Source: Spirochaetota bacterium (lineage in GTDB: Bacteria > Spirochaetota > UBA4802 > UBA5550). From it: a stretch of 64,000 nt of DNA. Shown piece after piece: positions 1-64,000 of the stretch. The stretch is taken from the NCBI GenBank assembly GCA_025457915.1, contig JALOTL010000015.1, forward strand, positions 1 to 64,000. The letters are read 5' to 3'. The notes under the pieces were generated by a model. That model made no database searches. It worked only from the letters and a program-made list of their open reading frames with translations, and was not told the DNA's origin. A program made the translations under genes and the position numbers. How positions within the stretch are numbered: position 1 is the stretch's first letter; the number at the start of each line of letters is the position of its first letter.

Positions 1-445
1 AGAGCATGAGAGATCCCATGATGATGCTGTTTTTTTTCATTGAGAAAGTCCCCCATATCGTTTAAAAAAATATATTTACATGATGTTTCATGTAATGCAA
101 ATTTTATGATTCGGGACACTAAAAAATATTATTACATTATTAAGTCAATAAAAAATTTGCTCTAAAATAGTATTAATTTATCAGGCGCATTAACGGGTGA
201 GCATGCAATTTTTTCACCATCACTCGCCGGCGGCAACCCCCTTCCCCGCAATGGAAAGGCATCCATAACTATAGGCGCGGATTCGAATCCGCGCCTATAA
301 CAGGCACAACACTCCCGCATGGGCAAGGATGTTTCGAACAGGAAGTTCACATCAAGTCAACCTGAAAAAAAGGCGGACGGATAACACCGGATTCATGTAG
401 CCGGGATCATCTTACATTATTTGTTTAAAAAATATCCGGGGCGGG
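1..445. other. AT-rich non-coding stretch
   Basis: No convincing gene. The first 180 bases are strongly AT-rich with A and T runs. A short minus-strand frame at 162-350 has no recognisable product and no ribosome-binding site. The only distinct structure is a perfect palindrome at 270-299, listed separately. The stretch lies downstream of the stop of the minus-strand PAS gene. Confidence 0.5.
270..299. repeat. perfect 30-bp palindrome
   Basis: The half site TATAGGCGCGGATTC is followed at once by its exact reverse complement, with no spacer. The core GGATTCGAATCC resembles a tRNA T-arm, but no acceptor, D or anticodon arm is visible around it. There is no T-run, so it is not a standard intrinsic terminator for the minus-strand gene ending at 446. 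It could be a dimeric-protein site or a cruciform-forming element; its role is unknown. Confidence 0.75.
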
Positions 446-1427
446 TTAAATCCCGGGATATAACTTTTTCATGCACTCGGGACATATTCCATGGCTGAAC
501 AGGGCCTCCGAATGTCTGCTTATGAAAGACTCTATCTGCTCATAATTTCCTTCGGGATTTCTGATCCTTTTACAGGAAGCGCAGATGGGCAGAATGCCCT
601 CCAGAATTTTTACATGGCTCCCTAATTTCGTACGCTCGATGAAGCGGCCCAGACGTTCGGCGATGGCGTTGATCAGATTTCTTTCATGCCGTAGAAACGG
701 CCCCTCGTCGATTTCGGGCCTCTCTTCAAGATAGCAGACTTCAACCATGCCGGCCTTCGTCCCGTGGATCATGATATCGGAAGTCTGTTTCCACTCAGTA
801 TCCTGGTAATTATCCGACGCGTACTCTTCGCCCTCGACAGTTATTTTTGCGCAGCTTATGTCGGAATATCTCCATGCGGAAGGTATCACGCCGACTATTT
901 TCTTCAACTGTTCGCCCATCGGGATGTCCGGAATTTCAATGATGGATGAAATCGAGTACAGGCAGTTCAGTTCCTTGACACGCTCCCTGAGGCTGTCCGA
1001 AACCTCCTCCTTTTCCATCTCGAGCCGCCTGCGTTCGGTAATGTCTATGGTGTAATGCAGATAAATATCGTCATTCACCTTTATCCATGATACTTCCCAT
1101 ATCTTTCCGGACGCGTCAACAATGGCTGTCTGTTTCAATGATCCGGAAAGGCATTTATCGCCCAGGCAGAAGGTGCATTTGATCCCCAGTTCCGCCGGAA
1201 CTTTATCCGGGTACCCTGCCGCAAGTTTCCTGTCTTCAGCGGAAAGAAATTCAGACTTCCATAATTCACGCCAGCAATGTCCCCCGATCCTGGCCCCCAT
1301 CTCGAGCGCTATTTTATTGGCCGCTATCCTTTCCCTTTACCAGCATGGCGGGATGCGGCAGCGAAGACAGCAGCATTTCATTAAGCTTCGCCGTCTCCAT
1401 CAATTGTTCATTTTTCTTCTTTTGCAT
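446..1427 (-). pseudogene. PAS-domain sensor protein, frameshifted
   Basis: The start ATG at 1427 opens a frame reading MQKKKNEQLMETAKLNEML then HPAMLVKGK, which hits a stop near 1321. The family-like continuation AANKIALEMGARIGGHCW lies in the next frame, so one extra base sits around 1325-1341 in an A/G-rich run. The rest has a PAC-like end (DITERRRLEMEKEE), a linker domain of about 100 residues that may be GAF-like, and a tail with CASCKRIRNPEGNY and CPEC motifs that is common at the ends of PAS sensors in anaerobes. No kinase or GGDEF domain follows, so it would be a stand-alone sensor. Apparent frameshift; sequencing error or real decay cannot be separated here. Confidence 0.7.
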
Positions 1428-1676
1428 GATGATTGGATTTATTATTAAACCCGGGACCCGACGGTTTTTGTAATTCACCCGCGCTTTGTATTAACGCGTC
1501 CGTTCCCGCAAGGGACCTGTTTATCGTCAATTATTATTGATTATATATACCATTCTGGAAATTTTTGCGCAACAATAATTTCCGTTCCCGTCAGGGCCAG
1601 TATCCTCCACGAGGGCGGAAAAAAAATTTAATATTCAATCTACCGTCTTGGGGGCAAAAACCGACGGCGGTTCCGG

Positions 1677-2840
1677 CTATTTTACACCGCGCTTGAACAC
1701 CGGGATCCCCACTGCAAGCTTCGATGCGAACGCCGCGTCCTGCGGGCTCACGCGGCACCTGGCCGTGGTCATCATGGGGAACGTTACGTTCAGCGAAATC
1801 TCCCTCCCGTCTATCACGGAGAAGACCCTGTCGCCCATGTTGAGCTGGGTGCCGCCGCATGTGATCACCACCTCGCCGGACGGCTCGATCTTCCATATCT
1901 TGCCGATAAGCGATTCTCCTATGCTGAAGCTCTTCGGAGGCAGGGGCCTCAGGCCGAGCACGCTTCCCAGGAGCCCCTGGCGTAAAAAGCCGGACTTGTC
2001 GAACTGCGACAGCGGGATATTTTCCTTGTCCACTTTCCATGTGAGTCCGTCGAACATTGACGGCGTGCCGTCGAAATATCCCTCCGTTGAAACAACCAGC
2101 CAGTTATTCGCGTCCTTCATGAACATGGTCGCGAGCTGTCTGCCGTCCCTTCCGGAGTATATGTGTATCAGCTTGCTGTCGTGGAGTATTACGTCGTGGA
2201 GTATTACGCAGTCGCCGCTCCTGTCGAACGTCAGCGAGTGGCGGATCTCGTCCATGCTCATGACCGTATAGGTCACGGGCTGCGAAGCCAGAAGGGCCAT
2301 TTCAGGCACCCTGTAGAACCTGAATTCCTGGCTGCCGCTCCATAACTGCACCACGAAAAGGTCGTTCCTCGGAAAGGAGAAAAGCCCTACGAAGTTAGTG
2401 TAGCCGGGATCGACCGTACCGAGCACACCGCCCGTGTTCATTTCGCGGACCCTGGCCCCGTATCTCTTGATGAATTCGTCCGCGAGGTAATGCTCCGCGC
2501 AGTACCTGCCGTTCGCGGAACAGACCCTCGCGGTCTCGTTAAGTTTCTCGGCAAGGGTGGTGTTCGCGGAGATCCTTCCCGTGGCGGTTTCAAAAAGGAC
2601 GGGTTCGCCGCCCGGTTCGCAAACAACCAGGAGGTGCGCCCTGTCCGGGCTGAGCACTACCTTCCGTATCAGCATGAGGGCTTCCGGGGGCATTTTTTTC
2701 TCGTCCGCCACTAGGGACACCGGCCTGTCCTTGACCGTCACCATCGCAAGCACCGGGATCGACTTGCACCCCGCGGCTGCAATCGCCGCCAGAACGGCGA
2801 AAATAACGAAACGTGAAAAAACAGGCCGGAATTCTTTCAT
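1677..2840 (-). CDS. beta-propeller-like lipoprotein
   Basis: 387 residues from ATG 2840, chosen over the longer frame (to 2882) because the hydrophobic leader ends in AIAAAGC, a good lipobox, and GGTGG lies just upstream. The body has repeated strand-turn patterns comparing values to text (VLFETATGR, FRFYRVPEM, IHIYSGRDGRQL) as in WD/PQQ-type propellers. The segment NWLVVSTEGYFDGTPSMFDG resembles the W-VV-T-G-FDG motif that follows propellers in bacterial WD40/caspase-type proteins, but no caspase domain is present. A five-codon tandem duplication (VILHD twice) is present in the middle. Likely tethered to a membrane, facing the periplasm or surface; function unknown. Confidence 0.65.
   Translation of the reverse strand: MKEFRPVFSRFVIFAVLAAIAAAGCKSIPVLAMVTVKDRPVSLVADEKKMPPEALMLIRKVVLSPDRAHLLVVCEPGGEPVLFETATGRISANTTLAEKLNETARVCSANGRYCAEHYLADEFIKRYGARVREMNTGGVLGTVDPGYTNFVGLFSFPRNDLFVVQLWSGSQEFRFYRVPEMALLASQPVTYTVMSMDEIRHSLTFDRSGDCVILHDVILHDSKLIHIYSGRDGRQLATMFMKDANNWLVVSTEGYFDGTPSMFDGLTWKVDKENIPLSQFDKSGFLRQGLLGSVLGLRPLPPKSFSIGESLIGKIWKIEPSGEVVITCGGTQLNMGDRVFSVIDGREISLNVTFPMMTTARCRVSPQDAAFASKLAVGIPVFKRGVK
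2179..2208. repeat. 15-bp direct tandem duplication inside a gene
   Basis: TCGTGGAGTATTACG occurs twice, back to back, at 2179-2193 and 2194-2208. The copies are identical and in frame, adding five residues (VILHD) to the lipoprotein. Exact identity suggests recent slippage. Confidence 0.85.
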
Positions 2841-3239
2841 AGATCCACCATGGTTGATTGGATTGCTTTTTAATAAATTCAATTACGATAAAACATCGCA
2901 TATATCAACTAGAATTTATTTTTTATTGATTATCGGAAAAAACAATATTTTAAAATTGTGCACAACTTCCAGGCGCCCTGGCTTATGCTAATGTGTCAAA
3001 AGTATATTCATTTGCCGAATATTAATGTTTTATTGACAAAAGTTTATATATTAATAAATTTATCAATGGTCCGGGGAATTACCTGTGAGATAATGCGGCT
3101 TCCGGCAAGGCATCCCCTGCGCCCCGGAAAGGATGCTTTATGAAACACCTTTCCCGGTTTTGATATTTTTTTCCGTTACCGGGATACTCTCTTCACGGGA
3201 CTTTATAAAATCTAAATATAATATATAGAGGTGGATATC
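2841..3239. other. intergenic region, divergent promoters expected
   Basis: About 400 AT-rich bases between a minus-strand lipoprotein gene and a plus-strand membrane protein gene. TTGACA occurs at 3033-3038 but no good -10 box stands at the right distance. I see no RNA gene or hairpin terminator. Confidence 0.4.
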
Positions 3240-3725
3240 ATGCTTGCCGCGCATTTCGCGATGGGTATAGGAACAAAAAAATTTAATACTGAAATACCGC
3301 TGTTACTCCTCTTTGTCTCGGCGATGCTTCCCGATATTTTACTATACAGTCTATCGGTTTTTCCAGGATTCAAGGCGGATGCGGTTTACTGGAGCCATGG
3401 CCTTTTCATGTGCGCCGTCTGGTCGCTTGCGGCGGCGCTGGCCGTATATCCGGTGTTTCGCAAAATCCGGCCGGCCCTGGCGACGGGACTGCTCGTAATG
3501 AGCCACTGGGTGCTTGATTTCATATCATGGCCGCTTGCCTCGCCTGACGGAAACGGTTTTATCACCGGCGGAATTCCCCTTATGTTCAGGGGGTCTCCCG
3601 AGACAGGCCTGGGGCTCTTCAGCACCCCGGCCCGTTTCATAGCCGGGGAGGCAACCGGGCTGCTGGTTATCGCGTTTTTTGTATTTCATATTTATTACAG
3701 GGGCCGCCGAAAAAATACGGAATAG
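3240..3725 (+). CDS. YdjM-like integral membrane protein (putative metal-dependent hydrolase fold)
   Basis: 161 residues. ATG 3240 is preferred over GTG 3231 because GAGGTGG lies seven bases before it. It has about four membrane segments. Conserved polar positions in the membrane (AAHFAMG near the start, MLPDILLY, YWSHGLF, MSHWVLDF) match the His/Asp pattern of the PF04307 family, the inner-membrane YdjM/LexA-binding putative hydrolases. The SHxxxDF motif is the clearest family hint. Substrate unknown. It stands alone, about 100 bases ahead of the AOR gene on the same strand. Family assignment is moderate. Confidence 0.6.
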   Translation: MLAAHFAMGIGTKKFNTEIPLLLLFVSAMLPDILLYSLSVFPGFKADAVYWSHGLFMCAVWSLAAALAVYPVFRKIRPALATGLLVMSHWVLDFISWPLASPDGNGFITGGIPLMFRGSPETGLGLFSTPARFIAGEATGLLVIAFFVFHIYYRGRRKNTE

Positions 3726-3828
3726 CCGTACGTTTGCATGTAACGGCGATGGGGGCCGGTGACGGGAGGATACATGAAATGCTTCCCTATGACAATGCTT
3801 ACATGATAATTTTTTTCCGGAGATGAAA

Positions 3829-6160
3829 ATGGAACTTCCCAGTGCATATGCGGGCAAAATACTCTCGGTCGATTTATCCTCGGGCAAAATCGATACTATT
3901 GAAACATCACGGTACGCGGAAAAGTTTATCGGCGGGAGGGGAACGGCCACCGCCCTGTACTGGGACCTTGTTCCCGCAAAAGCCGGGGCCATGGACCCTG
4001 AAAACAAACTGATCGTATCAGTGGGGCCTCTCGCGGGCATGCCGGGCGGTCTCGGCGGATCGCGGTGGGGCATATACTCAAAATCCCCCTTTCCCAGGGG
4101 CCGTTTCGGCCGGGACCATTTCTGTTACGGGAACATGGGAGGGACCTTCGGCTCCGAGCTGAGGTTTGCCGGATATGACGGTCTTGTCGTGAGCGGGAAG
4201 GCAGACCGTCCCGTGTCCATCGACATTCGCGACGGCGATGTGTCGATCAATTCCGCCGAAGACCTGGCGGGCAGGACAACCGTCGAGACGATTGATTTTA
4301 TCAAGAATAAATCAGGCCCCCGGACCAGGGTCATGTGCATCGGGCCGGCGGGCGAAAACATGGTTCCGATCGCGACCGTGTTCGCGGACGGCGACGCGAG
4401 CTGCAGCGGCGGAATGGGGGCCGTCATGGGGTCCAAGAACCTTAAGGCGGTTTCAGCGGCTGGCACCAACCGCCGTCTCTCACCCGGCGATCCCGAAGAG
4501 ATGAAAAGAATCGAACAGCAGGTCAGGAGCGCAGACAGGGGGAACGTCAAGGTATGGGGCATGGACTTCATGGACCACAGCCCCAAATCGCGGAAGTACC
4601 CGTGCTTCGGATGCATGGCGAAGTGCCTGAGGGTGAAATACACCGCGGACAACGGCAAGAGCGGCAAATTCATGTGCCAGTCGCGTTTTTTTTATCTCAA
4701 CCACGCGATGTCATACTACGGCGGGGACAACGACATGTCGTTCCTCGCGAACAGGCTCTGCGACGAATACGGAATAGACACCTGGGAGCTGCAGACCATC
4801 ATCGAATGGCTGCTCGCCTGCCATGACGCCGGCATTGTTTCAGAAAAGGAAAGCGGCGATCTCCCACAGCCGCGGATACGGCGAACTCCTCTCCGGCGGG
4901 GCCCTCTACGCGTCAAAAAAATCCGGCGGGAAGGCCGCAGCGCTTTATACCAAGACCGACCCCTACGATCCGCGCTACTGCACCGTGAACACGCTCCTGT
5001 TTCCCTTTGAAACGCGCGAGCCGATACAGCAGATCCACGAGGCGGGCCTGCTGATCGCGCAGTGGTCGAGCTGGGCGAAGAAGACCGAGAACGCCCACGT
5101 CTCAAGCGAGGTTTTTAAAAAAATAGCGGTCCGTTTCTGGGGGAGCGAAAAAGCCGCGGACATGACGACCCTTGAAGGAAAGGCCCGGGCGGCGAAGATA
5201 ATCCAGGAGCGCCAGATCGCGAAGGAATGCATAGCCGTATGCGACTGGATGTTTCCCCAGATCGATGTTCCGAGCGGCATTGACCATGTCGGCGATCCGA
5301 CGCTTGAGAGCAGGATTTTGTCCGCCGTGCTCGGCAGAGGTTATTCTGAAGCCGACCTGTACAGGGTCGGAGAGAGGGTGTTCAACCTGCAGAGGGCGGT
5401 TTTGATCAGGGAGGGGCTGAATTCCCGCAGGGATGATTTTCTTCCCGATGAATGGTATGAAAGGGGCCTCGAGAACCATCCGGCGGACCCGGAATGCGTG
5501 GCCCCCGGAGACGGGGGAAAGATCGTCTCCATGGTCGGGAAAAAAGTGGAAAGGCGCGCATTTCTAAGAATCAGGGACGACTACTACAGGCTGAGGGGAT
5601 GGGACGTTCCGACGGGATTGCAGTCCCTTGACGGCCTTTCCGCCCTCGGGCTGAACGGCGCGGCATCCGAGCTCTTTTCGCTCGGCCTGGCGAGGGAAAA
5701 GTCAAGGGGCGTTTCACCGGCGCGGCGGATATACCACGGATTTAATTCCATTTTCGCAAAAGCAGGAAGGTTCAGGAAAAAGAAAAAGGCCGCTTACGCG
5801 GTCACCGGCCCAAGCGTCGCCGGCGATGAGATGATGGCGATCCTCGGCGCCGAACGGGCAAAATACGGAAATGAAAAAATCAGGCACAACTTCAGCGACT
5901 GGGACAAAACCATGCTGTATCATTTCACAGACACCGGTGAATATTACGCCATGACCTTTGTGAACGGCGAGGCCATGGCCCCGGTAAGGCTTTCAGAAGG
6001 GCTTCAAGGTCCTGAAATAAGCTATGAAATGGATTCACGCGTCATGAAAGCGATGTCGAAAGGAGAGCTGAGCGGAAAAGACGCCTATTTCCAGAGGCTG
6101 CTGAAAATGAAATCATCCTTCTCGGACATGATGAAGCTCCAGTCCCTCGGTAAAATTTAA
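3829..6160 (+). pseudogene. aldehyde:ferredoxin oxidoreductase family protein, frame-disrupted
   Basis: The start ATG 3829 follows CCGGAG at good spacing. The N-terminal part has the tungsto-bis-pterin AOR domain (FIGGRGTATALYW, GPLAGMPGGLGGSRWG, GNMGGTFGSELRFAGYDG) and a 4Fe-4S motif CFGCMAKC at about residues 259-266. The frame breaks near 4860: the first frame reads ..AGIVSEKESGD and the family continues in another frame as ISHSRGYGELLSGG. The linker usually found between these blocks (about 10-15 residues) seems to be missing, so this looks like a short deletion that also shifts the frame. The C-terminal part carries ECIAVCDWMFPQ, a likely fourth cluster ligand. In AOR-family enzymes the reaction is ferredoxin-linked oxidation of aldehydes or reduction of acids; the exact substrate is unknown and this copy is probably not functional if the break is real. 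Confidence 0.8.
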
Positions 6161-6195
6161 GCGGTTTCAACTGCGCGTGTGCTTAACGACGGGTT

Positions 6196-6335
6196 TTAAT
6201 AAACCGATGCTTCGGCAGGCTCAGCACAGGTAAGAAACAGCATGACTCAGTGATGGAGTCCAGGTGTGAAATCCCGGATTGCTTTTTTAAATCTTAGGCA
6301 CCGGTACTATCATTTTCCCTGAGGAAATTTCTAAA
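6196..6335. repeat. ~140-bp repeat, copy 1
   Basis: Begins TTAATAAACCGATGCTTCGG and shares about 35 identical bases with copy 2 at 7627, then a long stretch with scattered differences ending at CTGAGGAAATT. The two copies are direct repeats flanking the SUMF1-like gene. This copy lies just after the AOR gene. It could be an edge of a mobile unit or a dispersed intergenic repeat. Confidence 0.85.
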
Positions 6336-6507
6336 AAACAAAAACATATTTGATTCATGATAAATTCACCATTTTACAATAATCATTAGTTCATTCTTAC
6401 TTATATGATCTCCTTGATGTTCTTCTCGATTGTCATCTTTGTACTTATTCAACCTGGACATCAAGTGAAAATGCTTATCAAGTGATTGAAGAATCAACCG
6501 ACTCTGA

Positions 6508-6693
6508 ATAACAATAGAATCATTCAATGGCAAATTGCGGGACGAATTATTGAACCGGGAGTTATTTGATGCATTACTTGAGGCAAAAATCTTGACAGAA
6601 CCGTGGAGGAAGGAGTATAACCATATCAGGCCGCACGGTTCATCTGGATACGGTCCGCCTGCTCCAGAGGCTGTCACGCGGGAAATTCCCTAA
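6508..6693 (+). pseudogene. IS3-family transposase (orfB) C-terminal remnant
   Basis: This open stretch, preceded by a stop at 6505, encodes the end of an rve-type integrase. It has IESFNGKLRDELLNRE, then EAKILTEPWRKEYNHIRPHG and GYGPPAPEA before a TAA. In IS3-family OrfB the same block contains the last catalytic Glu (ESFNGKLRDE) and the RPH..LGY.PPA tail. About 60 residues remain, with no start, no N-terminal domain and no visible terminal inverted repeats. It sits between repeat copy 1 and the SUMF1-like gene, indicating past transposition here. Confidence 0.85.
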
Positions 6694-6720
6694 AACAAGT
6701 TTAAATGGAGGGGGTATTTC

Positions 6721-7785
6721 ATGTATTTAGTATCCTTTCGCAGAAAATTTGTATATCTTCTTCTTTTTTTAATAATTGTTTATTCAAATCAAAACGATAC
6801 CGCTTCTTCACAGGAAAATCCAACTATAGTTCCCAAGGATTTGACGGCCATGGTTTCCGTCAAGGGTGGGAGTTTTATGATGGGTGATGTCTTTGGCAAT
6901 GGAAGAAAAGACAGAGAACTGCCCGTACATGAAGTTGAATTGCAGGATTTTCGCATGATGCGATATGAAGTCTCCTGGGATTTATGGACTAAAGTCAGAA
7001 CATGGGCCGTTTCCAATGGTTATGATATCGCAAAAGGCCGCATGGGGTGGGGGAAAAAAACCGATGGGGAGCACCCGGTCACTTTTGTCAACTGGTATGA
7101 ATGCGTCAAGTGGTGCAATGCCTACTCGGAAATGAATGGTTTGAAACCATGTTACTATACAGATCCCGCGCATAGCACGGTGTACCGAAAAGGTAAGATT
7201 GAAATTGAAATCGACTGGGTCATGTGGAATGCTGACGGCTACCGATTGCCCACAGAAGCCGAATGGGAATATGCCGCTCGCGAAAGAGGCCGCAAGGTCA
7301 GATACGGCGATGGAACAGACGCCGCCACCAGGGAAAGCATGAATATACATAATTTAGTCACCATGCCTGTCGGCAGTTACAGGCCGAACGCGCTTGGATT
7401 ATATGACATGAGCGGCAATACTTATGAATGGTGCTTCGATTGGTACGCCGCGTATCCTTCAAACGTTCAAAAAAACCCCATGGGACCTGCCGCAGGCACC
7501 AGACGTATCATGCGAAGCGGATGCCATTATCGCCCCGCGTATAATGCCCGAACCACCAATCGCTGGCACGCGCCTCCCGGAGGCGCGCGTCAATATATCG
7601 GATTTCGGGTAGTATACTGTCATGGATTAATAAACCGATGCTTCGGCAGGCTCAGCACAGGCAAGAAACAGCATGTTTCATTGAAGGAGCCCTGGTGTGA
7701 ATTACCGGCTTGCTGTTTTAAATCTTCAGCGCCGGTAATAATCTTTTTCCTGAGGAAATTCCAGGATAATAAAACCATGTCATGA
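6721..7785 (+). CDS. formylglycine-generating-enzyme (SUMF1) domain protein
   Basis: 354 residues as read; GGAGGGGG lies before ATG 6721. The N-terminal hydrophobic segment (residues 10-22) looks like a signal peptide. The SUMF1/FGE-sulfatase fold runs from about residue 40 to 300: VSVKGGSFMMGD, HPVTFVNWYECVKWCNAYSE, YRLPTEAEWEYAAR, GLYDMSGNTYEWCFDWY and a closing YIGFRVV. Bacterial members without the full pair of copper-binding active-site Cys often serve as ligand-binding or kinase-associated domains, so an enzymatic role is not assumed. The last ~50 residues (from GLINRCFGR) are encoded by repeat copy 2 and do not belong to the family, so the repeat seems to have replaced the original stop region. 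Flanked by repeats and an IS remnant. Confidence 0.85.
   Translation: MYLVSFRRKFVYLLLFLIIVYSNQNDTASSQENPTIVPKDLTAMVSVKGGSFMMGDVFGNGRKDRELPVHEVELQDFRMMRYEVSWDLWTKVRTWAVSNGYDIAKGRMGWGKKTDGEHPVTFVNWYECVKWCNAYSEMNGLKPCYYTDPAHSTVYRKGKIEIEIDWVMWNADGYRLPTEAEWEYAARERGRKVRYGDGTDAATRESMNIHNLVTMPVGSYRPNALGLYDMSGNTYEWCFDWYAAYPSNVQKNPMGPAAGTRRIMRSGCHYRPAYNARTTNRWHAPPGGARQYIGFRVVYCHGLINRCFGRLSTGKKQHVSLKEPWCELPACCFKSSAPVIIFFLRKFQDNKTMS
7627..7771. repeat. ~140-bp repeat, copy 2
   Basis: Direct copy of 6196-6335, identical over the first 35 bases and clearly related to the end. It overlaps the 3' end of the SUMF1-like reading frame and supplies its last ~50 codons. It ends just before the next start codon at 7782. 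Confidence 0.85.
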
Positions 7786-8294
7786 AGCATTTGCCGAAAA
7801 AACTGATATTCAGATCCGCGACCGTGAAATATTATACTTTCCTGTGCGCAATAATTTGCTTTTTAATCGCGGTCTGCCCTTCATGCCGGCAATCAAGGCC
7901 CCCGGGAAAGAACGGTTTGATTTCTGATGATATATCACAAAAAAAGCATGCCATTGATTGCGATATATCACAATTAAAAAAAATCACCCTCCATCTTTTT
8001 ATAAAAAAAGTTTCCAGAACAAGCCAGGATCTCCTCGGCGAAAAAATCGCGTCTGACGGAATTACCGTACTCTTTCATGAATATTCCGACGAGACGGATG
8101 AGCCATTGATAGCTGTCGAGATCAGCGATGAACAGTTCAAAAAAAAATTCAATGGTTCCATTGATGTTCGCCTTCGGCCATATAGTTCGCGCAACAGCCA
8201 TTACTGCCAGATAATCATAAAGCAATACCGGATACCCGGACAATATAAATCCGTCATCAAACGCATTCAGCTGCCTGACCCGCAGCAATATTAA
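7782..8294 (+). CDS. hypothetical secreted or lipoprotein
   Basis: 170 residues, not recognised. A basic start and a hydrophobic stretch (FLCAIICFLIAVCPSC, residues 20-35) form a signal peptide; LIAVC could be a lipobox, but this is uncertain. The mature part is polar with beta-rich segments and no known motif. The start overlaps the end of the upstream frame as ATGA, although that frame's tail comes from the inserted repeat, so coupling may be accidental. AT-rich composition like the neighbours. Confidence 0.5.
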   Translation: MKHLPKKLIFRSATVKYYTFLCAIICFLIAVCPSCRQSRPPGKNGLISDDISQKKHAIDCDISQLKKITLHLFIKKVSRTSQDLLGEKIASDGITVLFHEYSDETDEPLIAVEISDEQFKKKFNGSIDVRLRPYSSRNSHYCQIIIKQYRIPGQYKSVIKRIQLPDPQQY

Positions 8295-8472
8295 CCCCCG
8301 CAGACTTCCCGTTCAGCTAAACATGATTTTAATGAACTGACAGCGTGGTCATGATAAAAAAAAGATATTATACGTTATCATATTACATCACCGGCGCATG
8401 CGATGCGGCCACATGCCATGTGCCGAAGGCCGCTCCGCGGGCCGCGGATCAGCATGCCGCTAATTCTAAATA

Positions 8473-9549
8473 TTACAATTTATCCTTATAATCTCTGGAA
8501 TAGATTTTTTGAATTTTGCTTATCTTTTTCCAACGCGCCTTTTCAATTGCGCCGGATTTCATGGTTCGACGATCCGCCAGATAAGAAAATTCCTTTTTTA
8601 ACTTGTAAAAACTTTCCAGACGACCGGGGTCGAGGGTCCCGTTGTTTACAGCTTCCAATATGGCGCAGCCTGGTTCGTTTTCATGGCTGCAATTTTTAAA
8701 ACGACAGTTTGAAGCCAATTCTTCTATATCGTCAAACACCTGTTTTAATCCTTCTTCATCGCCCCATACCTGCATTTCCCGCATGCCCGGAGTATCCACG
8801 ACAATACCGCCGCAGGGAAGCAATATCAATTCGCGGTGAGTTGTTGTATGCCTGCCCCGGCTTCCCGATTCACTCACCGTGTTTACTTTGAGTTTGTCCG
8901 TGCCGAGAAGCGAATTAATGATCGTGGACTTCCCAACACCGGATGAGCCCAGGAAAGCTACCGTTAATCCGGGCCAGATATATTTATTCAGAAATTCCAT
9001 GCCGATATTTTGAGCGGCGCTCAGGGTATGGATATCAACTCCGATAGCGACGGATTCGACTTCACTTTTTCTCGTTTCGGCCTCCGGACACAAATCGGAT
9101 TTATTTAAAATAACGACGGGCGTCGCCCCGCTGTTCCATGCCATGGCCAAATACCTTTCAATACGCCTGAGGCTGTAATTTAAATCCAAACCGACAACGA
9201 TAAATATCGTATCGATATTGGCCGCAACAACCTGTTCATCGGTAATTTGGCCCGCGACTTTACGGCTGAAAACGCTTTTTCTTGACAAGAGGGTATGGAT
9301 TATTGCTTTCATTTCACAGGGAAGTACGGAACCCGCGACCCAGTCGCCGACAGCTGGAAAATTTGCCTTACCATCAGTTTCAAATCTGTACTTGCCGGAA
9401 ATTTCACATGCCAATTCTCCGGTTTCACCATAAGCTATGTATTTTCCCCGGTTTTCACGGATTATCCGCATTGGAGAATAATTTTGATTTTTATATTGTT
9501 CGAACTGGTTTTCAAAAAAAGAATTCCAGCCTAAATCAGGTAATCGCAT
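8473..9549 (-). CDS. rsgA: ribosome small subunit-dependent GTPase A
   Basis: 358 residues, the usual length. RsgA is a circularly permuted GTPase that helps late assembly of the 30S subunit. The order seen is: N-terminal OB fold (RGKYIAYGETGELACEISG), then G4 NKSDL at about 150, G1 GSSGVGKST at about 200, G3 DTPGMRE at about 252, and a C-terminal zinc knuckle with C..C..H..C (CRFKNCSHENEPGC). The permuted motif order is diagnostic. AGAGG precedes the ATG. It is a core gene, yet it sits within an AT-rich tract beside probable imported genes. Confidence 0.95.
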   Translation of the reverse strand: MRLPDLGWNSFFENQFEQYKNQNYSPMRIIRENRGKYIAYGETGELACEISGKYRFETDGKANFPAVGDWVAGSVLPCEMKAIIHTLLSRKSVFSRKVAGQITDEQVVAANIDTIFIVVGLDLNYSLRRIERYLAMAWNSGATPVVILNKSDLCPEAETRKSEVESVAIGVDIHTLSAAQNIGMEFLNKYIWPGLTVAFLGSSGVGKSTIINSLLGTDKLKVNTVSESGSRGRHTTTHRELILLPCGGIVVDTPGMREMQVWGDEEGLKQVFDDIEELASNCRFKNCSHENEPGCAILEAVNNGTLDPGRLESFYKLKKEFSYLADRRTMKSGAIEKARWKKISKIQKIYSRDYKDKL

Positions 9550-9672
9550 TTAAACCTCTTTTCACCTGCCTCATCGCCGTCATTGCTGGCGGTGATTTGC
9601 GCGGCGTTTCACCCGGGCAGTGTACAATATCTTTTTATCGTGAGGCACGGATGCCGAACGCTTGCAATCAGC

Positions 9673-10971
9673 TCAATTCGCATCCAGACAAATTATGCAT
9701 ACATCATCTTCAAAAGATTCACCGCCCCTGAAATCAGCAAATTTAATATAAAGATTTTTTAAAAAAGAATCACATTTATTATTATGAAATTCTTTGAATA
9801 TATCCAACATATTCGCATTTTCAAAAAATGGTTCCTGATTATTTATCGGACATGTTTCAGTTAAGCCATCAGTATATAGTAATAACTTGCTGCCTTCAGG
9901 TAATTTATCTTCAAAGTTTACATATGCTTTATTGCTTTTTTCCAGAAAAACATTTGGAAATATTGCAATGGCGGTATTTTTTCCTTTTTTTAACCGGGTC
10001 ACATTTTCAGATGTTATAATATAGGGCTGTGGATGTCCCGCATTTGCGTATATGATAGTCTTTGTTGCTGGATTATATATACCATAGAATGCGGTAATAA
10101 AATTCCCTGCGGTTTGTTCCTGTAACATCTGGTTGATGTATAGCAATAATTCCGAAGGAGATTCTATTTGATCACCTGATTGCAGTATAGTGGTTTTTAT
10201 CATTGAAGTGATAAACGCGGCAGGAACGCCGTGACCGGAAACATCACTCAGAAATATGCCGATTTTATCCGAATCAGGGAATGTAATGAAATCAAAGAAG
10301 TCGCCGCCTACTTGTTCCATCGGCTTGTAAAGAAAATCGATGAAATCAGTCGGGCTTTCGGAAGGAATGAGTTGTTCCTGGATTTTGCGGGCCATGGACA
10401 GCTCATTCTCGATAATTGTATTGCGTACTTTTAATTCATCACGTTCACTGTTAAGATCCGCGGTCAATATATTATTTCGCCAAACAAAATATAATACTCC
10501 TAATGACATATACATTGTAATGCCAAGACTGTTTGCTACAAATAATGCGGTTATTACGGCCGTTGGGATATTATTTGAATTACGCAGGTAGTCAGGCAGC
10601 AAATATGCAAGAATGATAATAATTATGGCCCCGGCCATAAATGCGGTAATACCATAACCTGGTTTATATGAAATGATAGTCTGTACGGGGACGACAAACA
10701 GATAGAGTATAATCATGCCGGATTGGGCAAACCCCCCCAATGAAACATGAATTAATGAGATCGCCAGGAAATGTATTATCGTTCCAATGATCCAAAATAT
10801 GGCGTAATGATGAAATATTTTGAAGCTCAAGATGTTTATTAAATAAAGAAATATTACGCCAATAGCAATCAATCCTGATGGTGTTTCATTGAAGTTTAAA
10901 AACAGCAATCCATACAAAAGATATGTTACAACTCCGAATAGCGCAGTAAACACCCCGATATTTTTTTTCAT
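9673..10971 (-). CDS. membrane-anchored PP2C/SpoIIE-type serine phosphatase
   Basis: 432 residues from ATG 10971 (MKKNIGVFTALFG); the longer frame to 11040 begins with TTG and adds a polar lead without signal. Five to six membrane segments fill the first ~180 residues, followed by a short coiled linker (residues ~180-215). The C-terminal SpoIIE/RsbU domain has EQLIPSE, GGDFFDF, IGIFLSDVSGHGVPAAF, YANAGHPQPY and LLLYTDGLTE, so the metal-binding Asp residues are present. Such proteins dephosphorylate anti-sigma-factor antagonists in partner-switching stress or signalling pathways. No STAS or RsbW partner is adjacent. AT-rich. Confidence 0.85.
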   Translation of the reverse strand: MKKNIGVFTALFGVVTYLLYGLLFLNFNETPSGLIAIGVIFLYLINILSFKIFHHYAIFWIIGTIIHFLAISLIHVSLGGFAQSGMIILYLFVVPVQTIISYKPGYGITAFMAGAIIIIILAYLLPDYLRNSNNIPTAVITALFVANSLGITMYMSLGVLYFVWRNNILTADLNSERDELKVRNTIIENELSMARKIQEQLIPSESPTDFIDFLYKPMEQVGGDFFDFITFPDSDKIGIFLSDVSGHGVPAAFITSMIKTTILQSGDQIESPSELLLYINQMLQEQTAGNFITAFYGIYNPATKTIIYANAGHPQPYIITSENVTRLKKGKNTAIAIFPNVFLEKSNKAYVNFEDKLPEGSKLLLYTDGLTETCPINNQEPFFENANMLDIFKEFHNNKCDSFLKNLYIKFADFRGGESFEDDVCIICLDAN

Positions 10972-11040
10972 TCCCCATTCTTCGTCATCATTTGATTCTG
11001 TTGAAAAATGTGCGAAAAGTTGTACAATTTTTAATGTCAA

Positions 11041-11571
11041 TTTATTTATTACAAGTGATCCTTAATATATGAAATTAATAAGTTAGAGGAATTAATTGTC
11101 TCTTTATACATATCCCATGGAGAAGCCGGGCAATGACGCACGGCCAAAGCTCAACGGTCCGACTTGAAAACACAGGTAACATTTCAACCCCGGGAAATAT
11201 GCAACATATTAATTTGTATAAGATGCCCCGTTTTCATTTTTCAAGTATAGATTTTAACACACAAGCATTCAAGTCAATTTCTCCCGGAAGGGCGGCATTA
11301 AACCACACTTCGCATGAATTTTTCCCCTGATTTTTAAGTCCAAAATTGTATCCGCCAGGAGCATTGGTAATGAAAATCCTTCGGCCTTTATGGCAGATGA
11401 ACAAATTTTGCTCAGAAAAAAAATGTCTTTTTATACACCTGTTGCTTTCAGCAGTGCCAGGTGCTGCTCTTTTAATGGAAACATACTTGACATACAATCA
11501 CAGATTCCTATACTCGCTTTCAATAAAAAAGAAAGTTCCTATTAAAAAATCAAAAAAGGAAAAAAATAATA
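11041..11571. other. AT-rich gap with one doubtful minus-strand frame
   Basis: About 530 bases between divergent genes. A minus-strand frame at 11234-11497 (87 residues, ending NAPGGYNFGLKNQGKNSCEV then a NACVLKSILEK tail) has protein-like composition near its end but no family I recognise and no clear ribosome-binding site. It may be a gene remnant. No RNA gene or terminator seen. Confidence 0.3.
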
Positions 11572-12453
11572 ATGGGATATTCGGAAACAAAAACAGAACT
11601 TTTGCAGGCTGATGAAAAAACAAAACTCCTGGTTTACGAGTGGCTGCCCCAAAATAATGTTAAGGCCGTATTTCTTGCAATCCATGGAGGCATGGCTCAT
11701 GGCGGAGATTGGGTTACCCCGGCGCTGTATTTTAAAGAAAAAAATGTCGCGACCTATGCTGTTGATTTAAGGTGGCATGGCACTTATCCGAAATATAATA
11801 AAGGCGGAAAAACTTATGCTCATGTAAATTCCTATGAAGAAACCACGCGCGATATAGATAAATTTTATTCCTTTATCAGAGAAAAGCATCCTGAAACGCC
11901 CATATTTATTATAGCTCATTCCGTAGGCGGACTTAATGCGCTGCACTATGGTTTAACGATTGGGAAAGATCGTGATATAAATGGATATATTTTATCAGCG
12001 CCCTGGATAAAAAGCGTTGTGGCCCTTCCTAAAGTAGCCAAGGCACTTGTAAATTTACTGGTTAAAGTTGTACCGAACATGGCTCTTAAACCTGCCGAAG
12101 AACTGACAGATGTGCTTACACACGATGAAAAAATTACAGCAAGGCATCATGCAGATGAAGAGGCCGGTATCCGCGGAACAAAGGGTTCCGTTAAGTTTGT
12201 AGTTGAATCTGAAAAAACACAGGCATGGGTATTTGAATATTTGAAAAACTGGAAAAAAAATCCGATGTTTATAATACTTGCGGGGCAGGACAAACTGGCC
12301 GATACCGACGTGGTTGAAAAAGCGTTTAAAGTAATCCCGGGAGAGCTTATAACATTGCTGAAATACAATGGCAACTATCACGAGAATTTTAATGAAGTTA
12401 ATCGTGACGAAATCTTTACGCGAATATGGGACTGGATGCAGAAATTATTATAG
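11572..12453 (+). CDS. alpha/beta hydrolase (monoacylglycerol lipase / serine aminopeptidase S33-like)
   Basis: 293 residues, no signal peptide, so cytoplasmic. It has the oxyanion region AIHGGMAHGGDW, a nucleophile elbow IIAHSVGG (Ser near residue 119), an acid in LAGQDKLAD and a catalytic His in NYHENFNE. The DLRWHG segment and lid-like middle resemble PF12146 (Hydrolase_4), which includes lysophospholipases and monoglyceride lipases. The likely role is ester or lipid hydrolysis; the substrate is unknown. It stands alone at the end of the AT-rich tract. Confidence 0.85.
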   Translation: MGYSETKTELLQADEKTKLLVYEWLPQNNVKAVFLAIHGGMAHGGDWVTPALYFKEKNVATYAVDLRWHGTYPKYNKGGKTYAHVNSYEETTRDIDKFYSFIREKHPETPIFIIAHSVGGLNALHYGLTIGKDRDINGYILSAPWIKSVVALPKVAKALVNLLVKVVPNMALKPAEELTDVLTHDEKITARHHADEEAGIRGTKGSVKFVVESEKTQAWVFEYLKNWKKNPMFIILAGQDKLADTDVVEKAFKVIPGELITLLKYNGNYHENFNEVNRDEIFTRIWDWMQKLL

Positions 12454-12576
12454 AATTTATATTTCATTATTTTTCGGATTACAGAAAACCAGCATCAGTA
12501 AAAAATTTAATACACATCCGCACGGTCAGGAATATCCTTGTTATGCACTGACATGCCCCGGGAAGATGCTTGAGGA

Positions 12577-12968
12577 TTACGATTTAAAAATCTCCTTGGC
12601 GTAGGTTCTTACCCAGTGCTTCTTGAGCACTTCTTTTGCTTCCTTGATCTTGTCAACGTCAAGGATCAGGATTGCTTCATCGCCCTTGAGGTATATAAAG
12701 GGGTACATGGCATCAATATTGACTTTTGCTTCTATCAGGGAACGCAGTATCGCGTTCAGGCCGCCGGGATGATCGGGGGCGGCCACGGCAATGACCCATT
12801 CACAGCGCGATCCGGATCGTCGACGATCATGTGCACCTGAACGGGATTCAGTCCGGAAGACGCCATGATGGCTTTAATATTAATCTGCTCTTTTTCGAGA
12901 ATCGAGGTGGCCCTGTACAGGCTGCCGGGGGTGTTATCGACGGCTATGGATACCTGGGTTATTGACAT
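12577..12968 (-). pseudogene. tandem ACT-domain protein, frameshifted
   Basis: Two halves of one protein lie in adjacent frames. The first, from ATG 12968 (GAGG upstream), reads MSITQVSIAVDNTPGSLYRA and QVHMIVDDPDRA. The second continues as CEWVIAVAAPDHPGGLNAIL and ends near TYAKEIFKS. The shift lies around 12800-12810. Each half is an ACT regulatory fold with a PG-L loop. Together they give about 130 residues, typical of ACT proteins encoded next to 2-oxoacid or indolepyruvate oxidoreductases in anaerobes, where they may sense amino acids. It is the last gene of the kor run. Single-base error or mutation. Confidence 0.8.
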
Positions 12969-13009
12969 ATTTTTAACCTCATCTGAAATGCGCTAATCCG
13001 GATGCGCGC

Positions 13010-13549
13010 TTACTTGAACGGGAATCCATCGTACCCCGCTCTGACAGCGTTCACGCTTGATTCCGCGATCTTCTTCTTCGATCCCATCATCATCTCTATG
13101 CTGCTGGTGATCGTTTCAACCTTGATGATGGTAGTCATCTTAACAAGGGCGCCGAGCATGACCATGTTGACGGAGCGCTCATTCCCCATTTCGCGCGCAA
13201 TCCTGTTCGCCGGCACTGCGAACATTTCGATATCCCCCCGCTCGGGCACGAGGTCCACGAGGTCGGCATTGTACAGGAGCTGGCCGCCCGGCTCGAGCCT
13301 GCTGATGAAGCTGACCATCGATGGCTGGTTCATAGCAACGATCACGTCCGGAACCGAGGCCACGGGCGATGCAATCTCCTCATCAGAGATGCAGAGGGTG
13401 CAGTTCGCCGTTCCGCCGCGCATTGCGGCACCATATGAAGGAAGAAACGTCACGTGGTAATCGTCGAGCATGGACGCGTTGCCGAGCACGTTGCCGATTG
13501 TTAGCACGCCCTGTCCGCCCGATCCAGCCAGTAATAATTTCAGCAGCAT
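13010..13549 (-). CDS. korC: 2-oxoacid:ferredoxin oxidoreductase, gamma subunit
   Basis: 179 residues, full length. The gamma subunit of the KorDABC/VorDABC complex, which oxidatively decarboxylates 2-oxoacids to acyl-CoA with ferredoxin as electron acceptor. It shows GSGGQGVLTIGNVLG at the start and PSYGAAMRGGTANC, both signatures of PF01558. It begins one base after the beta subunit stop, which supplies its GAAGGA ribosome-binding site. Substrate (2-oxoglutarate, branched-chain or other) cannot be told from sequence alone, so the symbol is by family. Confidence 0.9.
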   Translation of the reverse strand: MLLKLLLAGSGGQGVLTIGNVLGNASMLDDYHVTFLPSYGAAMRGGTANCTLCISDEEIASPVASVPDVIVAMNQPSMVSFISRLEPGGQLLYNADLVDLVPERGDIEMFAVPANRIAREMGNERSVNMVMLGALVKMTTIIKVETITSSIEMMMGSKKKIAESSVNAVRAGYDGFPFK

Positions 13550-13550
13550 G

Positions 13551-14303
13551 TCATTCCTTCCCGGGCCTTTTATCGGTCAGCACTCCCGTCGGGAACTCCT
13601 TCATCATCACCTCTGTCACCCATTTGAACGAGTCGACCGGGGAGAGCTTCCAGTTCGTCGGACAGGGCGAAAGCACCTCGATGATTGAGTAGCCCAGCCC
13701 TTCCACCTGGGTCTTGAACGCATTGGTGATGGCCTTCTTGGTCTTGCGGATGCCCGCCGGGCCGTCCACGGCCACCCGCTCGGCGTACACGACGCCGGGG
13801 AACTGCGCGACCACGTCCGTGATATGGAGCGGGTACCCGTCGTACTTCGGGTCGCGCCCCAGGGGCGTGGTCGTGGTTTTCATGTCAATCAGCGTGGTTG
13901 GCGCGAGCTGGCCGCCCGTCATGCCGTACACGGCGTTATTGATGAAGATGACGCAGATGTTCTCGCCGCGGTTGGCCGAGTGTATGGTCTCCGCGGTTCC
14001 GATCGCGGAGAGATCGCCGTCGCCCTGGTAGGTAAACACAAAGAGATCGGGACGCGACCGCTTGATGCCGGTGGCGATGGCGGTGCCTCGGCCGTGCGCG
14101 GACTCGATCACATCAAAGTCGAAATAGAGGTATGCGAGCACCGCGCACCCGGCCGGATTCACGCCTATGGCGCGTTTGCCAAGATCGAGCTCCTCCAGCA
14201 CCTCGGCCACGATGCGGTGCACGATGCCGTGACCGCACCCCGGGCAGTAGTGGGTCACCACCCCTTTCTTGTAGTATTTCGGCCATGCATTTTTCAGTTT
14301 CAT
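13551..14303 (-). CDS. korB: 2-oxoacid:ferredoxin oxidoreductase, beta subunit (TPP-binding)
   Basis: 250 residues from ATG 14303, which overlaps the alpha stop as ATGA. The thiamine-diphosphate subunit: HYCPGCGHG near residue 19, GRGTAIATGIKRSRPDL, and the TPP motif GDGDLSAIG followed by NNAVYGMTGGQ. The short two-subunit alpha/beta form with separate gamma and delta is the KorDABC type. Encoded between alpha and gamma with minimal spacing. Confidence 0.93.
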   Translation of the reverse strand: MKLKNAWPKYYKKGVVTHYCPGCGHGIVHRIVAEVLEELDLGKRAIGVNPAGCAVLAYLYFDFDVIESAHGRGTAIATGIKRSRPDLFVFTYQGDGDLSAIGTAETIHSANRGENICVIFINNAVYGMTGGQLAPTTLIDMKTTTTPLGRDPKYDGYPLHITDVVAQFPGVVYAERVAVDGPAGIRKTKKAITNAFKTQVEGLGYSIIEVLSPCPTNWKLSPVDSFKWVTEVMMKEFPTGVLTDKRPGKE

Positions 14304-15367
14304 ATCTGTGGCTTCGTCATCTTCTGGTATTCCCGGTAAATAATCCGGGCGAATTCGACCGGCATCGGCACAACGCCGCCCGGCCTTCCGTGAAACACGA
14401 TGTCCGCCCTGCCGGCCAGGGCGATCTGCACGTCCTCGAGCATCTGACCGGTGCTCATCTCGAATACAACGAACTGCCGGATGCGAGCGCACAGGTCGGC
14501 CAGCGCCTTCTTCGGGAAGGGCCAGAGGGTGATGGGCCGGAGCATGCCGGCGCGCACGCCGTCCTTGCGGACCCGCTTGATCGCTCCCTTGGCTATCCGC
14601 GCCGTGGTGCCGTACGCGATGACCACGATCTCCGCGTCATCGAGCATGTATTCCTCGTACAGTATTTCGTTCTTTTCAATTTCATCATACTTCCGCACGA
14701 GCTTCCAGTTGTGTCGCTCCATCTCCACGACGTCCAGGATGAGCGAGCAGATGTACCTGCTGGGGCCGTCGCCCCGCCCCTTCAGCGCCCATTCCTTGTC
14801 CGGCAGCTTTCCTATCGGCTCCGGAAACACCACCGGCTCCTTCATCTGGCCCATCATGCCGTCAGAGAGCATCATGACCGGCGTGCGGTACCGGTCGGCC
14901 ACGTCGAACGCGTGGTAGGTGAGATCGGCTATCTCCTGCACCGAGGCCGGCGCGAACACCGGGGTCCGGTAGTCGCCATGGCCGCCGCCGCGTGTCGCCT
15001 GGAAGTAGTCGCCCTGTGAGGGCGCTATGTTGCCCAGGCCCGGGCCGCCGCGCATCACGTTCACAATGACCGCGGGCAGCTCGAACCCCGCCAGGAAGGA
15101 TATCCCCTCCTGCTTGAGGCTCACGCCCGGGCTTGAGGACGAGGTCATGACACGGGCACCGGTCGCCGCGCTGCCGATGACCATGTTGATGGCCGCGGTC
15201 TCGCTCTCCGACTGGATGAAGACGCGGTCGAGCTTGCGCATGTGGTCCGCCATGTACTCGCCCAGCTCGTTCTGAGGGGTGATCGGGTAGCCGAAATAGC
15301 ACTGGCACCCGGCCCGCAGGGCCGCTTCCGCGAAGGCATGGTTGCCGCTTATGAATATCTTACTCAT
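14300..15367 (-). CDS. korA: 2-oxoacid:ferredoxin oxidoreductase, alpha subunit
   Basis: 355 residues. Pyrimidine-binding and transketolase-C-like subunit. GNHAFAEAALRAGC at the start, YPITPQNELGEYMA, QSESETAAINMVIGSAATGARVMT and SSSPGVSLKQEG follow the PF01855 pattern. RGGPGLGN and SPGVSL are typical of KorA/VorA. It overlaps the end of the delta ferredoxin gene by eight bases and the start of beta by four, so translation is probably coupled. Confidence 0.93.
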   Translation of the reverse strand: MSKIFISGNHAFAEAALRAGCQCYFGYPITPQNELGEYMADHMRKLDRVFIQSESETAAINMVIGSAATGARVMTSSSSPGVSLKQEGISFLAGFELPAVIVNVMRGGPGLGNIAPSQGDYFQATRGGGHGDYRTPVFAPASVQEIADLTYHAFDVADRYRTPVMMLSDGMMGQMKEPVVFPEPIGKLPDKEWALKGRGDGPSRYICSLILDVVEMERHNWKLVRKYDEIEKNEILYEEYMLDDAEIVVIAYGTTARIAKGAIKRVRKDGVRAGMLRPITLWPFPKKALADLCARIRQFVVFEMSTGQMLEDVQIALAGRADIVFHGRPGGVVPMPVEFARIIYREYQKMTKPQI

Positions 15368-15584
15368 CGTACACCTCGATCACTACCTCCGGGCAGACCA
15401 GGGTGCAGATGAGGCACCCGGTGCACTGGTCCAGGTTCTCCGGCTCGGCATAGTGATACCCGGCCTTGTTCAGGTGCTCCGATTCTTTCAGGACCTTCTT
15501 CGGGCAGTAGGCGATGCAGAGTGTGCACCCCTTGCACATCTCGGTGTCGATGATAACTCTATGTTTTACGGCTGTTTTAGTCAT
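15360..15584 (-). CDS. korD: 2-oxoacid:ferredoxin oxidoreductase, delta (ferredoxin) subunit
   Basis: 74 residues from ATG 15584; a GTG at 15614 is possible but adds a non-conserved lead. It is a two-cluster ferredoxin: CKGCTLCIAYCPKKV and CTGCLICTLVCPEVVIEV. It carries electrons from the TPP subunit to free ferredoxin. First gene of the korDABC-ACT run, so the promoter should lie in 15585-15780, where I see no strong consensus. Confidence 0.9.
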   Translation of the reverse strand: MTKTAVKHRVIIDTEMCKGCTLCIAYCPKKVLKESEHLNKAGYHYAEPENLDQCTGCLICTLVCPEVVIEVYDE

Positions 15585-15781
15585 TAAGGGACCCGTGTAA
15601 ATGATAGCTGTCACAGATTATAAAGGGTGTGTTTTTTTTCAATAAGAAATTTTACATGATGCGGTGCATGCGGGGGATTGTGAGAAGCGATGTTATGTCC
15701 GATGGTGAATGCCCCGGGCGGGAGCCGCCGCACCATATTCTTGATTCAATTGTTGCAAGCCGCAGGTCATCCTTTCAGCGC

Positions 15782-16012
15782 CTAAAAAGAACTGTTGCCT
15801 GAGATGAAAAGGAACAGGGGAGTGATGAACTGTGCGATGACAAACATGAAGGCGGTCAACCCGGCGCTGAGCTCGTCGTTTTCACGTACCATCTCAAAAT
15901 CAGGGGTGAGGGCGTATTGGAAAGAGAACACCGCCAGAATGGCGATAATCATCTTCCAGCTTCGATAATGGATTATGATTTTTTTAAATAAGTCAATCTT
16001 AATTGGCAGCAT
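15782..16012 (-). CDS. small hypothetical membrane protein
   Basis: 76 residues with two hydrophobic segments (KMIIAILAVFSFQYAL and TAFMFVIAQFITPLFLF) and a basic start. No family recognised. The ribosome-binding site is weak. It lies between the kor run and the DUF362 gene on the same strand, about 70 bases from the latter. Could be a false frame. Confidence 0.4.
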   Translation of the reverse strand: MLPIKIDLFKKIIIHYRSWKMIIAILAVFSFQYALTPDFEMVRENDELSAGLTAFMFVIAQFITPLFLFISGNSSF

Positions 16013-16083
16013 TATAGAGCCGGTACGGCGGGCCCGCGATCGGGACGCCTGTATTCAGACGCGGGGCGGAACAACCTGCAGGG

Positions 16084-17241
16084 TCATATCCTCAAGATCA
16101 TCCTTAAAAACCTCATGGCCTTGTTGACGGCGCCGGTCCGCAGGCCGATCGCCTTCTCCGGGCAGAATGCCGCGCAGCCGTAGCAGCTCAGGCATTTCCC
16201 CGGGTCGATCGTGGGGAAATCATCCGCGCGGGCCGTTATCGCGCCGGGCGCGCAGAAGGCCGCGCAATCCCCGCACTTCGTGCACCGGTACTCCCTTATG
16301 TACAGGACGGCGAAGGATCCCGTGATGAAAATGCTGTCCTTCACCTTCGGCTCGAACGGGCCGGTGACCAGGTTCCTGAAGCCCTCGAAGCGCGGTATCT
16401 TTCCCGGCGGAATGTCCGCGCCGTCCAGCACCGCGCCTATGCCGTCGAACGACGGTATCATTCCCCTGTCCCTTGCGCGGACGAGCGCGGGTATCTGTTC
16501 CGGCGCGTATCCGATCATCCTGCAGGCGACGCAGTCAAGCGCCGCGGGGTTGTCCGACGAGAGAAGGAAGCCCACCGGCACGGGCCTGCCTATCGCGGAC
16601 GGCCCGCCGTCAAGTCCCACCACCGCGTCCATCACCGACATCACCGGCTTCAGTATGTTCCACAGGTCGATGAAAACGTCGGAGAGCGAAAGGTCGCCGT
16701 CGGTCATCATGTGGACCTTCTGCTTGTATCCTCCGGGGAGCACGCCGAAAATGTTCTTCACCGCGCCGGAAAACCTGAGGGCCATGTGCGTCTTGAGCTT
16801 CGGCAGGCCGATGATCGCGTCTGACTCGAAGACCCTCTCCGGTATGAAAAGCTCGGGAAGCGCGGTCGATCCCTCCGAGACCCGGACGAGCCTTTCCTCG
16901 TCGAACGCGCAAAGCTCCGCGCCGTGGCGCCTTGCTACATCCTCCGCGCCCGACACCCTGAAGGCCTTCCTCGTGAGGCCGTTTTCATAGAAGGCTATTG
17001 ATTCGCCGATAGTTATCCTGCACCCCGAGTCCGATAAAAATCCGCAGACCGCGTCTATCAGGGCGGGCCCTGTCACCGAGTGCTGTCCGGGCCTGTTCTG
17101 CGCCATGATGTTGGGCTTCACCAGCACCCTTGATCCGCTTTTCACCGCGAACCCCGAACGCCTGAAAAGCCTCTCAAGAGCGGCCGCCACCTCTCCCCTC
17201 GCGTATGACGGGCAGTTTTCCATGTAAACGGTCGGAGCCAC
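16084..17241 (-). CDS. DUF362 domain protein with two 4Fe-4S clusters
   Basis: 385 residues from GTG 17241, chosen because GGAGG stands six bases before it, while the upstream ATG 17256 has no ribosome-binding site. Residues 1-300 match DUF362 (PF04015): VLVKPNIMAQNRPGQ, GLPKLKTHMALRFSGAVKN and a FGVLPGGYKQKVH segment. The C-terminal ferredoxin domain has CTKCGDCAAFC and CLSCYGCAAFC. DUF362-ferredoxin proteins are widespread in anaerobes, with no settled function; a redox or cofactor role is inferred. Lies near the kor genes and the following Fe-S protein on the same strand. Confidence 0.88.
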   Translation of the reverse strand: MAPTVYMENCPSYARGEVAAALERLFRRSGFAVKSGSRVLVKPNIMAQNRPGQHSVTGPALIDAVCGFLSDSGCRITIGESIAFYENGLTRKAFRVSGAEDVARRHGAELCAFDEERLVRVSEGSTALPELFIPERVFESDAIIGLPKLKTHMALRFSGAVKNIFGVLPGGYKQKVHMMTDGDLSLSDVFIDLWNILKPVMSVMDAVVGLDGGPSAIGRPVPVGFLLSSDNPAALDCVACRMIGYAPEQIPALVRARDRGMIPSFDGIGAVLDGADIPPGKIPRFEGFRNLVTGPFEPKVKDSIFITGSFAVLYIREYRCTKCGDCAAFCAPGAITARADDFPTIDPGKCLSCYGCAAFCPEKAIGLRTGAVNKAMRFLRMILRI

Positions 17242-17301
17242 AGGCAACCTCCACATAAAAAATACACAGTCCGGGGGGAAATGGGAAATTTATTATTGGT
17301 C

Positions 17302-17320
17302 CCGCGGCCCATGGCCGCGG
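17302..17320. other. GC-rich hairpin
   Basis: CCGCGGCC and GGCCGCGG are separated by CAT, giving an 8-bp stem with a 3-base loop between the Fe-S protein gene and the DUF362 gene. On the minus strand no T-run follows, so it may be an attenuator, mRNA-stabilising hairpin or weak terminator. Confidence 0.4.
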
Positions 17321-17364
17321 TCAGAAAGCTTATCGGCGGGTTTCGATCGAGTTCGGGCTGAAAA

Positions 17365-18276
17365 TCACCTGAATTCGTCCAGGTCCAGCGGGTCGCATTT
17401 CGACGGGTCCCTGACGAGCCTGATGGACCCCTCGGGGCAGAGTCCCTCGCACACGCCGCAGCCCATGCACTTCGCGCGGTTGACCTTCACGCCGCCGTCA
17501 ATTTTCTCTATGGCGTAGAAGGGGCACTTGTCCGCGCATATGCCGCATTCGGAGCATTTTTCCTCGGGCTGCGCGGCATACCCGGAGCCGACCAGGAACG
17601 GGACGGCTCCGTTCAGTTTGTTCCACATAACCATGCCCATGCAGCAGCACCTGCAGCAGTTGCAGAGCGCCATGAGCCTGCCGCCGAACTCCTTCTTGAA
17701 GTACGCTGAGTGCACGTCCCCGAGGACGCGGGACTTTTCCAGTATGGACAGCGCCTCGTCCCTGTCCGTGAGCCTGAAGTGCGGGTTGCGGTCAGCTATG
17801 AATTCCGCGAAGGGGCTCCCCATTATCAGGCACTTCTCCTGCTCCTCCGGCGGTACGCACGGGTCCTTCCTGCTCATCCTGCAGGGACAGCGGCCGACAG
17901 CCATCGCGGGCGGCGCCTCGAGCACTACCTCCCTGGCGATTTTATGCGGCAGGACCCTCTCCGGCAGGGTGACGGACACGGGACTGTCCAGGCTGACCAG
18001 CTTCCTGGCGTCCGAGTGCTTCACCACCTTGCCGTGGTATATGTTCGTCTCCAGGCTCGGCGCGGTCTCGGCTATGAGCCGGAAGTACATCTTTATCATC
18101 TCTTCCGCGGTTTCGTCGAGCGGATCGTCCGGCTTCACCGTCTCCATGCCGAGCATGGTGTTCACGTAATACATGAAGTGGTGCAGGTGCCTGAGGTACA
18201 GATACGACGGGAAAAAATCGCTCCCGGATTCAAGGGTGCGGAACCCGAACAGTTTGCCGAGGGTGTCTTCCTTCAC
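17365..18276 (-). CDS. Fe-S protein with CxCCxCCC cluster and two ferredoxin motifs
   Basis: 303 residues, GTG start with AAGGAG eight bases upstream. An N-terminal helical part has no known motif. Cys-rich sites follow: GRCPCR at 128-133, a dense CNCCRCCC at 205-212, then 4Fe-4S motifs CSECGICADKC (241-251) and CMGCGVCEGLC (270-280). The same order appears in the protein at 61950-63032, so this is a family rather than chance. It is cytoplasmic (no signal). Probably electron transfer with an extra metal or cluster site; the enzyme partner is unknown. Confidence 0.8.
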   Translation of the reverse strand: MKEDTLGKLFGFRTLESGSDFFPSYLYLRHLHHFMYYVNTMLGMETVKPDDPLDETAEEMIKMYFRLIAETAPSLETNIYHGKVVKHSDARKLVSLDSPVSVTLPERVLPHKIAREVVLEAPPAMAVGRCPCRMSRKDPCVPPEEQEKCLIMGSPFAEFIADRNPHFRLTDRDEALSILEKSRVLGDVHSAYFKKEFGGRLMALCNCCRCCCMGMVMWNKLNGAVPFLVGSGYAAQPEEKCSECGICADKCPFYAIEKIDGGVKVNRAKCMGCGVCEGLCPEGSIRLVRDPSKCDPLDLDEFR

Positions 18277-18438
18277 CGGTGTTTCTCCTTTTTCCTTCAG
18301 TATCCCGGGTCGTTCAGTACGGCAGGCCGCCGTACTGTTTTTTTAATAAACCGGCGGGCGCCGGGGTCAAGCATTTTTAAAAAGCCGGACTATCCGGACA
18401 GGAATTTATTTTCATTTGCCTGGCCGGCCGTTAGGTTA

Positions 18439-18467
18439 TTGACATCCGCTGTAAAACATGGTACTTT
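18439..18467 (+). promoter_or_regulatory. candidate sigma-70 promoter for the GNAT gene
   Basis: TTGACA at 18439-18444, a 17-base spacer, then TACTTT at 18462-18467. It lies about 45 bases ahead of the start at 18514 in a region otherwise without genes. The -35 is perfect and the -10 matches in four of six positions. Confidence 0.45.
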
Positions 18468-18513
18468 TGGCTTGCTTCATCATGCCGGAAACTGCCGGCC
18501 GGAAAGAGGTGCC

Positions 18514-18957
18514 ATGAAAATAGAAAAATATTCGAAGCAGTACCTGGAGCCCTGCGCCGCCCTTTACGTCGAGGTTTTCAACGACAAGCCGTGGAATGAC
18601 AGGTGGAACGCGAGCTCCGCGAAAAAAAGGCTCCTGTCCATAGCCGGGCAGGAGGATTTCCGCGGCCTGGTCTCGCTGGAAGACGGCGCGCTTACCGGTA
18701 TGGTCTTCGGTTCGACCAACCACTGGTACGACGGAAAAATTTTCAACATAGACGAGATATGCGTAAAGAAGGAGTTCAGGGGAAAGGGGGCAGGCAGGGC
18801 GCTTCTCGGCGCGCTCGAGGAGCGTCTGCGGATGGACGGCGTCAGGCTCGTATACGTCCTCACCGCGAGGAACAACTATTCGGACAGGTACTACCTTGCC
18901 AACGATTTTATTCTGAGCAAAGATATAATAGTATTGACTAAAAGGCTCGGGGATTGA
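18514..18957 (+). CDS. GNAT-family N-acetyltransferase
   Basis: 147 residues from ATG 18514 with AGAGG upstream. The acetyl-CoA-binding motif A is clear: ICVKKEFRGKGAGRALLGAL (R/Q-x-x-G-x-G/A pattern). Preceded by the central strand NIDEI and followed by LVYVLTARNN and the final FILSKDIIVLTKRL. Typical length for a single-domain acetyltransferase. The start PWNDRWN is common in GNATs of anaerobic bacteria. Substrate unknown. Confidence 0.88.
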   Translation: MKIEKYSKQYLEPCAALYVEVFNDKPWNDRWNASSAKKRLLSIAGQEDFRGLVSLEDGALTGMVFGSTNHWYDGKIFNIDEICVKKEFRGKGAGRALLGALEERLRMDGVRLVYVLTARNNYSDRYYLANDFILSKDIIVLTKRLGD

Positions 18958-19014
18958 TATTATCACGGACGCGGAGCCCGCTTTACCGAATCACGCAGTC
19001 ACCCGGAGGAAAAA

Positions 19015-19959
19015 ATGAAGCACCTGCAGATCATAATGCTCACGGCCGCCCTTCTCATCATGCCGGCGGCGGTTTTCGCGGACGAATACACGGACCTCAT
19101 AGATGCGGCCAAAAAGGAGCACGTAAACAATGCGGCCAGAGCCCTGGAACTGCTTGGCAGGGCGAAAAAAATCAGCCCCGAAAAGGCCGACGCATTCATC
19201 TTCACGGGCATAACCCTGTACAAGAGCGGCAAGCACTACGACGCGGGCATGGAATTCAAAAAGGGCGTTCTCCTCATGAAGAACGAGGTTGAAAGAAGGG
19301 ACATCATACAGATCATCGACAAGTTCACGGCGGAATTCAAGTCCGAGGAGGAATACAAGCTCTTCAAGGAATCCTACGACCTCATTGAAAAAAACAAACC
19401 GGCCGATGCGATAACGAAGCTCGAGAGCGGGTTGAAGCTTAACCCCGGCAACGTGAGGCTCTACTACGAGCTCGGGTACGCGTACATAGAGGTGAAGGAG
19501 ATGGACAAGGCGATCGCGAGCCTCGAGACCGGCAGGAAAATAAATCCTAGCAACAAGCTCATCCTCAAGGAGCTCATCTTCGCGTACAGCGACTCTGGAA
19601 AATCCGGAAAGGTGCAGGATATCATCAGGGAGATGATATCCTACTTCGGCGAAAGCCCGCAGCTCCTGCACGAGCTGGCCTATTCCTATACCAGGGACAA
19701 GAAAACCGAGCAGGCCATAGCCACGCTCGAGGAAAACATAAAGAAATACAGCTCGTACTACATATCCTATTACGCCCTCGGCATGCTATATTTCGACGCG
19801 AAGAATTACGACAGGTCAAGGGACCTTCTCGACGCTTTCGTGAAGAAATTCCGAAAGGAGGACATGGCGAAGATGAAAAGCGGCTCCTCCTACGATGAGC
19901 TCATAAAAAACGCGAAGGCGAAGCTCGACGAGATCGAAAAGATAAAAAAACAGTCTTAA
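19015..19959 (+). CDS. secreted TPR-repeat protein
   Basis: 314 residues, GGAGG before the ATG. The N-terminal signal peptide (LTAALLIMPAAVFAD) probably ends at AVFA, giving a periplasmic protein. The rest is helical with tetratricopeptide repeats, for example VRLYYELGYAYIEVKEMDKA and YYISYYALGMLYFDAKNYD, plus a more degenerate first pair near DAFIFTGITLYKSGKHYD. Such proteins scaffold protein complexes in the periplasm. It is about 50 bases downstream of the GNAT gene and converges with mtaB. Confidence 0.88.
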   Translation: MKHLQIIMLTAALLIMPAAVFADEYTDLIDAAKKEHVNNAARALELLGRAKKISPEKADAFIFTGITLYKSGKHYDAGMEFKKGVLLMKNEVERRDIIQIIDKFTAEFKSEEEYKLFKESYDLIEKNKPADAITKLESGLKLNPGNVRLYYELGYAYIEVKEMDKAIASLETGRKINPSNKLILKELIFAYSDSGKSGKVQDIIREMISYFGESPQLLHELAYSYTRDKKTEQAIATLEENIKKYSSYYISYYALGMLYFDAKNYDRSRDLLDAFVKKFRKEDMAKMKSGSSYDELIKNAKAKLDEIEKIKKQS

Positions 19960-19977
19960 TGCTCCGTTCTTCCCACA

Positions 19978-21234
19978 TTAAACGACCGGCCTTCCAAGGC
20001 AGCCGTTTTTTTCCGCCGAGTCCAGGATGACGTCATGGAATTTGCTGCCCGGATCGATCCCGGTCCGGCCGCCGGCCAGCCTGATCTTAAGATAGTTGTC
20101 GCTGACCCCGACCAGCGCGCGGCCCTTCCTCTCGATCACGCACCTGAGCGCGGTCCCGACGAACCGCCTCCTGTACTCAAGGCCAGTCCCGGCCGCCAGA
20201 TCCCTCAGCCTTTTCGAGCGCTCTTCCGTTTCGGCCCGCGGCGTAGTCCCCGCGAGAGACGCGGCAGGCGTGCCCGACCTGGGCGAAAATGAGAACTGGT
20301 GCACATACGAGAACCCCGCGAGGCCTACCGTTTCGAGGGTCTCGCTGAACGACGCACCGTCCTCGCCCGGGAACCCAACGATGATGTCCGTACCGACTGC
20401 GATGTCCCGATTCCTCGCCCTTATCCTGCCGATGGTTTCGAGGTAGAAATCACGGCCGTAAGGGCGGTTCATCGCCGCGAGCACCCTGTCCGATCCGGAC
20501 TGGAGCGGCACATGTATGTGCCTGCATATTTTCGCGTCCGAATACAAATCAAGCAGGCGGCCGCTTACGTCGCCGGGCTCTATCGATGTTATCCTGAGCC
20601 TGTAATCCCCGGGGATGGAAATTATGCCCTCTACCAGGTCCGCCAGGTCCCTCCCGGAGTCGGCGTATTTCCCGATCGTTATGCCGGTAAGGACGATCTC
20701 CGGCACGCCGGACCCGGCCAGCATTCTGGCGTGCTCCATGATCTCGCCGTACGGCCTGCTCGATGGAAGCCCCCTGACTGAAGGCACTATGCAGTACGAA
20801 CAGTTCCCCCCGCACCCGTCCTGGATTTTCAGGTACGCCCTGGTCCTGTAAAGAGGCATGGGGGAATCGAAGCCGTCATTATCCAGCGCGGATTCGGCAC
20901 CGTCAGCCATGGACGGTATCAACCCTTTTCCGCTGTTTTTTACGACGCGGACGGACCCCGGAAGGTTTTCCGGGAATCCGGCCGGCGATTCGGCCATGCA
21001 TCCCGTGACCACAACCCTTCCCTCCCGGGCAAGCCTGGAGGCCTGCCGGATATAGTTCCTGCATTTTTTATCGCTTTTATCGGTCACGGTGCAGGTGTTT
21101 ACGATCACCAGGTCCGCGGGTTCGCCGAAGGGCACGATCCTCCAGCCGCGCTTCGCCATCCGGTCGGCTATCAGGGCCGATTCGTACTGGTTGAGCTTGC
21201 AACCGAGGGTTTTTATCGAAAATGTCCTGTCCAT
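19978..21234 (-). CDS. mtaB: tRNA (t6A37) methylthiotransferase MtaB
   Basis: 418 residues. Radical-SAM enzyme that converts t6A37 in tRNAs reading ANN codons to ms2t6A. The N-terminal UPF0004 domain has three cluster Cys in KTLGCKLNQYE, VNTCTVTDK and VTGCMAES. The radical-SAM loop is NCSYCIVPSVRG. HIHVPLQSGSDRVLAAMNR and DIIVGFPGE are classic. TLGCKLNQYES separates MtaB from MiaB and RimO. The C-terminal TRAM-like end (VGVSDNYLKIRL) is present. Tail-to-tail with the TPR gene, 18 bases apart. Confidence 0.93.
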   Translation of the reverse strand: MDRTFSIKTLGCKLNQYESALIADRMAKRGWRIVPFGEPADLVIVNTCTVTDKSDKKCRNYIRQASRLAREGRVVVTGCMAESPAGFPENLPGSVRVVKNSGKGLIPSMADGAESALDNDGFDSPMPLYRTRAYLKIQDGCGGNCSYCIVPSVRGLPSSRPYGEIMEHARMLAGSGVPEIVLTGITIGKYADSGRDLADLVEGIISIPGDYRLRITSIEPGDVSGRLLDLYSDAKICRHIHVPLQSGSDRVLAAMNRPYGRDFYLETIGRIRARNRDIAVGTDIIVGFPGEDGASFSETLETVGLAGFSYVHQFSFSPRSGTPAASLAGTTPRAETEERSKRLRDLAAGTGLEYRRRFVGTALRCVIERKGRALVGVSDNYLKIRLAGGRTGIDPGSKFHDVILDSAEKNGCLGRPVV

Positions 21235-21456
21235 GGGCCATTTATAAAGATATATATAATTTTTTAAATAAAAATCCTTATCAGGGCTTTTTTCCCGCGC
21301 AAGCTGTTTTTAACAGGGCCGGGCGGGACATTTTTTTCTTGACCTTTAATAAAGAAGATATATTTTTACAAAAAATTACTTTCATATTGTTTTCAGGGTC
21401 AAAAATATAAATAACGTTCCTGTTAGGTTGATAAGAAGCTTTTACAAGACGTTTAT

Positions 21457-22146
21457 GTGCTTAAAATGGGGATTTTAAACAACTTCAACAGGATCAGGAC
21501 CCGTGTGGCGGAGATAACCAGCATCAAGGGAAGGGACCCGGAATCCGTAAAGATAATAGCGGTTACGAAAACCCTTCCGGCTTCAACGGTCCAGGAGGCC
21601 GTAGACTCCGGTATAAGCCTTTTAGGCGAAAGCAGGATACAGGAGGCGAGAAGCAAATTCGTTGAAATAAAGGGCGGCTACACCCTCCACATGGTAGGCC
21701 ATCTGCAATCAAACAAATCCAGGGATGCGGTCAGGCTCTTCGACCTCATCCATTCTATAGACAGGGACACCACGGCCGAGGCCGTAAACGCCGAGGCGGA
21801 AAAGGCGGGCAAAAAGCAGAAAATCCTCCTCCAGGTCAAGACATCCGGCGAGGAGACCAGGAGCGGCATCGAGCCCGGCGGACTGGAGGGCCTCGTGGAA
21901 AGGGTTCTCGGGATGAAAAACCTCGAACTCCTCGGCCTCATGACCATCGCGCCCTTTACTGAAGACGGGGACCTGGTCAGGAAATCCTTCAGGGACGCGG
22001 GGGAGCTGCTCTGCCGCATCAATTCAGGGTTCGGCCTGTCGCTCGCGGAGCTTTCAATGGGAATGTCGGGGGACTTCGAAATAGCGGTTGAAGAAGGCTC
22101 CACCATGCTGAGGATAGGGACCGCAATATTCGGATCAAGATCATGA
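21457..22146 (+). CDS. yggS: YggS-family pyridoxal phosphate homeostasis protein
   Basis: 229 residues. A PLP-binding TIM-barrel protein without known enzyme activity, controlling free PLP and amino-acid balance. Seen: IIAVTKTLPASTVQEAVDSG with the PLP Lys, LGESRIQEARSKF, LHMVGHLQSNKSRDAV, LLQVKTSGEETRSGI and LSMGMSGDFEIAVEEGSTML for phosphate binding. Start is GTG 21457 or ATG 21466; neither has a strong ribosome-binding site. First gene of a packed run with proC, the M23 gene and lnt; yggS-proC adjacency is common. Confidence 0.93.
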   Translation: MLKMGILNNFNRIRTRVAEITSIKGRDPESVKIIAVTKTLPASTVQEAVDSGISLLGESRIQEARSKFVEIKGGYTLHMVGHLQSNKSRDAVRLFDLIHSIDRDTTAEAVNAEAEKAGKKQKILLQVKTSGEETRSGIEPGGLEGLVERVLGMKNLELLGLMTIAPFTEDGDLVRKSFRDAGELLCRINSGFGLSLAELSMGMSGDFEIAVEEGSTMLRIGTAIFGSRS

Positions 22147-22964
22147 CGGCAAGCGAACTGAAAGGCAAATTCATAGGATTCATAGGGGCCGGGAACATGG
22201 CGGGCGCCATGATCACCGGTCTTTCCGATATAGCCAGAGAGGACAGGCTGTCCGCGTACGACATAGACAGCACGAAGCTCATCGGCCTGTCTGATAAATA
22301 CGGGGTCGAGATAACGCCGTCGCTCGAGGCGCTGGCCGCCAAGACGGACATCATAATAATCGCGGTAAAGCCGGACGCCGTCCCGGCGGTATGCGACGGG
22401 ATCAGGGACGCGGCCCACGACGACAGGCTGATCATATCCATAGCGGCCGGGATCAGCACAGCGTCGCTCGAAAAAATGCTCGGGCAGAACAAAAAAATAG
22501 TCAGGGCGATGCCCAACACCCCGCTCCTCGCGGGTGAGGGAATGACCGTGATCACGGCCGGAAAAAACGCGACCGGGGACGACATGAAGGCCGCGGAGGA
22601 GATATTCTCGAGGAGCGGCAGGGCAATCACACTGCCGGAGAAGATGATGGACGCCGTGACCGGGATATCTGGAAGCGGCCCGGCCTACGTATTCACGTTC
22701 ATACAGGCCATGGCCGACGGCGGCGTCAAGCACGGCATCCCCAGGGACAAGGCCGTGCTCCTGGCCGCGCAGACGGTGCTCGGCTCCGCGAAGCTGGTCC
22801 TCCAGACCGGCGAGGAGCCTTTCACGCTCAGGGGAAGGGTCACGTCGCCCGGCGGCACCACGATCGAGGCGGTCCACGTTCTCGAGAGGGGCGGTTTTTC
22901 AGGCATCGTAATGGATGCCATTGAGGCCGCCGCGCAAAAATCAAGGAAGCTTGGAGAAAAATAA
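22143..22964 (+). CDS. proC: pyrroline-5-carboxylate reductase
   Basis: 273 residues, the normal length. Last step of proline synthesis, NAD(P)H-dependent. Rossmann start IGFIGAGNMAGAMITGL, IAVKPDAVP, ISIAAGISTASLEKML, VRAMPNTPLLAGEGMTVI and the signature SGSGPAYVFTFIQAMADGGV. RVTSPGGTTIEAV closes the substrate site. It overlaps yggS as ATGA and the next gene as TAATG, so translational coupling is likely. Confidence 0.95.
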   Translation: MTASELKGKFIGFIGAGNMAGAMITGLSDIAREDRLSAYDIDSTKLIGLSDKYGVEITPSLEALAAKTDIIIIAVKPDAVPAVCDGIRDAAHDDRLIISIAAGISTASLEKMLGQNKKIVRAMPNTPLLAGEGMTVITAGKNATGDDMKAAEEIFSRSGRAITLPEKMMDAVTGISGSGPAYVFTFIQAMADGGVKHGIPRDKAVLLAAQTVLGSAKLVLQTGEEPFTLRGRVTSPGGTTIEAVHVLERGGFSGIVMDAIEAAAQKSRKLGEK

Positions 22965-23935
22965 TGTTCTACAACATTCCGATCAACAACTACCAGTTCA
23001 GGCAGATTAAGTTCTACGGAACCGCAGCCGTCATATTCTTCGTCGCGGTGGTCCTGATCGGCAACATAATAACGGCAATAATCTCGGACAGGGTCACGGT
23101 AGACCCGAAGTCATACGTTAAAAAAGAAGGTTATCCGATATTCAAAGACCGCAACGCGTATATAGGAATGGTGAAGAGCTATCCCCACGACCCGGGCGTA
23201 CGGCTGACCGTCCATAAAATGAATCCGGGGGAATCCCTCTGGGACGTCGCGGCCAGGGCAAGGATATCCATAGACACCATCGTGAGCGCGAACCCATTCC
23301 TGAATTCGCTCTCGGCTCCGGAAGGAACAGAGATTGTGGTCCCGTCCCAGGACGGCGTCCTCCTGCAGTTCACCGGCGTTTTCGACGTATGGAGGATGTC
23401 CAGGAGGCTGGATTACGACGGTTCGATAAGGGGCGACTATCTCCCGTGGGTGTTCAAGCTCATCTCCTTCGACGACATGAGGCTGGCGTTCTTCAGGGGG
23501 GCCAAGCCCGTTGTGGTCAACGATTCCCTCGAGAAGCTTTACAGGTTCAAGAACATCTTCGAACAGCCGGTGAAGGGATTCTACACTTCCCTTTTCGGGG
23601 ACAGGGTCGACCCGATGTGGAATGAATCCGCGTTCCACAACGGCATCGACATCCTTTCCCCTCCGGGATCGCCTATAAAGCCCGCCAGGGACGGTTTCGT
23701 CATCTATACCGGATGGAGGGACGGCTTCGGCAACACGGTGATCGTCCAGCACTGGGACGGCTACCAGACCCTGTACGGCCACTGCTCCGTCGTAAAGGTA
23801 AAGGTGGGCGACTGGGTCCGCAAGAAGGACGTCATCGCTCTCGTCGGATCGACCGGGAGGTCCACGGGCCCGCACCTTCATTTCACGATAATGCGCCACG
23901 GGGAACCGATAGATCCCATCAAGCTGATCTGGTGA
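22964..23935 (+). CDS. LysM/M23 murein endopeptidase
   Basis: 323 residues. One N-terminal membrane anchor (VIFFVAVVLIGNIITAII), then a LysM peptidoglycan-binding motif (MNPGESLWDVAARARISIDT, residues ~85-130) and a C-terminal M23 domain. The zinc and catalytic residues are seen in FHNGIDILSPPGSPI, YGHCSVVKV and TGPHLHFTIMR (HxxxD and HxH). Predicted to cleave peptide crosslinks during envelope growth. The N-terminal anchor places it in the inner membrane facing the periplasm. One-base overlap with proC, and lnt starts ten bases later. Confidence 0.93.
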   Translation: MFYNIPINNYQFRQIKFYGTAAVIFFVAVVLIGNIITAIISDRVTVDPKSYVKKEGYPIFKDRNAYIGMVKSYPHDPGVRLTVHKMNPGESLWDVAARARISIDTIVSANPFLNSLSAPEGTEIVVPSQDGVLLQFTGVFDVWRMSRRLDYDGSIRGDYLPWVFKLISFDDMRLAFFRGAKPVVVNDSLEKLYRFKNIFEQPVKGFYTSLFGDRVDPMWNESAFHNGIDILSPPGSPIKPARDGFVIYTGWRDGFGNTVIVQHWDGYQTLYGHCSVVKVKVGDWVRKKDVIALVGSTGRSTGPHLHFTIMRHGEPIDPIKLIW

Positions 23936-23945
23936 ACCGGGACCG

Positions 23946-25499
23946 ATGCGCATAGTCGGACCCGTAATCGCATCAGCCGCCCTCTTCGTACTCTCCTTCC
24001 CCAATTTCAGCATCTGGCCCCTTTCTTTCGTCTGCCTGGTCCCGTTCTTCATCGCGCTAAACAGGGCCGTCTCGCTGCGCGGACAGGCCGCCATCGGCGC
24101 GGCATGGGGCGCGGTCATGTCCGCGGGAATGGGATGGTGGCTGGTCGGGACCCTGATGGGCCATTTTGAAAAGGGGCCCGTCGTTTCCGTGCTTTTCGTC
24201 GCCGCGGTGATGGCAGTTCCCACAGCAGCTCTTTACGCCATATTCGCGGTGATCCACCACACGCTTAAAAAAAATACGATTTTCTTCAGCGCGGTAATGG
24301 TGCCTTCCATATGGACAGCGGTCGAATATATCAAGGAAATGGTCCCCTTCCTGCTGCCCTGGGCCGGGATCGGCTACGCGGTCACTCCATTCAACGCCTT
24401 CATACAGATGGCCGACACGGCCGGATACTACGGGGTGACCTTTGTTATCGTAATGATAAATTCGCTCATAGCTTATTCTTTACGGTCCGCGGAATGGCGG
24501 GAGATTTTTTCGAAAAACCGGGCCGAAATCCCCGGCCGGCTGAAAAAAACCGCATCGGACAACCGGCTGCCCCTGTCCATCGCTGCGGCGGCGCTGCTGG
24601 TACCTCTGCTTTACGGCGCGGTCTTCGGTATATTTTTTCGGGACCGGATCGAGACCGGGCCTAAACCGGACGCGATCGAGGCGGTGCTGGTGCAGGGAAA
24701 CCTCGGCGACAGGGAAAGGTGGGCTGATTCCGGGCTTTTCGGCAGGATAGAAACCCACCTCGGCCTGATGAAGGATTACGGCCGGACCGGCAGGACGCTG
24801 TTCGTACTGCCGGAGACGGTTCTGAATTCAACCGGCCAGGAAAACAACGCCCTTCTCGCTTACATTTCATCAAGGTCCGGGGACGACTCGGTCGTCTTCA
24901 TCGGGGGGATCAGGAGGGACCGCGCCACAGGGGGGGTCCTGAACACCGCCTATGTCCTTTCCGGGAAGGAGCTCACCTGTTACGACAAGAACATCCTCCT
25001 CCCCTACGCCGAGACGATAATGGGCGGCGACTTCATCGGGAAATATTACAACGCCCCCTCGGAATTTCTCGAGGGCGCCACCCCGCCGGCGGTCAGGACC
25101 GGGTTCGGTAACGCGGGAGTCTGCATCTGCTTCGAGGTCCTTTATCCCTGGCACGTGAGGAGGGCCGTTTCGGAAGGCGCCCTCTACCTGGTGAACATCT
25201 CCAACGATTCCTGGTTCGGGAGGTCGCCGGAGTCGGCATACCAGGTAAGCGCGTCAGTCATGAGGGCCGTGGAAAACAGGAGGTACCTTGCGAGGACATC
25301 CAACAGCGGCATCTCCGTACTGGTCTCCCCTTCAGGGAGGGTCATCGCTGAAACCGGGCTCTTCACCAGGGAGGCAAGGTCCGGCAGGATCTTCCCCGTA
25401 TCCTTCAGGAGCCCCTATTCGCGCCTCGGGGACTGGGTCCTTTACCTGGGCCTTCTGTCGATCCTGGCCGGCCTGGTCCGCAGGGCCTTCAGGGAATAA
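23946..25499 (+). CDS. lnt: apolipoprotein N-acyltransferase
   Basis: 517 residues. Adds the third acyl chain to lipoproteins in the inner membrane of Gram-negative bacteria. About six N-terminal membrane segments (residues 1-235) are followed by a nitrilase-type domain. The catalytic triad is visible: Glu in LPETVLN, Lys in DKNILLPYAE and Cys in VCICFEVLYPWHVR. NISNDSWFGRSPESAYQ is a strong family signature, and a last membrane helix ends the protein. Fits the many lipoproteins in this window. Confidence 0.95.
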   Translation: MRIVGPVIASAALFVLSFPNFSIWPLSFVCLVPFFIALNRAVSLRGQAAIGAAWGAVMSAGMGWWLVGTLMGHFEKGPVVSVLFVAAVMAVPTAALYAIFAVIHHTLKKNTIFFSAVMVPSIWTAVEYIKEMVPFLLPWAGIGYAVTPFNAFIQMADTAGYYGVTFVIVMINSLIAYSLRSAEWREIFSKNRAEIPGRLKKTASDNRLPLSIAAAALLVPLLYGAVFGIFFRDRIETGPKPDAIEAVLVQGNLGDRERWADSGLFGRIETHLGLMKDYGRTGRTLFVLPETVLNSTGQENNALLAYISSRSGDDSVVFIGGIRRDRATGGVLNTAYVLSGKELTCYDKNILLPYAETIMGGDFIGKYYNAPSEFLEGATPPAVRTGFGNAGVCICFEVLYPWHVRRAVSEGALYLVNISNDSWFGRSPESAYQVSASVMRAVENRRYLARTSNSGISVLVSPSGRVIAETGLFTREARSGRIFPVSFRSPYSRLGDWVLYLGLLSILAGLVRRAFRE

Positions 25500-25521
25500 T
25501 CCGGACATCGGCCCGTACCCG

Positions 25522-25548
25522 TAAAAAAGGCCCCGTCATCCGGGGCCC
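25522..25548 (-). terminator. intrinsic terminator of the lipase-foldase run
   Basis: GGCCCCG and CGGGGCC pair around a five-base loop; on the minus strand the stem is followed by six T. It lies a few bases after the stop of the foldase gene (25554). Also just after the stop of lnt on the plus strand, but the T-run suits the minus strand. Confidence 0.8.
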
Positions 25549-25553
25549 CCGCG

Positions 25554-26549
25554 TTACTGCTCCTGTTTCTCGAACAGTCCCTTTCTTATGTTCTCCCTTC
25601 TCCTGAACGCGTCCGCCTCTTCGCCGAACATCTGGTTCTGCGTATCCTTCAGCTTCTGCTCCCTCTGTTCCGCCGTCAGGCTCTGGTCTTTCAATATCTT
25701 CTCCTCCAGGGCCCTGTACCCGTCCTCCCTGGATTTTTCATCTTTCAGCTGCCTGTCGACGTCCTCGAGCCTCTTCACGACCTCCGGCGGAAATATTGCC
25801 TGCCTTATTTCCGTGATCCTGCCCGTCTTGTCCTGTTCACTCATCTCCGAGAGGTCCTTTTTATAGATCTCCATCATGTCCTGGTACCTGGTATAGGGCT
25901 TGGTATATCCCTCGATTTCCTCCGCCTCGTCTCCCCACATGTCGCCGTTCAGCTTCTTGAGTTTCACGAGCTTGTCTTTCGCGTACATGTCGCCATCCGC
26001 CACTATCGACATCCGTCTTATAGGGTACTCCTTGGACTTTATGTCCGCGCCGAAAAGGATGTCGGCCGTGTCCTTCCCGAAAAAATCGCGCCTGTATTCC
26101 TGCAGCTTCCTGAGATACGCGATCGCTTCCTCGGGTCCCTTCGGGATGCCCCAGGACTTGCTTTCGCCGCCGATGTCCTGCTGGTACTTGATGTACTTTT
26201 TATAAAGGGCGAAAAGCTTTTCCGCCTCGTCCTGCGGAAGGTGCGAAAAGATGTATTCCCTGGCAGCCTCCATGTGCTGGTCAAGGTCCTTGACGTCCTT
26301 GAACTTCGTCATTATTGAATCGAAAAATTTGATCGTGTACGGGTTTGCCACGTTGCCGGAAAAATACTTCTTAACGTTGGCATCGCTGAAATCCGCCGGG
26401 GTAAGAGTCACGGTTATGTCGTGGAGCCTTATGTTCTTCTTTTTATCGAATATGTAATCCTGGCCTGAAGTCTGCCTGCGGACCACCTGTACGATGATGA
26501 TGAGCACCACCAGGACGCAGACCCCGATTATTATCTTTCTCTTGTCCAT
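25554..26549 (-). CDS. lipase-specific foldase (LifO/LipB-type chaperone)
   Basis: 331 residues. A steric chaperone, anchored in the inner membrane, that folds secreted lipases in the periplasm. One N-terminal membrane segment (IIIGVCVLVVLIIIVQVV) is followed by a variable linker and an all-helical domain. LQEYRRDFFGKDTADILFGA matches the R-x-x-(Y/F)FG..A..LF block of lipase chaperones (PF03280). FPPEVVKRLEDVDRQLKDE and the end FRRRENIRKG also fit. GGAGGGG precedes the ATG. It follows two lipase genes on the same strand. Confidence 0.88.
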   Translation of the reverse strand: MDKRKIIIGVCVLVVLIIIVQVVRRQTSGQDYIFDKKKNIRLHDITVTLTPADFSDANVKKYFSGNVANPYTIKFFDSIMTKFKDVKDLDQHMEAAREYIFSHLPQDEAEKLFALYKKYIKYQQDIGGESKSWGIPKGPEEAIAYLRKLQEYRRDFFGKDTADILFGADIKSKEYPIRRMSIVADGDMYAKDKLVKLKKLNGDMWGDEAEEIEGYTKPYTRYQDMMEIYKKDLSEMSEQDKTGRITEIRQAIFPPEVVKRLEDVDRQLKDEKSREDGYRALEEKILKDQSLTAEQREQKLKDTQNQMFGEEADAFRRRENIRKGLFEKQEQ

Positions 26550-26677
26550 TCGAACCCCTCCGTATTATTATGGGCGCCTCTTTAAATTAGATTTTTCATT
26601 ATAAAACCACTGAAGAAATCTGATGGGTAATCACAAAAACTACCGTTTTTATGCCTGCCATAGGGCGCTAGTATTGA

Positions 26678-26723
26678 AAAAACCAGCTTGTTTGTCAGTA
26701 TTAAAATAAAAAAGCTGGTTTTT
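26678..26723 (-). terminator. possible terminator after lipase 1
   Basis: AAAAACCAGCTT at 26678-26689 and its exact reverse complement at 26712-26723 form a 12-bp stem with a 22-base loop, ending in a T-run on either strand. It lies about 110 bases after the lipase stop and 130 before the foldase start. If it works, the foldase would need its own promoter; the large loop makes partial read-through likely. Confidence 0.45.
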
Positions 26724-26832
26724 GTAGCCGCCCTGATTTATACATTGAATATGTCCGCAAGGGAACATCCTGATTTGATTATTAAAGGCTCCCTTATATC
26801 ATGAATATTCAGTTTCCAGACCACGGCAGATG

Positions 26833-27726
26833 TTACAGTGAATTTGACGCAAGCATGGCCGCGATCCCGGCATAGAAATCGAGAACGCCGAAGCCTGGCG
26901 TGATCCCGAACAGCTGGTTGACCATCATCATGTGGTCTATGCCGAACCTGCCCTGTTCCGCCCCCTTGAATTCGCCCCACGGCATGCTGGATACGGGCAC
27001 GACGCCGTCGTTGTCGCCCTCCCTGTTCTTCATCCAGATCCAGAACGGCAGGAGGATGTTGTTCAGCGGAGCGGGCGATATGCCATGGTACCTGTTCGAG
27101 TAGCTGAAGTACCTTATCCCGGGCACGTCCGTTACCCTCCGGTTGAAATCCGCCATCTTCTCCGGGGTCAGGCTCTCCGTCGAAACCGCGAACCTGCTCT
27201 CCGCGTCGCCGCAGAGGAATTTTCCCCATACGTTGTCCATGATCCACGCGAACAGACCGCCGGTCGCTCCGTTGATTTTCAGGATCAGGTGCGCCGCCGA
27301 TGTCCCCCTGTGGGGCGTGGACAGCGTGGTAATCGAAGCAACGGCTCCTCTCATGTCGCTGTAATGGAACACCATGTACCTGGCCGTGCTTCCGCCCATG
27401 GACTGTGCGATTATGTTGACCTTCGGCGCGCCGCTTTCGGCCATGACCCGCCTGACGAAGTTCCTGAGCTGCGCCGCCCTTATCTCGTCGGTATTGAACG
27501 CGTCCATTTTTGCCGTGTATACGCTTCCCGCGCGGCCGCCGGCCCTGACGCTTGCCTCTAGGCGTTCCTCAACCCCCCAGAAATACGGTACGCATCCGAG
27601 GAACCTGTCCGTACCGACCCATCCGTGCACCAGGACGATCGGGTACTTGAGATTTATGTTCCCGTGGACCGCCGAAGGAACTATGAACGCGGCAAAAAGG
27701 AGTATGAATAAGGTTTTTTTAATCAT
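26833..27726 (-). CDS. secreted triacylglycerol lipase (family I) 1
   Basis: 297 residues with a clear signal peptide (LFILLFAAFIVPSAVHG). The alpha/beta hydrolase domain starts YPIVLVHGWVGTDRF; the nucleophile elbow is IIAQSMGGSTARY (Ser near residue 118); the acid is likely in GDNDGVVPVSS and the His in GIDHMMMVNQ. HGW..., QSMGG and the closing LFGITPGF pattern match Pseudomonas/Burkholderia-type family I.1/I.2 lipases that depend on a foldase, which is encoded next. A paralogue lies just upstream. Likely hydrolyses long-chain triglycerides outside the cell. Confidence 0.9.
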   Translation of the reverse strand: MIKKTLFILLFAAFIVPSAVHGNINLKYPIVLVHGWVGTDRFLGCVPYFWGVEERLEASVRAGGRAGSVYTAKMDAFNTDEIRAAQLRNFVRRVMAESGAPKVNIIAQSMGGSTARYMVFHYSDMRGAVASITTLSTPHRGTSAAHLILKINGATGGLFAWIMDNVWGKFLCGDAESRFAVSTESLTPEKMADFNRRVTDVPGIRYFSYSNRYHGISPAPLNNILLPFWIWMKNREGDNDGVVPVSSMPWGEFKGAEQGRFGIDHMMMVNQLFGITPGFGVLDFYAGIAAMLASNSL

Positions 27727-27827
27727 AATCTTTTAACAGGAAACGCCATCCGAAATATAGTCAAGAAAAAATCTCCCGGATCATGAAAGGAACAGTCATG
27801 GCGGCCGGAACGGCCTGCCGGAAAACA

Positions 27828-27854
27828 GAGCGGGCGCCGAAGGGGCGCCCGCTC
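27828..27854 (-). terminator. intrinsic terminator after lipase 2
   Basis: GAGCGGGCGCC pairs perfectly with GGCGCCCGCTC around a five-base loop (11-bp stem); on the minus strand TGTTTTCC follows. It begins 15 bases after the lipase 2 stop, so lipase 2 may be a separate transcript from lipase 1. Confidence 0.75.
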
Positions 27855-27869
27855 ACGCATTTTATATGT

Positions 27870-28763
27870 TCAGTATCCCCTGGATTTTATGTCCTTGACT
27901 ATGTCGACGAAGTGGGCCGGGGCGTCGAAACCCGGGGTTATGCCGAAAAGCATGTCCACGCAGGCAAGATGGTTTACGCCGGCGCCAAGCCATGACGCGC
28001 CTTCGTACAATCCCCTGAAATTTCCCCATTTAGCTGAGGTCACGGCGACCAGGCCGTCATTGTCGCCCTCGATCCCCTTCTGGATCGGCCAGGTGGCAAA
28101 GAAAAGCCCTGATCCCAGCACGCTCTTGATCCTGTATGCGTAACTCTGGTAATATATTCCCGATGCGTCCGGTGTGTTGGGATTGAATACGCCAGTCATG
28201 TAGCTCCTCGTAAGGTCTTTCAGGTTCTGGACCGCGTCCGGATTGGTGTCGCCCATCAATATCTTCGTCATCACCTCGAGAACGCCGGAGGCCACCGGCA
28301 CCTTGTTGCAGACGGCAAGGACCAGTTCCGCAACCGAGCTGCCCCTGTGCGGGCCGGCTATGCTGGTATGGGTGGCCACCTTCCCGGCCATCCCCAGGTT
28401 GGAAATCGCGTACCTGGAATAAATGCATCCATGGGAATGCCCGATGAGGTTGATTTTCTGCGCGCCGCTGATCGCAAGAATATCGAGGACCTGGCGTTTC
28501 CAGGATTCGGCCTTCGCGACGGTACCGTCGAGAGCGTTGACGCTGGTTATATAGACGGAGGCGCCGTTATCCCTGAGCGTGGCAGGTATGTTGTTCCAGT
28601 AATGAGTGATGCCCCAGGCAATTTCATACTGTGCGCCCATGCCGTGCGAAAGGACGACCGGATATTTTGTTTTACATGGAGTTGAAGATGTCCCGCCGGC
28701 AAAAACGGCTGATGCGGCAGCTAATATTAGTAATACGGCAATAAAATACGCTTTCCTTGTCAT
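27870..28763 (-). CDS. secreted triacylglycerol lipase (family I) 2
   Basis: 297 residues from ATG 28763, with GGGGGAG just upstream; the longer GTG start at 28775 is less likely. Signal peptide FIAVLLILAAASAVFAG. Motifs: YPVVLSHGMG, LIGHSHGCIYSRYA (Ser near residue 116), GDNDGLVAVTSAKWG and VNHLACVDMLFGITPGF. Same length and same ending as lipase 1, so the pair are paralogues, but the elbow is GHSHG rather than AQSMGG, as in family I.1 enzymes. Probably also served by the foldase two genes away. Confidence 0.9.
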   Translation of the reverse strand: MTRKAYFIAVLLILAAASAVFAGGTSSTPCKTKYPVVLSHGMGAQYEIAWGITHYWNNIPATLRDNGASVYITSVNALDGTVAKAESWKRQVLDILAISGAQKINLIGHSHGCIYSRYAISNLGMAGKVATHTSIAGPHRGSSVAELVLAVCNKVPVASGVLEVMTKILMGDTNPDAVQNLKDLTRSYMTGVFNPNTPDASGIYYQSYAYRIKSVLGSGLFFATWPIQKGIEGDNDGLVAVTSAKWGNFRGLYEGASWLGAGVNHLACVDMLFGITPGFDAPAHFVDIVKDIKSRGY

Positions 28764-28905
28764 GACTCCCCCCACAGAGTATATAATTTTTAATAATAAT
28801 AACAGGGGCTTTTAATCATGTCAATTGAAAAAACCGTCCAGCCGTCTTTTTTTACAAAATAATATAAATCGTATAGTAATTCTGTTACGATGGGTCAACA
28901 ATCTG

Positions 28906-29475
28906 TTATTTTTCTCCAGAAAATGACCGTACCGTCTGCCTGAAAAAAACATCCACCTCTCCCTGTCCCATCTCCCTCTCTGAAGTGGAGCTGCAGAGTA
29001 TCTCGCCGGTTTCGACGTCGACAATCCTTATGCTGATCCTTTCAAAGACGGATTCCGTCTTCACTGCCTGGCGGCCGCCTGTCTGGGCCCTGGTGCGGAG
29101 CCTCCTTAAAAGCGGGATCCTCTTTTTTTTGTCGCTTATCCTGTAGCTCCCCAGCACAAGTGCGTTTACTCCCGCGATCCTGCCTATCTGCGCTATCCTG
29201 GAATTGTCCAGGACGCCGCTCATACCGAGCTGCTGCTCCTTCAAAAGCTTTTCAAGGCCGGACCTCTCTATCACGCTGAAGCCAGCCTCCATGAGAAATG
29301 GAATGAAGCATTCCGCAAGGGCCTTGCTTTCCTCAATGTGGCTGCCGTCGAAATCCATGACCGCGAGTTTTTTATATTTTTCCGGTGAAAAGTCGCTTTT
29401 TTTAACGGTCTTGACCGACGAGCAGGCCAGCGCCGCGACAGCTATCATCAAAACAGGCGCGATTTTAATATTCAT
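28906..29475 (-). CDS. CsgG/FlgO-like outer-membrane lipoprotein
   Basis: 189 residues; ATG 29475 is chosen because GGAG lies seven bases ahead, whereas ATG 29481 is almost on top of it. The lipobox AALAC ends a signal peptide. The body has the CsgG-like pattern KLAVMDFDG, GFSVIERSGLEKLLKEQQLG, IGRIAGVNALVLGSYR and IRIVDVETGEIL. These proteins help secrete or assemble surface structures or bind cell-wall-linked partners. No curli genes are nearby. Divergent from the CULT gene. Confidence 0.85.
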   Translation of the reverse strand: MNIKIAPVLMIAVAALACSSVKTVKKSDFSPEKYKKLAVMDFDGSHIEESKALAECFIPFLMEAGFSVIERSGLEKLLKEQQLGMSGVLDNSRIAQIGRIAGVNALVLGSYRISDKKKRIPLLRRLRTRAQTGGRQAVKTESVFERISIRIVDVETGEILCSSTSEREMGQGEVDVFFRQTVRSFSGEK

Positions 29476-29597
29476 TTTCATACTCCTGGATAATTCAATT
29501 CTATACCGTTCATTTTAATGAATCAACAATTAATATGATTGTTTTACGTTTCATCGGGCATTATCTTGTACAATATCAACCGGCGGATGGAAACAAC

Positions 29598-30035
29598 ATG
29601 GAAACGGCCGTCCCGGAAAGGAACATGGACAAAGGGCACGCGTTCTACCGGCTCAAAACACCGGACGGAATGGCGTCCCCGGAAAACAATGCCGATGAAT
29701 CGGCGGGGATGGAATATTCCGACGGAAAGGGAAGGAGGATCTTTTGCGCGGCCTGCGGAAACACCGTGACCCATTCCGGAAAAAGAATATCCATCAACGG
29801 CCTGCACCGCCACGTCTTCACCAACCCCGGCGGGTACACCTTCGAGATTGGCTGCTTCATAACGGCCGAGGGCTGCGCGATAACCGGCGACCCGACTGAC
29901 GAATTCACATGGTTCCCGGGATACCGCTGGGCCTACGCCTTGTGCTCGGGCTGCCTCTCGCACCTGGGATGGCACTACAGGTCCGGCGCCGGCGCCTTTT
30001 TCGGACTGATCCTCGACAGCCTGAAGGAGGAATGA
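29598..30035 (+). CDS. CULT-domain (bacterial cereblon-like) protein
   Basis: 145 residues from ATG 29598; an upstream ATG at 29535 would add 21 residues. The CULT fold covers about residues 48-145 of this reading: FCAACGNTVTHSGKRI gives the first zinc CxxC; FTNPGGYTFEIGCF, EFTWFPGYRWAYALC, GCLSHLGWHYR and FFGLILDSL follow. Those are the zinc-ribbon Cys and the three-Trp cage that binds uracil- and glutarimide-like ligands in human cereblon and Magnetospirillum MsCI4. In bacteria the role is unknown. It ends two bases from the PQQ-OmpA gene stop (tail to tail). Confidence 0.88.
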   Translation: METAVPERNMDKGHAFYRLKTPDGMASPENNADESAGMEYSDGKGRRIFCAACGNTVTHSGKRISINGLHRHVFTNPGGYTFEIGCFITAEGCAITGDPTDEFTWFPGYRWAYALCSGCLSHLGWHYRSGAGAFFGLILDSLKEE

Positions 30036-30037
30036 CG

Positions 30038-32104
30038 TCACATGTCCAGGACCTGGAACTCGGTCCTCCTGTTCTTTTTCCTTCCGGCCTCGCTCCCGTT
30101 GTCCGCGATCGGCTTGTCCTGGCCGAACCCCTTCGACCTGAGCCTTTCCGGGCTGATGCCGTTTTTTATCATGTAATCGACGACCGCGTCCGCGCGCTTC
30201 ACCGAAAGCTTCTGGTTGTGGTCCCTGGTGCCGGTTGAATCCGTGTGCCCCCTCACCTCGATCTTCACCCTCGCGTTTTCCTTGATCGCCTGTATGATCC
30301 GGTCAAGGATGTTCAGTGACTCCTTCTTCAAATACGCCTCGTTGATCTCGAAGTAGATGTTCTCGACCACGATGGTCCCGCCCTTTTCGATTTTGTCCAG
30401 GTTTATCGTCCTGTCCGAATCCTTCTTTCCTATGATTATCTTTTTCGGCAGGTACCCGCTCGAGCTGCCGGTGATCTCGACGTCATCGGCATCGGGCACC
30501 TCTATCTCCTGCCCGGGGTTAGCGACGCGCGTCTTCCTTGAATAGACGAGCTTGCCCCTGTCCCATTTCCTGACGTCCACCTCGGCCGGCACCGGAGAAC
30601 CAGTTTTGTCGCCGACGGTGATCTTCATCTTCCTGGTCTTGAGCTCGTCTGGCTTTTCGGCCGGCTTTTCCACCGGCTTTTTATCCGGAGCGATGCTGTC
30701 CCTGTCATCCTTAACGGAGGTCTTGTCCCCGGCCCCTTTCCTGTCATCAGTCGCTTTTTTTTCATCCCCCCCTTTGTCGTAGGGATCGTAATAGCCGCTG
30801 CCGCCCTTTATTATGCGCGGATAGTAGTCCGTGCCGATGGCGTAGAGATAGTTGCCGGCCGGAAGGAACATGATCCCGTTGGAGGCTACCGGCTGGGACG
30901 CGCCGCCTGGAAACGGAGGGACGAATTCCCAGAGCCTGCCGCTCGTATCGAACCTCACCGCCTTCATGGAGGAATACGAAACGTCCCTCCCCCCGACGCT
31001 TTTCTTGAACGTGCTGGCCACGTAGAACTGGTCCCTTATTATCACGAAATAAGGGCTCGACTGATCGCCTATGTCAATCCTGGCGATCTCGCCGCCGTCC
31101 GAGGGATTGACGCGCACCAGCATCCTGTTGCCGACGGTGAAAAGGATCTCCCGCTCCGTGAAGGACGGGTTGGATGTGACAAGATCAGCGTACGATTTCT
31201 CCCAGGCCTTTTCACCGGTCTTCAGGTCGTAGCAGTACAGGGACTTGCCGGATGCGAGGTAAACCTTGCCGGAATACACCACCGGGGAAAAAATCCTGTG
31301 CGGCTTGTCAAGCGGCTTCACCCATTTTACAGCGCCGTTCCCGGACTCCATGCAGTACAGGGAGAACGTATTCTTGGCGTAGTCCATGGACTGAGTGAAG
31401 ATGAGGTTGTCGTAAAAACTCGGAAAACCGCTGTATGATTTTATCTCGCTGTTGTTCCACCTGAGGTGGCCGTCGTTGATGTCCCTTGACAGGAAAACGT
31501 TCCTCGTCCCGTAATAGATCAGGTCGCCGCTTATCATCGGGTCTGAATATATGCCGTCGACCATTTCACCGGCGTTGCTCTGCGGTCTCCAGTTTCTGCT
31601 CGTCACCGGCGTACCCCTCGAAGACCCCTGATCGCTCCACGAGGTCCTTTTGAAGATGTCCTTCTCGTCCTTCAGCCCGGTCCTGGCCCATAATACCCTG
31701 CCGGTGTTCTTGTCCATGCAGTAGACCGCGATGCTGTCAGTCAGGTAGAGCCTGTTTCCCTTTATAAGCGGGTATTTGACCTTGCCCATGGCCTTTGAAA
31801 ACGAGGCGAACTGCGCGGACACCGACGGAAGGTCCAGCTTCCATACCAGCTTACCCGTGTCCTCGTCGAGGCAGTACACGTTCTTCTTTATGTCGATAAA
31901 AAAAACCCTGCCGTCGGAAACTATCGGGTTATAGACCATCTCGGATGCCTGGAAGAGCCACTTGAGATTGTTGTTCTTCACCGTGATCTCGTCGTTATTG
32001 CCGGTGTAGTAGATGTTTCCCTTGTAAACCGGCCAGTCAGAAGACGCGAAAACCATCGTCACCTGAAGCATTACAATCAGGGCCGCAAAAAATATTTTTT
32101 TCAT
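30038..32104 (-). CDS. PQQ-type beta-propeller protein with C-terminal OmpA domain
   Basis: 688 residues; GAGG precedes the ATG. Signal peptide (AALIVMLQVTMVFAS). Residues ~25-420 are a PQQ-like beta-propeller with repeated W/G-rich blades: DWPVYKGNIYYTG, VYCLDEDTGKLVWKL, VYCMDKNTGRVLWAR, LYCYDLKTGEKAWEK. A charged Pro/Lys/Asp linker (~445-500) leads to a small beta domain and an OmpA-like domain (~580-688): IYFEINEAYLKKESL, VRGHTDSTGTRDHNQKLS, KRADAVVDYM, GFGQDKPIADN. OmpA domains bind peptidoglycan. The fusion suggests a wall-tethered periplasmic propeller, BamB-like in fold but not in context. Confidence 0.9.
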   Translation of the reverse strand: MKKIFFAALIVMLQVTMVFASSDWPVYKGNIYYTGNNDEITVKNNNLKWLFQASEMVYNPIVSDGRVFFIDIKKNVYCLDEDTGKLVWKLDLPSVSAQFASFSKAMGKVKYPLIKGNRLYLTDSIAVYCMDKNTGRVLWARTGLKDEKDIFKRTSWSDQGSSRGTPVTSRNWRPQSNAGEMVDGIYSDPMISGDLIYYGTRNVFLSRDINDGHLRWNNSEIKSYSGFPSFYDNLIFTQSMDYAKNTFSLYCMESGNGAVKWVKPLDKPHRIFSPVVYSGKVYLASGKSLYCYDLKTGEKAWEKSYADLVTSNPSFTEREILFTVGNRMLVRVNPSDGGEIARIDIGDQSSPYFVIIRDQFYVASTFKKSVGGRDVSYSSMKAVRFDTSGRLWEFVPPFPGGASQPVASNGIMFLPAGNYLYAIGTDYYPRIIKGGSGYYDPYDKGGDEKKATDDRKGAGDKTSVKDDRDSIAPDKKPVEKPAEKPDELKTRKMKITVGDKTGSPVPAEVDVRKWDRGKLVYSRKTRVANPGQEIEVPDADDVEITGSSSGYLPKKIIIGKKDSDRTINLDKIEKGGTIVVENIYFEINEAYLKKESLNILDRIIQAIKENARVKIEVRGHTDSTGTRDHNQKLSVKRADAVVDYMIKNGISPERLRSKGFGQDKPIADNGSEAGRKKNRRTEFQVLDM

Positions 32105-32171
32105 GGTTATGCCTCTTTATCTTTTTTAGGGATGGTCTGCCGTCCTTAAGGGACGGGTTTTTCCGGTTCCT

Positions 32172-32645
32172 TCATTTAAAAACTGTATTTTCGAGGACTC
32201 CCTGCCTCGTATGGGACAGGTAGTATTTTCCCTCTATCTCGTCTATCAGCTCGAGCCTTACCTGCGCAAGGAACAGCCCCGGCGAAAGGTACTGTTTCAC
32301 GAAGTACGTTTTCCCGGCCTCGACGTTCACATGCAGCGAAAGGAGCCTCTCGGACTTTGAATAGATGATGTGCCTGCCCGGCATGACGAAAAAATATAAA
32401 TACTGCATGCCGTGGTTGTATCCGGCAAAGGTTTCCCTGCCGTATTTGTTCACATACACCTCGAGCGGAACGGTCGTTTCCGGCTGGGGACAGACTACGT
32501 ATACCAGCGCCATTCCCCTGTTCCTGGTTGCGTCAACCGGGAGCTTGTAGCCCCTGATATCATTTTCCATCTTTTCCCTTGTTCCGCAGCACGATGAAAG
32601 CAATGCCGCGGTCAGTACCGGCATGATCAGAACATTGAATCTCAT
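32172..32645 (-). CDS. DUF2846-type lipoprotein
   Basis: 157 residues from ATG 32645, with AAGGAGAG upstream; the frame reaching 32699 has no signal. The signal peptide ends TAALLSSCC, so the lipid Cys is either of the pair. The body fits DUF2846: ALVYVVCPQPET, VYVNKYG, YLYFFVMPGRHIIY, HVNVEAGKTYFVKQY. Function unknown. About 70 bases upstream of the propeller-OmpA gene on the same strand, so both may be co-transcribed. Confidence 0.75.
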   Translation of the reverse strand: MRFNVLIMPVLTAALLSSCCGTREKMENDIRGYKLPVDATRNRGMALVYVVCPQPETTVPLEVYVNKYGRETFAGYNHGMQYLYFFVMPGRHIIYSKSERLLSLHVNVEAGKTYFVKQYLSPGLFLAQVRLELIDEIEGKYYLSHTRQGVLENTVFK

Positions 32646-32810
32646 TTTGCTCTCCTTATAATCGGCATTTATAACCGAATCCCCGGTCTTTACAAGCAAA
32701 ATTCCAATCAGCCGTGAAGAACACGGCCGGGATAATTTATTGCTTGAAAATGAGCGCGGAAGGCACGGTAATGTTTCCGTCGTTTAAATAAACACGGCGC
32801 CGCGGACCAG

Positions 32811-33614
32811 ATGGAAATCAAAGGCAGACATCCAATTCTCGTGATAATACCGCACGGCGGGTACAGGATACCGTCCGAACTTGCCGATATGGCGGCGGTC
32901 ACCGACTTCGATCTTTTCTTTCAGGCGGACACCAGCGCCAACGAAATCTTCTCTTTTGAAAACGTCGCGGCAAGGATAGACACGGACATCTCCAGGCTCT
33001 TCCTGGACACCGACAGGAGGTACGACGAGATATCATCTCCGAACAGGGACGGGGTGATCAAAAAACTGACTCTGTACGGGAAGAACGTGTTCAGGGAGGG
33101 GGCGTACCCTGATGAAATCGCGATTTCGAACATTTTAAAGAGATATTATTTCCCCTTCCATGAAACCATAGAAAAAATCATCAACACGGGGGAAATAAGG
33201 CTGATCATAGACTGCCACACAATCATGGCCGTCGCGCCGTCGGCCTCCAGGGAGGCCGGCAGTCCCAGGCCCATGATAACCCTGTACAACAGGACCGAGG
33301 TCAAAAACGAAGCGGTGACCACGTGCCCCGACGGGGCGTGCGGGGAGCTGCTGTCGCTTCTGGAAAAAAACTTTTCCGGCGAGGAATGGTCGGCCGTGGA
33401 GAAATTCATAATCTCGGAAAGCCCGTCGGCCGGGTACGTGCACAGGCGCTACGGCGCGTCCGGCATCCCCATGATAAGGATATCCCTCTCGAAGTCCCTT
33501 TTTCTCAACGAAAAATATTTCGACCATTCGAACCTGCGGATCGAGGCGTCGCGGATCGCCGATCTTAAGAAGAAATTATGGCGCGCAGTTGAAAGGCTGG
33601 CCGCGTCCCTGTAA
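32811..33614 (+). CDS. N-formylglutamate amidohydrolase family protein
   Basis: 267 residues, cytoplasmic. It matches PF05013: VIIPHGGYRIPSEL (metal His), DTDISRLFLDTDRRYD, IDCHTIMAVAP (metal His) and a C-terminal HRRYG. The family hydrolyses N-formyl-L-glutamate at the end of a histidine-degradation route, but no hut genes are present, so a different amide substrate is possible. Stand-alone; its stop is 13 bases from the trxB stop on the other strand. Confidence 0.82.
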   Translation: MEIKGRHPILVIIPHGGYRIPSELADMAAVTDFDLFFQADTSANEIFSFENVAARIDTDISRLFLDTDRRYDEISSPNRDGVIKKLTLYGKNVFREGAYPDEIAISNILKRYYFPFHETIEKIINTGEIRLIIDCHTIMAVAPSASREAGSPRPMITLYNRTEVKNEAVTTCPDGACGELLSLLEKNFSGEEWSAVEKFIISESPSAGYVHRRYGASGIPMIRISLSKSLFLNEKYFDHSNLRIEASRIADLKKKLWRAVERLAASL

Positions 33615-33627
33615 GGTCACGCGCCCT

Positions 33628-34557
33628 TCAGCAGTAGTTTCTGGCAGCTGCGCTGATGTATTCGTCCGCGCTCATCGCAGCCGATGCTCCGTCAGCCGCC
33701 GCGTTCACGATCTGCCTTCTCGAACCCACCCTCATGTCGCCAGCCGCGAACAGCCCATCCACCGGGGTCCTCATCTTCATATCCACCAGTACCTCGCCGT
33801 TATCGCCAAGCACCTCCGCCGGAAGGTAGCAGGTGTTGGCGTCGTGCCCGATGAAAATGAACACACCGTCGACCGCCAGGACGGAAGCCTCGCCGGTCCT
33901 GACGTTTTTCAGCGAAAGATTCTCCACCTTTGCTCCGCCGTTTATCGATTCGACCACGGTATCGTAAACCGGCGTGATCTTGCCGCAGGAAAAAACCCTT
34001 TCCTGCAGGATCTTTGTACCGCGGAAGCTGTCCCTCCTGTGGATGAGATAAACACGGCTCGAAAACCTGGACAGGAAATGCGCCTCCTCGAGCGCCACGT
34101 CTCCGCCGCCTATCACCGCCGTGATCCTTTCCTTGAAAAAGGCCGCGTCGCAGGTCGCGCAGTATGATACACCCCTCCCGGTAAATTCCTTCTCCCCGGG
34201 AAGGCCAAGCTTTTTGAACGAGGCTCCTGTCGCGGATATGACGGCCGTCGAGGTCATCTCGGAGCCGTCGGCCAGCCTGATCCGGAAAATTCCGTCCGTT
34301 CCCTTTTCGAGGGATGAGACTTCACCGCTGATTATTTCCGCGCCGAGCCTCTTCGCCTGTTCCTCCATCCTGGACATGAGCTCCCAGCCGGCGACCGGTT
34401 CAGGAAACCCGGGGTAATTTTCAACTTCGTACGTGTTCATTACCTGGCCCCCGGGCGAAAGCTTTTCGAGCACGGCCAGGTCAAGGCCCGCCCTTATCCC
34501 GTATATCGATGCGGTCAACCCGGCAGGGCCGGCGCCGATGATTATCAGCTCCTTCAT
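33628..34557 (-). CDS. trxB: thioredoxin reductase
   Basis: 309 residues. FAD- and NADPH-dependent flavoprotein that reduces thioredoxin. FAD motif IIGAGPAGLTASIYGIRAGL at the start, redox-active CATC in VSYCATCDAAFF, NADPH motif IGGGDVALEEAHFL, and the closing GLFAAGDMRVGSRRQIVNAA. GGAG precedes the ATG. No thioredoxin gene is adjacent. Confidence 0.95.
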   Translation of the reverse strand: MKELIIIGAGPAGLTASIYGIRAGLDLAVLEKLSPGGQVMNTYEVENYPGFPEPVAGWELMSRMEEQAKRLGAEIISGEVSSLEKGTDGIFRIRLADGSEMTSTAVISATGASFKKLGLPGEKEFTGRGVSYCATCDAAFFKERITAVIGGGDVALEEAHFLSRFSSRVYLIHRRDSFRGTKILQERVFSCGKITPVYDTVVESINGGAKVENLSLKNVRTGEASVLAVDGVFIFIGHDANTCYLPAEVLGDNGEVLVDMKMRTPVDGLFAAGDMRVGSRRQIVNAAADGASAAMSADEYISAAARNYC

Positions 34558-34830
34558 GGTGAAACTCCAGTTTTTTCGGATCCCCCTGTCCGCCCGTCAC
34601 CGACGGGTTTTCTTCACAGGCAAGGCCCTGCAGGAGACCGGGACGGTGATCCTTGAATTTTATGATCCGGTGTCAATTTAATAATGGATGCAATAAAAAT
34701 CAAATAATCAATGATATTGACTGTAAATTTTATTTGACCGGCGATTCATTTCCGGCAGTCTGTTTATTTAGAATTACCCCGCAGCCGGGGCATTCAACCC
34801 GGCCCTGTATAAAATGTCAGGGATATTAAA

Positions 34831-35181
34831 ATGAAAAGAACATTCAGCATGAAGGACGAAAAGCCTCTCGACCTGGCAGACAGGATCCGCTCTTCCCCAA
34901 TCGGGATGAAAAATATCATGATCAACCTCGTCGAGCTCGAAAAGGGGGCGGTCATACCCGGTCACAGCCATAAAGAGGAGCAGGTCAGCCTTGTCATTGA
35001 GGGAGAGCTGGAATTTGAAATCTGCGGAGAAAAAATCAGGTTGGGTCCGGGGGAAGGGATCCTGTGCGGGTCCGGGGAGCCGCATTCAGCAGTTGCGCTT
35101 GAAAAATCCCTTGTCTACGACGTCTTCTCTCCGCCCAGGTACGATTACCTCGAAAGGCTGAAAAACAGCTCAAATAAATAA
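34831..35181 (+). CDS. cupin-domain protein
   Basis: 116 residues with AGGGA upstream. Single conserved beta-barrel: motif 1 GAVIPGHSHKEEQVSLVIEG with GHSH..E..Q metal ligands, and motif 2 LGPGEGILCGSGEPHSAVAL with the second His. Small cupins act as sugar or ligand sensors or simple isomerases; nothing more specific can be said. Preceded by about 270 bases without a gene. Confidence 0.85.
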   Translation: MKRTFSMKDEKPLDLADRIRSSPIGMKNIMINLVELEKGAVIPGHSHKEEQVSLVIEGELEFEICGEKIRLGPGEGILCGSGEPHSAVALEKSLVYDVFSPPRYDYLERLKNSSNK

Positions 35182-35221
35182 AAGATCAGATTACCGCGAA
35201 CCATTACTGCCATGAAATATA

Positions 35222-35262
35222 AAAAAACCAGGAGTCCCGTATCATGGCACTCCTGGTTTTTC
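35222..35262. terminator. bidirectional intrinsic terminator
   Basis: AAAACCAGGAGT at 35224-35235 pairs with ACTCCTGGTTTT at 35249-35260 (12 bp, 13-base loop); an A-run before and T-run after make it work on both strands. It lies between the cupin stop and the LamG lipoprotein stop, serving both convergent genes. Confidence 0.85.
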
Positions 35263-35282
35263 ACAAAACATACAGGGGATAT

Positions 35283-35978
35283 TTATTCGGAGGTATCGTT
35301 ATAGTATTCTGAAATTTCCGCCGCCGTGAGGGCGGTGTCGTATATTTCCACCTCGTCTATAATGCCCTCGAAGCCGAGTATCTTCCATTCCTCGCTGTAC
35401 TGCGTTGCGAGCTGCGAGCCTATGATAAGCCCGCCGTCACTGTGCTTCACCATGCCGATGGTGTTAACGCAGCTGTTGTCGAGTACGCCGTTTATGTAAA
35501 GCCTGACCTCGCCCGAATCCCAGGTCGCTGCAACATGGCACCACTGGTTGAGGGCCACAGCGGCATTGCTGACAAGCATTATCCTTGCGCCCGCTTCGTT
35601 CACGATGGATACTATGATTTTTCCTTCAGGCGTCCAGAACTGAAGGGTATAGGACTCGTCGCTGAAATCAGTGTTTTCACCCTTGTGTACTATCCCTGCA
35701 AAAGGTCTGTAAGCGGCAGTATATATCCAGGCCTGTATCGTTCCCGCGGCCGCAAGCGTCAGGTCGGTATTGTCGGGTATTTTGACATAATTGTCAGTCC
35801 CGTTGAACTGAAGCGCCTTGCCTGCCTGCCCGTCTACCCACGCTGCCCCCTGTATCATGCCGGCGTATTTATCGATCAGCTTTTTAGTTGAATCGACCTG
35901 CTGCTGAACAGCAGCGCCGCACCCCAGCATCAATGTAAAACCAATCAGCATACACATCCTTGTAATTTTTGCATTCAT
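35283..35978 (-). CDS. LamG/concanavalin-like lipoprotein
   Basis: 231 residues, AAGGAGG before the ATG. The signal peptide ends FTLMLGC, a good lipobox. The mature part is a jelly-roll LamG-type domain: GKALQFNGTDNYVKIPDN, GTIQAWIYT, WCHVAATWDSGEVRLYINGV and FEGIIDEVEIYDTALTAAEI. Such domains bind sugars or act in adhesion. Exposed on the outer membrane or periplasm. Preceded by a sigma-54-like promoter. Confidence 0.9.
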   Translation of the reverse strand: MNAKITRMCMLIGFTLMLGCGAAVQQQVDSTKKLIDKYAGMIQGAAWVDGQAGKALQFNGTDNYVKIPDNTDLTLAAAGTIQAWIYTAAYRPFAGIVHKGENTDFSDESYTLQFWTPEGKIIVSIVNEAGARIMLVSNAAVALNQWCHVAATWDSGEVRLYINGVLDNSCVNTIGMVKHSDGGLIIGSQLATQYSEEWKILGFEGIIDEVEIYDTALTAAEISEYYNDTSE

Positions 35979-36350
35979 ATCCGTCCTCCTTGACGTCTTC
36001 TAAATTTCCTCCCTTTGATTCTATATATTGCACAAAGCATGCCATAGCCGGAACAGTCGCGGAAATATTAAATATTTACCTGCACAATACCTGCATTTCA
36101 TGACACTTTTTGGTTCATTATTGAATCTTTTATCCGACTTATGTTCATAATTTTATCATGCAAATTCATCCTTTTCAAAAAACATAAACAATTGATAATT
36201 TGTATCAAATTGAGATTAATTACGAGAAATAGATTCGGAAATTACAAATAATTAAACAAAATGAGAATCGGTTTAATTTTAAAAATAACTGGACAATTTG
36301 CCGCATTCATTTTATCTTCCTACTCCATAATCAAAGACCATGGAGGAGAG
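35979..36350. other. AT-rich divergent intergenic region
   Basis: About 370 bases between the LamG gene and the frameshifted GNAT-like gene. Besides the sigma-54-like site, I see no RNA gene or terminator. A reading frame from 36261 merely extends the GNAT-like start upstream. Confidence 0.5.
36029..36044 (-). promoter_or_regulatory. sigma-54-type promoter for the LamG lipoprotein
   Basis: On the minus strand TGGCATGCTTTGTGCA matches the RpoN consensus TGGCAYRN4TTGCW with GG and GC exactly ten bases apart and one core mismatch. It lies about 50 bases before the start codon of the lipoprotein gene, leaving a short leader with an AAGGAGG site. Confidence 0.65.
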
Positions 36351-37474
36351 ATGTCCGGAAAAATCGAAATAAAACCAGTAACAGATAAAAAAATGATGAT
36401 GCAGTTCATAAAGCTGCCCTGGACCGCTAAAATATATGAAAACGACCCTGGGTCCCGCAGCCCATAAGGGACCAGAAGCACTTCTTCGATCCGAAACACG
36501 GGTATTTTTTCGAATTCGGCGAGGTGGAATTCTTTCTCGCTTACAGGGACGGAAAACCGGTCGGAAGGATAACGGCCCACACCTATTCAAAATACGAGGA
36601 AAGATACGATAAGGATACCGGTTTTTTCGGCTTCTATGAATGCATCGATGACCTGGATGTTTCAAGGGCCCTTTTCGACGCGGCAAGGGACTGGCTGAGA
36701 AAAAAAGGAAAAAAGACCATGAACGGCCCCCAGAGCTTTTCGATTTATGATTCGGTGGGATTGGACATACTCGGCAATGACAAGACCCCCGTGGTGGGAC
36801 TTTTCCATTTTGCCGGTTATTACGAGAAACACGTCGAGGCATACGGTTTTGAAAAACAATCTGACTGGTTCTGCTTCATGGTAAGGCAGGAGGCGCTCGA
36901 CTGGGACCCGCTTTTCAGGATCAGGGAGGAGCTGCAAAAAAAAGGCGATATCAAGTATACAACCATAACAAGACGTGAAATCGGCAAGCGGGCAACCCAG
37001 ATAAAGGAAATCTTCAATTCCGCATGGGAGGGCAACGAAGGGCATATACCCTTTACCGATAAGCAGTGGAACATCATATTCGGAGAGCTTAAAATGTTCG
37101 TTGTGCCGGAACTGGCCATTTTCGCGGAAAAAGACGGAAAAACAATCGGTTTCATCCTGTCACTTCCAGACGGAAATCCGGCCCTTCAGAAGCTCAACGG
37201 GAAGCTGTATCCACTGAGAATCATAAAGGCCCTGAGGGCCTTCAAAAAAACCACGACTTTAAGGACCATTCTCATGGGCGTCCTGCCTGAATACAGGGGC
37301 CAGAATATAGACCAGGTGCTTATTTTAATGACGATAGAAAACGGTATAAACATCGGGTACGATAAATCGGACTGTTCCCTGGTAGTCGAGTCAAACAAGA
37401 AAATGATCGGCGCGCTTAAATATGTTCATGCCGACGGGTACAAGGGATACAGGATATACCAGTTGAAGGTTTAA
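36351..37474 (+). pseudogene. GNAT-fold family protein, frameshifted
   Basis: Starts ATG 36351 after GGAGGAG, reading MSGKIEIKPVTDKKMMMQF and YENDP, then hits a stop at about 36466. The other frame continues VPQPIRDQKHFFDPKHGYFF and on to a stop at 37474. Restoring one base near 36451 gives NDPWVPQP..., matching the N-terminal W-P motif of this roughly 370-residue family. The large part has the FFLAYRDGKPVGRITA core strand, KKGKKTMNGPQSFS, and a second GNAT-like half ending RTILMGVLPEYRGQNIDQVL. Uncharacterised family; amino-acyl transfer is only a guess. Probably one missing base. Confidence 0.75.
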
Positions 37475-37613
37475 AACGATAATTATTATAAAAATTAATA
37501 TACATTTTTTTTCAAAAGTCTAAAAAAAACACTTGTATCAAAATGACTGTTTGTATATTTTATACATAACTTTTCATGAAGCCCCCTCTAAATATCTTGA
37601 AAAGATTATTTGA

Positions 37614-37640
37614 AGCCCCGTAAAAGGGGCTCTTTTTTTC
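37614..37640 (+). terminator. intrinsic terminator
   Basis: AGCCCC, six-base loop, GGGGCT, then C and seven T. It stands about 140 bases after the GNAT-like gene stop and before the Nudix gene, suited to plus-strand transcription. Confidence 0.8.
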
Positions 37641-37740
37641 CCCGTATCCGTCCTTTTTTCAGGAATAAATTTTATTCTTTACCTTTAAAAAATATCATTT
37701 AATCATAAATCCCAAAACGTTTCCGGGGGTGCATTTTCAT

Positions 37741-38298
37741 ATGATAAAATGGGAGAAAATCAGCGAACGTGAAATATTCAAAAACCCGGTTTTTAGAATA
37801 AGCAGCATCGAATGCTATCATTCCGAAAAAAAAGCGGCCCACAATTTCTTTCTCCTCAGCACCCTGGACTGGATAAACGTGGTGGCCAGGACCGTCGAAG
37901 GAAAAATCATATTCGTAAAACAGCACAGGCTGGGCACTGACGAAATTACAATCGAGACCCCGGGGGGACTGATAGAGGGCGGGGAAATTCCTGAAAATAC
38001 CGCGGCCAGGGAGCTCCTCGAGGAGACGGGATACAGGGCGGGGAGCATGAAGCTCCTCAAAAAGCTCGCCGCGAACCCTTCCATTCAGAACAACATGATC
38101 TATTTCTACTTCGCCGATTCCTGTGTGCCGTTTTCCGGGCAGAACCTGGACGAGGCTGAAGACATAGAGGTCGCCACCCTGTCCGAAGAAGAGACTCTCT
38201 CCATGATGGATTCCGGCGAAATAAACCACACGATCGTCACCGCGGCGCTGTGCCTTTATTTCAACCTTATCGCGAACAGGACGATCCGATGTCTTTAA
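37741..38298 (+). CDS. Nudix hydrolase (ADP-ribose pyrophosphatase-like)
   Basis: 185 residues from ATG 37741; the GTG at 37729 is less likely because it overlaps the GGGGGTG site. The Nudix box is intact: GGLIEGGEIPENTAARELLE then ETGY (G-x5-E-x7-REUXEEXGU). Surrounding VVARTVEGKIIFVKQHRLG and IETPGG fit the NudF/ADPRase branch that hydrolyses ADP-ribose and nucleotide sugars. Cytoplasmic. Confidence 0.9.
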   Translation: MIKWEKISEREIFKNPVFRISSIECYHSEKKAAHNFFLLSTLDWINVVARTVEGKIIFVKQHRLGTDEITIETPGGLIEGGEIPENTAARELLEETGYRAGSMKLLKKLAANPSIQNNMIYFYFADSCVPFSGQNLDEAEDIEVATLSEEETLSMMDSGEINHTIVTAALCLYFNLIANRTIRCL

Positions 38299-38312
38299 TT
38301 TTTAAAATTCCG

Positions 38313-38699
38313 TCACTCGACGTTTGAAACGTCCTCGATCTTCGGCTCCTCCTGCCCGGGCTTCTTCGACCTTTTCATGGCCTTGAAAAAAGCGTTGAGT
38401 TCCAGCCTCTTCTCCCTTATCTTCAGGGTGATCTCCTGTATCTTTTTCCTGTTCCGCATGAGCGCCTCATGGAATTCCTTCATCCTCGCCCTCAGCCCGT
38501 CCTTGTCCTGGGACCCCGGGATGGATTTCTGGATGCCGAGCATTTCCCTCCTGATCCTGAGACTGTCACCGGTGACCGCGTGTCTCTCCCCGGCCAGCGC
38601 GAGTATCTCCTCCTGCAGCGTCACGACCTTCGCCTCATCCGCAAACAGCGACGCGGACAGCAGGACCGTGATGAAAGCGGCCGCGGCTCTTTCAATCAT
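38313..38699 (-). CDS. secreted coiled-coil hypothetical protein
   Basis: 128 residues from ATG 38699, with GGAGG upstream. Signal peptide AAAAFITVLLSASLFAD. The rest is strongly helical and charged with heptad-like spacing (EEILALAGERHAVTG, MKEFHEALMRNRKKIQEI, RLELNAFFKAMKRS), so a periplasmic coiled coil is likely. No family recognised. About 50 bases after the patatin stop on the same strand. Confidence 0.6.
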   Translation of the reverse strand: MIERAAAAFITVLLSASLFADEAKVVTLQEEILALAGERHAVTGDSLRIRREMLGIQKSIPGSQDKDGLRARMKEFHEALMRNRKKIQEITLKIREKRLELNAFFKAMKRSKKPGQEEPKIEDVSNVE

Positions 38700-38747
38700 T
38701 GTTCCCTCCATTATCTGTAAAACCGGCGTTAAAATTCCCATACCGGA

Positions 38748-39608
38748 TCATTTTTTTCCCCTGAAAGATTTTACAAACTTCTCACCGTCCCTGCGGCCAA
38801 GATCATAGGCCTCCTGCAGGCCGGAGGGACTTGTGTAGTCCCATTTCGTGATCCCTATGGGTTCAGAAGGCTGGACGTATATCCTTCCCGGGATTTTAGG
38901 TATCTTTTCTTCCGGGTATTTTCTTGTCAGCATCAGGAGGACGTCCCCGTCCATCTCGCTGGCGTCAATGGCCGCTATAGGGACGTTATCTATGAGGCCG
39001 CCGTCGAGGGAAACGATCCCGTTCCATTTCAGTATCGGAACGAACGGCGGCGTGCAGGACGATGCGAGAACGAGATCCGCCAGTTCCTGAGGCGTATCCA
39101 CGTCCCTGACGGAAACGACCTCGGGCTTGAACCCGAGCCTGGCGCTCATAACAGGGTGTACCGGATAGTTGATCTTCTTTTCTATGGTGTACGCCAGGAG
39201 GCCGACGATCGTGGCCGACCGCGGGCCGAGGAATCCCGGCGGCCTCGATATCAGTATCCTTATCTCCGGGCCCTTTTTCAGTTTCCTGAACGCCGCGCCG
39301 TCTATCGTTTCAAGGATCACCGCCCTGTACATGTCATAATGGGGAAAAACCGGGCCCCCGCCGAAAATCCTGGAGGGATAGAAATTGCTCCTGTTCAATC
39401 CCGTGATTCTTTTGAAATAATCGAGCCCTGCCCTCATCCTTCCGGACAGCATCATGCAGGCGATCGCGGACCCGGCGCTTACCCCCGCCACTATGCCGGG
39501 CTTTATCCCGAGGCCGGTCTCAGCGATCTCCCAGAACCCGGCCTGCCAGAGGCACCGGCTGCCGCCGCCGGCGAAAACCACGTGCTTAATTCCGGCCTTT
39601 TTCTTCAT
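38748..39608 (-). CDS. patatin-like phospholipase
   Basis: 286 residues, no signal peptide. Ser-Asp dyad lipolytic fold: oxyanion AGGGSRCLWQAGF, nucleophile GVSAGSAIA (Ser near residue 46) and acid in SLDGGLIDNVPI. Length fits small bacterial patatins (RssA-like). Probable phospholipid or lysophospholipid hydrolase, cytoplasmic or at the membrane. Its start lies inside the end of the upstream Cache-like gene (23-base overlap), suggesting co-expression. Confidence 0.9.
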   Translation of the reverse strand: MKKKAGIKHVVFAGGGSRCLWQAGFWEIAETGLGIKPGIVAGVSAGSAIACMMLSGRMRAGLDYFKRITGLNRSNFYPSRIFGGGPVFPHYDMYRAVILETIDGAAFRKLKKGPEIRILISRPPGFLGPRSATIVGLLAYTIEKKINYPVHPVMSARLGFKPEVVSVRDVDTPQELADLVLASSCTPPFVPILKWNGIVSLDGGLIDNVPIAAIDASEMDGDVLLMLTRKYPEEKIPKIPGRIYVQPSEPIGITKWDYTSPSGLQEAYDLGRRDGEKFVKSFRGKK

Positions 39609-40029
39609 CTCGAGCCCCCTTTTTCTGATTTATCGGACTGCATGCCCCGTCTGTCCCGGAAACCGACGAGGCGGGTATGGAAAAGCAGAGGATATCATCA
39701 TCGTTCACCGGTTCGAAAAAAATAAGGTGCTTCTTCCCCATGAAACCGTAGCTCAGACAGCCGGACCTCCTGCTTATTATTTCCCTGACGAAATCCGATT
39801 TGTCGAACTTGCTGCCGATCAGGACGGGATTTGGATGGAAAAGGATCCTGCATTCAGAATCCAGCGCGAAAAAAAAGCCGTTCTTCCCGCCGTCCACGGA
39901 CACGGGGTATCTGCCTCCGGCGGATACCGCCTCGGCCTCGGCCTTCATCCTTTCCTGGATGCCGGCATGGTTCAATAGCAGGGCGCCGGAGCACCCGAGC
40001 AGAATAAATACAGGAAAAAACCATTTCAT
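39586..40029 (-). CDS. hypothetical lipoprotein with Cache-like segment
   Basis: 147 residues from ATG 40029. The leader FFPVFILLGCSGALL may be a lipoprotein signal (LLGC) or an uncleaved anchor. FFFALDSECRILFHPNPVLIGSKF resembles the D-x-x-G-x-x-x-x-HP-x-P-x-x-x-G stretch of single Cache sensor domains, which bind small ligands in the periplasm. No output domain follows, so it would be a free sensor. It overlaps the patatin gene start. Confidence 0.55.
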   Translation of the reverse strand: MKWFFPVFILLGCSGALLLNHAGIQERMKAEAEAVSAGGRYPVSVDGGKNGFFFALDSECRILFHPNPVLIGSKFDKSDFVREIISRRSGCLSYGFMGKKHLIFFEPVNDDDILCFSIPASSVSGTDGACSPINQKKGARDEEKGRN

Positions 40030-40277
40030 ATCTTCCGCCACCGCCGAACTATATAAATCCGATAAAACAACCCTCGTGTAAAGCAAATTTTTTACCGGAA
40101 ATCCAGCCTGCCGTACGGGCATGAAACAGTACTCACCCACGGATCAGCGCCGGAGGGACCGGGCAGGCGTTTAAACAGTTCTTTTACCCTGATCATCATG
40201 AATTATTTCCAATTTTTGTTTGCAAAAGAACGGCAATACGGTATAATTAATCATCAAATTCCACTGGAGTAAAAATC

Positions 40278-41360
40278 ATGGCCACATTCAAGGGATCGCT
40301 GAAAAGGCTGGAAACGGCTTCAAAGATCGCGCTCGGAGCTGTATCGCTGATACTCAGCATATTTCTGATCCTCCTGGGGAATAAAATCCTCCAGGACATG
40401 AGCGACTGGTTCAAGTCCCCGCTTCGCTCTGACTTTGAAAACAAGGCAGAGCTTAAAAAAACCGACCTGGAGATCGCGGCGGTCAACAAAAGGATTGCGG
40501 CATTCGATGACGAAAAATACGGGATAAACAGGTCCCTTGAGTTGGCAAAAAGAAAATACGAATCTGAAAAAAGCTCCTTCAAGACATGGGTCGAGGCAAG
40601 AAACGCCGGGGAATCCTCCGCCCCGGTCACCGCGAGGGCCGTAAACCTGGATTCCTACAGAAAAATCATGGAGGAATGGCAATCAAGGCTGGACGCCCTT
40701 GATGAAAAATTAATTCCCCTCGAAAAGGAAAAGGCCGCAATCTCCGAAAAAAAAACGGTCATACAGTCCGAGGATGAAAAAAAATTCAGCCGCGCGATGA
40801 ACATGCACAACCTGAAGGTGTTTCTTTTCAGGCTTCTTTTCGTCGGTCCGGTGCTCGGGCTTGCCGTTTTATTCTTCATAAAATTCAGGAAAAACAAATT
40901 CTGGCCGCTGTTCTGGGGATACATCCTGTTCGCGCTTTACGCGTTTTTTTTCGGACTGGTGCCCTACCTTCCCAGCTTCGGCGGATATATCCGCTATGCC
41001 GCTGGAATAGCCCTCAGCGTCTTCATCGGCTATTACGTGGTCAAACAGCTTGCAGCCTATACCGAGAAAAAAAAGGCCGAGCTCAGCGAGTCGACCGCCG
41101 AAAGGTCCAGAAGGGTGACCCATGAACTCGCGGTAAAGGCCTATGTTTCGCACTCGTGCCCGTCATGCGAAAAGGACTTCCTGATGAACAACTGGCGGGC
41201 GCAGGCAAGGGTATTGAAGGACACGGTCACGGAAGACCAGGCGCCGGATTTCTGCCAGCATTGCGGACTGGCGCTATTCATGAAATGCGGAAAGTGCGGG
41301 CGCAGGAATTTCGCCCACTTCCCGTTCTGTTCCTCCTGCGGCGGCGCACTGCAGGGATGA
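40278..41360 (+). CDS. membrane protein with coiled coil and C-terminal zinc ribbons
   Basis: 360 residues; GGAG precedes the ATG. An N-terminal membrane segment (ALGAVSLILSIFLILLG), a charged coiled coil (residues ~55-170), then about three membrane segments (~185-265). The cytoplasmic end has zinc-ribbon pairs: HSCPSCEKDF, DFCQHCGLAL, MKCGKCGRRN and PFCSSCGGAL. No enzyme domain. Uncharacterised family; a scaffold or regulator role is a guess. Followed 20 bases later by the PEBP gene. Confidence 0.7.
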   Translation: MATFKGSLKRLETASKIALGAVSLILSIFLILLGNKILQDMSDWFKSPLRSDFENKAELKKTDLEIAAVNKRIAAFDDEKYGINRSLELAKRKYESEKSSFKTWVEARNAGESSAPVTARAVNLDSYRKIMEEWQSRLDALDEKLIPLEKEKAAISEKKTVIQSEDEKKFSRAMNMHNLKVFLFRLLFVGPVLGLAVLFFIKFRKNKFWPLFWGYILFALYAFFFGLVPYLPSFGGYIRYAAGIALSVFIGYYVVKQLAAYTEKKKAELSESTAERSRRVTHELAVKAYVSHSCPSCEKDFLMNNWRAQARVLKDTVTEDQAPDFCQHCGLALFMKCGKCGRRNFAHFPFCSSCGGALQG

Positions 41361-41381
41361 ATTCACACGGGGGTGATGCAT

Positions 41382-41942
41382 ATGCGAAGGACCATTTGTT
41401 TTATTATTGCCGCAGCCGCCTGCCTGGTCATGCAGATCGACGCGGGCGGCGGAACCAGGGCCAGATCTCCGGAGGTAAAAAAAATGCAAATAACCAGCGC
41501 TGCATTCACTGAGGGTGGTTCCATACCCGGGAAATACACGTGCGACGGCGCGGACGTGTCCCCGCCGCTCAAATGGACGGCCCCGGCGGGCGCAAAAAGC
41601 TACGCCCTGATTTGCGACGATCCGGACGCGCCTGCGGGCACATGGGTGCACTGGGTGATCTTCAACATTCCAGCGGGCACGACGTCCCTGGATGAAAACG
41701 TACCGCCGGACAGGACGGTTTCCGGCGGCGCGGCGCAGGGGACGAACGATTTCAGAAAAATCGGATACGGCGGCCCGTGCCCCCCGGGGGGGACCCACAG
41801 GTACTTTTTTAAAATCTACGCGCTGGATTCCCCGCTTCGTCTTGACCCGGGCGCCACCAAGACCGCGCTGTTAAAGGCAATGGAGGGTCACGTCATTGCC
41901 CAGGGCCAGCTGATTGGAAAATACAAAAGACAGGGAAGGTAA
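41382..41942 (+). CDS. YbhB/YbcL-family PEBP-like protein, secreted
   Basis: 186 residues from ATG 41382, which has the GGGGG site at best spacing of three possible starts (GTG 41373, ATG 41376). Signal peptide CFIIAAAACLVMQIDAG. The phosphatidylethanolamine-binding-like fold shows IPGKYTCDGADVSPPLKW, ICDDPDAPAGTWVHWVIFN and GPCPPGGTHRYFFKIYAL. Family named Raf-kinase-inhibitor-like; bacterial role unclear. Periplasmic. Confidence 0.92.
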   Translation: MRRTICFIIAAAACLVMQIDAGGGTRARSPEVKKMQITSAAFTEGGSIPGKYTCDGADVSPPLKWTAPAGAKSYALICDDPDAPAGTWVHWVIFNIPAGTTSLDENVPPDRTVSGGAAQGTNDFRKIGYGGPCPPGGTHRYFFKIYALDSPLRLDPGATKTALLKAMEGHVIAQGQLIGKYKRQGR

Positions 41943-42018
41943 ATAAACCGGCAGGATGACAGGGACGGCGCCGTACCGCGCCGTCGGAACGGTTAAGTAC
42001 GCAGCGGGGATAAAAATT

Positions 42019-42789
42019 ATGAACAGGTTTTTGGAAATCCTTCCGGTTTTTCTTTTCGGAACAATATGGGGGAGCTTCTTTTACACGCTGGCCCTGAGAT
42101 TTTCCGACGGGTCCGTGAAGGAAAACCCGGTAAAGGCGCTCTTCTCGTCATCATGCTGCGAAAAATGCGGGACAAAAATAAACCCGGTTTACCTGGTCCC
42201 GATAATCGGCTTCATCCTCCAGAGGGGAAAATGCGCGATGTGCGGGGAAAGAATATCGGTATGGTACCCGATATCCGAAATCGGCTACGGTTTTCTCGCC
42301 TCGCTGATATACGCGGACAGGGGAGCGGGCATTTATTCGCTCTGCGTGTTTCTCATAATCGCGGCATCGGCGTGCGTATCAATCATTGACGCGAAGACCC
42401 AGACGGTGCCGGACTCGCTTGTAATATCAATAGCGGCCCTGGCGGTATACCCGGTCATATCCGCGGGATCGCCGGGCGACAACGCGCTCGGCTTCCTTTT
42501 GATGTTCGCGTTCTTCGCTGTAATTCTCTTTATTTTCCCCGGATCCTTCGGGGCCGGGGACCTGAAATTCGCGTCAGTGATCGGATTTTTTCTCGGTTTC
42601 GAGTTTTCTCTGGTCGCCCTCGAGGCATCGCTGATTTCCGGCGCGGTTTTCGGCGCCGCCTACGCGGTGGGGAGCGGCAGGGGATTCAAGATTAAAATAG
42701 CATTCGCCCCGTTCCTGACCATCGGCCTGGTTACGGCCGTGATGTACGGAAGGGAAATCCTGCTGCTGTACTACAAAATAGCCTTCTGA
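42019..42789 (+). CDS. prepilin peptidase (A24 family)
   Basis: 256 residues from ATG 42019 (AGCGGGG upstream), since the longer frame adds a non-conserved lead. Inner-membrane aspartyl protease that cuts type IV prepilin-like leaders. About seven membrane segments. The N-terminal methylase-like loop has CCEKCGTKI and CAMCGERIS; the catalytic Asp residues are in IIDAKTQTVPD and GAGDLKFAS (GxGD). No pilus genes nearby. Converges with mtnA seven bases later. Confidence 0.92.
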   Translation: MNRFLEILPVFLFGTIWGSFFYTLALRFSDGSVKENPVKALFSSSCCEKCGTKINPVYLVPIIGFILQRGKCAMCGERISVWYPISEIGYGFLASLIYADRGAGIYSLCVFLIIAASACVSIIDAKTQTVPDSLVISIAALAVYPVISAGSPGDNALGFLLMFAFFAVILFIFPGSFGAGDLKFASVIGFFLGFEFSLVALEASLISGAVFGAAYAVGSGRGFKIKIAFAPFLTIGLVTAVMYGREILLLYYKIAF

Positions 42790-42795
42790 TGCAGT

Positions 42796-43824
42796 CTACT
42801 TCTTCAGTATCCACGACGCGCCGTTGACGCCCGGATTCTCGATAAGCCCCTTCTCCGTAATGATCGCGGTAATATTTTTTGCCGGGGTGACGTCGAACGA
42901 CGGGTTCCTGATGCTGATGCCCTCGGGCGCTATCTGTTCCCTGCCGACGAAGGCCACCTCGTCGACGGTCCTCTCCTCTATCGGGATCTCTTCGCCGCTT
43001 TTAAGGTCGGGGTCTATTATGGTCACCGACGCGGCTATGTAGAAAGGTATGCCGTGCTCGCGCGCCAGGACGGAATGCGTATAGGTTCCGACCTTGTTGG
43101 CCGTATCGCCGTTCGCCGCTATTCTGTCAGCGCCCACTACTATTTTTTTGATGACGCCGGCCTTCATGAAATGACCGGACATGGAATCAGTAATCAGCGT
43201 GACGGGGATACCGTCCCTGAAAAGCTCGAGCGCCGTTATCCTCGCTCCCTGCAGGTACGGCCTGGTCTCGCAGGCATACACCTCTATCTTTTTTCCCTCT
43301 TCAACGGCGGCCCGTATCACGCCGAGCGCGGTGCCGTACCCGGCAGTGGCAAGAGCCCCGGCGTTGCAGTGGGTCATGACCACGTCGCCGTCCTGGATGA
43401 GCCCGGAGCCGTTCCTGCCTATCGTCCTGTTGATCTCGATGTCCTCTTCGTAAATTTTTACGGCCTCGGCTTCCATTGCATCCCTTATCCCCCGCACCCC
43501 TCCCGGGGTATCGAGCATCGACTTCATCCTGTTGAGGGCGATAAAAAGAAAAAATCCGGTCTTCCTGGTCGAGGCGAACGCGTCTATGATCCTGTTCATC
43601 TCCTGCCTGAATTCATCGACGCTCTCGGATGCGACGTTTTTCGCGGCCAGTGCAACGCCCATCGCTCCCGCGACCCCGATCGCCGGCGCGCCCCTTATCT
43701 CCATGTCCTTTATCGAATAAAGGACGTCCATGTAGTTCGTGTAGGTATGATATGTTTCATTCAGGGGAAGGAGCCTCTGGTCGAGAATAACGACAGAGTC
43801 GCCGTTCCATTTAATTGCGTACAT
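42796..43824 (-). CDS. mtnA: S-methyl-5-thioribose-1-phosphate isomerase
   Basis: 342 residues, normal length. Converts methylthioribose-1-phosphate to methylthioribulose-1-phosphate in methionine salvage. Seen: EIRGAPAIGVAGAMG, THCNAGALATAGYGTALG (catalytic Cys), ETRPYLQGARITALEL, LITDSMSGHFM and GADRIAANGDTANKVGTY. GGGGG precedes the ATG. No other mtn gene is in the window; it follows a signalling gene by two bases, so it is co-transcribed with it. Confidence 0.95.
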   Translation of the reverse strand: MYAIKWNGDSVVILDQRLLPLNETYHTYTNYMDVLYSIKDMEIRGAPAIGVAGAMGVALAAKNVASESVDEFRQEMNRIIDAFASTRKTGFFLFIALNRMKSMLDTPGGVRGIRDAMEAEAVKIYEEDIEINRTIGRNGSGLIQDGDVVMTHCNAGALATAGYGTALGVIRAAVEEGKKIEVYACETRPYLQGARITALELFRDGIPVTLITDSMSGHFMKAGVIKKIVVGADRIAANGDTANKVGTYTHSVLAREHGIPFYIAASVTIIDPDLKSGEEIPIEERTVDEVAFVGREQIAPEGISIRNPSFDVTPAKNITAIITEKGLIENPGVNGASWILKK

Positions 43825-43826
43825 CG

Positions 43827-44753
43827 TTAACCCCCGTTGGTGTTGTCCGGTTTTTCAATCCTGTTTTTCCTGAGCCGAAGGACGTTCCCTCTGTCGTTCC
43901 ACTCCACCTCGTCCATATGAATCCTGATGATCAGGAGGCCGCGTCCGCTGTTCCTGAAAAAATTCTCTGGGTCCCTCGGATCAGGCAGTGCCGTGTAATC
44001 GAATCCGGGGCCCTCGTCTTCTATGATGTACTCGGCGTATTCGCCTGTCAACTCATAGTTTATGTTGACGACCCTGTTTTTAAATCTTTCATCCACCCTC
44101 CTCTTCTCGACCTCTTCGTTGAAGGCCTTGAGGCCGCCGTCCTCGCGTATGGACGAGGAAATCTCGAGGTTGCCGTGGAACATCGCGTTTGAAATTGCCT
44201 CCTGGAGCGCGAGGGCCATGTTTTCCGACGTCGTCCTGTTGAAGAGGCCCATGGCGGCGAGATTTTTCGTAAGGTAGTAGGATATGTTATCTATCAGGGA
44301 CACGTCGATGGGTATCGAGATGCGTCCCTTTTCATATTCAATGTAGCGGGCGAAGCTCTCAGCCAGCTTCTTCTCTTTTTTTCTTTTCAGTATGTCCCTG
44401 ACTGAAGCGGCCACGTCGTTGATGTCGAAGGGCTTCCTTATGAAATCGCTCGCGCCGTAGCGAAGGGCCCTGATGGCGTCCTCGACGTTGCCGTGGCCGG
44501 TTATGATGAGGACCGGGATCGATTCGTCCTGGCTGTTTATCCTCCGGAGAAGCTCGATGCCGTCCATCTTTCTCAGCTTCACGTCGGTTATTATCAGGTC
44601 GACCCGTTCGCCGTTTTTAAGGAGATAAAGGGCGTCCTCGGCTTTTTCCATGGAAACGACGTTATAGCCGAGCCTCGAAAGCTTTTTCTGCAGGGTGTAT
44701 CTTATGACCTCTTCGTCGTCCACGACGAGGATCTTTGTCGCAACGTCATTCAT
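43827..44753 (-). CDS. response regulator with C-terminal HATPase (RsbW-like) domain
   Basis: 308 residues. Receiver domain 1-125: [14 protein letters not shown], phospho-Asp in [13 protein letters not shown], Thr in LIITGHG and Lys in DFIRKPFD. A linker leads to an anti-sigma-type ATP-binding domain (~150-300) with N-box [17 protein letters not shown]1 [10 protein letters not shown] and G2 [10 protein letters not shown]. No histidine-phosphotransfer box, so it may act as a serine kinase or anti-sigma factor controlled by phosphorylation. It overlaps ribBA by ATGA and precedes mtnA by two bases. Confidence 0.9.
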
Positions 44754-45976
44754 GATCTGGTCTTTTCCGTCCCGTTATCGTCGAGTATCATGTGTCCCAT
44801 CTTGTCCCTCTTGGTCGTCAGGTACCTGAGGTTCTCGTCACCGGGATTTATCTCCAGCGGGACCCTTTCGACTATCTCAAGCCCGTATCCATCGAGCCCT
44901 ATGACCTTTTTCGGATTGTTAGTGAGGAGCCTTATTTTATGAAGCCCGAGGTCGACCAGTATCTGGGCGCCTATGCCGTAATCCCTGAGGTCGGCCGGGA
45001 ATCCGAGTTCAATATTCGCCTCGACGGTGTCCATCCCGTGGTCCTGGAGATGGTAGGCCTTGATCTTGTTTCCAAGCCCGATCCCCCTGCCCTCCTGCTT
45101 CATGTAGAGGATGACGCCGAGTCCCTCCTCCTGCACCTTCGACATCGCCTTGTGGAGCTGCGAACCGCAGTCGCACCTCCTCGATCCGAAGACGTCCCCG
45201 GTGAGGCACTCGGAGTGCACGCGGACCAGAACGTTCTCTTTGCCGTCAACGGCGCCCTTGACGAGCGCCACGTGGGTCGAATCGCCGACCTCAGTTTCGT
45301 ACGCGATTATCTGGAAGTCGCCGTAATCCGTGGGAAGCATGGCGGAGGCAAGCCGCCTGACCAGCCTCTCCTTGTGCTGCCTGTAGTGTATCAAGTCAGA
45401 TATGGTGGCGATTTTAAGTCCATGCTTCACCGCGAATTTGTCGAGATCAGGCCTCCTGGCCATTGTCCCGTCATCGTTCAGGATCTCGCATATCACCCCG
45501 GCAGGCTTCAGTCCCGCGAGCCTGGCCAGGTCTACCGCGCCCTCGGTGTGGCCGGCCCTCACCAGGACGCCTCCGTTTTTAGCGGCGAGCGGGAAAATAT
45601 GGCCGGGCTTCCTGAGGTCCTCGGGTTCCGTACCGTCGTCGATCATGACATTGACGGTCCTCGCCCTGTCGTGGGCCGATATTCCAGTCGTGGTGCCTTC
45701 GCGCGCGTCCACCGAAACGGTAAACGCGGTCCCGAACCTGTCGTTGTTGTTCCGGACCATCAGGTCAAGGCCGAGCGCCTCGGCCCTTTCCTGCGTTACC
45801 GGCGCGCAGATGAGCCCCCTCCCGTGCACCGCCATGAAATTTATCACCTCCGGGGTGCAGAACTCCGCGGCGACGACAAGGTCGCCCTCGTTCTCCCTGT
45901 CCTCGTTATCGACCAGGATGATCATCCTTCCGTTTCTTAAGTCTTCAATCGCATCCGGAATAGGGCTCGCCTTCAT
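44750..45976 (-). CDS. ribBA: bifunctional DHBP synthase / GTP cyclohydrolase II
   Basis: 408 residues. Riboflavin synthesis: the first half makes 3,4-dihydroxy-2-butanone-4-phosphate ([38 protein letters not shown]), the second opens GTP ([20 protein letters not shown] with three zinc Cys, [28 protein letters not shown]). CGGAGG precedes the ATG. No FMN-riboswitch-like leader is visible in the ~100-base gap upstream. First gene of an unusual run with the regulator and mtnA. Confidence 0.96.
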
Positions 45977-46080
45977 ATGGCGCCTCCGAGAATTATTTGA
46001 TAATGCATTAAAAAAATAGGGAGGTATATAGTCAAGATATTAATACGGGGAATCCGTCCGCATTTAAAAAGCGGTTTTCC

Positions 46081-47004
46081 TCAGGATGATCCGTCAAGGA
46101 TAGAGATTATTTCATCCCTGGTCGCGGCGGCCATGAGCAGGCCCCTAAGCGCGGAGGCGTTCCTCATGTCCCTGATGTACTTTACCATGTGCTTGCGGAA
46201 CAGGATTATACCTTTACCGCCGTAAAAATCGAGCATCATATCGAGGTGTTCCTTGATGAGCGAAACGATCTCGCCGTGGGACGGGGTTTTCCCGGAAAAA
46301 ATCCATGGATTCCCGAGGGCCCCCCTGCCGATCATCACGGCCTGGCACCCGGAGGACTCCATCCTTGCAAGGGCCTCATCATGGCCGGATATGTCGCCGT
46401 TTCCGATCACCGGCAGGGAGCAATTCTCCCTTATCTCCCTGATCGCATCCCAGTCGGCCAGCCCGCCGTATTTCTGCGCCCTTGTCCTTCCGTGGACAAT
46501 GACGGCCCTGGCGCCCGAGTCCTCAATGGCTTTCACCACGTCCATGTAATTCCTGCTCTTATCGTCCCACCCGAGCCTGATCTTGGCAGTCACCGGAAGG
46601 CTTACCGCGGAAACGACCGCTGAAACGATTTCCCTAATACTGACAGGGTCGAGAAGAAGGGCGGCCCCGGACCCCGATCCGCAGACCTTCGGCGCTGGGC
46701 ATCCAAGGTTGATGTCTATAACGTCCGGACCAAGCTCCTCAACGATGGACGCGGCCCCGGCCATCACGCCCGCGGACTTTCCGAAGATCTGTATCGCAAG
46801 GGGCCTCTCACCGTCATGGAATTCAAGAAGCCTCGTCGTGTTCCTGTTTTTCCTGACGATGCCTTCCGCGCTGATGAGCTCGGTAACGGTAAGGCCGGCG
46901 CCGTGCCTGGCGGCTATCCTCCTGTAAGGGGAATCGGTGTAGCCGGCGATCGGGGCCAGCAGCAGTCTGCCGGCGAGTTCTATTCCGTTTAAGGACCCGT
47001 CCAA
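46081..47004 (-). CDS. dusB: tRNA-dihydrouridine synthase (DusB-like)
   Basis: 307 residues from TTG 47004, two bases after the START gene stop; no nearer ATG exists before the conserved block, so TTG is accepted. FMN enzyme reducing uridine in tRNA D-loops. LAPIAGYTDSPYRRIA, TVTELISAEGI, PLAIQIFGKSA, DINLGCPAPKVCGSGSGAAL (catalytic Cys), VHGRTRAQKYGGLADW and VIGNGDISG are all typical. Confidence 0.92.
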   Translation of the reverse strand: MDGSLNGIELAGRLLLAPIAGYTDSPYRRIAARHGAGLTVTELISAEGIVRKNRNTTRLLEFHDGERPLAIQIFGKSAGVMAGAASIVEELGPDVIDINLGCPAPKVCGSGSGAALLLDPVSIREIVSAVVSAVSLPVTAKIRLGWDDKSRNYMDVVKAIEDSGARAVIVHGRTRAQKYGGLADWDAIREIRENCSLPVIGNGDISGHDEALARMESSGCQAVMIGRGALGNPWIFSGKTPSHGEIVSLIKEHLDMMLDFYGGKGIILFRKHMVKYIRDMRNASALRGLLMAAATRDEIISILDGSS

Positions 47005-47006
47005 AT

Positions 47007-47618
47007 TTATTTCTGGTATTTAGGTTTCGCAGACATGGCCCTGAGGCCCTTCAGTGTTTTGAAAGGCATGTCCTTGCTGGAGCTGTTGGCTAGCCAAGCG
47101 GGGATGCCGCCGCCCGGGTTCGCCCTGACCTGGTAAAGGACGTAGGTTTTTTCGCCCCTTCTTTCGAGGTACCATTTGCCGTCCATGTCCTTGATCCTGA
47201 CCATGCCGTTGATCTCGGGACGGAGATCAGGCCTGTCGACCGCCTTCAGCGAGATGAAAATCCTGTCCGTCTTCACCGCGGCCCTCGATTCGACGACCAC
47301 GTCCCTGTTGCTGACGATCGGGGCCTTTGTCTGGTTGTAGACGATGGTCGATCCGTCGGGCCTCTTCTGGAGAATGGCCGCCTGGATGCAATCCGGAAGC
47401 CATTCAGTCGACGCCTGGACGTCGTCCAGGACCCTCTTTACAATTTCCATCTTCGCGTCAATGACGGTCTCACCCCTGAAGGCCCTGAAGTCTGATCCCT
47501 GCACCGGCATCGTGGATACTGTTATGCCCTCTTTCGTAAATTCGACCTTCCATTCCTCGGAAAAAGACGGAACCGTCAGCGCCAGAAAGACGGCGGATAT
47601 AATTACAATTTTTTTCAT
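47007..47618 (-). CDS. secreted START-domain protein
   Basis: 203 residues, GGAGG before the ATG. Signal peptide VIISAVFLALTVPSFSE. The START/Bet v1-like lipid-binding fold is seen in TKEGITVSTMPVQGSDFRAF, EIVKRVLDDVQASTEWLPDC, VYNQTKAPIVSNRDVVVES and WYLERRGEKTYVLYQ. Bacterial START proteins of this type are periplasmic and may bind hydrophobic ligands. It directly precedes the dus gene, probably in one transcript. Confidence 0.88.
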   Translation of the reverse strand: MKKIVIISAVFLALTVPSFSEEWKVEFTKEGITVSTMPVQGSDFRAFRGETVIDAKMEIVKRVLDDVQASTEWLPDCIQAAILQKRPDGSTIVYNQTKAPIVSNRDVVVESRAAVKTDRIFISLKAVDRPDLRPEINGMVRIKDMDGKWYLERRGEKTYVLYQVRANPGGGIPAWLANSSSKDMPFKTLKGLRAMSAKPKYQK

Positions 47619-47835
47619 GAAAACCTCCGAATCGCGATAAAAATGTCCCCGTCCGGAAAAAAGGGTCCGCGGGTCCCTGATCGAACATAATCAGCATCGA
47701 TTGGAAGTGGCAAGTATTTTTTCTGGCATGGAAACATCCACGTCCGGGCCGGTTCACCGGTGATGGATATCCGGGAGAAACCGGTACATCGCGGTTATAT
47801 CCTTTCAAAAGCGGCCCCCGGTTCGTTAATCTATT

Positions 47836-49368
47836 ATGGACAATGAAATCCTTTCACGCGCCATATCTACGGGGCTCCTGGGGATAGACGCCAGGCTCGT
47901 CGAGATCGAGGTCGACATCATCAAAGGCCTTCCCAACTTTACGATCGTAGGCCTCCCGGACTCCACCATCAAGGAGTCCAAGGACAGGATAAGATCCGCC
48001 GTGGAAAACTCCGGCTTCGAGTTTCCGCCGAACAACTTTGTCGTGAACCTGGCCCCGGCCGGCTTTAAAAAGCAGGGCCCCAATTTCGACCTCCCGATCG
48101 CCGTATCCATCCTCCGCGCGACCGGGCAGTGCCCGGTTGACACCGATAAAATACCGATGGTAGGGGAGCTCTCCCTGGACGGAAGGGTCAAGGCGGTAAA
48201 GGGCGTCATTTCAATGGCGATCGCCCTTTTCGGGGAGGGATACAGGAAAATGATCATACCCTTCGACAACAGGTTTGAGGCCTCCGCCATCGATGAGATG
48301 AGCGTCTACCCGGTAAGGAGCATCGCGGAAACCATCGACGCGCTGAAGGAGATGATCCCGCCGTTCCGCGAACGCCCCGCCCGGCAGGACGAAAAAATCA
48401 GCCTGCCGGACTTTTCAGAGGTGAAGGGCCAGGAAATTTCAAAAAGGGCGCTCGAGATTGCCGCTGCCGGACACCACAACATCCTTCTTTACGGTTCCCC
48501 GGGATCCGGAAAAACAATGCTCGCCAGGCGACTGCAGTCGATCCTCCCATCCCTTTCAAGGGAGGAATCGATAGAAACCACCATGATCCATTCCGTGGGC
48601 GGGGCCCTTTCAGGCGACTGCGGGCTCGTTTCAAGGCCTCCATTCCGGTCTCCGCACCATACGGCTTCAGACGTGGCCCTGGTCGGCGGAGGGAAATTCC
48701 CCACCGTGGGGGAGGTATCGCTATCGCACAACGGTGTTCTTTTCATGGACGAATTCACCGAGTTCAAATCCAACGTAATACAGGCCCTGAGGCAGCCGCT
48801 CGAAGACCGCGAGATCACTGTCGCCAGGGCTGCCGGTTCATGCAGGTTTCCCTCGGACTTCATGCTCGTGGCCGCTTCAAATCCATGCCAGTGCGGGTAC
48901 CTGTTCGAGGACAATTCCAACTGCAGGTGCCCGTCATGGAAGGTCAGGGGTTATTTCCAGAAAATAGCGGGACCGATACTGGACAGGATAGACATGGAGG
49001 TGCTGATCAAAAGGGTCCCTTACAGGGACCTGCTGTCCGTCGGCCGAGAGGAAAGCTCTTCCGCCATCAGGAAAAGGGTTGAGGGCGCCAGGGCAATGCA
49101 GGCGAAAAGGTTCGCCGGCAGCGTGACGAGGTACAACGCAAGTATGACAGGTGAAGAGGTGAATGAATTCTGCGCGCTTGAGCCTGATACCGGCGCCCTT
49201 CTCGAACACGCCGTGAAAAAAATGAACCTGACAGCGAGGTCTTTCTTCAAGATACTCAAGGTCAGCAGGACCATAGCGGACCTGGACGGCAGGGAGGGGA
49301 TAGAAAAAAGGGACATACTGGAGGCCCTGTCCTATAAAAATCTGCAGAGAAACTACGACGTGGGCTGA
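47836..49368 (+). CDS. YifB/ComM-type Mg-chelatase-like AAA+ ATPase
   Basis: 510 residues, usual length. N-terminal ribosomal S5/Lon-like domain (residues 1-170: GLPNFTIVGLPDSTIKESK, NLAPAGFKKQGPNFDLPIA), then an AAA+ core: Walker A LLYGSPGSGKTMLARRL, FRSPHHTASDVALVGGG, Walker B VLFMDEFTEF, and a sensor ASNPCQCG with the Cys-rich loop. C-terminal NLQRNYDVG. ComM is a helicase aiding branch migration in natural transformation; YifB homologues are broadly kept even where competence is unknown. Confidence 0.93.
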   Translation: MDNEILSRAISTGLLGIDARLVEIEVDIIKGLPNFTIVGLPDSTIKESKDRIRSAVENSGFEFPPNNFVVNLAPAGFKKQGPNFDLPIAVSILRATGQCPVDTDKIPMVGELSLDGRVKAVKGVISMAIALFGEGYRKMIIPFDNRFEASAIDEMSVYPVRSIAETIDALKEMIPPFRERPARQDEKISLPDFSEVKGQEISKRALEIAAAGHHNILLYGSPGSGKTMLARRLQSILPSLSREESIETTMIHSVGGALSGDCGLVSRPPFRSPHHTASDVALVGGGKFPTVGEVSLSHNGVLFMDEFTEFKSNVIQALRQPLEDREITVARAAGSCRFPSDFMLVAASNPCQCGYLFEDNSNCRCPSWKVRGYFQKIAGPILDRIDMEVLIKRVPYRDLLSVGREESSSAIRKRVEGARAMQAKRFAGSVTRYNASMTGEEVNEFCALEPDTGALLEHAVKKMNLTARSFFKILKVSRTIADLDGREGIEKRDILEALSYKNLQRNYDVG

Positions 49369-49372
49369 ATCT

Positions 49373-50209
49373 TCAGTCCGCGCATGGCCCGTTCCTGTGC
49401 CCCTTGATGAACTCGCCAGCGGCTATTATGTCCATCGGCTTCGATATGAAGTATCCCTGGCAGTAGTCGCATCCGTAATCCTTCAACATGGAAATATGGA
49501 CCTCCTGGTCGACCCCCTCCGCGACCACCTTCATCTTTAAATTGTGCGCGAGCCCTATGACCGCCCTCACGATCACCTCGCTCTGGTCGTCTATGTGCAT
49601 CCACTGCACGAAGGACCTGTCGATTTTCAGGGTGTCGACAGGAAAATGCCTGAGATAAGTAAGGGACGAATATCCGGTTCCGAAGTCGTCCATGTATATG
49701 CGGAAATTTCTTGCCTTGAGTTTGAGCAGCATCATGTTCGCCGAATCAACGTCGTCCATCAGGGTGCTTTCGGTTATTTCAAAGATGAAGTCCTCGGGAT
49801 TGATGTTTTTCCTTTCAACGATGCCGAAAATCGTATCGCAGAGCTCGTGGCTCAGGAACTGCTTCGCCGACAGGTTGACGCTCATCTTGAGGCTCTTGTC
49901 GAATTCGTAGGTATTCTGCCATTTTTTGAGCTGGCCCGCGGCCTCCTCTATCACCTTGAAGCCCAGTGGAATGATGAGGGAGGTTTTTTCAGCAATGGGT
50001 ATGAAGTCATCCGGCATTACCAGGCCCCTTTCTGGGTGGTTCCACCGCGCGAGGGCCTCGAATCCCATGATGCAGTTGTTCACAAGGTTAATAACGGGTT
50101 GATAATGGAGAATAAATTCGTTGTCATTAATAGCCCGGAAGAGTTCCTCCTCGATCTTCTTTTCATCATACTCGTTTTTAATTTCCATTTTCCGGCTCTT
50201 AACTTGCAT
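49373..50209 (-). CDS. EAL-domain cyclic-di-GMP phosphodiesterase
   Basis: 278 residues, essentially only an EAL domain. All main catalytic motifs are present: GFEALARWNHPERG, SVNLSAKQFLS, FEITESTLMDD, YMDDFGTGYSSLTYL, LKIDRSFVQ, VVAEGVD and CQGYFISKPM. So it should hydrolyse c-di-GMP to pGpG. No sensor or GGDEF domain; control must come from elsewhere. Converges with yifB, four bases apart. Confidence 0.93.
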   Translation of the reverse strand: MQVKSRKMEIKNEYDEKKIEEELFRAINDNEFILHYQPVINLVNNCIMGFEALARWNHPERGLVMPDDFIPIAEKTSLIIPLGFKVIEEAAGQLKKWQNTYEFDKSLKMSVNLSAKQFLSHELCDTIFGIVERKNINPEDFIFEITESTLMDDVDSANMMLLKLKARNFRIYMDDFGTGYSSLTYLRHFPVDTLKIDRSFVQWMHIDDQSEVIVRAVIGLAHNLKMKVVAEGVDQEVHISMLKDYGCDYCQGYFISKPMDIIAAGEFIKGHRNGPCAD

Positions 50210-50379
50210 TTATATGCTCTTTATCATCGGAGATGAATTTATTAATTGCTTGAATAATAATCATAACTGTAAAAAATATCAATAATTATTTCCGGAATGA
50301 TATGTTTTTATTCGAGGCATCCGCCGGTCCGCAGGGAATTGACACTTATAATGAATGTGTTTTATTTTGAGTTTTTCAT

Positions 50380-51369
50380 ATGAATTCAGCAATACTGAAA
50401 AGCCCGTCGCGTTTTTTTCTGTTATTTTTTATATCAGCCGCATCGTGCTCGAGCGGGGTTGTTTCCATTTCAGCGGGTGCAAACGAGCAGTGGGCGCGGC
50501 CCTATGTCGCCGGGATGAACGGCGCGGAAAATATCTGTTTCGACGGCGCCGGCTCCATGTTCATAAGCGGGCTTGACGGCTTCATATATAGAATCGCCCC
50601 GACCGGAAATCCATACAGGGGCATTATCACTGCCAGAAAAAAATTCGGGCGGATGTGTCTCGGCATTGAATCCGGACCGGACGGTTTCATTTACGCCGGG
50701 GTCTGGACCGAGTCAGGCGGAAGAAGAATAGCCAGGATTTCAAAAAACCTTGTCCTGGTAAAATTCCTCACCGGCGACATCGAGGGCCTTAACGGGTTCG
50801 AGCAGAGGGACGGCTACCTTTATTTTGCGCAATCAGACATGGGCATTTTCTTTCCGAAAGGGAAAATATCGAGGGCGAAATTCTCCGACGACGAAAGCTT
50901 CAATAAACCGGAAACGGTGGTGGACGGGGCCGGGATGGTGAACGGCCTTGCGTTTTCGCCTGACGGGAAGACCCTGTATTATACCGAGACCTTCAACGGG
51001 GTCTGGGCATGCGATATGGGAACCGGGAGCAGGAAAAAAATATTCTCTCCATCCGGGCTTTTGCAGGTCATCGACGACCTCGATGTCAGTCCCGACGGCA
51101 CCGTGTGGGCATGCTTCAATTCCGACAAGGCGATATTGAGGATAGCAGGTCAGGGCGCACCGGATGAATATTCCATAGGCGAGCTGGGGGCGCCGTCTTC
51201 ATGCAGGTTCGGAAGAGGACCGGGATTTAAAAAAGATTTCCTTTACATCACGGAATTCGGTCTGAAGGGAAGGAGCACGGTAAAAGACGGCAGGGGCGTC
51301 TGGGCCTTCCCTGTAAACCATGCGGGCAATCAGCGCCACGATAATTCATCGAAGGAGCCGCAAAAATGA
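50380..51369 (+). CDS. SMP-30/gluconolactonase-like lipoprotein
   Basis: 329 residues. The leader FFLLFFISAASCSS gives a lipobox (ISAASC). The body is a six-bladed propeller of SMP-30/strictosidine-synthase type: GAENICFDGAGSMFISGLDG, IESGPDGFIYAGVWTE, MVNGLAFSPDGKTLYYTETF and DDLDVSPDGTVWACF. Family members are calcium-dependent lactonases or related hydrolases. Ends in ATGA overlap with the flavodoxin-type gene, so the two are coupled. Confidence 0.85.
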   Translation: MNSAILKSPSRFFLLFFISAASCSSGVVSISAGANEQWARPYVAGMNGAENICFDGAGSMFISGLDGFIYRIAPTGNPYRGIITARKKFGRMCLGIESGPDGFIYAGVWTESGGRRIARISKNLVLVKFLTGDIEGLNGFEQRDGYLYFAQSDMGIFFPKGKISRAKFSDDESFNKPETVVDGAGMVNGLAFSPDGKTLYYTETFNGVWACDMGTGSRKKIFSPSGLLQVIDDLDVSPDGTVWACFNSDKAILRIAGQGAPDEYSIGELGAPSSCRFGRGPGFKKDFLYITEFGLKGRSTVKDGRGVWAFPVNHAGNQRHDNSSKEPQK

Positions 51370-52751
51370 AATTTACCGTCCTGAACGGAAGCCCGAAGGG
51401 AATGACGAGCGTAACGATGCAGTACGTCAGGTACCTGATGCGGGAATTTCCGGGCCACGAATTCGTTATCCACAACATATCCCACGGGATAAAAAAAATT
51501 GAAAGGGACCGCGGGGCCTTCGATGCGATAATGAACGACGTGAAGTCATCAGATTGCGTGATCTGGGGCACCCCGGTCTATTTCCTGCTCGTCCCGTCCC
51601 AGTACAAGAGATTCATAGAACTGATCCGGGAAAGGAACGCCCGGGGGCATTTCAAAGGCAGGCACTCGGCCGTGCTCATCACATCCATCCACTTTTTCGA
51701 CAACACGGCGCTGACTTATCTTAACGCCATCAGCGACGACCTGGGCATGAAGTACGCCGGATCATTTTCAGCGGACATGTACGACCTGATGAAATCAGAG
51801 CAGAGGAAAAAGCTTTCCACATATTTCGAGGGGGTCGTACGGCAGATTGAGGGCGGGATGGCGTTTTCCAGGGCCTTCGCTGCAGTCAGGAAAAGCACCT
51901 TCAGGTACAGGCCCGGGAGACCGAAGGGGGCCGTCAACACCTGGAATAAAAAAATAACGGTAGTGACAGACTGCACGGACAACAGCTCAGGCCTCAGGGG
52001 CATGATTGACGGCTTTTGCGGGTGCTTCGGTGGCGGCGTCGAGGTGATAAATCTATACGACATAGACATCGGGGGCGGCTGCCTCGGCTGCTGCCGATGC
52101 GGGCTCGACAACGAATGCATCTACGGCGACAGCGACGGCTATATAAATTTTTACAATTCGAAAATAAAGACATCGGACGCGATCGTGTTCGCCGGCGAAA
52201 TAAAGGACAGGTACCTTTCCTGGAAATTCAAGCAGTATTTCGACAGGAGCTTTTTCAACACCCACGCCCCGTCAATCGGGGGAAAGCAGGCCGCTTTCCT
52301 GATTTCCGGGCCCCTCTCATCGATCCCGAATCTAAGGCAGATACTGGAGGGGTATATCGAAATGCAACACGCGAACCTGGTCGATTTCGTGTCAGACGAA
52401 GTGAATAATTCCCGCGAACTGGATTCGATGATACGCAGCCTCGCAGAAAGGCTGGCAATGAACCTGGAAACCGGGTACATAAAAAACAAGTCCTTCCTCG
52501 GCGTGGGCGGAACGAAGGTCTTCAGGGACGACGTATGGGGCAGGCTCAGGTTCGTATTCCGCATGGACCACGGGTATTACAAGAAGCACGGGATATACGA
52601 TTTCCCGCACAGGCAATACCGCACCAGGCTCCTCAACGCGTCGATGTCGGTCCTGATGGTGATCCCCGGGTTCAGGAAAGCATTTTCCCCGAAGATAAAA
52701 AAAGGGATGATCAGGCCGTTCCAGTTCCTTTTCAAGGACAATAACAAGTAA
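51366..52751 (+). CDS. double flavodoxin-fold NADPH-dependent FMN reductase-like protein
   Basis: 461 residues, AAGGAG before the ATG. Two flavodoxin-like domains: residues 1-165 (LNGSPKGMTSVTMQYVRYL, CVIWGTPVYFLLVPSQYK) and ~195-390 (VVTDCTDNSSGLRGMIDGF, then GGGCLGCCRCGLDNECIYGD). The second has the Cys arrangement of iron-sulfur flavoproteins (CxxCxxC plus a later Cys), so it may carry a cluster. A basic C-terminal ~70 residues follow. Most relatives have one domain. Probably transfers electrons from NAD(P)H; partner unknown. Confidence 0.85.
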   Translation: MKFTVLNGSPKGMTSVTMQYVRYLMREFPGHEFVIHNISHGIKKIERDRGAFDAIMNDVKSSDCVIWGTPVYFLLVPSQYKRFIELIRERNARGHFKGRHSAVLITSIHFFDNTALTYLNAISDDLGMKYAGSFSADMYDLMKSEQRKKLSTYFEGVVRQIEGGMAFSRAFAAVRKSTFRYRPGRPKGAVNTWNKKITVVTDCTDNSSGLRGMIDGFCGCFGGGVEVINLYDIDIGGGCLGCCRCGLDNECIYGDSDGYINFYNSKIKTSDAIVFAGEIKDRYLSWKFKQYFDRSFFNTHAPSIGGKQAAFLISGPLSSIPNLRQILEGYIEMQHANLVDFVSDEVNNSRELDSMIRSLAERLAMNLETGYIKNKSFLGVGGTKVFRDDVWGRLRFVFRMDHGYYKKHGIYDFPHRQYRTRLLNASMSVLMVIPGFRKAFSPKIKKGMIRPFQFLFKDNNK

Positions 52752-52766
52752 ACGGAGGTTTATAAA

Positions 52767-53012
52767 ATGATGGATGGAAACGAACTGAACCTTTACCAAA
52801 TCGTAAAGAGGGCCGTTGAAGACCAGATAAAAAGCAACAATCCGCCGGCAACCAGGGAAACCTACGAAAGACTGCTGAGCGAGGGCAATGACGAAATCAC
52901 CGCCAAGGAAAAAATTGCGTCCGTAATAGCGGAATCGATTTACCAGATAATGATGGAAGACAGAAAAATCGATGAAAAGATATTCAGCCAGAAGCTCGCT
53001 TCGCTGAAGTAA
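52767..53012 (+). CDS. small hypothetical protein
   Basis: 81 residues, GGAGG eight bases before the ATG. Charged and helical with no membrane segment: YQIVKRAVEDQIKSNNPPAT, ETYERLLSEGNDEITAKEKI, VIAESIYQIMMEDRKIDEKI. Not a family I can name, though the I..VI..E.Y.I pattern is common in small cytosolic proteins of anaerobes. 15 bases downstream of the double-flavodoxin gene, so in its operon. Its end overlaps the end of the OppD gene by 29 bases. Confidence 0.65.
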   Translation: MMDGNELNLYQIVKRAVEDQIKSNNPPATRETYERLLSEGNDEITAKEKIASVIAESIYQIMMEDRKIDEKIFSQKLASLK

Positions 53013-53997
53013 CCCGTCTCCCCCCGGCCTTTATGCATCTTGCCGTCTGTCCGCGCCTGAAGCCGAACAATTCGATGGGTGACTCGAGACACTCCGCAGA
53101 GCCCACCGGGCATCTCGGATGAAAGACGCACCCGGTCGGGATCCCGGTCAGCGCGGGCACGGTACCCGGTATCGTTTTCAGCCTCTTCCTTTTCCCGCCG
53201 ATCTTGGGCACGGCATCGAAAAGGCCCCTGGTATACGGATGCAGAGGATTGCGGAAAATGTCCGCGGTCCTTCCATACTCGACTATCTCACCCGCGTACA
53301 TTATGGCGATGTGATCGGCTATGTTCGCCACAATCCCGAGATCGTGCGTGATAAGGAGCATCGTCATGCCCCTTTCCTTCTGTATCCTGAGAAGAAGGTC
53401 CAGTATCTGGGCCTGTATGGTTACGTCAAGCGCCGTGGTGGGTTCGTCGGCTATCAGCAGCGATGGCGACATTGAAAGGGCCATCGCAATCATCACCCTC
53501 TGCCGCATTCCACCGGAAAATTCATGGGGATATGAATGGTACCTCTTTTCAGGATTTGGGATGCCCACGCTGGAAAGCATCTCCACGGCTACATCCATCG
53601 CCTTTTTTTCACCGATGTCGAAATGCCTGCGCACCCCCTCGATAATCTGATACCCGATCGACAGGACAGGATTCAGGGAAGTCATGGGCTCCTGGAAAAT
53701 CATCGCGATCTCCCTCCCCCTGACCGACCTGAGTTCGTCTTCTACCAGGGAGGTGATTTCCCTTCCCCTGTACCTGATGCTGCCGGATATTATTTCACCC
53801 GGGGGGGGAACGAGTCCGAGAAGGGAAAACGCGGTCACGGATTTGCCGCAGCCGGACTCGCCGACCAGCCCGAGGGTTTCACCCCCGGCAATGGAAAACG
53901 ATACGCCCCTGACGGCGTTTACGTCCCCTTCGGGCATCCTGAAGCTCACGCCGAGGCCGCCAACCTCGAGGATATTGTTCTCATCCGATGTTTTCAA
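52984..53997 (-). CDS. oligopeptide/dipeptide ABC transporter ATP-binding protein (OppD/DppD-like)
   Basis: 337 residues from TTG 53997 (AGGA eight bases upstream), overlapping the previous gene by TTGA. Motifs: Walker A LVGESGCGKSVTAF, Q-loop MIFQEPMTSLNP, signature EFSGGMRQRVMIA, Walker B LLIADEPTTALDVT and H-loop LITHDLGI. The C-terminal oligopeptide domain has CVFHPRCP and a later Cys (4Fe-4S-like Cys set). No permease, substrate-binding protein or OppF partner is in this window, so it is an orphan here. Confidence 0.92.
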   Translation of the reverse strand: MKTSDENNILEVGGLGVSFRMPEGDVNAVRGVSFSIAGGETLGLVGESGCGKSVTAFSLLGLVPPPGEIISGSIRYRGREITSLVEDELRSVRGREIAMIFQEPMTSLNPVLSIGYQIIEGVRRHFDIGEKKAMDVAVEMLSSVGIPNPEKRYHSYPHEFSGGMRQRVMIAMALSMSPSLLIADEPTTALDVTIQAQILDLLLRIQKERGMTMLLITHDLGIVANIADHIAIMYAGEIVEYGRTADIFRNPLHPYTRGLFDAVPKIGGKRKRLKTIPGTVPALTGIPTGCVFHPRCPVGSAECLESPIELFGFRRGQTARCIKAGGRRVTSAKRASG

Positions 53998-54275
53998 GTT
54001 ATATTCCTGCTTGTTCTGTTCACGTCGAATCCCTCCGCCGCGAGCCTGGAGCCGAGGGCTTCAAAATCCGCGTCTTCAAGACGGCACTTATAAATCACGG
54101 ATTCCCTGTACGCGATAATCTCAGCCCTCCTGACAGGGACGACGCTCAGTACGTTGTTTTCGACCTGCACGGGCCTTCTCTCGTTCGTCTCGGCCAGTAC
54201 GATCCTGGCGATCCCCTGCTCCTTGAGAATTCCAAGAAAATCTTCAATCCTGTCGATTATTATTTCTTTCTGCAT
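53994..54275 (-). CDS. hypothetical protein
   Basis: 93 residues from ATG 54275 (the frame can extend to 54344, but the lead looks non-coding). No membrane segment; alternating helix and strand (DRIEDFLGILKEQGIARIVL, VENNVLSVVPVRRAEIIAYR). No recognised family. It ends in a TTGA overlap with the OppD gene and follows the cyclic-nucleotide-binding gene by 92 bases. Confidence 0.55.
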   Translation of the reverse strand: MQKEIIIDRIEDFLGILKEQGIARIVLAETNERRPVQVENNVLSVVPVRRAEIIAYRESVIYKCRLEDADFEALGSRLAAEGFDVNRTSRNIT

Positions 54276-54366
54276 ACGCCGGCATTCATTAATGAAAAAA
54301 TTCAGTCCGGTCCGATGATGAACAGGCCGGATACGGGATGTCAAGATATTAATCTCGGGGCCGTTC

Positions 54367-54795
54367 CTATCTTATCTTTTCCTCCACCCTCTCCCTCAGC
54401 CTCTCGGAAATTATCAGTATGATGTTCTTGTAAAGCTTTACAAGGATCCCGGGGTCCAGCTCCCCGAGCATGGCCTCGCCGGTCGCGAGAAGAACCAGGT
54501 CGCCGTTCGCCTCGGCCGTAGCCGACCTGGTTTCGCCGGACAGGGCTCCCATTTCCCCGAAGCATTCGCCGACCCTGATGACGTCGAGGGTTTTTCCCTC
54601 TTTCTTTACGATGACCGATCCGGTAATTATTAGATACAGCTCGGCCCCCTTGGTGTCTTCCTGGAAGATTACATCGCCGCCCTTGAAGGATTTCCTGGTG
54701 CAGCACTTCAGCAGCCGGAGCACCTCCTCTTCCGAAAATGAATGAAAAATGCGGCTCTCGTTGGCCAGAATTTTTATGATTTTATCAAGCTCCAT
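54367..54795 (-). CDS. cyclic nucleotide-binding domain protein
   Basis: 142 residues, GGAG eight bases before the ATG. The cNMP-binding barrel covers nearly the whole protein: KGGDVIFQEDTKGAELYLII, then VGECFGEMGALSGETRSATA, the phosphate-binding cassette with G-E..L and the R-SA stretch. No DNA-binding HTH, so not a CRP regulator. A final amphipathic helix ends it. 54 bases after the giant hybrid kinase on the same strand; a partner role in its signalling is possible. Confidence 0.85.
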   Translation of the reverse strand: MELDKIIKILANESRIFHSFSEEEVLRLLKCCTRKSFKGGDVIFQEDTKGAELYLIITGSVIVKKEGKTLDVIRVGECFGEMGALSGETRSATAEANGDLVLLATGEAMLGELDPGILVKLYKNIILIISERLRERVEEKIR

Positions 54796-54849
54796 AAATA
54801 AATCTCCATGTCATTTCATCATGCCCGGTCGGGACGGTAATATATCCTT

Positions 54850-57800
54850 TCAGCCGCCGAGTATCCTGTGAAGTTCTTCGTACAGGTCTTCTATTTTATA
54901 CGGCTTGAAAATAATACCTGAAAAGCCGTAATTCGCATAGTCGGACATAATCGGGTCGTTTGAATAACCGCTTGAAACGATCGCCTTCACCGCGGGGTCC
55001 ATCTCCCTGAGTTTGATTATGGCGTCCCTGCCTCCCATTCCTCCCGGGATCGTCAGGTCCATTATCACCGCATCGAAAAATTTTTCCGCCTTCATGGCCT
55101 CCCCGTACTTTTCTATCGCGCCGCGGCCGTCGGATACGCACTCCACTTCGAAACCCAGGTGCGCCAGCATCTGCGAACAGACCCTGAGTATCATGTCTTC
55201 ATCATCCATCAGGAGTATCCTCCCCCTGAATGAAGCGCTTCCCCTCTTTTCTTCCCTGCGCCGGCTGACTACCTTCCCTTCAGTTGCGGGAAGATAGACG
55301 GTAAAAACCGAGCCGCTGCCCTGTTCCGAAACGACCGAAATGTATCCGTCATGCCTTTTTACGATGGAATAAGTCGTTGAAAGCCCCAGCCCGTTTCCCT
55401 TGGATTTCGTGGAGAAAAAAGGATCGAAAATCTTGTCCATATTCTCCTTCGGTATGCCCACGCCCTGGTCGGCAATCGAAAACCTGACATACTTGCCTTC
55501 CTTCAGCGGGATGCCGTCACCCGGTGATATTATTATATTTTCGGCCTTTATAATAATCACGCCTCCATCGGGCATCGCCTGGACGGAATTTATAACCAGG
55601 TTGTTAATTACCTGGTTTATCTGGCCCTCGTCCACCTCCACGGGCCAAATCCCGTCCTGGATGAAAAATTCACTCCTGATGTTCGACCCGGTCAGTATGA
55701 AACCGGCAGATTCCATAAGAAGATCAATGATTGAAGAAACCTTCTTTACCGGCGCGCCTCCTTTTGAAAAAGTCAGGAGCTGCCTCGTGAGGTCCTTCGC
55801 CCGAAGCGAGGCCTTCTCGATCTCGTTGAGAAAATTGAAAAACCTGAAATCTTTATCCGCGATCGTCTTCAGCAGGGAAACGTTGCCGATGATGCCGGTC
55901 AGGATGTTGTTGAAATCGTGCGCTATGCCTCCGGCGAATATGCTCATGGATTCGAGTTTCTGGGTCTTTAATATCCTGTTTTCATAATCCTTGATCGGGG
56001 CGACGCTGTTCGTGATAAACCTCATGACGCCGTCCCTGGAGATGATAACGGTGTCTTCCTCGTACTCGGATATATCGCCGTTCATGAATGTCTTCATGTA
56101 GCGCTTCAATATATTTTCCTCGCCTTCATCCGAGATGGTGTTGAATATCACGTCAAGGCCGGCACCCAGGGCCTCTTCCTGTCTCCAGCCCGTAAGCTCC
56201 TCCGCGACCCTGTTCATCATTATGACAAATCCGCCGTTATCCGTGACAATGACCCCGTCGCCTATGCTTTTCAGGGTGACGGCCAGTCTCTCCTTTTCGG
56301 CCGCAAGTAGCTCGGCTGCGAGCTTCCTCTGGGTAATGTCCCTGATCATGCCCTCCACGCCTATCGCGTTGCCGTCCATGTCGTAATAAAAATGCGAATT
56401 GGTGGCGATCCAGATGATCCTGCCGTCCTTTCTTCTGAACTGCACCTCGTAATCTTCAACATATCCCTTTTCCCTGAGCACCGCCAGGAAATCCTGCCTT
56501 TTTTCAGGATGCAGATAGAAATCACTGCCCAGGTTCATGTTAGCGGCCTCGTCCATGGTATAGCCCAGTATTTTTTCAATGGAAGGGGAAACCAGGAGAA
56601 TATTGCCGTCGAAATCCGCCCTGTAGAAAAGGTCCTGTATGTTTTCGAAAAGCGCCCTGTAGTTCTCCTCGCTTTTCTTCAGCGCCTCTTTCGAAATATT
56701 AACCTCATTGAAGTTGAGGGCGTTCTTCAGCGAAATGGCGGCCTGGGATGACAGAAGCATTAATATCTCCATCCTGTCCGGAGTGAAGAGTTCGCTCACG
56801 AGCCTGTTTTCAAGATATATCAGTCCTATAATCCTCGACTGTTCGATAATAGGCATGGAAAGCAGGGATGAGGGCCTGTTCTTTATCATGTAAGGGTCGG
56901 AAGAAAATATCCCCTGGTCCTCCGGCCTGTTTATCCATACCGTTTCCCCGGTCCTCCTTGAATAGTTGATTATAGACTGCGATATGTTCTGGTCCAGTTC
57001 AATGTTGCCTGATTCTATTATGGAAACCGAATCGCTGTCGGCATAATACCTGGCCTCAACCACCAGTTTTCCCTCCCTTTCAATGAAAAGCGCGCCCCAC
57101 TCGGCCCCCGCGTTTTCTATGAGTATCTTCATGAGCTTTTCAATGAGGCTGTGGAGCGCGATCTCGCCGGAAATCACCTGTGAAGCCTTGATGACGCTCA
57201 TGAGGTCTATGATCTCGGTCGTTCTTTCCGGCACCTGGTGCGGCGGCGCCGAAGGGTGGTCCTGGAATCCGGCGACAAGCGCCTTGTCGGTCCCTGTAAT
57301 ATTTTCCTGGTTGATGAACCTTTCTTCGAGGAGGGACGCTTTTCTGACGGCGCCCCATTTCCTGTAATTCAGCACGGCATCGGCAAAATAAGCCTTCGCT
57401 ATCTTCACCTTCCCTTTGGAAAAATAAAACCTGGCGGCAAGCTCATTTGATATCGCCGTGATATGCAAAAACCCGTTGTCGCCCGCGGATTTTATCGCGA
57501 GATCGTAAAGATCCATGGCCGAGCTGGAATCCCCGGTCAGCCTTGAAATCTCAGCCTCAATTAACAGATACCTGCACATGAAATTGTCCGGGCAGAACTC
57601 GAACCACAGTCTCATCCTCTCCTGGTATTTCCTGATTTCTTCCGCCAGCAGAATCCTCTTCTCGGGGGAAGAATCCGCGCTGACGGCCGACAGGCAGAGC
57701 GCGTAATAAAATATGCAGTCGGCCTCCTGAAAGGAGCTGGAAATGAACGGAAGGTTGCGGACCGCCTCCACGGCATTTTCATGCGCCTCTTCATAATACC

Positions 57801-60800
57801 CGTAGGTAAAAAGAGTCACGACCTTGTAGAAATAATAAAGGGCGATGCCGGTCCCGTAATGGATATCCTTCATTTTCCTGATATGGCTTTCCTCGTCGAA
57901 ATCAGGGCTGTTGAGGCTCATCACGTCAACGGTTTCACCCATTAGATTGAGTATCGCGTGCCTGACCAGCTCCTGCCTTTCCAGGGAAGCGTAATTTTTT
58001 ATCTTCCTGAGGAACGCGAGCGTATCGTTTGTTTCCATCAGCACGTCCGCCAGGTTGTTATGGCCGTATGAAAGCAGGATGCGGGGCAGGCTGTTGACGG
58101 TAAAGCTGGCGTAAACGAAATCGCCGGTCTCGATCCCGGCGGAATATGCCTCCCTCAGGTATTTTATGTTATCCTTTATGTGCGTCTTCCAGTGGCTGAT
58201 GAAATTTCCGAAAACGAAAGGAACGTTGCACCTGGTCGACGGATTATTGAGCTTATCGTTAAGCCTGAGAGAGAGGGTGCCAAACTCGTACGATGAATCA
58301 TAATCTCTGTAATTGGAGCCGAGCAGGAGCCCCCACGCGGAAAAGGCAAAGATGGAATCAGGTATTATGCCGTGCTTGAGGGACAGGTTGATGGACTTTA
58401 GTCCGAGAAATGCAAAAAGCACCTGGTTGCTTACGTAGGCCGAGGAAATCATATTCATCAGGATCTTCATGCATATCATCAATTCCGGATCGGATATCCG
58501 CGGGAGATCAATAAGGTCCTCCACCATTTTCCCGGACATATTCGACTTGTACTCGCCGTACTCCAGCGCAATGGCCTTTTTCAGGCCGTCGACGTCATCG
58601 TAAGAAGGAAAGCTGAATCCGAAAAGCGCGAGGGCCTCCATCCCCAGAATGGAATTCTCAATAAACCTGCCCGTGTTGGCATAGAGAATGATTTTGATAT
58701 TGTAAATATCAGCCTTGTCGATGTTGCTCCTCGCGTTCTTTAACACAGTTTCGAAAAGAAACTCGGCATTTTCATGGTTGCCCGCGAGGTATTCGCATTC
58801 CGAGCTTTCCCTGTAAAGATCATAGGTCGTTTTATAATTTTTATCCCACGCATCCTCCGGCAGGACCGATAGAATTGAATTGAGATAATTTACGGCCTGC
58901 TGGTAAGCCGTGGAGGCCTTTGCCTTTCTCGCGGCGCGCATGTTAAGCTCGGCAAACCTCCTCCTTTCCGCGGGATCCGTTACGAGATCTGCGCCCTTGT
59001 TGATCTGGTTGACGATATCGAAAACCCTGTCGTCGATATCCTTCTCGGAATGGCCCCTGATCATGTATCCGCCAATTTCAAGATGGATCCTCTTTCTTTT
59101 TTCCTCGGGGAGCATGAAATACGCGGCCTCCTGCACCCTGTCGTGCTGGAAACTGTAAAGAACCCGGTCCGCCTCCTCGTCGGTGCCGTATGAATCCATG
59201 ACCGGTATCACCAGGCCCTCGCTTACTGCTTCCCGGATAAGGTTCGAAATTTCAAGGGTCGGCTTTTCTAAAATCGAAGACAGAATGTTTATGTTGAAGG
59301 AAATCCCGACGCATGATGCCGTCATCAGCAATTCCTGCACCCGGGTGGAGAGTTTTTTGATTTTTCCGACCAGGAGATCTATGACGTTCTCGGTAATCTC
59401 ATAAACCCTGATCATTCCAAGGTCCCATTCCCACTTCCCGGACCCGTAATTGAAATAGAGAAGCCTGTCTTCATAGAGCTTATTTATCAGCTGGTTCACG
59501 AAAAACGGGTTCCCGATCGTTTTCTCATAAACGAGCGCCGCCAGCTGACGGCATGCCTTCCTCGTGCACGCCATCATGTCCATCAGCATGAATTCAATGT
59601 CCGTAACGGTCAGCGGGCCGAGTGCGATCTCCGTTATCGTCACCCCTGATTTTTTTATTTCCTCGATGGCCGGCGGCAGCGGGTGTCCCTCATGCAGCCC
59701 GTCGTCCCTGAAGGAGCCCACGAAAAGCATGGGGACGCAATCTGTGTCCGTCAGGATCTTTTGTATCAGGTTGATGGAGTCCTGGTCCGCGAACTGGAGG
59801 TCGTCGATGAACATTACCAGTGTGTTTTCCCTCTGCGAAAAAATCCTGAAAAAATTCTGGAATGCCATGTTGAAACGGTTTTTCGATTCCGCGGGCCCCA
59901 GGGAAGGAACCCCGGGCTGCTGGCCCAGGATGTGCCCGATCTCGGGGACCACGTCGATGATGACGGCGGCGTTGGCCCCGAGGGCGTTGAGCAGGGAATT
60001 CTTCCAGTACTCAAGCTTCTCCCTGCTTTCTACGAGCAGCTGCTTCGCCAGGTCCTTCAGGGCCTGTATTACGGCGCTGTAAGGCATATCGTGGTTGAAC
60101 TGGTCGAACTTGCCTTCAATGAAAAAGCCCCCGCTTCTCATCATCGGCCTGAAAACATCATGGACGAGGGTCGTTTTCCCTATCCCGGGATACCCGCATA
60201 CGAAAACCGCTTCAACCTCGCCCGACCTGACCCATTCATGCACCTCGATGAGCTGCTTCTTTTCTATGTCCCTGCCGTAGAGTTTTCGCGGCAGAGTGAG
60301 TATCTCCGGCACGTCCCTGGACGCTATCTGGAAATCGTCGATCGAGCCCTTGTTTTTATAATCCGAAATGCATTTCTTCAAATCATGCATGATCCCGATC
60401 GCGCTCTGGTAACGCTCCTCCGGATTTTTTGAAAGCAGCTTCATGATGATTTCCGACAGGGTCCCGGACGCCTCCTGCCTGATCTGGCCGGGGGGAACTG
60501 GAGTCCTGGAAACATGGCTGTGAATGAGTTCAAGGATGTCGGAATACTGGAACGGCAGCCTTCCGGTGAACATCTCGTAGAGGGTTATACCGAGGGAATA
60601 AAAATCAGTCCTGTAATCAACCGGCCTGTTCACCCTGCCCGTCTGTTCCGGAGAGATATACGGCAGGCTGAACTCCAGCAGGTTCTGCTGGAAAATCCGG
60701 TGCTGTTCGACCGCCGAATTTATGGAAGAGGTGAAATCGAAAAGCAGCACCCTGTCCTTTTTTAAATTGACGAGTATGCCGGAAGGCCTGATGCCCCTGT

Positions 60801-61167
60801 GAATGATGGAGTTCTTATGCAGACCGCTTAATATTTCGGACAGGCCGATACCTATCCTCAAAGAATCGAGCATTTCAAGCGGTCCGCCTGATATTATTTC
60901 ATCAAGAAAGACGCAATCGGGGTCTTCGTAGACAATCGCGGGGCCGCTCGAGGAATCTTCAACGGATAAAACGTTCACCACACCCGGTATCCTGAGGTTT
61001 TCGAGTAATTCGAGTTCATGCCTCAGCGCAGAATGGGGTGATGATCCGGGTTTTTGTATCTTGATTAAAACCTTTTTATCGTCGCGGTTCCTTCGCGCGC
61101 TGTATACTATGAATCTCTCGTCGCCGTGAAATTCATCAGTTACGGCATATCCCTGGATAACGAGCAT
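54850..61167 (-). CDS. giant hybrid: pseudokinase, AAA+ ATPase, GAF, PAS, histidine kinase, receiver
   Basis: 2105 residues. Ser/Thr-kinase-like domain 1-270, but the catalytic loop is IIHRGIRPSGIL with Gly in place of the usual Asp of HRD, so it is probably inactive; DFT replaces DFG. AAA+ ATPase ~290-560 with Walker A GYPGIGKTTL and Walker B MFIDDLQFAD. A long helical TPR-like region ~750-1330. GAF ~1330-1480, two PAS domains ~1505-1740, HisKA with GGIAHDFNNILTG, HATPase with NLVINSVQAMPDGG and GNGLGLSTTYSIV, and a C-terminal receiver (LLMDDEDMILRV; Asp in VIMDLTIPG). AAGGAA precedes the ATG. Cytoplasmic, no membrane segments. Confidence 0.92.
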   Translation of the reverse strand: MLVIQGYAVTDEFHGDERFIVYSARRNRDDKKVLIKIQKPGSSPHSALRHELELLENLRIPGVVNVLSVEDSSSGPAIVYEDPDCVFLDEIISGGPLEMLDSLRIGIGLSEILSGLHKNSIIHRGIRPSGILVNLKKDRVLLFDFTSSINSAVEQHRIFQQNLLEFSLPYISPEQTGRVNRPVDYRTDFYSLGITLYEMFTGRLPFQYSDILELIHSHVSRTPVPPGQIRQEASGTLSEIIMKLLSKNPEERYQSAIGIMHDLKKCISDYKNKGSIDDFQIASRDVPEILTLPRKLYGRDIEKKQLIEVHEWVRSGEVEAVFVCGYPGIGKTTLVHDVFRPMMRSGGFFIEGKFDQFNHDMPYSAVIQALKDLAKQLLVESREKLEYWKNSLLNALGANAAVIIDVVPEIGHILGQQPGVPSLGPAESKNRFNMAFQNFFRIFSQRENTLVMFIDDLQFADQDSINLIQKILTDTDCVPMLFVGSFRDDGLHEGHPLPPAIEEIKKSGVTITEIALGPLTVTDIEFMLMDMMACTRKACRQLAALVYEKTIGNPFFVNQLINKLYEDRLLYFNYGSGKWEWDLGMIRVYEITENVIDLLVGKIKKLSTRVQELLMTASCVGISFNINILSSILEKPTLEISNLIREAVSEGLVIPVMDSYGTDEEADRVLYSFQHDRVQEAAYFMLPEEKRKRIHLEIGGYMIRGHSEKDIDDRVFDIVNQINKGADLVTDPAERRRFAELNMRAARKAKASTAYQQAVNYLNSILSVLPEDAWDKNYKTTYDLYRESSECEYLAGNHENAEFLFETVLKNARSNIDKADIYNIKIILYANTGRFIENSILGMEALALFGFSFPSYDDVDGLKKAIALEYGEYKSNMSGKMVEDLIDLPRISDPELMICMKILMNMISSAYVSNQVLFAFLGLKSINLSLKHGIIPDSIFAFSAWGLLLGSNYRDYDSSYEFGTLSLRLNDKLNNPSTRCNVPFVFGNFISHWKTHIKDNIKYLREAYSAGIETGDFVYASFTVNSLPRILLSYGHNNLADVLMETNDTLAFLRKIKNYASLERQELVRHAILNLMGETVDVMSLNSPDFDEESHIRKMKDIHYGTGIALYYFYKVVTLFTYGYYEEAHENAVEAVRNLPFISSSFQEADCIFYYALCLSAVSADSSPEKRILLAEEIRKYQERMRLWFEFCPDNFMCRYLLIEAEISRLTGDSSSAMDLYDLAIKSAGDNGFLHITAISNELAARFYFSKGKVKIAKAYFADAVLNYRKWGAVRKASLLEERFINQENITGTDKALVAGFQDHPSAPPHQVPERTTEIIDLMSVIKASQVISGEIALHSLIEKLMKILIENAGAEWGALFIEREGKLVVEARYYADSDSVSIIESGNIELDQNISQSIINYSRRTGETVWINRPEDQGIFSSDPYMIKNRPSSLLSMPIIEQSRIIGLIYLENRLVSELFTPDRMEILMLLSSQAAISLKNALNFNEVNISKEALKKSEENYRALFENIQDLFYRADFDGNILLVSPSIEKILGYTMDEAANMNLGSDFYLHPEKRQDFLAVLREKGYVEDYEVQFRRKDGRIIWIATNSHFYYDMDGNAIGVEGMIRDITQRKLAAELLAAEKERLAVTLKSIGDGVIVTDNGGFVIMMNRVAEELTGWRQEEALGAGLDVIFNTISDEGEENILKRYMKTFMNGDISEYEEDTVIISRDGVMRFITNSVAPIKDYENRILKTQKLESMSIFAGGIAHDFNNILTGIIGNVSLLKTIADKDFRFFNFLNEIEKASLRAKDLTRQLLTFSKGGAPVKKVSSIIDLLMESAGFILTGSNIRSEFFIQDGIWPVEVDEGQINQVINNLVINSVQAMPDGGVIIIKAENIIISPGDGIPLKEGKYVRFSIADQGVGIPKENMDKIFDPFFSTKSKGNGLGLSTTYSIVKRHDGYISVVSEQGSGSVFTVYLPATEGKVVSRRREEKRGSASFRGRILLMDDEDMILRVCSQMLAHLGFEVECVSDGRGAIEKYGEAMKAEKFFDAVIMDLTIPGGMGGRDAIIKLREMDPAVKAIVSSGYSNDPIMSDYANYGFSGIIFKPYKIEDLYEELHRILGG

Positions 61168-61287
61168 TATTCCTTTCCGGATCTGATATTTGATCTTCTA
61201 ACTTTAAGAAAGATATTCATCCGGAAGGGCATGTCAAATACTAATTATCGACGTCCTTTGCTTTAGCGGTTTCCGCCTGTCCGTAAA

Positions 61288-61776
61288 TCAGCAGGAGCAT
61301 CCTTCCGTTTGACCGTCGTCGCAGCAGGAGCAGTTGGACGGGTATTTCGCATCGTCGTTCACATCAAGGACCTTGATGTGAAAATTAAGAGGCTGGCCAG
61401 CAAGGGGATGGTTCATGTCGATTATGACCTCGGAATCAGTGACCTTGTTGATCAGGGCCGGGATTCTCATGCCGTTGTCCATCTGCACCTCGATCATCAT
61501 GCCCTGCTGGGGTTCGAAATGAGGCTTGATTTCCCCTATGGGCACCGGCTGAAGCATGTTGATGTCGTAGTCGCCGTAAGCATCCACCGGCTCTATCCTT
61601 ATATCCTTCTCGTCGTTTACGCTCATGTCCATGACGGCCATGTCAAGTCCCCTTATGACCATTCCGGAACCGACCTGAAACTCGAATGGTTGTTCCCCGT
61701 CGCAGGTGTCGAAGACCTCCCCGCTGTCCAGTTTTCCGACATAGTGTATCGCAACAAATTTGCCTTCCTTTACCAT
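61288..61776 (-). CDS. SlyD-like FKBP peptidyl-prolyl isomerase
   Basis: 162 residues from ATG 61776, with GAGGGGAGGG ahead; the frame reaching 61803 is less likely. FKBP core with an inserted flap: VAIHYVGKLDSGEVFDTCDG, PFEFQVGSGMVIRGLDMAVM, then the IF domain and DMNHPLAGQPLNFHIKVLDV, the SlyD/FkpA-type signature. The tail CSCCDDGQTEGCSC is Cys-rich, as in SlyD metal-binding ends that bind nickel or zinc. Folding chaperone, cytoplasmic. Confidence 0.92.
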   Translation of the reverse strand: MVKEGKFVAIHYVGKLDSGEVFDTCDGEQPFEFQVGSGMVIRGLDMAVMDMSVNDEKDIRIEPVDAYGDYDINMLQPVPIGEIKPHFEPQQGMMIEVQMDNGMRIPALINKVTDSEVIIDMNHPLAGQPLNFHIKVLDVNDDAKYPSNCSCCDDGQTEGCSC

Positions 61777-61949
61777 ATACCCTCCCCTCAACTGATTTTT
61801 CATGATTATCCGTCGCCGGAAAAATGGAACCTTTATTGTTTTGCGTTATTATAATGCAGTATCAGACGGAATTCCAAGTGTTTCAGCAACTAAAATGATA
61901 TGCATCCATTTTTTTCAATATAATAACCGCATGGAAAAAAGTCAACCTT

Positions 61950-63032
61950 TTATGATTTTAACAAGTCCCTGTATCTCGTGTCTTTCCTCGACTCGGCCCT
62001 CAGCCTCATCCATTCCTTTTCATCAACCGGTACTGGATCGATATCGCCATCGTCCCTTTTCATCATCGACATCGCGCCGGCAGGGCACGCGGAAACGCAG
62101 AGCCCGCATCCGATGCATTTCCCCAGGACCCGGGCGGTACCGTCGATCTCTATCGAACCGACCTGGCACCTTTCCGCGCAGATGCCGCAGCCGTTGCATT
62201 GCGACCCATCGACGGCCGCACGGTAGTTCGACCTGGCAACGGACCCATCGAGCCCCAGTTCCGTGATTCCCCTCAGAATTCCGCAGCAGCACCCGCAGCA
62301 GTTGCATACATAGATATGACCCGTGCGCACGTTGGACGTCATATGTACCAGTCCGGATTCCTCGGCCCTTTCCAGAACATCGAAGGCATCCTCCATGGTT
62401 ATCGGCCTGCCCCAGAAAAAATTATCGAAATACCCTTCTATCGGAGCGAGCGCCATGCAGACCTCCAGCGGATTTTCGCAGCCCTTCCCCTGCATCCTCT
62501 TTTCCTTTTTGCAGATGCATTCGCCGAGCGCCCAGGCCCTGGCGTTCCCGATCAGGGCAGAAACGCGCTCATACGGCTGTATGACTGAACCGGCGGGTAT
62601 CTCCTTTTCTATCGGAACGACCTTCATCAGCGGCGGGGTATGCTTGAAAAAATCACGGAAAAATTCCGGCGCATATTCCTCCGCCAGTTCGACGAACTCG
62701 TCATCCATCCTGTTAATCTGGAATTCGTATACTCCGAAGACGAACGGCAGGAGCTTGTAGATGCCAAGCCCCCCTATCGTTGCCCCGAAAATCTGTCCCT
62801 TGTCCCTCATCTCCGGCAGCATCTTCTCGAGGCGCTCCCTGTCAAGGCCGGTCCTGGCCGCGACGGCCTCCGGGGTTTCTAATTTCAGCAAAAGACGGGA
62901 TGCGATATCCGCCTCCTCCTCCGTGAATATTTTTTTCAGCATCCTGATATCCGCGCCCTTTTCAGCCCTGGGATATCCGTTCGGGATCATATCAAGAACA
63001 TCTCTCAGCTTTTCATAAACGTCTTCTTTCAT
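61950..63032 (-). CDS. Fe-S protein with winged-helix-like start, CxCCxCCC cluster and two ferredoxin motifs
   Basis: 360 residues, AAGGCGG before the ATG. The first ~85 residues have a winged-helix-like pattern (ASRLLLKLETPEAVAARTG, LDRERLEKMLPEMRDKGQI). Then GECICK (170-175), CNCCGCCC (243-250), and two 4Fe-4S motifs: CNGCGICAERC (279-289) and CIGCGLCVSAC (306-316). The order and spacing parallel the 303-residue protein at 17365-18276, which lacks the winged-helix part. Likely electron transfer, perhaps redox-sensing if the helix part binds DNA. Confidence 0.8.
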   Translation of the reverse strand: MKEDVYEKLRDVLDMIPNGYPRAEKGADIRMLKKIFTEEEADIASRLLLKLETPEAVAARTGLDRERLEKMLPEMRDKGQIFGATIGGLGIYKLLPFVFGVYEFQINRMDDEFVELAEEYAPEFFRDFFKHTPPLMKVVPIEKEIPAGSVIQPYERVSALIGNARAWALGECICKKEKRMQGKGCENPLEVCMALAPIEGYFDNFFWGRPITMEDAFDVLERAEESGLVHMTSNVRTGHIYVCNCCGCCCGILRGITELGLDGSVARSNYRAAVDGSQCNGCGICAERCQVGSIEIDGTARVLGKCIGCGLCVSACPAGAMSMMKRDDGDIDPVPVDEKEWMRLRAESRKDTRYRDLLKS

Positions 63033-63108
63033 ATAAATCCGCCTTTAATAAATCCGGACATTAAAACAGCCGGCCGTTATATTGCAAACAAATATATATG
63101 AAAAAATA

Positions 63109-63136
63109 TTGACTGCGGCGGCGGCAGCCGTATCCT
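63109..63136 (+). promoter_or_regulatory. candidate sigma-70 promoter for mazG
   Basis: TTGACT at 63109-63114, 16-base spacer, TATCCT at 63131-63136, about 70 bases before ATG 63209. Both boxes are one or two bases from consensus. Confidence 0.4.
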
Positions 63137-63208
63137 ATCGCGGCGAGGACGATGGAGGCGGTCTCAATGCCCCCGGGGGGACAAAAATCTCATGACGAGG
63201 TTACGAAT

Positions 63209-63994
63209 ATGGAGTTCAAGGAAACAAGGCCGCTTTACCTGCTCGGCGAGATTGCTTCAATTCTCAGGGGCGAGGACGGATGCGCCTGGGACAGGGAACA
63301 GACGCCGCAGACCCTCAAGCCGTACCTCATAGAGGAGGCTTACGAACTATACGACGCGATCGACAAGGAAGACCCGGACCACATAAGGGAAGAACTCGGC
63401 GACCTGCTCTTCCAGGTTTACATCCATGCCCAGATCGCGAAGGAAAAGGGACTTTTCACAATTGACGACGTAGCTTCCGACGCGGCGGAAAAGCTGATCA
63501 GAAGGCACCCCCATGTTTTCGGGGACGATGAAGTTAAAAGCGCGAGCGAGGTGATAGACAGATGGGAAAAAATCAAGAAAAAGGAAAAGCCCCACAGGGA
63601 ATCGATTCTTGACGGCGTTCCCAGACATCTCCCGGCGCTGCTCAAGGCCTATCGCGTGCAGCAGAAGGTTTCACGCGTCGGATTCGACTGGGAATCATCT
63701 GAAGGCGCGCTGGAAAAGCTCGAGGAAGAGGTATCCGAGCTGAGGGAGGCCGCATCATCAGGCGACAGGGATTCGATTCTGGAAGAAAGCGGCGACATGC
63801 TCTTCAGCACCGTAAACATTCTCAGGCACATGGGGATAAACCCGGAGGACGCCCTCATAAAAAGCACCGAAAAATTCATCCGGCGTTATAAAAAAATGGA
63901 ATCAATCGCATCCGAACGCGGCCTCAAGATAGAGGACCTCGACATTAAGGGCATGGACTCACTCTGGGAGGAAAGCAAGAATAAAGGGTTATAG
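63209..63994 (+). CDS. mazG: nucleoside triphosphate pyrophosphohydrolase MazG
   Basis: 261 residues from ATG 63209; an ATG at 63152 adds a Pro/Gly-rich lead and is less likely. All-alpha NTP pyrophosphatase that removes aberrant nucleotides and may lower ppGpp. Two MazG repeats: ILRGEDGCAWDREQTPQTLK, EEAYELYDAIDKEDPDHIRE, ELGDLLFQVYIHAQIAKEKG in the first; EEEVSELREAASSGDRDSIL and ESGDMLFSTVNILRHMGINP in the second. RRHPHVFGDD is typical. Last complete gene in the window. Confidence 0.95.
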   Translation: MEFKETRPLYLLGEIASILRGEDGCAWDREQTPQTLKPYLIEEAYELYDAIDKEDPDHIREELGDLLFQVYIHAQIAKEKGLFTIDDVASDAAEKLIRRHPHVFGDDEVKSASEVIDRWEKIKKKEKPHRESILDGVPRHLPALLKAYRVQQKVSRVGFDWESSEGALEKLEEEVSELREAASSGDRDSILEESGDMLFSTVNILRHMGINPEDALIKSTEKFIRRYKKMESIASERGLKIEDLDIKGMDSLWEESKNKGL

Positions 63995-64000
63995 GATGCC

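Follow-up and report, generated by a model that had tools for sequence, protein, structure and literature searches.

In drug design, bacterial CULT proteins take the place of cereblon in experiments, and the locus described here raises the question of what such a protein does for the bacterium that encodes it. A sequence-only reading of the window (the whole stretch of 64,000 nucleotides that was analysed, from a genome of a spirochaete order) had placed a CULT gene at 29598-30035 and had stated that no physiological role is assigned to the bacterial proteins, which agrees with the literature searched. The reading preferred here, to which we give a probability of roughly 0.4, is that CULT is a reader of cyclic-imide, and thus damaged, protein ends and that it can feed Lon-type proteolysis.

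Identity of the CULT protein and its ligand pocket

The open frame occupies 29535-30035 of the forward strand, and its first in-frame ATG codons are found at 29535, at 29598 (the start adopted in the sequence-only reading) and at 29625. As the best-looking ribosome site of the frame (GGAAAGGAAC-ATG) is that of the ATG at 29625, there is an uncertainty of 9 to 21 residues in the start of the protein. The gene and the features of its product are as follows.

29598..30035, forward strand: CULT protein gene, 145 aa
29730..30029, forward strand: CULT (beta-tent) core domain, residues 45-144, from the phmmer alignment to 4v2y and the AlphaFold strands
29745..29756, forward strand: first putative zinc CxxC (C50-C53), from the 4v2y alignment; invariant in 169/169 loci
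29823..29834, forward strand: NPxG hairpin-tip motif, here NPGG (N76-G79), from the alignment
29910..29912, forward strand: cage Trp 1, W105, aligned with MsCI4 W79; Trp in 169/169 loci
29928..29930, forward strand: cage Trp 2, W111, aligned with MsCI4 W85; Trp in 169/169 loci
29943..29954, forward strand: second putative zinc CxxC (C116-C119), from the alignment; present in 168/168 loci that are long enough
29970..29978, forward strand: cage Trp 3, W125, and cage-floor Y127, aligned with MsCI4 W99 and Y101; the W99 position is Trp in 168/168 loci that are long enough

The product of this gene, small and soluble, is a genuine bacterial CULT protein of one domain, confirmed far beyond chance. 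A phmmer search of the PDB returned MsCI4 (4v2y) with E = 1.2e-26 over residues 45-144 and human and animal cereblon with E = 2e-12 to 3e-9, and beyond these two no PDB match was better than E = 0.08. The profile and structure searches thus lead to MsCI4 and cereblon and not to another zinc-ribbon family, and the zinc cysteine pairs and three-Trp cage that had been noticed by eye are borne out by the 4v2y alignment, in which both CxxC pairs and all of W105, W111 and W125 are kept. The AlphaFold model has pLDDT >90 over the core, with strands from E47 to E144, and its top PDB structure matches are all MsCI4, at ~0.9 Å and for most of them within rmsd 0.8-1.1 Å over ~102 residues, with a TM score (target) of ~0.9; the whole protein consists of the CULT domain plus a short low-confidence N-terminal stretch. 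Similarity, two CxxC pairs, three cage Trp residues, NPxG, the beta-tent fold and a domain-only architecture, by which a bacterial CULT protein is recognised, were therefore all found. At the cage floor, 85 of the 169 loci surveyed have Tyr and 83 have Phe, the other pocket positions being essentially invariant; the corresponding residue is Tyr101 in MsCI4 and Phe in the human protein (PMC8900816), while the NPxG hairpin tip props the first cage Trp (PMC4449219). Zinc binding at C50/C53 and C116/C119 is predicted from the motifs, and binding of cyclic imides is strongly expected in view of the homology and the identical cage residues.

Searches of the CULT protein against Pfam and NCBIfam gave no match above cut-off. 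Yippee and Mis18 are sister beta-tent families of CULT, and the weak similarity to Yippee-Mis18 (PF03226), which at 17.6 bits against a cut-off of 26.6 falls short of Pfam membership, is what is expected from the sister fold. The TRASH zinc ribbon HVO_1752-C (PF24273) reached 20.1 of the 27 bits required, over 23 residues round a single CxxC, and was likewise discarded, the Pfam, NCBIfam and phmmer results together ruling out other zinc-ribbon families. The protein is not cereblon proper either, as it has just 145 aa and no Pfam LON match, and hence lacks the LON-CULT fusion.

Distribution and the setting of the gene in the window

In the order of the window's genome, CULT was found in 29 of 46 genomes, that of the window included, always as a single copy, and it is missing from some families. 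Elsewhere in the phylum just 3 of ~250 genomes carry it, and in the Desulfobacterota it is frequent in some orders (248/389 and 114/243 sampled genomes). The published account places bacterial CULT mainly in delta-proteobacteria, together with one spirochaete sequence (PMC4287342); the spread seen here is wider, yet of the same kind. Searches of 50,697 phage records, 72,556 plasmids and IMG/VR gave no CULT match, and a phage, plasmid or viral origin was rejected on the basis of these zero matches.

The window's gene adds an intact, ordinary member of a known family, with its cage and zinc residues preserved, from a spirochaete order that keeps CULT widely. It is a lone gene, some families of the order have lost CULT, and the copy of one relative (G044:C101:635-838, L031) is degenerate, with in-frame stop codons; that the window's CULT is itself a degenerate or non-functional leftover is nevertheless scarcely credible, since its cage and zinc residues are intact and nearly invariant in the 169 loci and since the single copy has been retained in more than half of the genomes of the order.

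The immediate surroundings of the gene are made up of the following features.

28906..29481, reverse strand: CsgG-domain lipoprotein gene, divergent neighbour (Pfam CsgG E = 1.7e-14); no conserved unit with CULT
29526..29498, reverse strand: promoter-like site toward the lipoprotein gene; consensus match only
29465..29494, forward strand: promoter-like site upstream of CULT, 9/12 consensus; consensus match only
30038..32104, reverse strand: BamB-like PQQ propeller with OmpA C-terminal domain, convergent neighbour (Pfam PQQ_2/OmpA, E = 2e-23); no conserved unit with CULT

Both neighbours were correctly described as a CsgG-like lipoprotein and a propeller-OmpA fusion, and both look exported. They are genuinely envelope-type proteins, and at one other locus of the order (L043) a vWA-CsgG-like gene lies upstream of CULT and divergent from it, an arrangement that we take as chance. 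Service of CULT to the cell envelope together with these two proteins, as implied by the sequence-only reading, is for all that very improbable. CULT stands alone between two genes of the opposite strand and shares no operon with them, the stop codons of CULT and the propeller-OmpA gene being separated by 2 bp and the promoter-like sites between the divergent pair being weak; the protein has no evident signal peptide or other export signal; and almost all relatives have other genes in place of both neighbours. No CULT neighbour family of the order recurs outside close relatives, and co-occurrence of CULT with CsgG-like and propeller-OmpA genes was not conserved. As the neighbours differ among relatives, the envelope setting is uninformative, and its presence in the window is due to chance.

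In the same part of the window (25554-28775, reverse strand), a lipase chaperone gene (Lipase_chap, E = 2e-26) was observed downstream of two adjacent lipase-like genes that encode secreted-looking alpha/beta hydrolases; the Pfam model takes its name from proteobacteria, although the gene here belongs to a genome of a spirochaete order.

Genes that recur beside CULT

The neighbourhoods of 169 CULT loci were compared, 27 being from the window's order (the window included), 3 from elsewhere in the phylum and 139 from Desulfobacterota; open frames were called mechanically, so that some of the neighbours are short or spurious frames, and neighbours were clustered. No conserved envelope context emerged, and a LonC-type protease was found beside CULT in one clade. 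The earlier remark that this CULT gene has no proteolysis gene with it stands for the window, where no Lon, LonC, RadA or PIMT homologue occurs within 64 kb, but fails for the family, in which Lon-type proteases adjoin CULT elsewhere.

The clade in question comprises a distinct CULT subtype, with all cage residues kept, in 6 genomes of one order of Desulfobacterota (that of G428), and in 5 of these 6 the gene is adjoined by LonC in one of two gene orders. CULT is followed by LonC and a nuclease gene in G428 (L096), G589 (L093) and G757 (L102), and LonC precedes CULT in G753 (L103) and G754 (L104); in the sixth genome, G747, the LonC orthologue and the CULT subtype are both present and unlinked. 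Adjacency in 5/6, as compared to one LonC-like gene near the other 163 loci, gives a Fisher value of 3e-8, and the presence of a LonC orthologue (66-100% identity) in 11 of the order's 85 genomes and in 6/6 of those with this CULT gives a hypergeometric value of 1e-6, both calculations ignoring relatedness. The 6 genomes sit in a 10-member CULT clade (0.997 support), the remaining four members of which have no local LonC. G744, in which the MBL-LonC-nuclease locus is flanked as in G428 with no CULT in between, indicates that more than inherited synteny is involved. CULT has shifted relative to LonC and yet has remained close by, a pattern that usually signals a functional tie, albeit among related genomes.

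The five linked LonC proteins are 67-87% identical, and all retain a Ser-Lys catalytic dyad, with the Ser in GDSA and the Lys in RKxE; the LonC helical and AAA_32 domains are present, PF20437, PF13654 and PF05362 being above their cut-offs in the three examples L093, L096 and L104. Their closest solved relative is MtaLonC (4fwd, E = 4e-89), which degrades unfolded protein independently of ATP (PMC3391209), and by this homology the linked protease would be of the LonC type in its biochemistry as well. A gene for a bifunctional-nuclease domain (PF02577) usually follows LonC at these loci, and a conserved gene of 163-167 aa with no family assigned lies near CULT-LonC in L093, L103 and L104.

Two single cases observed in the window's own family lead in the same direction. 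In G006 (L049, 190-2408), a LonA with LON substrate-binding and AAA domains starts 140 bp downstream of CULT on the same strand, and in G005 (L037, 309-1404, reverse strand) the gene of the protein-damage methyltransferase PIMT (PCMT, E = 1.5e-38) is directly upstream of CULT, and the last 18 nt of PIMT overlap a CULT ATG that is in frame. By our estimate, which assumes a few Lon- or PIMT-type genes per ~3,500-gene genome, ~0.1 occurrence of each would be expected by chance over the survey, and because both were noticed after looking they are treated as leads and not as proof. A literature search of papers outside subscription turned up no previous description of bacterial CULT genes linked to Lon or PIMT genes.

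The commonest conserved context is of another kind. At 38 of the 47 loci of one order (that of G296, named Desulfobulbales from one record, L003), CULT comes directly after cobA/hemD and in the same orientation, with the first ATG of CULT at -47 to +82 nt from the cobA/hemD stop in 32 of the 38. The pair occurs at L059, L077, L086, L087 and most of L162-L200, often inside an adk or hemC block. A role for CULT in tetrapyrrole metabolism, in which it would be expressed together with uroporphyrinogen-III synthase/methyltransferase and would bind a tetrapyrrole-derived cyclic imide or regulate that enzyme, would account for this position, and there is a curious parallel in human UROD, which acts next on uroporphyrinogen and is a PCMT1-dependent cereblon substrate (PMC11974815). 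We consider this role distinctly improbable, as the context is limited to one order and is absent from the window's order and elsewhere, and CULT may simply hitch-hike in the operon; the C-termini of CobA/HemD, moreover, end in Asn or Gln no more commonly than background. The same lack of Asn/Gln enrichment leaves the cobA/hemD-CULT operon unexplained by the idea that CULT reads imide ends.

At ~10 loci of a second Desulfobacterota order (L061, L063, L112, L116, L124, L125, L139, L143, L146 and L148), an asparagine synthase gene (AsnB) is divergent from CULT, and an EF-G-like gene is usually found downstream of CULT. Operon partners as imide substrates by way of Asn/Gln ends were rejected, as no enrichment was found in CobA/HemD or AsnB. 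In the window's order, the gene that directly follows CULT in L035 and L040 encodes an ATP-pyrophosphatase (TtcA/TilS-like by eye), the two genes being homologous; that of L040 overlaps CULT by 4 nt.

Proposed role and comparison with known proteins

The reading of damaged protein ends is made sensible by the biology of cereblon. Human CRBN recognises C-terminal cyclic Asn/Gln, aspartimide best (PMC12117711), and human PIMT (PIMT/PCMT1) makes a cyclic-imide degron on C-terminal Asn (PMC11974815; Zhao 2025 via PMC13001092). The zinc-pinned beta-tent of CULT would enclose a cyclic imide or uracil-like ring of five or six members between its three Trp residues, and the likeliest ligands would be proteins in which cyclisation of a C-terminal Asn or Gln has produced an aspartimide or glutarimide, a form of protein damage. 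The likeliest role for CULT would be to capture such imide-ended proteins or peptides, which a Lon-type protease would then remove, in a bacterial counterpart of the service that cereblon renders to the ubiquitin system. What the analysis itself establishes is the fold, the intact cage, their conservation throughout the family and the physical linkage of CULT with LonC in a single lineage. From the known biology of CRBN, PCMT1, LON and MtaLonC we infer, and only infer, that CULT would hand imide-ended proteins over to the protease. For the window's unlinked CULT, which would work with a protease encoded elsewhere, both imide-end reading and hand-over are an extrapolation from the family. Several results speak against proteolysis: most of the 169 loci, the window's included, have no linked protease or PIMT; the LonC link is restricted to one CULT clade of related genomes; and cobA/hemD is not a proteolysis context.

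The rival suggestion that CULT senses or carries a small molecule, be it uracil, uridine or another cyclic imide metabolite, and is unconnected to proteolysis, draws on the binding of uridine by MsCI4 in the manner of thalidomide (PMC4449219), on the single-domain protein and lone transcription unit of most relatives and on the lack of a conserved protease neighbour at most loci. We judge it rather unlikely, since no DNA-binding or enzyme domain is fused to CULT, no pyrimidine gene was noticed among the recurrent neighbour families, and the LonC linkage and PIMT overlap would be left unexplained.

With the reading of imide ends for Lon-type proteolysis preferred, the survey makes the role of bacterial CULT a concrete, testable link at the level of the family. 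If CULT does read damaged ends for such proteases, the clearing of damage by cereblon would predate ubiquitin. A fuller proposal, which we hold to be unlikely as it stands, is that of a ubiquitin-free cereblon pathway in which PIMT and spontaneous damage write, CULT reads and LonC or LonA destroys, the LON and CULT fusion of eukaryotic cereblon being an echo of an older partnership.

Among known proteins, the closest to that of the window is MsCI4 (MGR_0879, 'cereblon isoform 4' of Magnetospirillum gryphiswaldense; 4v2y), also a free-standing CULT protein, of ~44% identity, with the zinc site, the three cage Trp residues and the Tyr at the cage floor in common; the window's protein differs in a low-confidence N-terminal extension of 20-40 residues and in its host from a spirochaete order. 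The LonC of MtaLonC type that adjoins CULT in five Desulfobacterota genomes is absent from the window. Yippee and Mis18 are set apart by scores below cut-off, whereas the window's protein keeps every Trp of the CULT cage and matches cereblon. Secreted animal CULT proteins are free-standing too (PMC4287342), but possess a signal sequence, none being evident here. In human cereblon, the thalidomide-binding domain shares the fold (28-29% identity, rmsd ~1.4-1.9 Å) and the cage, and a LON domain precedes the CULT domain (PMC4287342); the window's protein, in contrast, lacks the LON domain, the DDB1-binding region and a ubiquitin system, and has Tyr in place of Phe at the cage floor.
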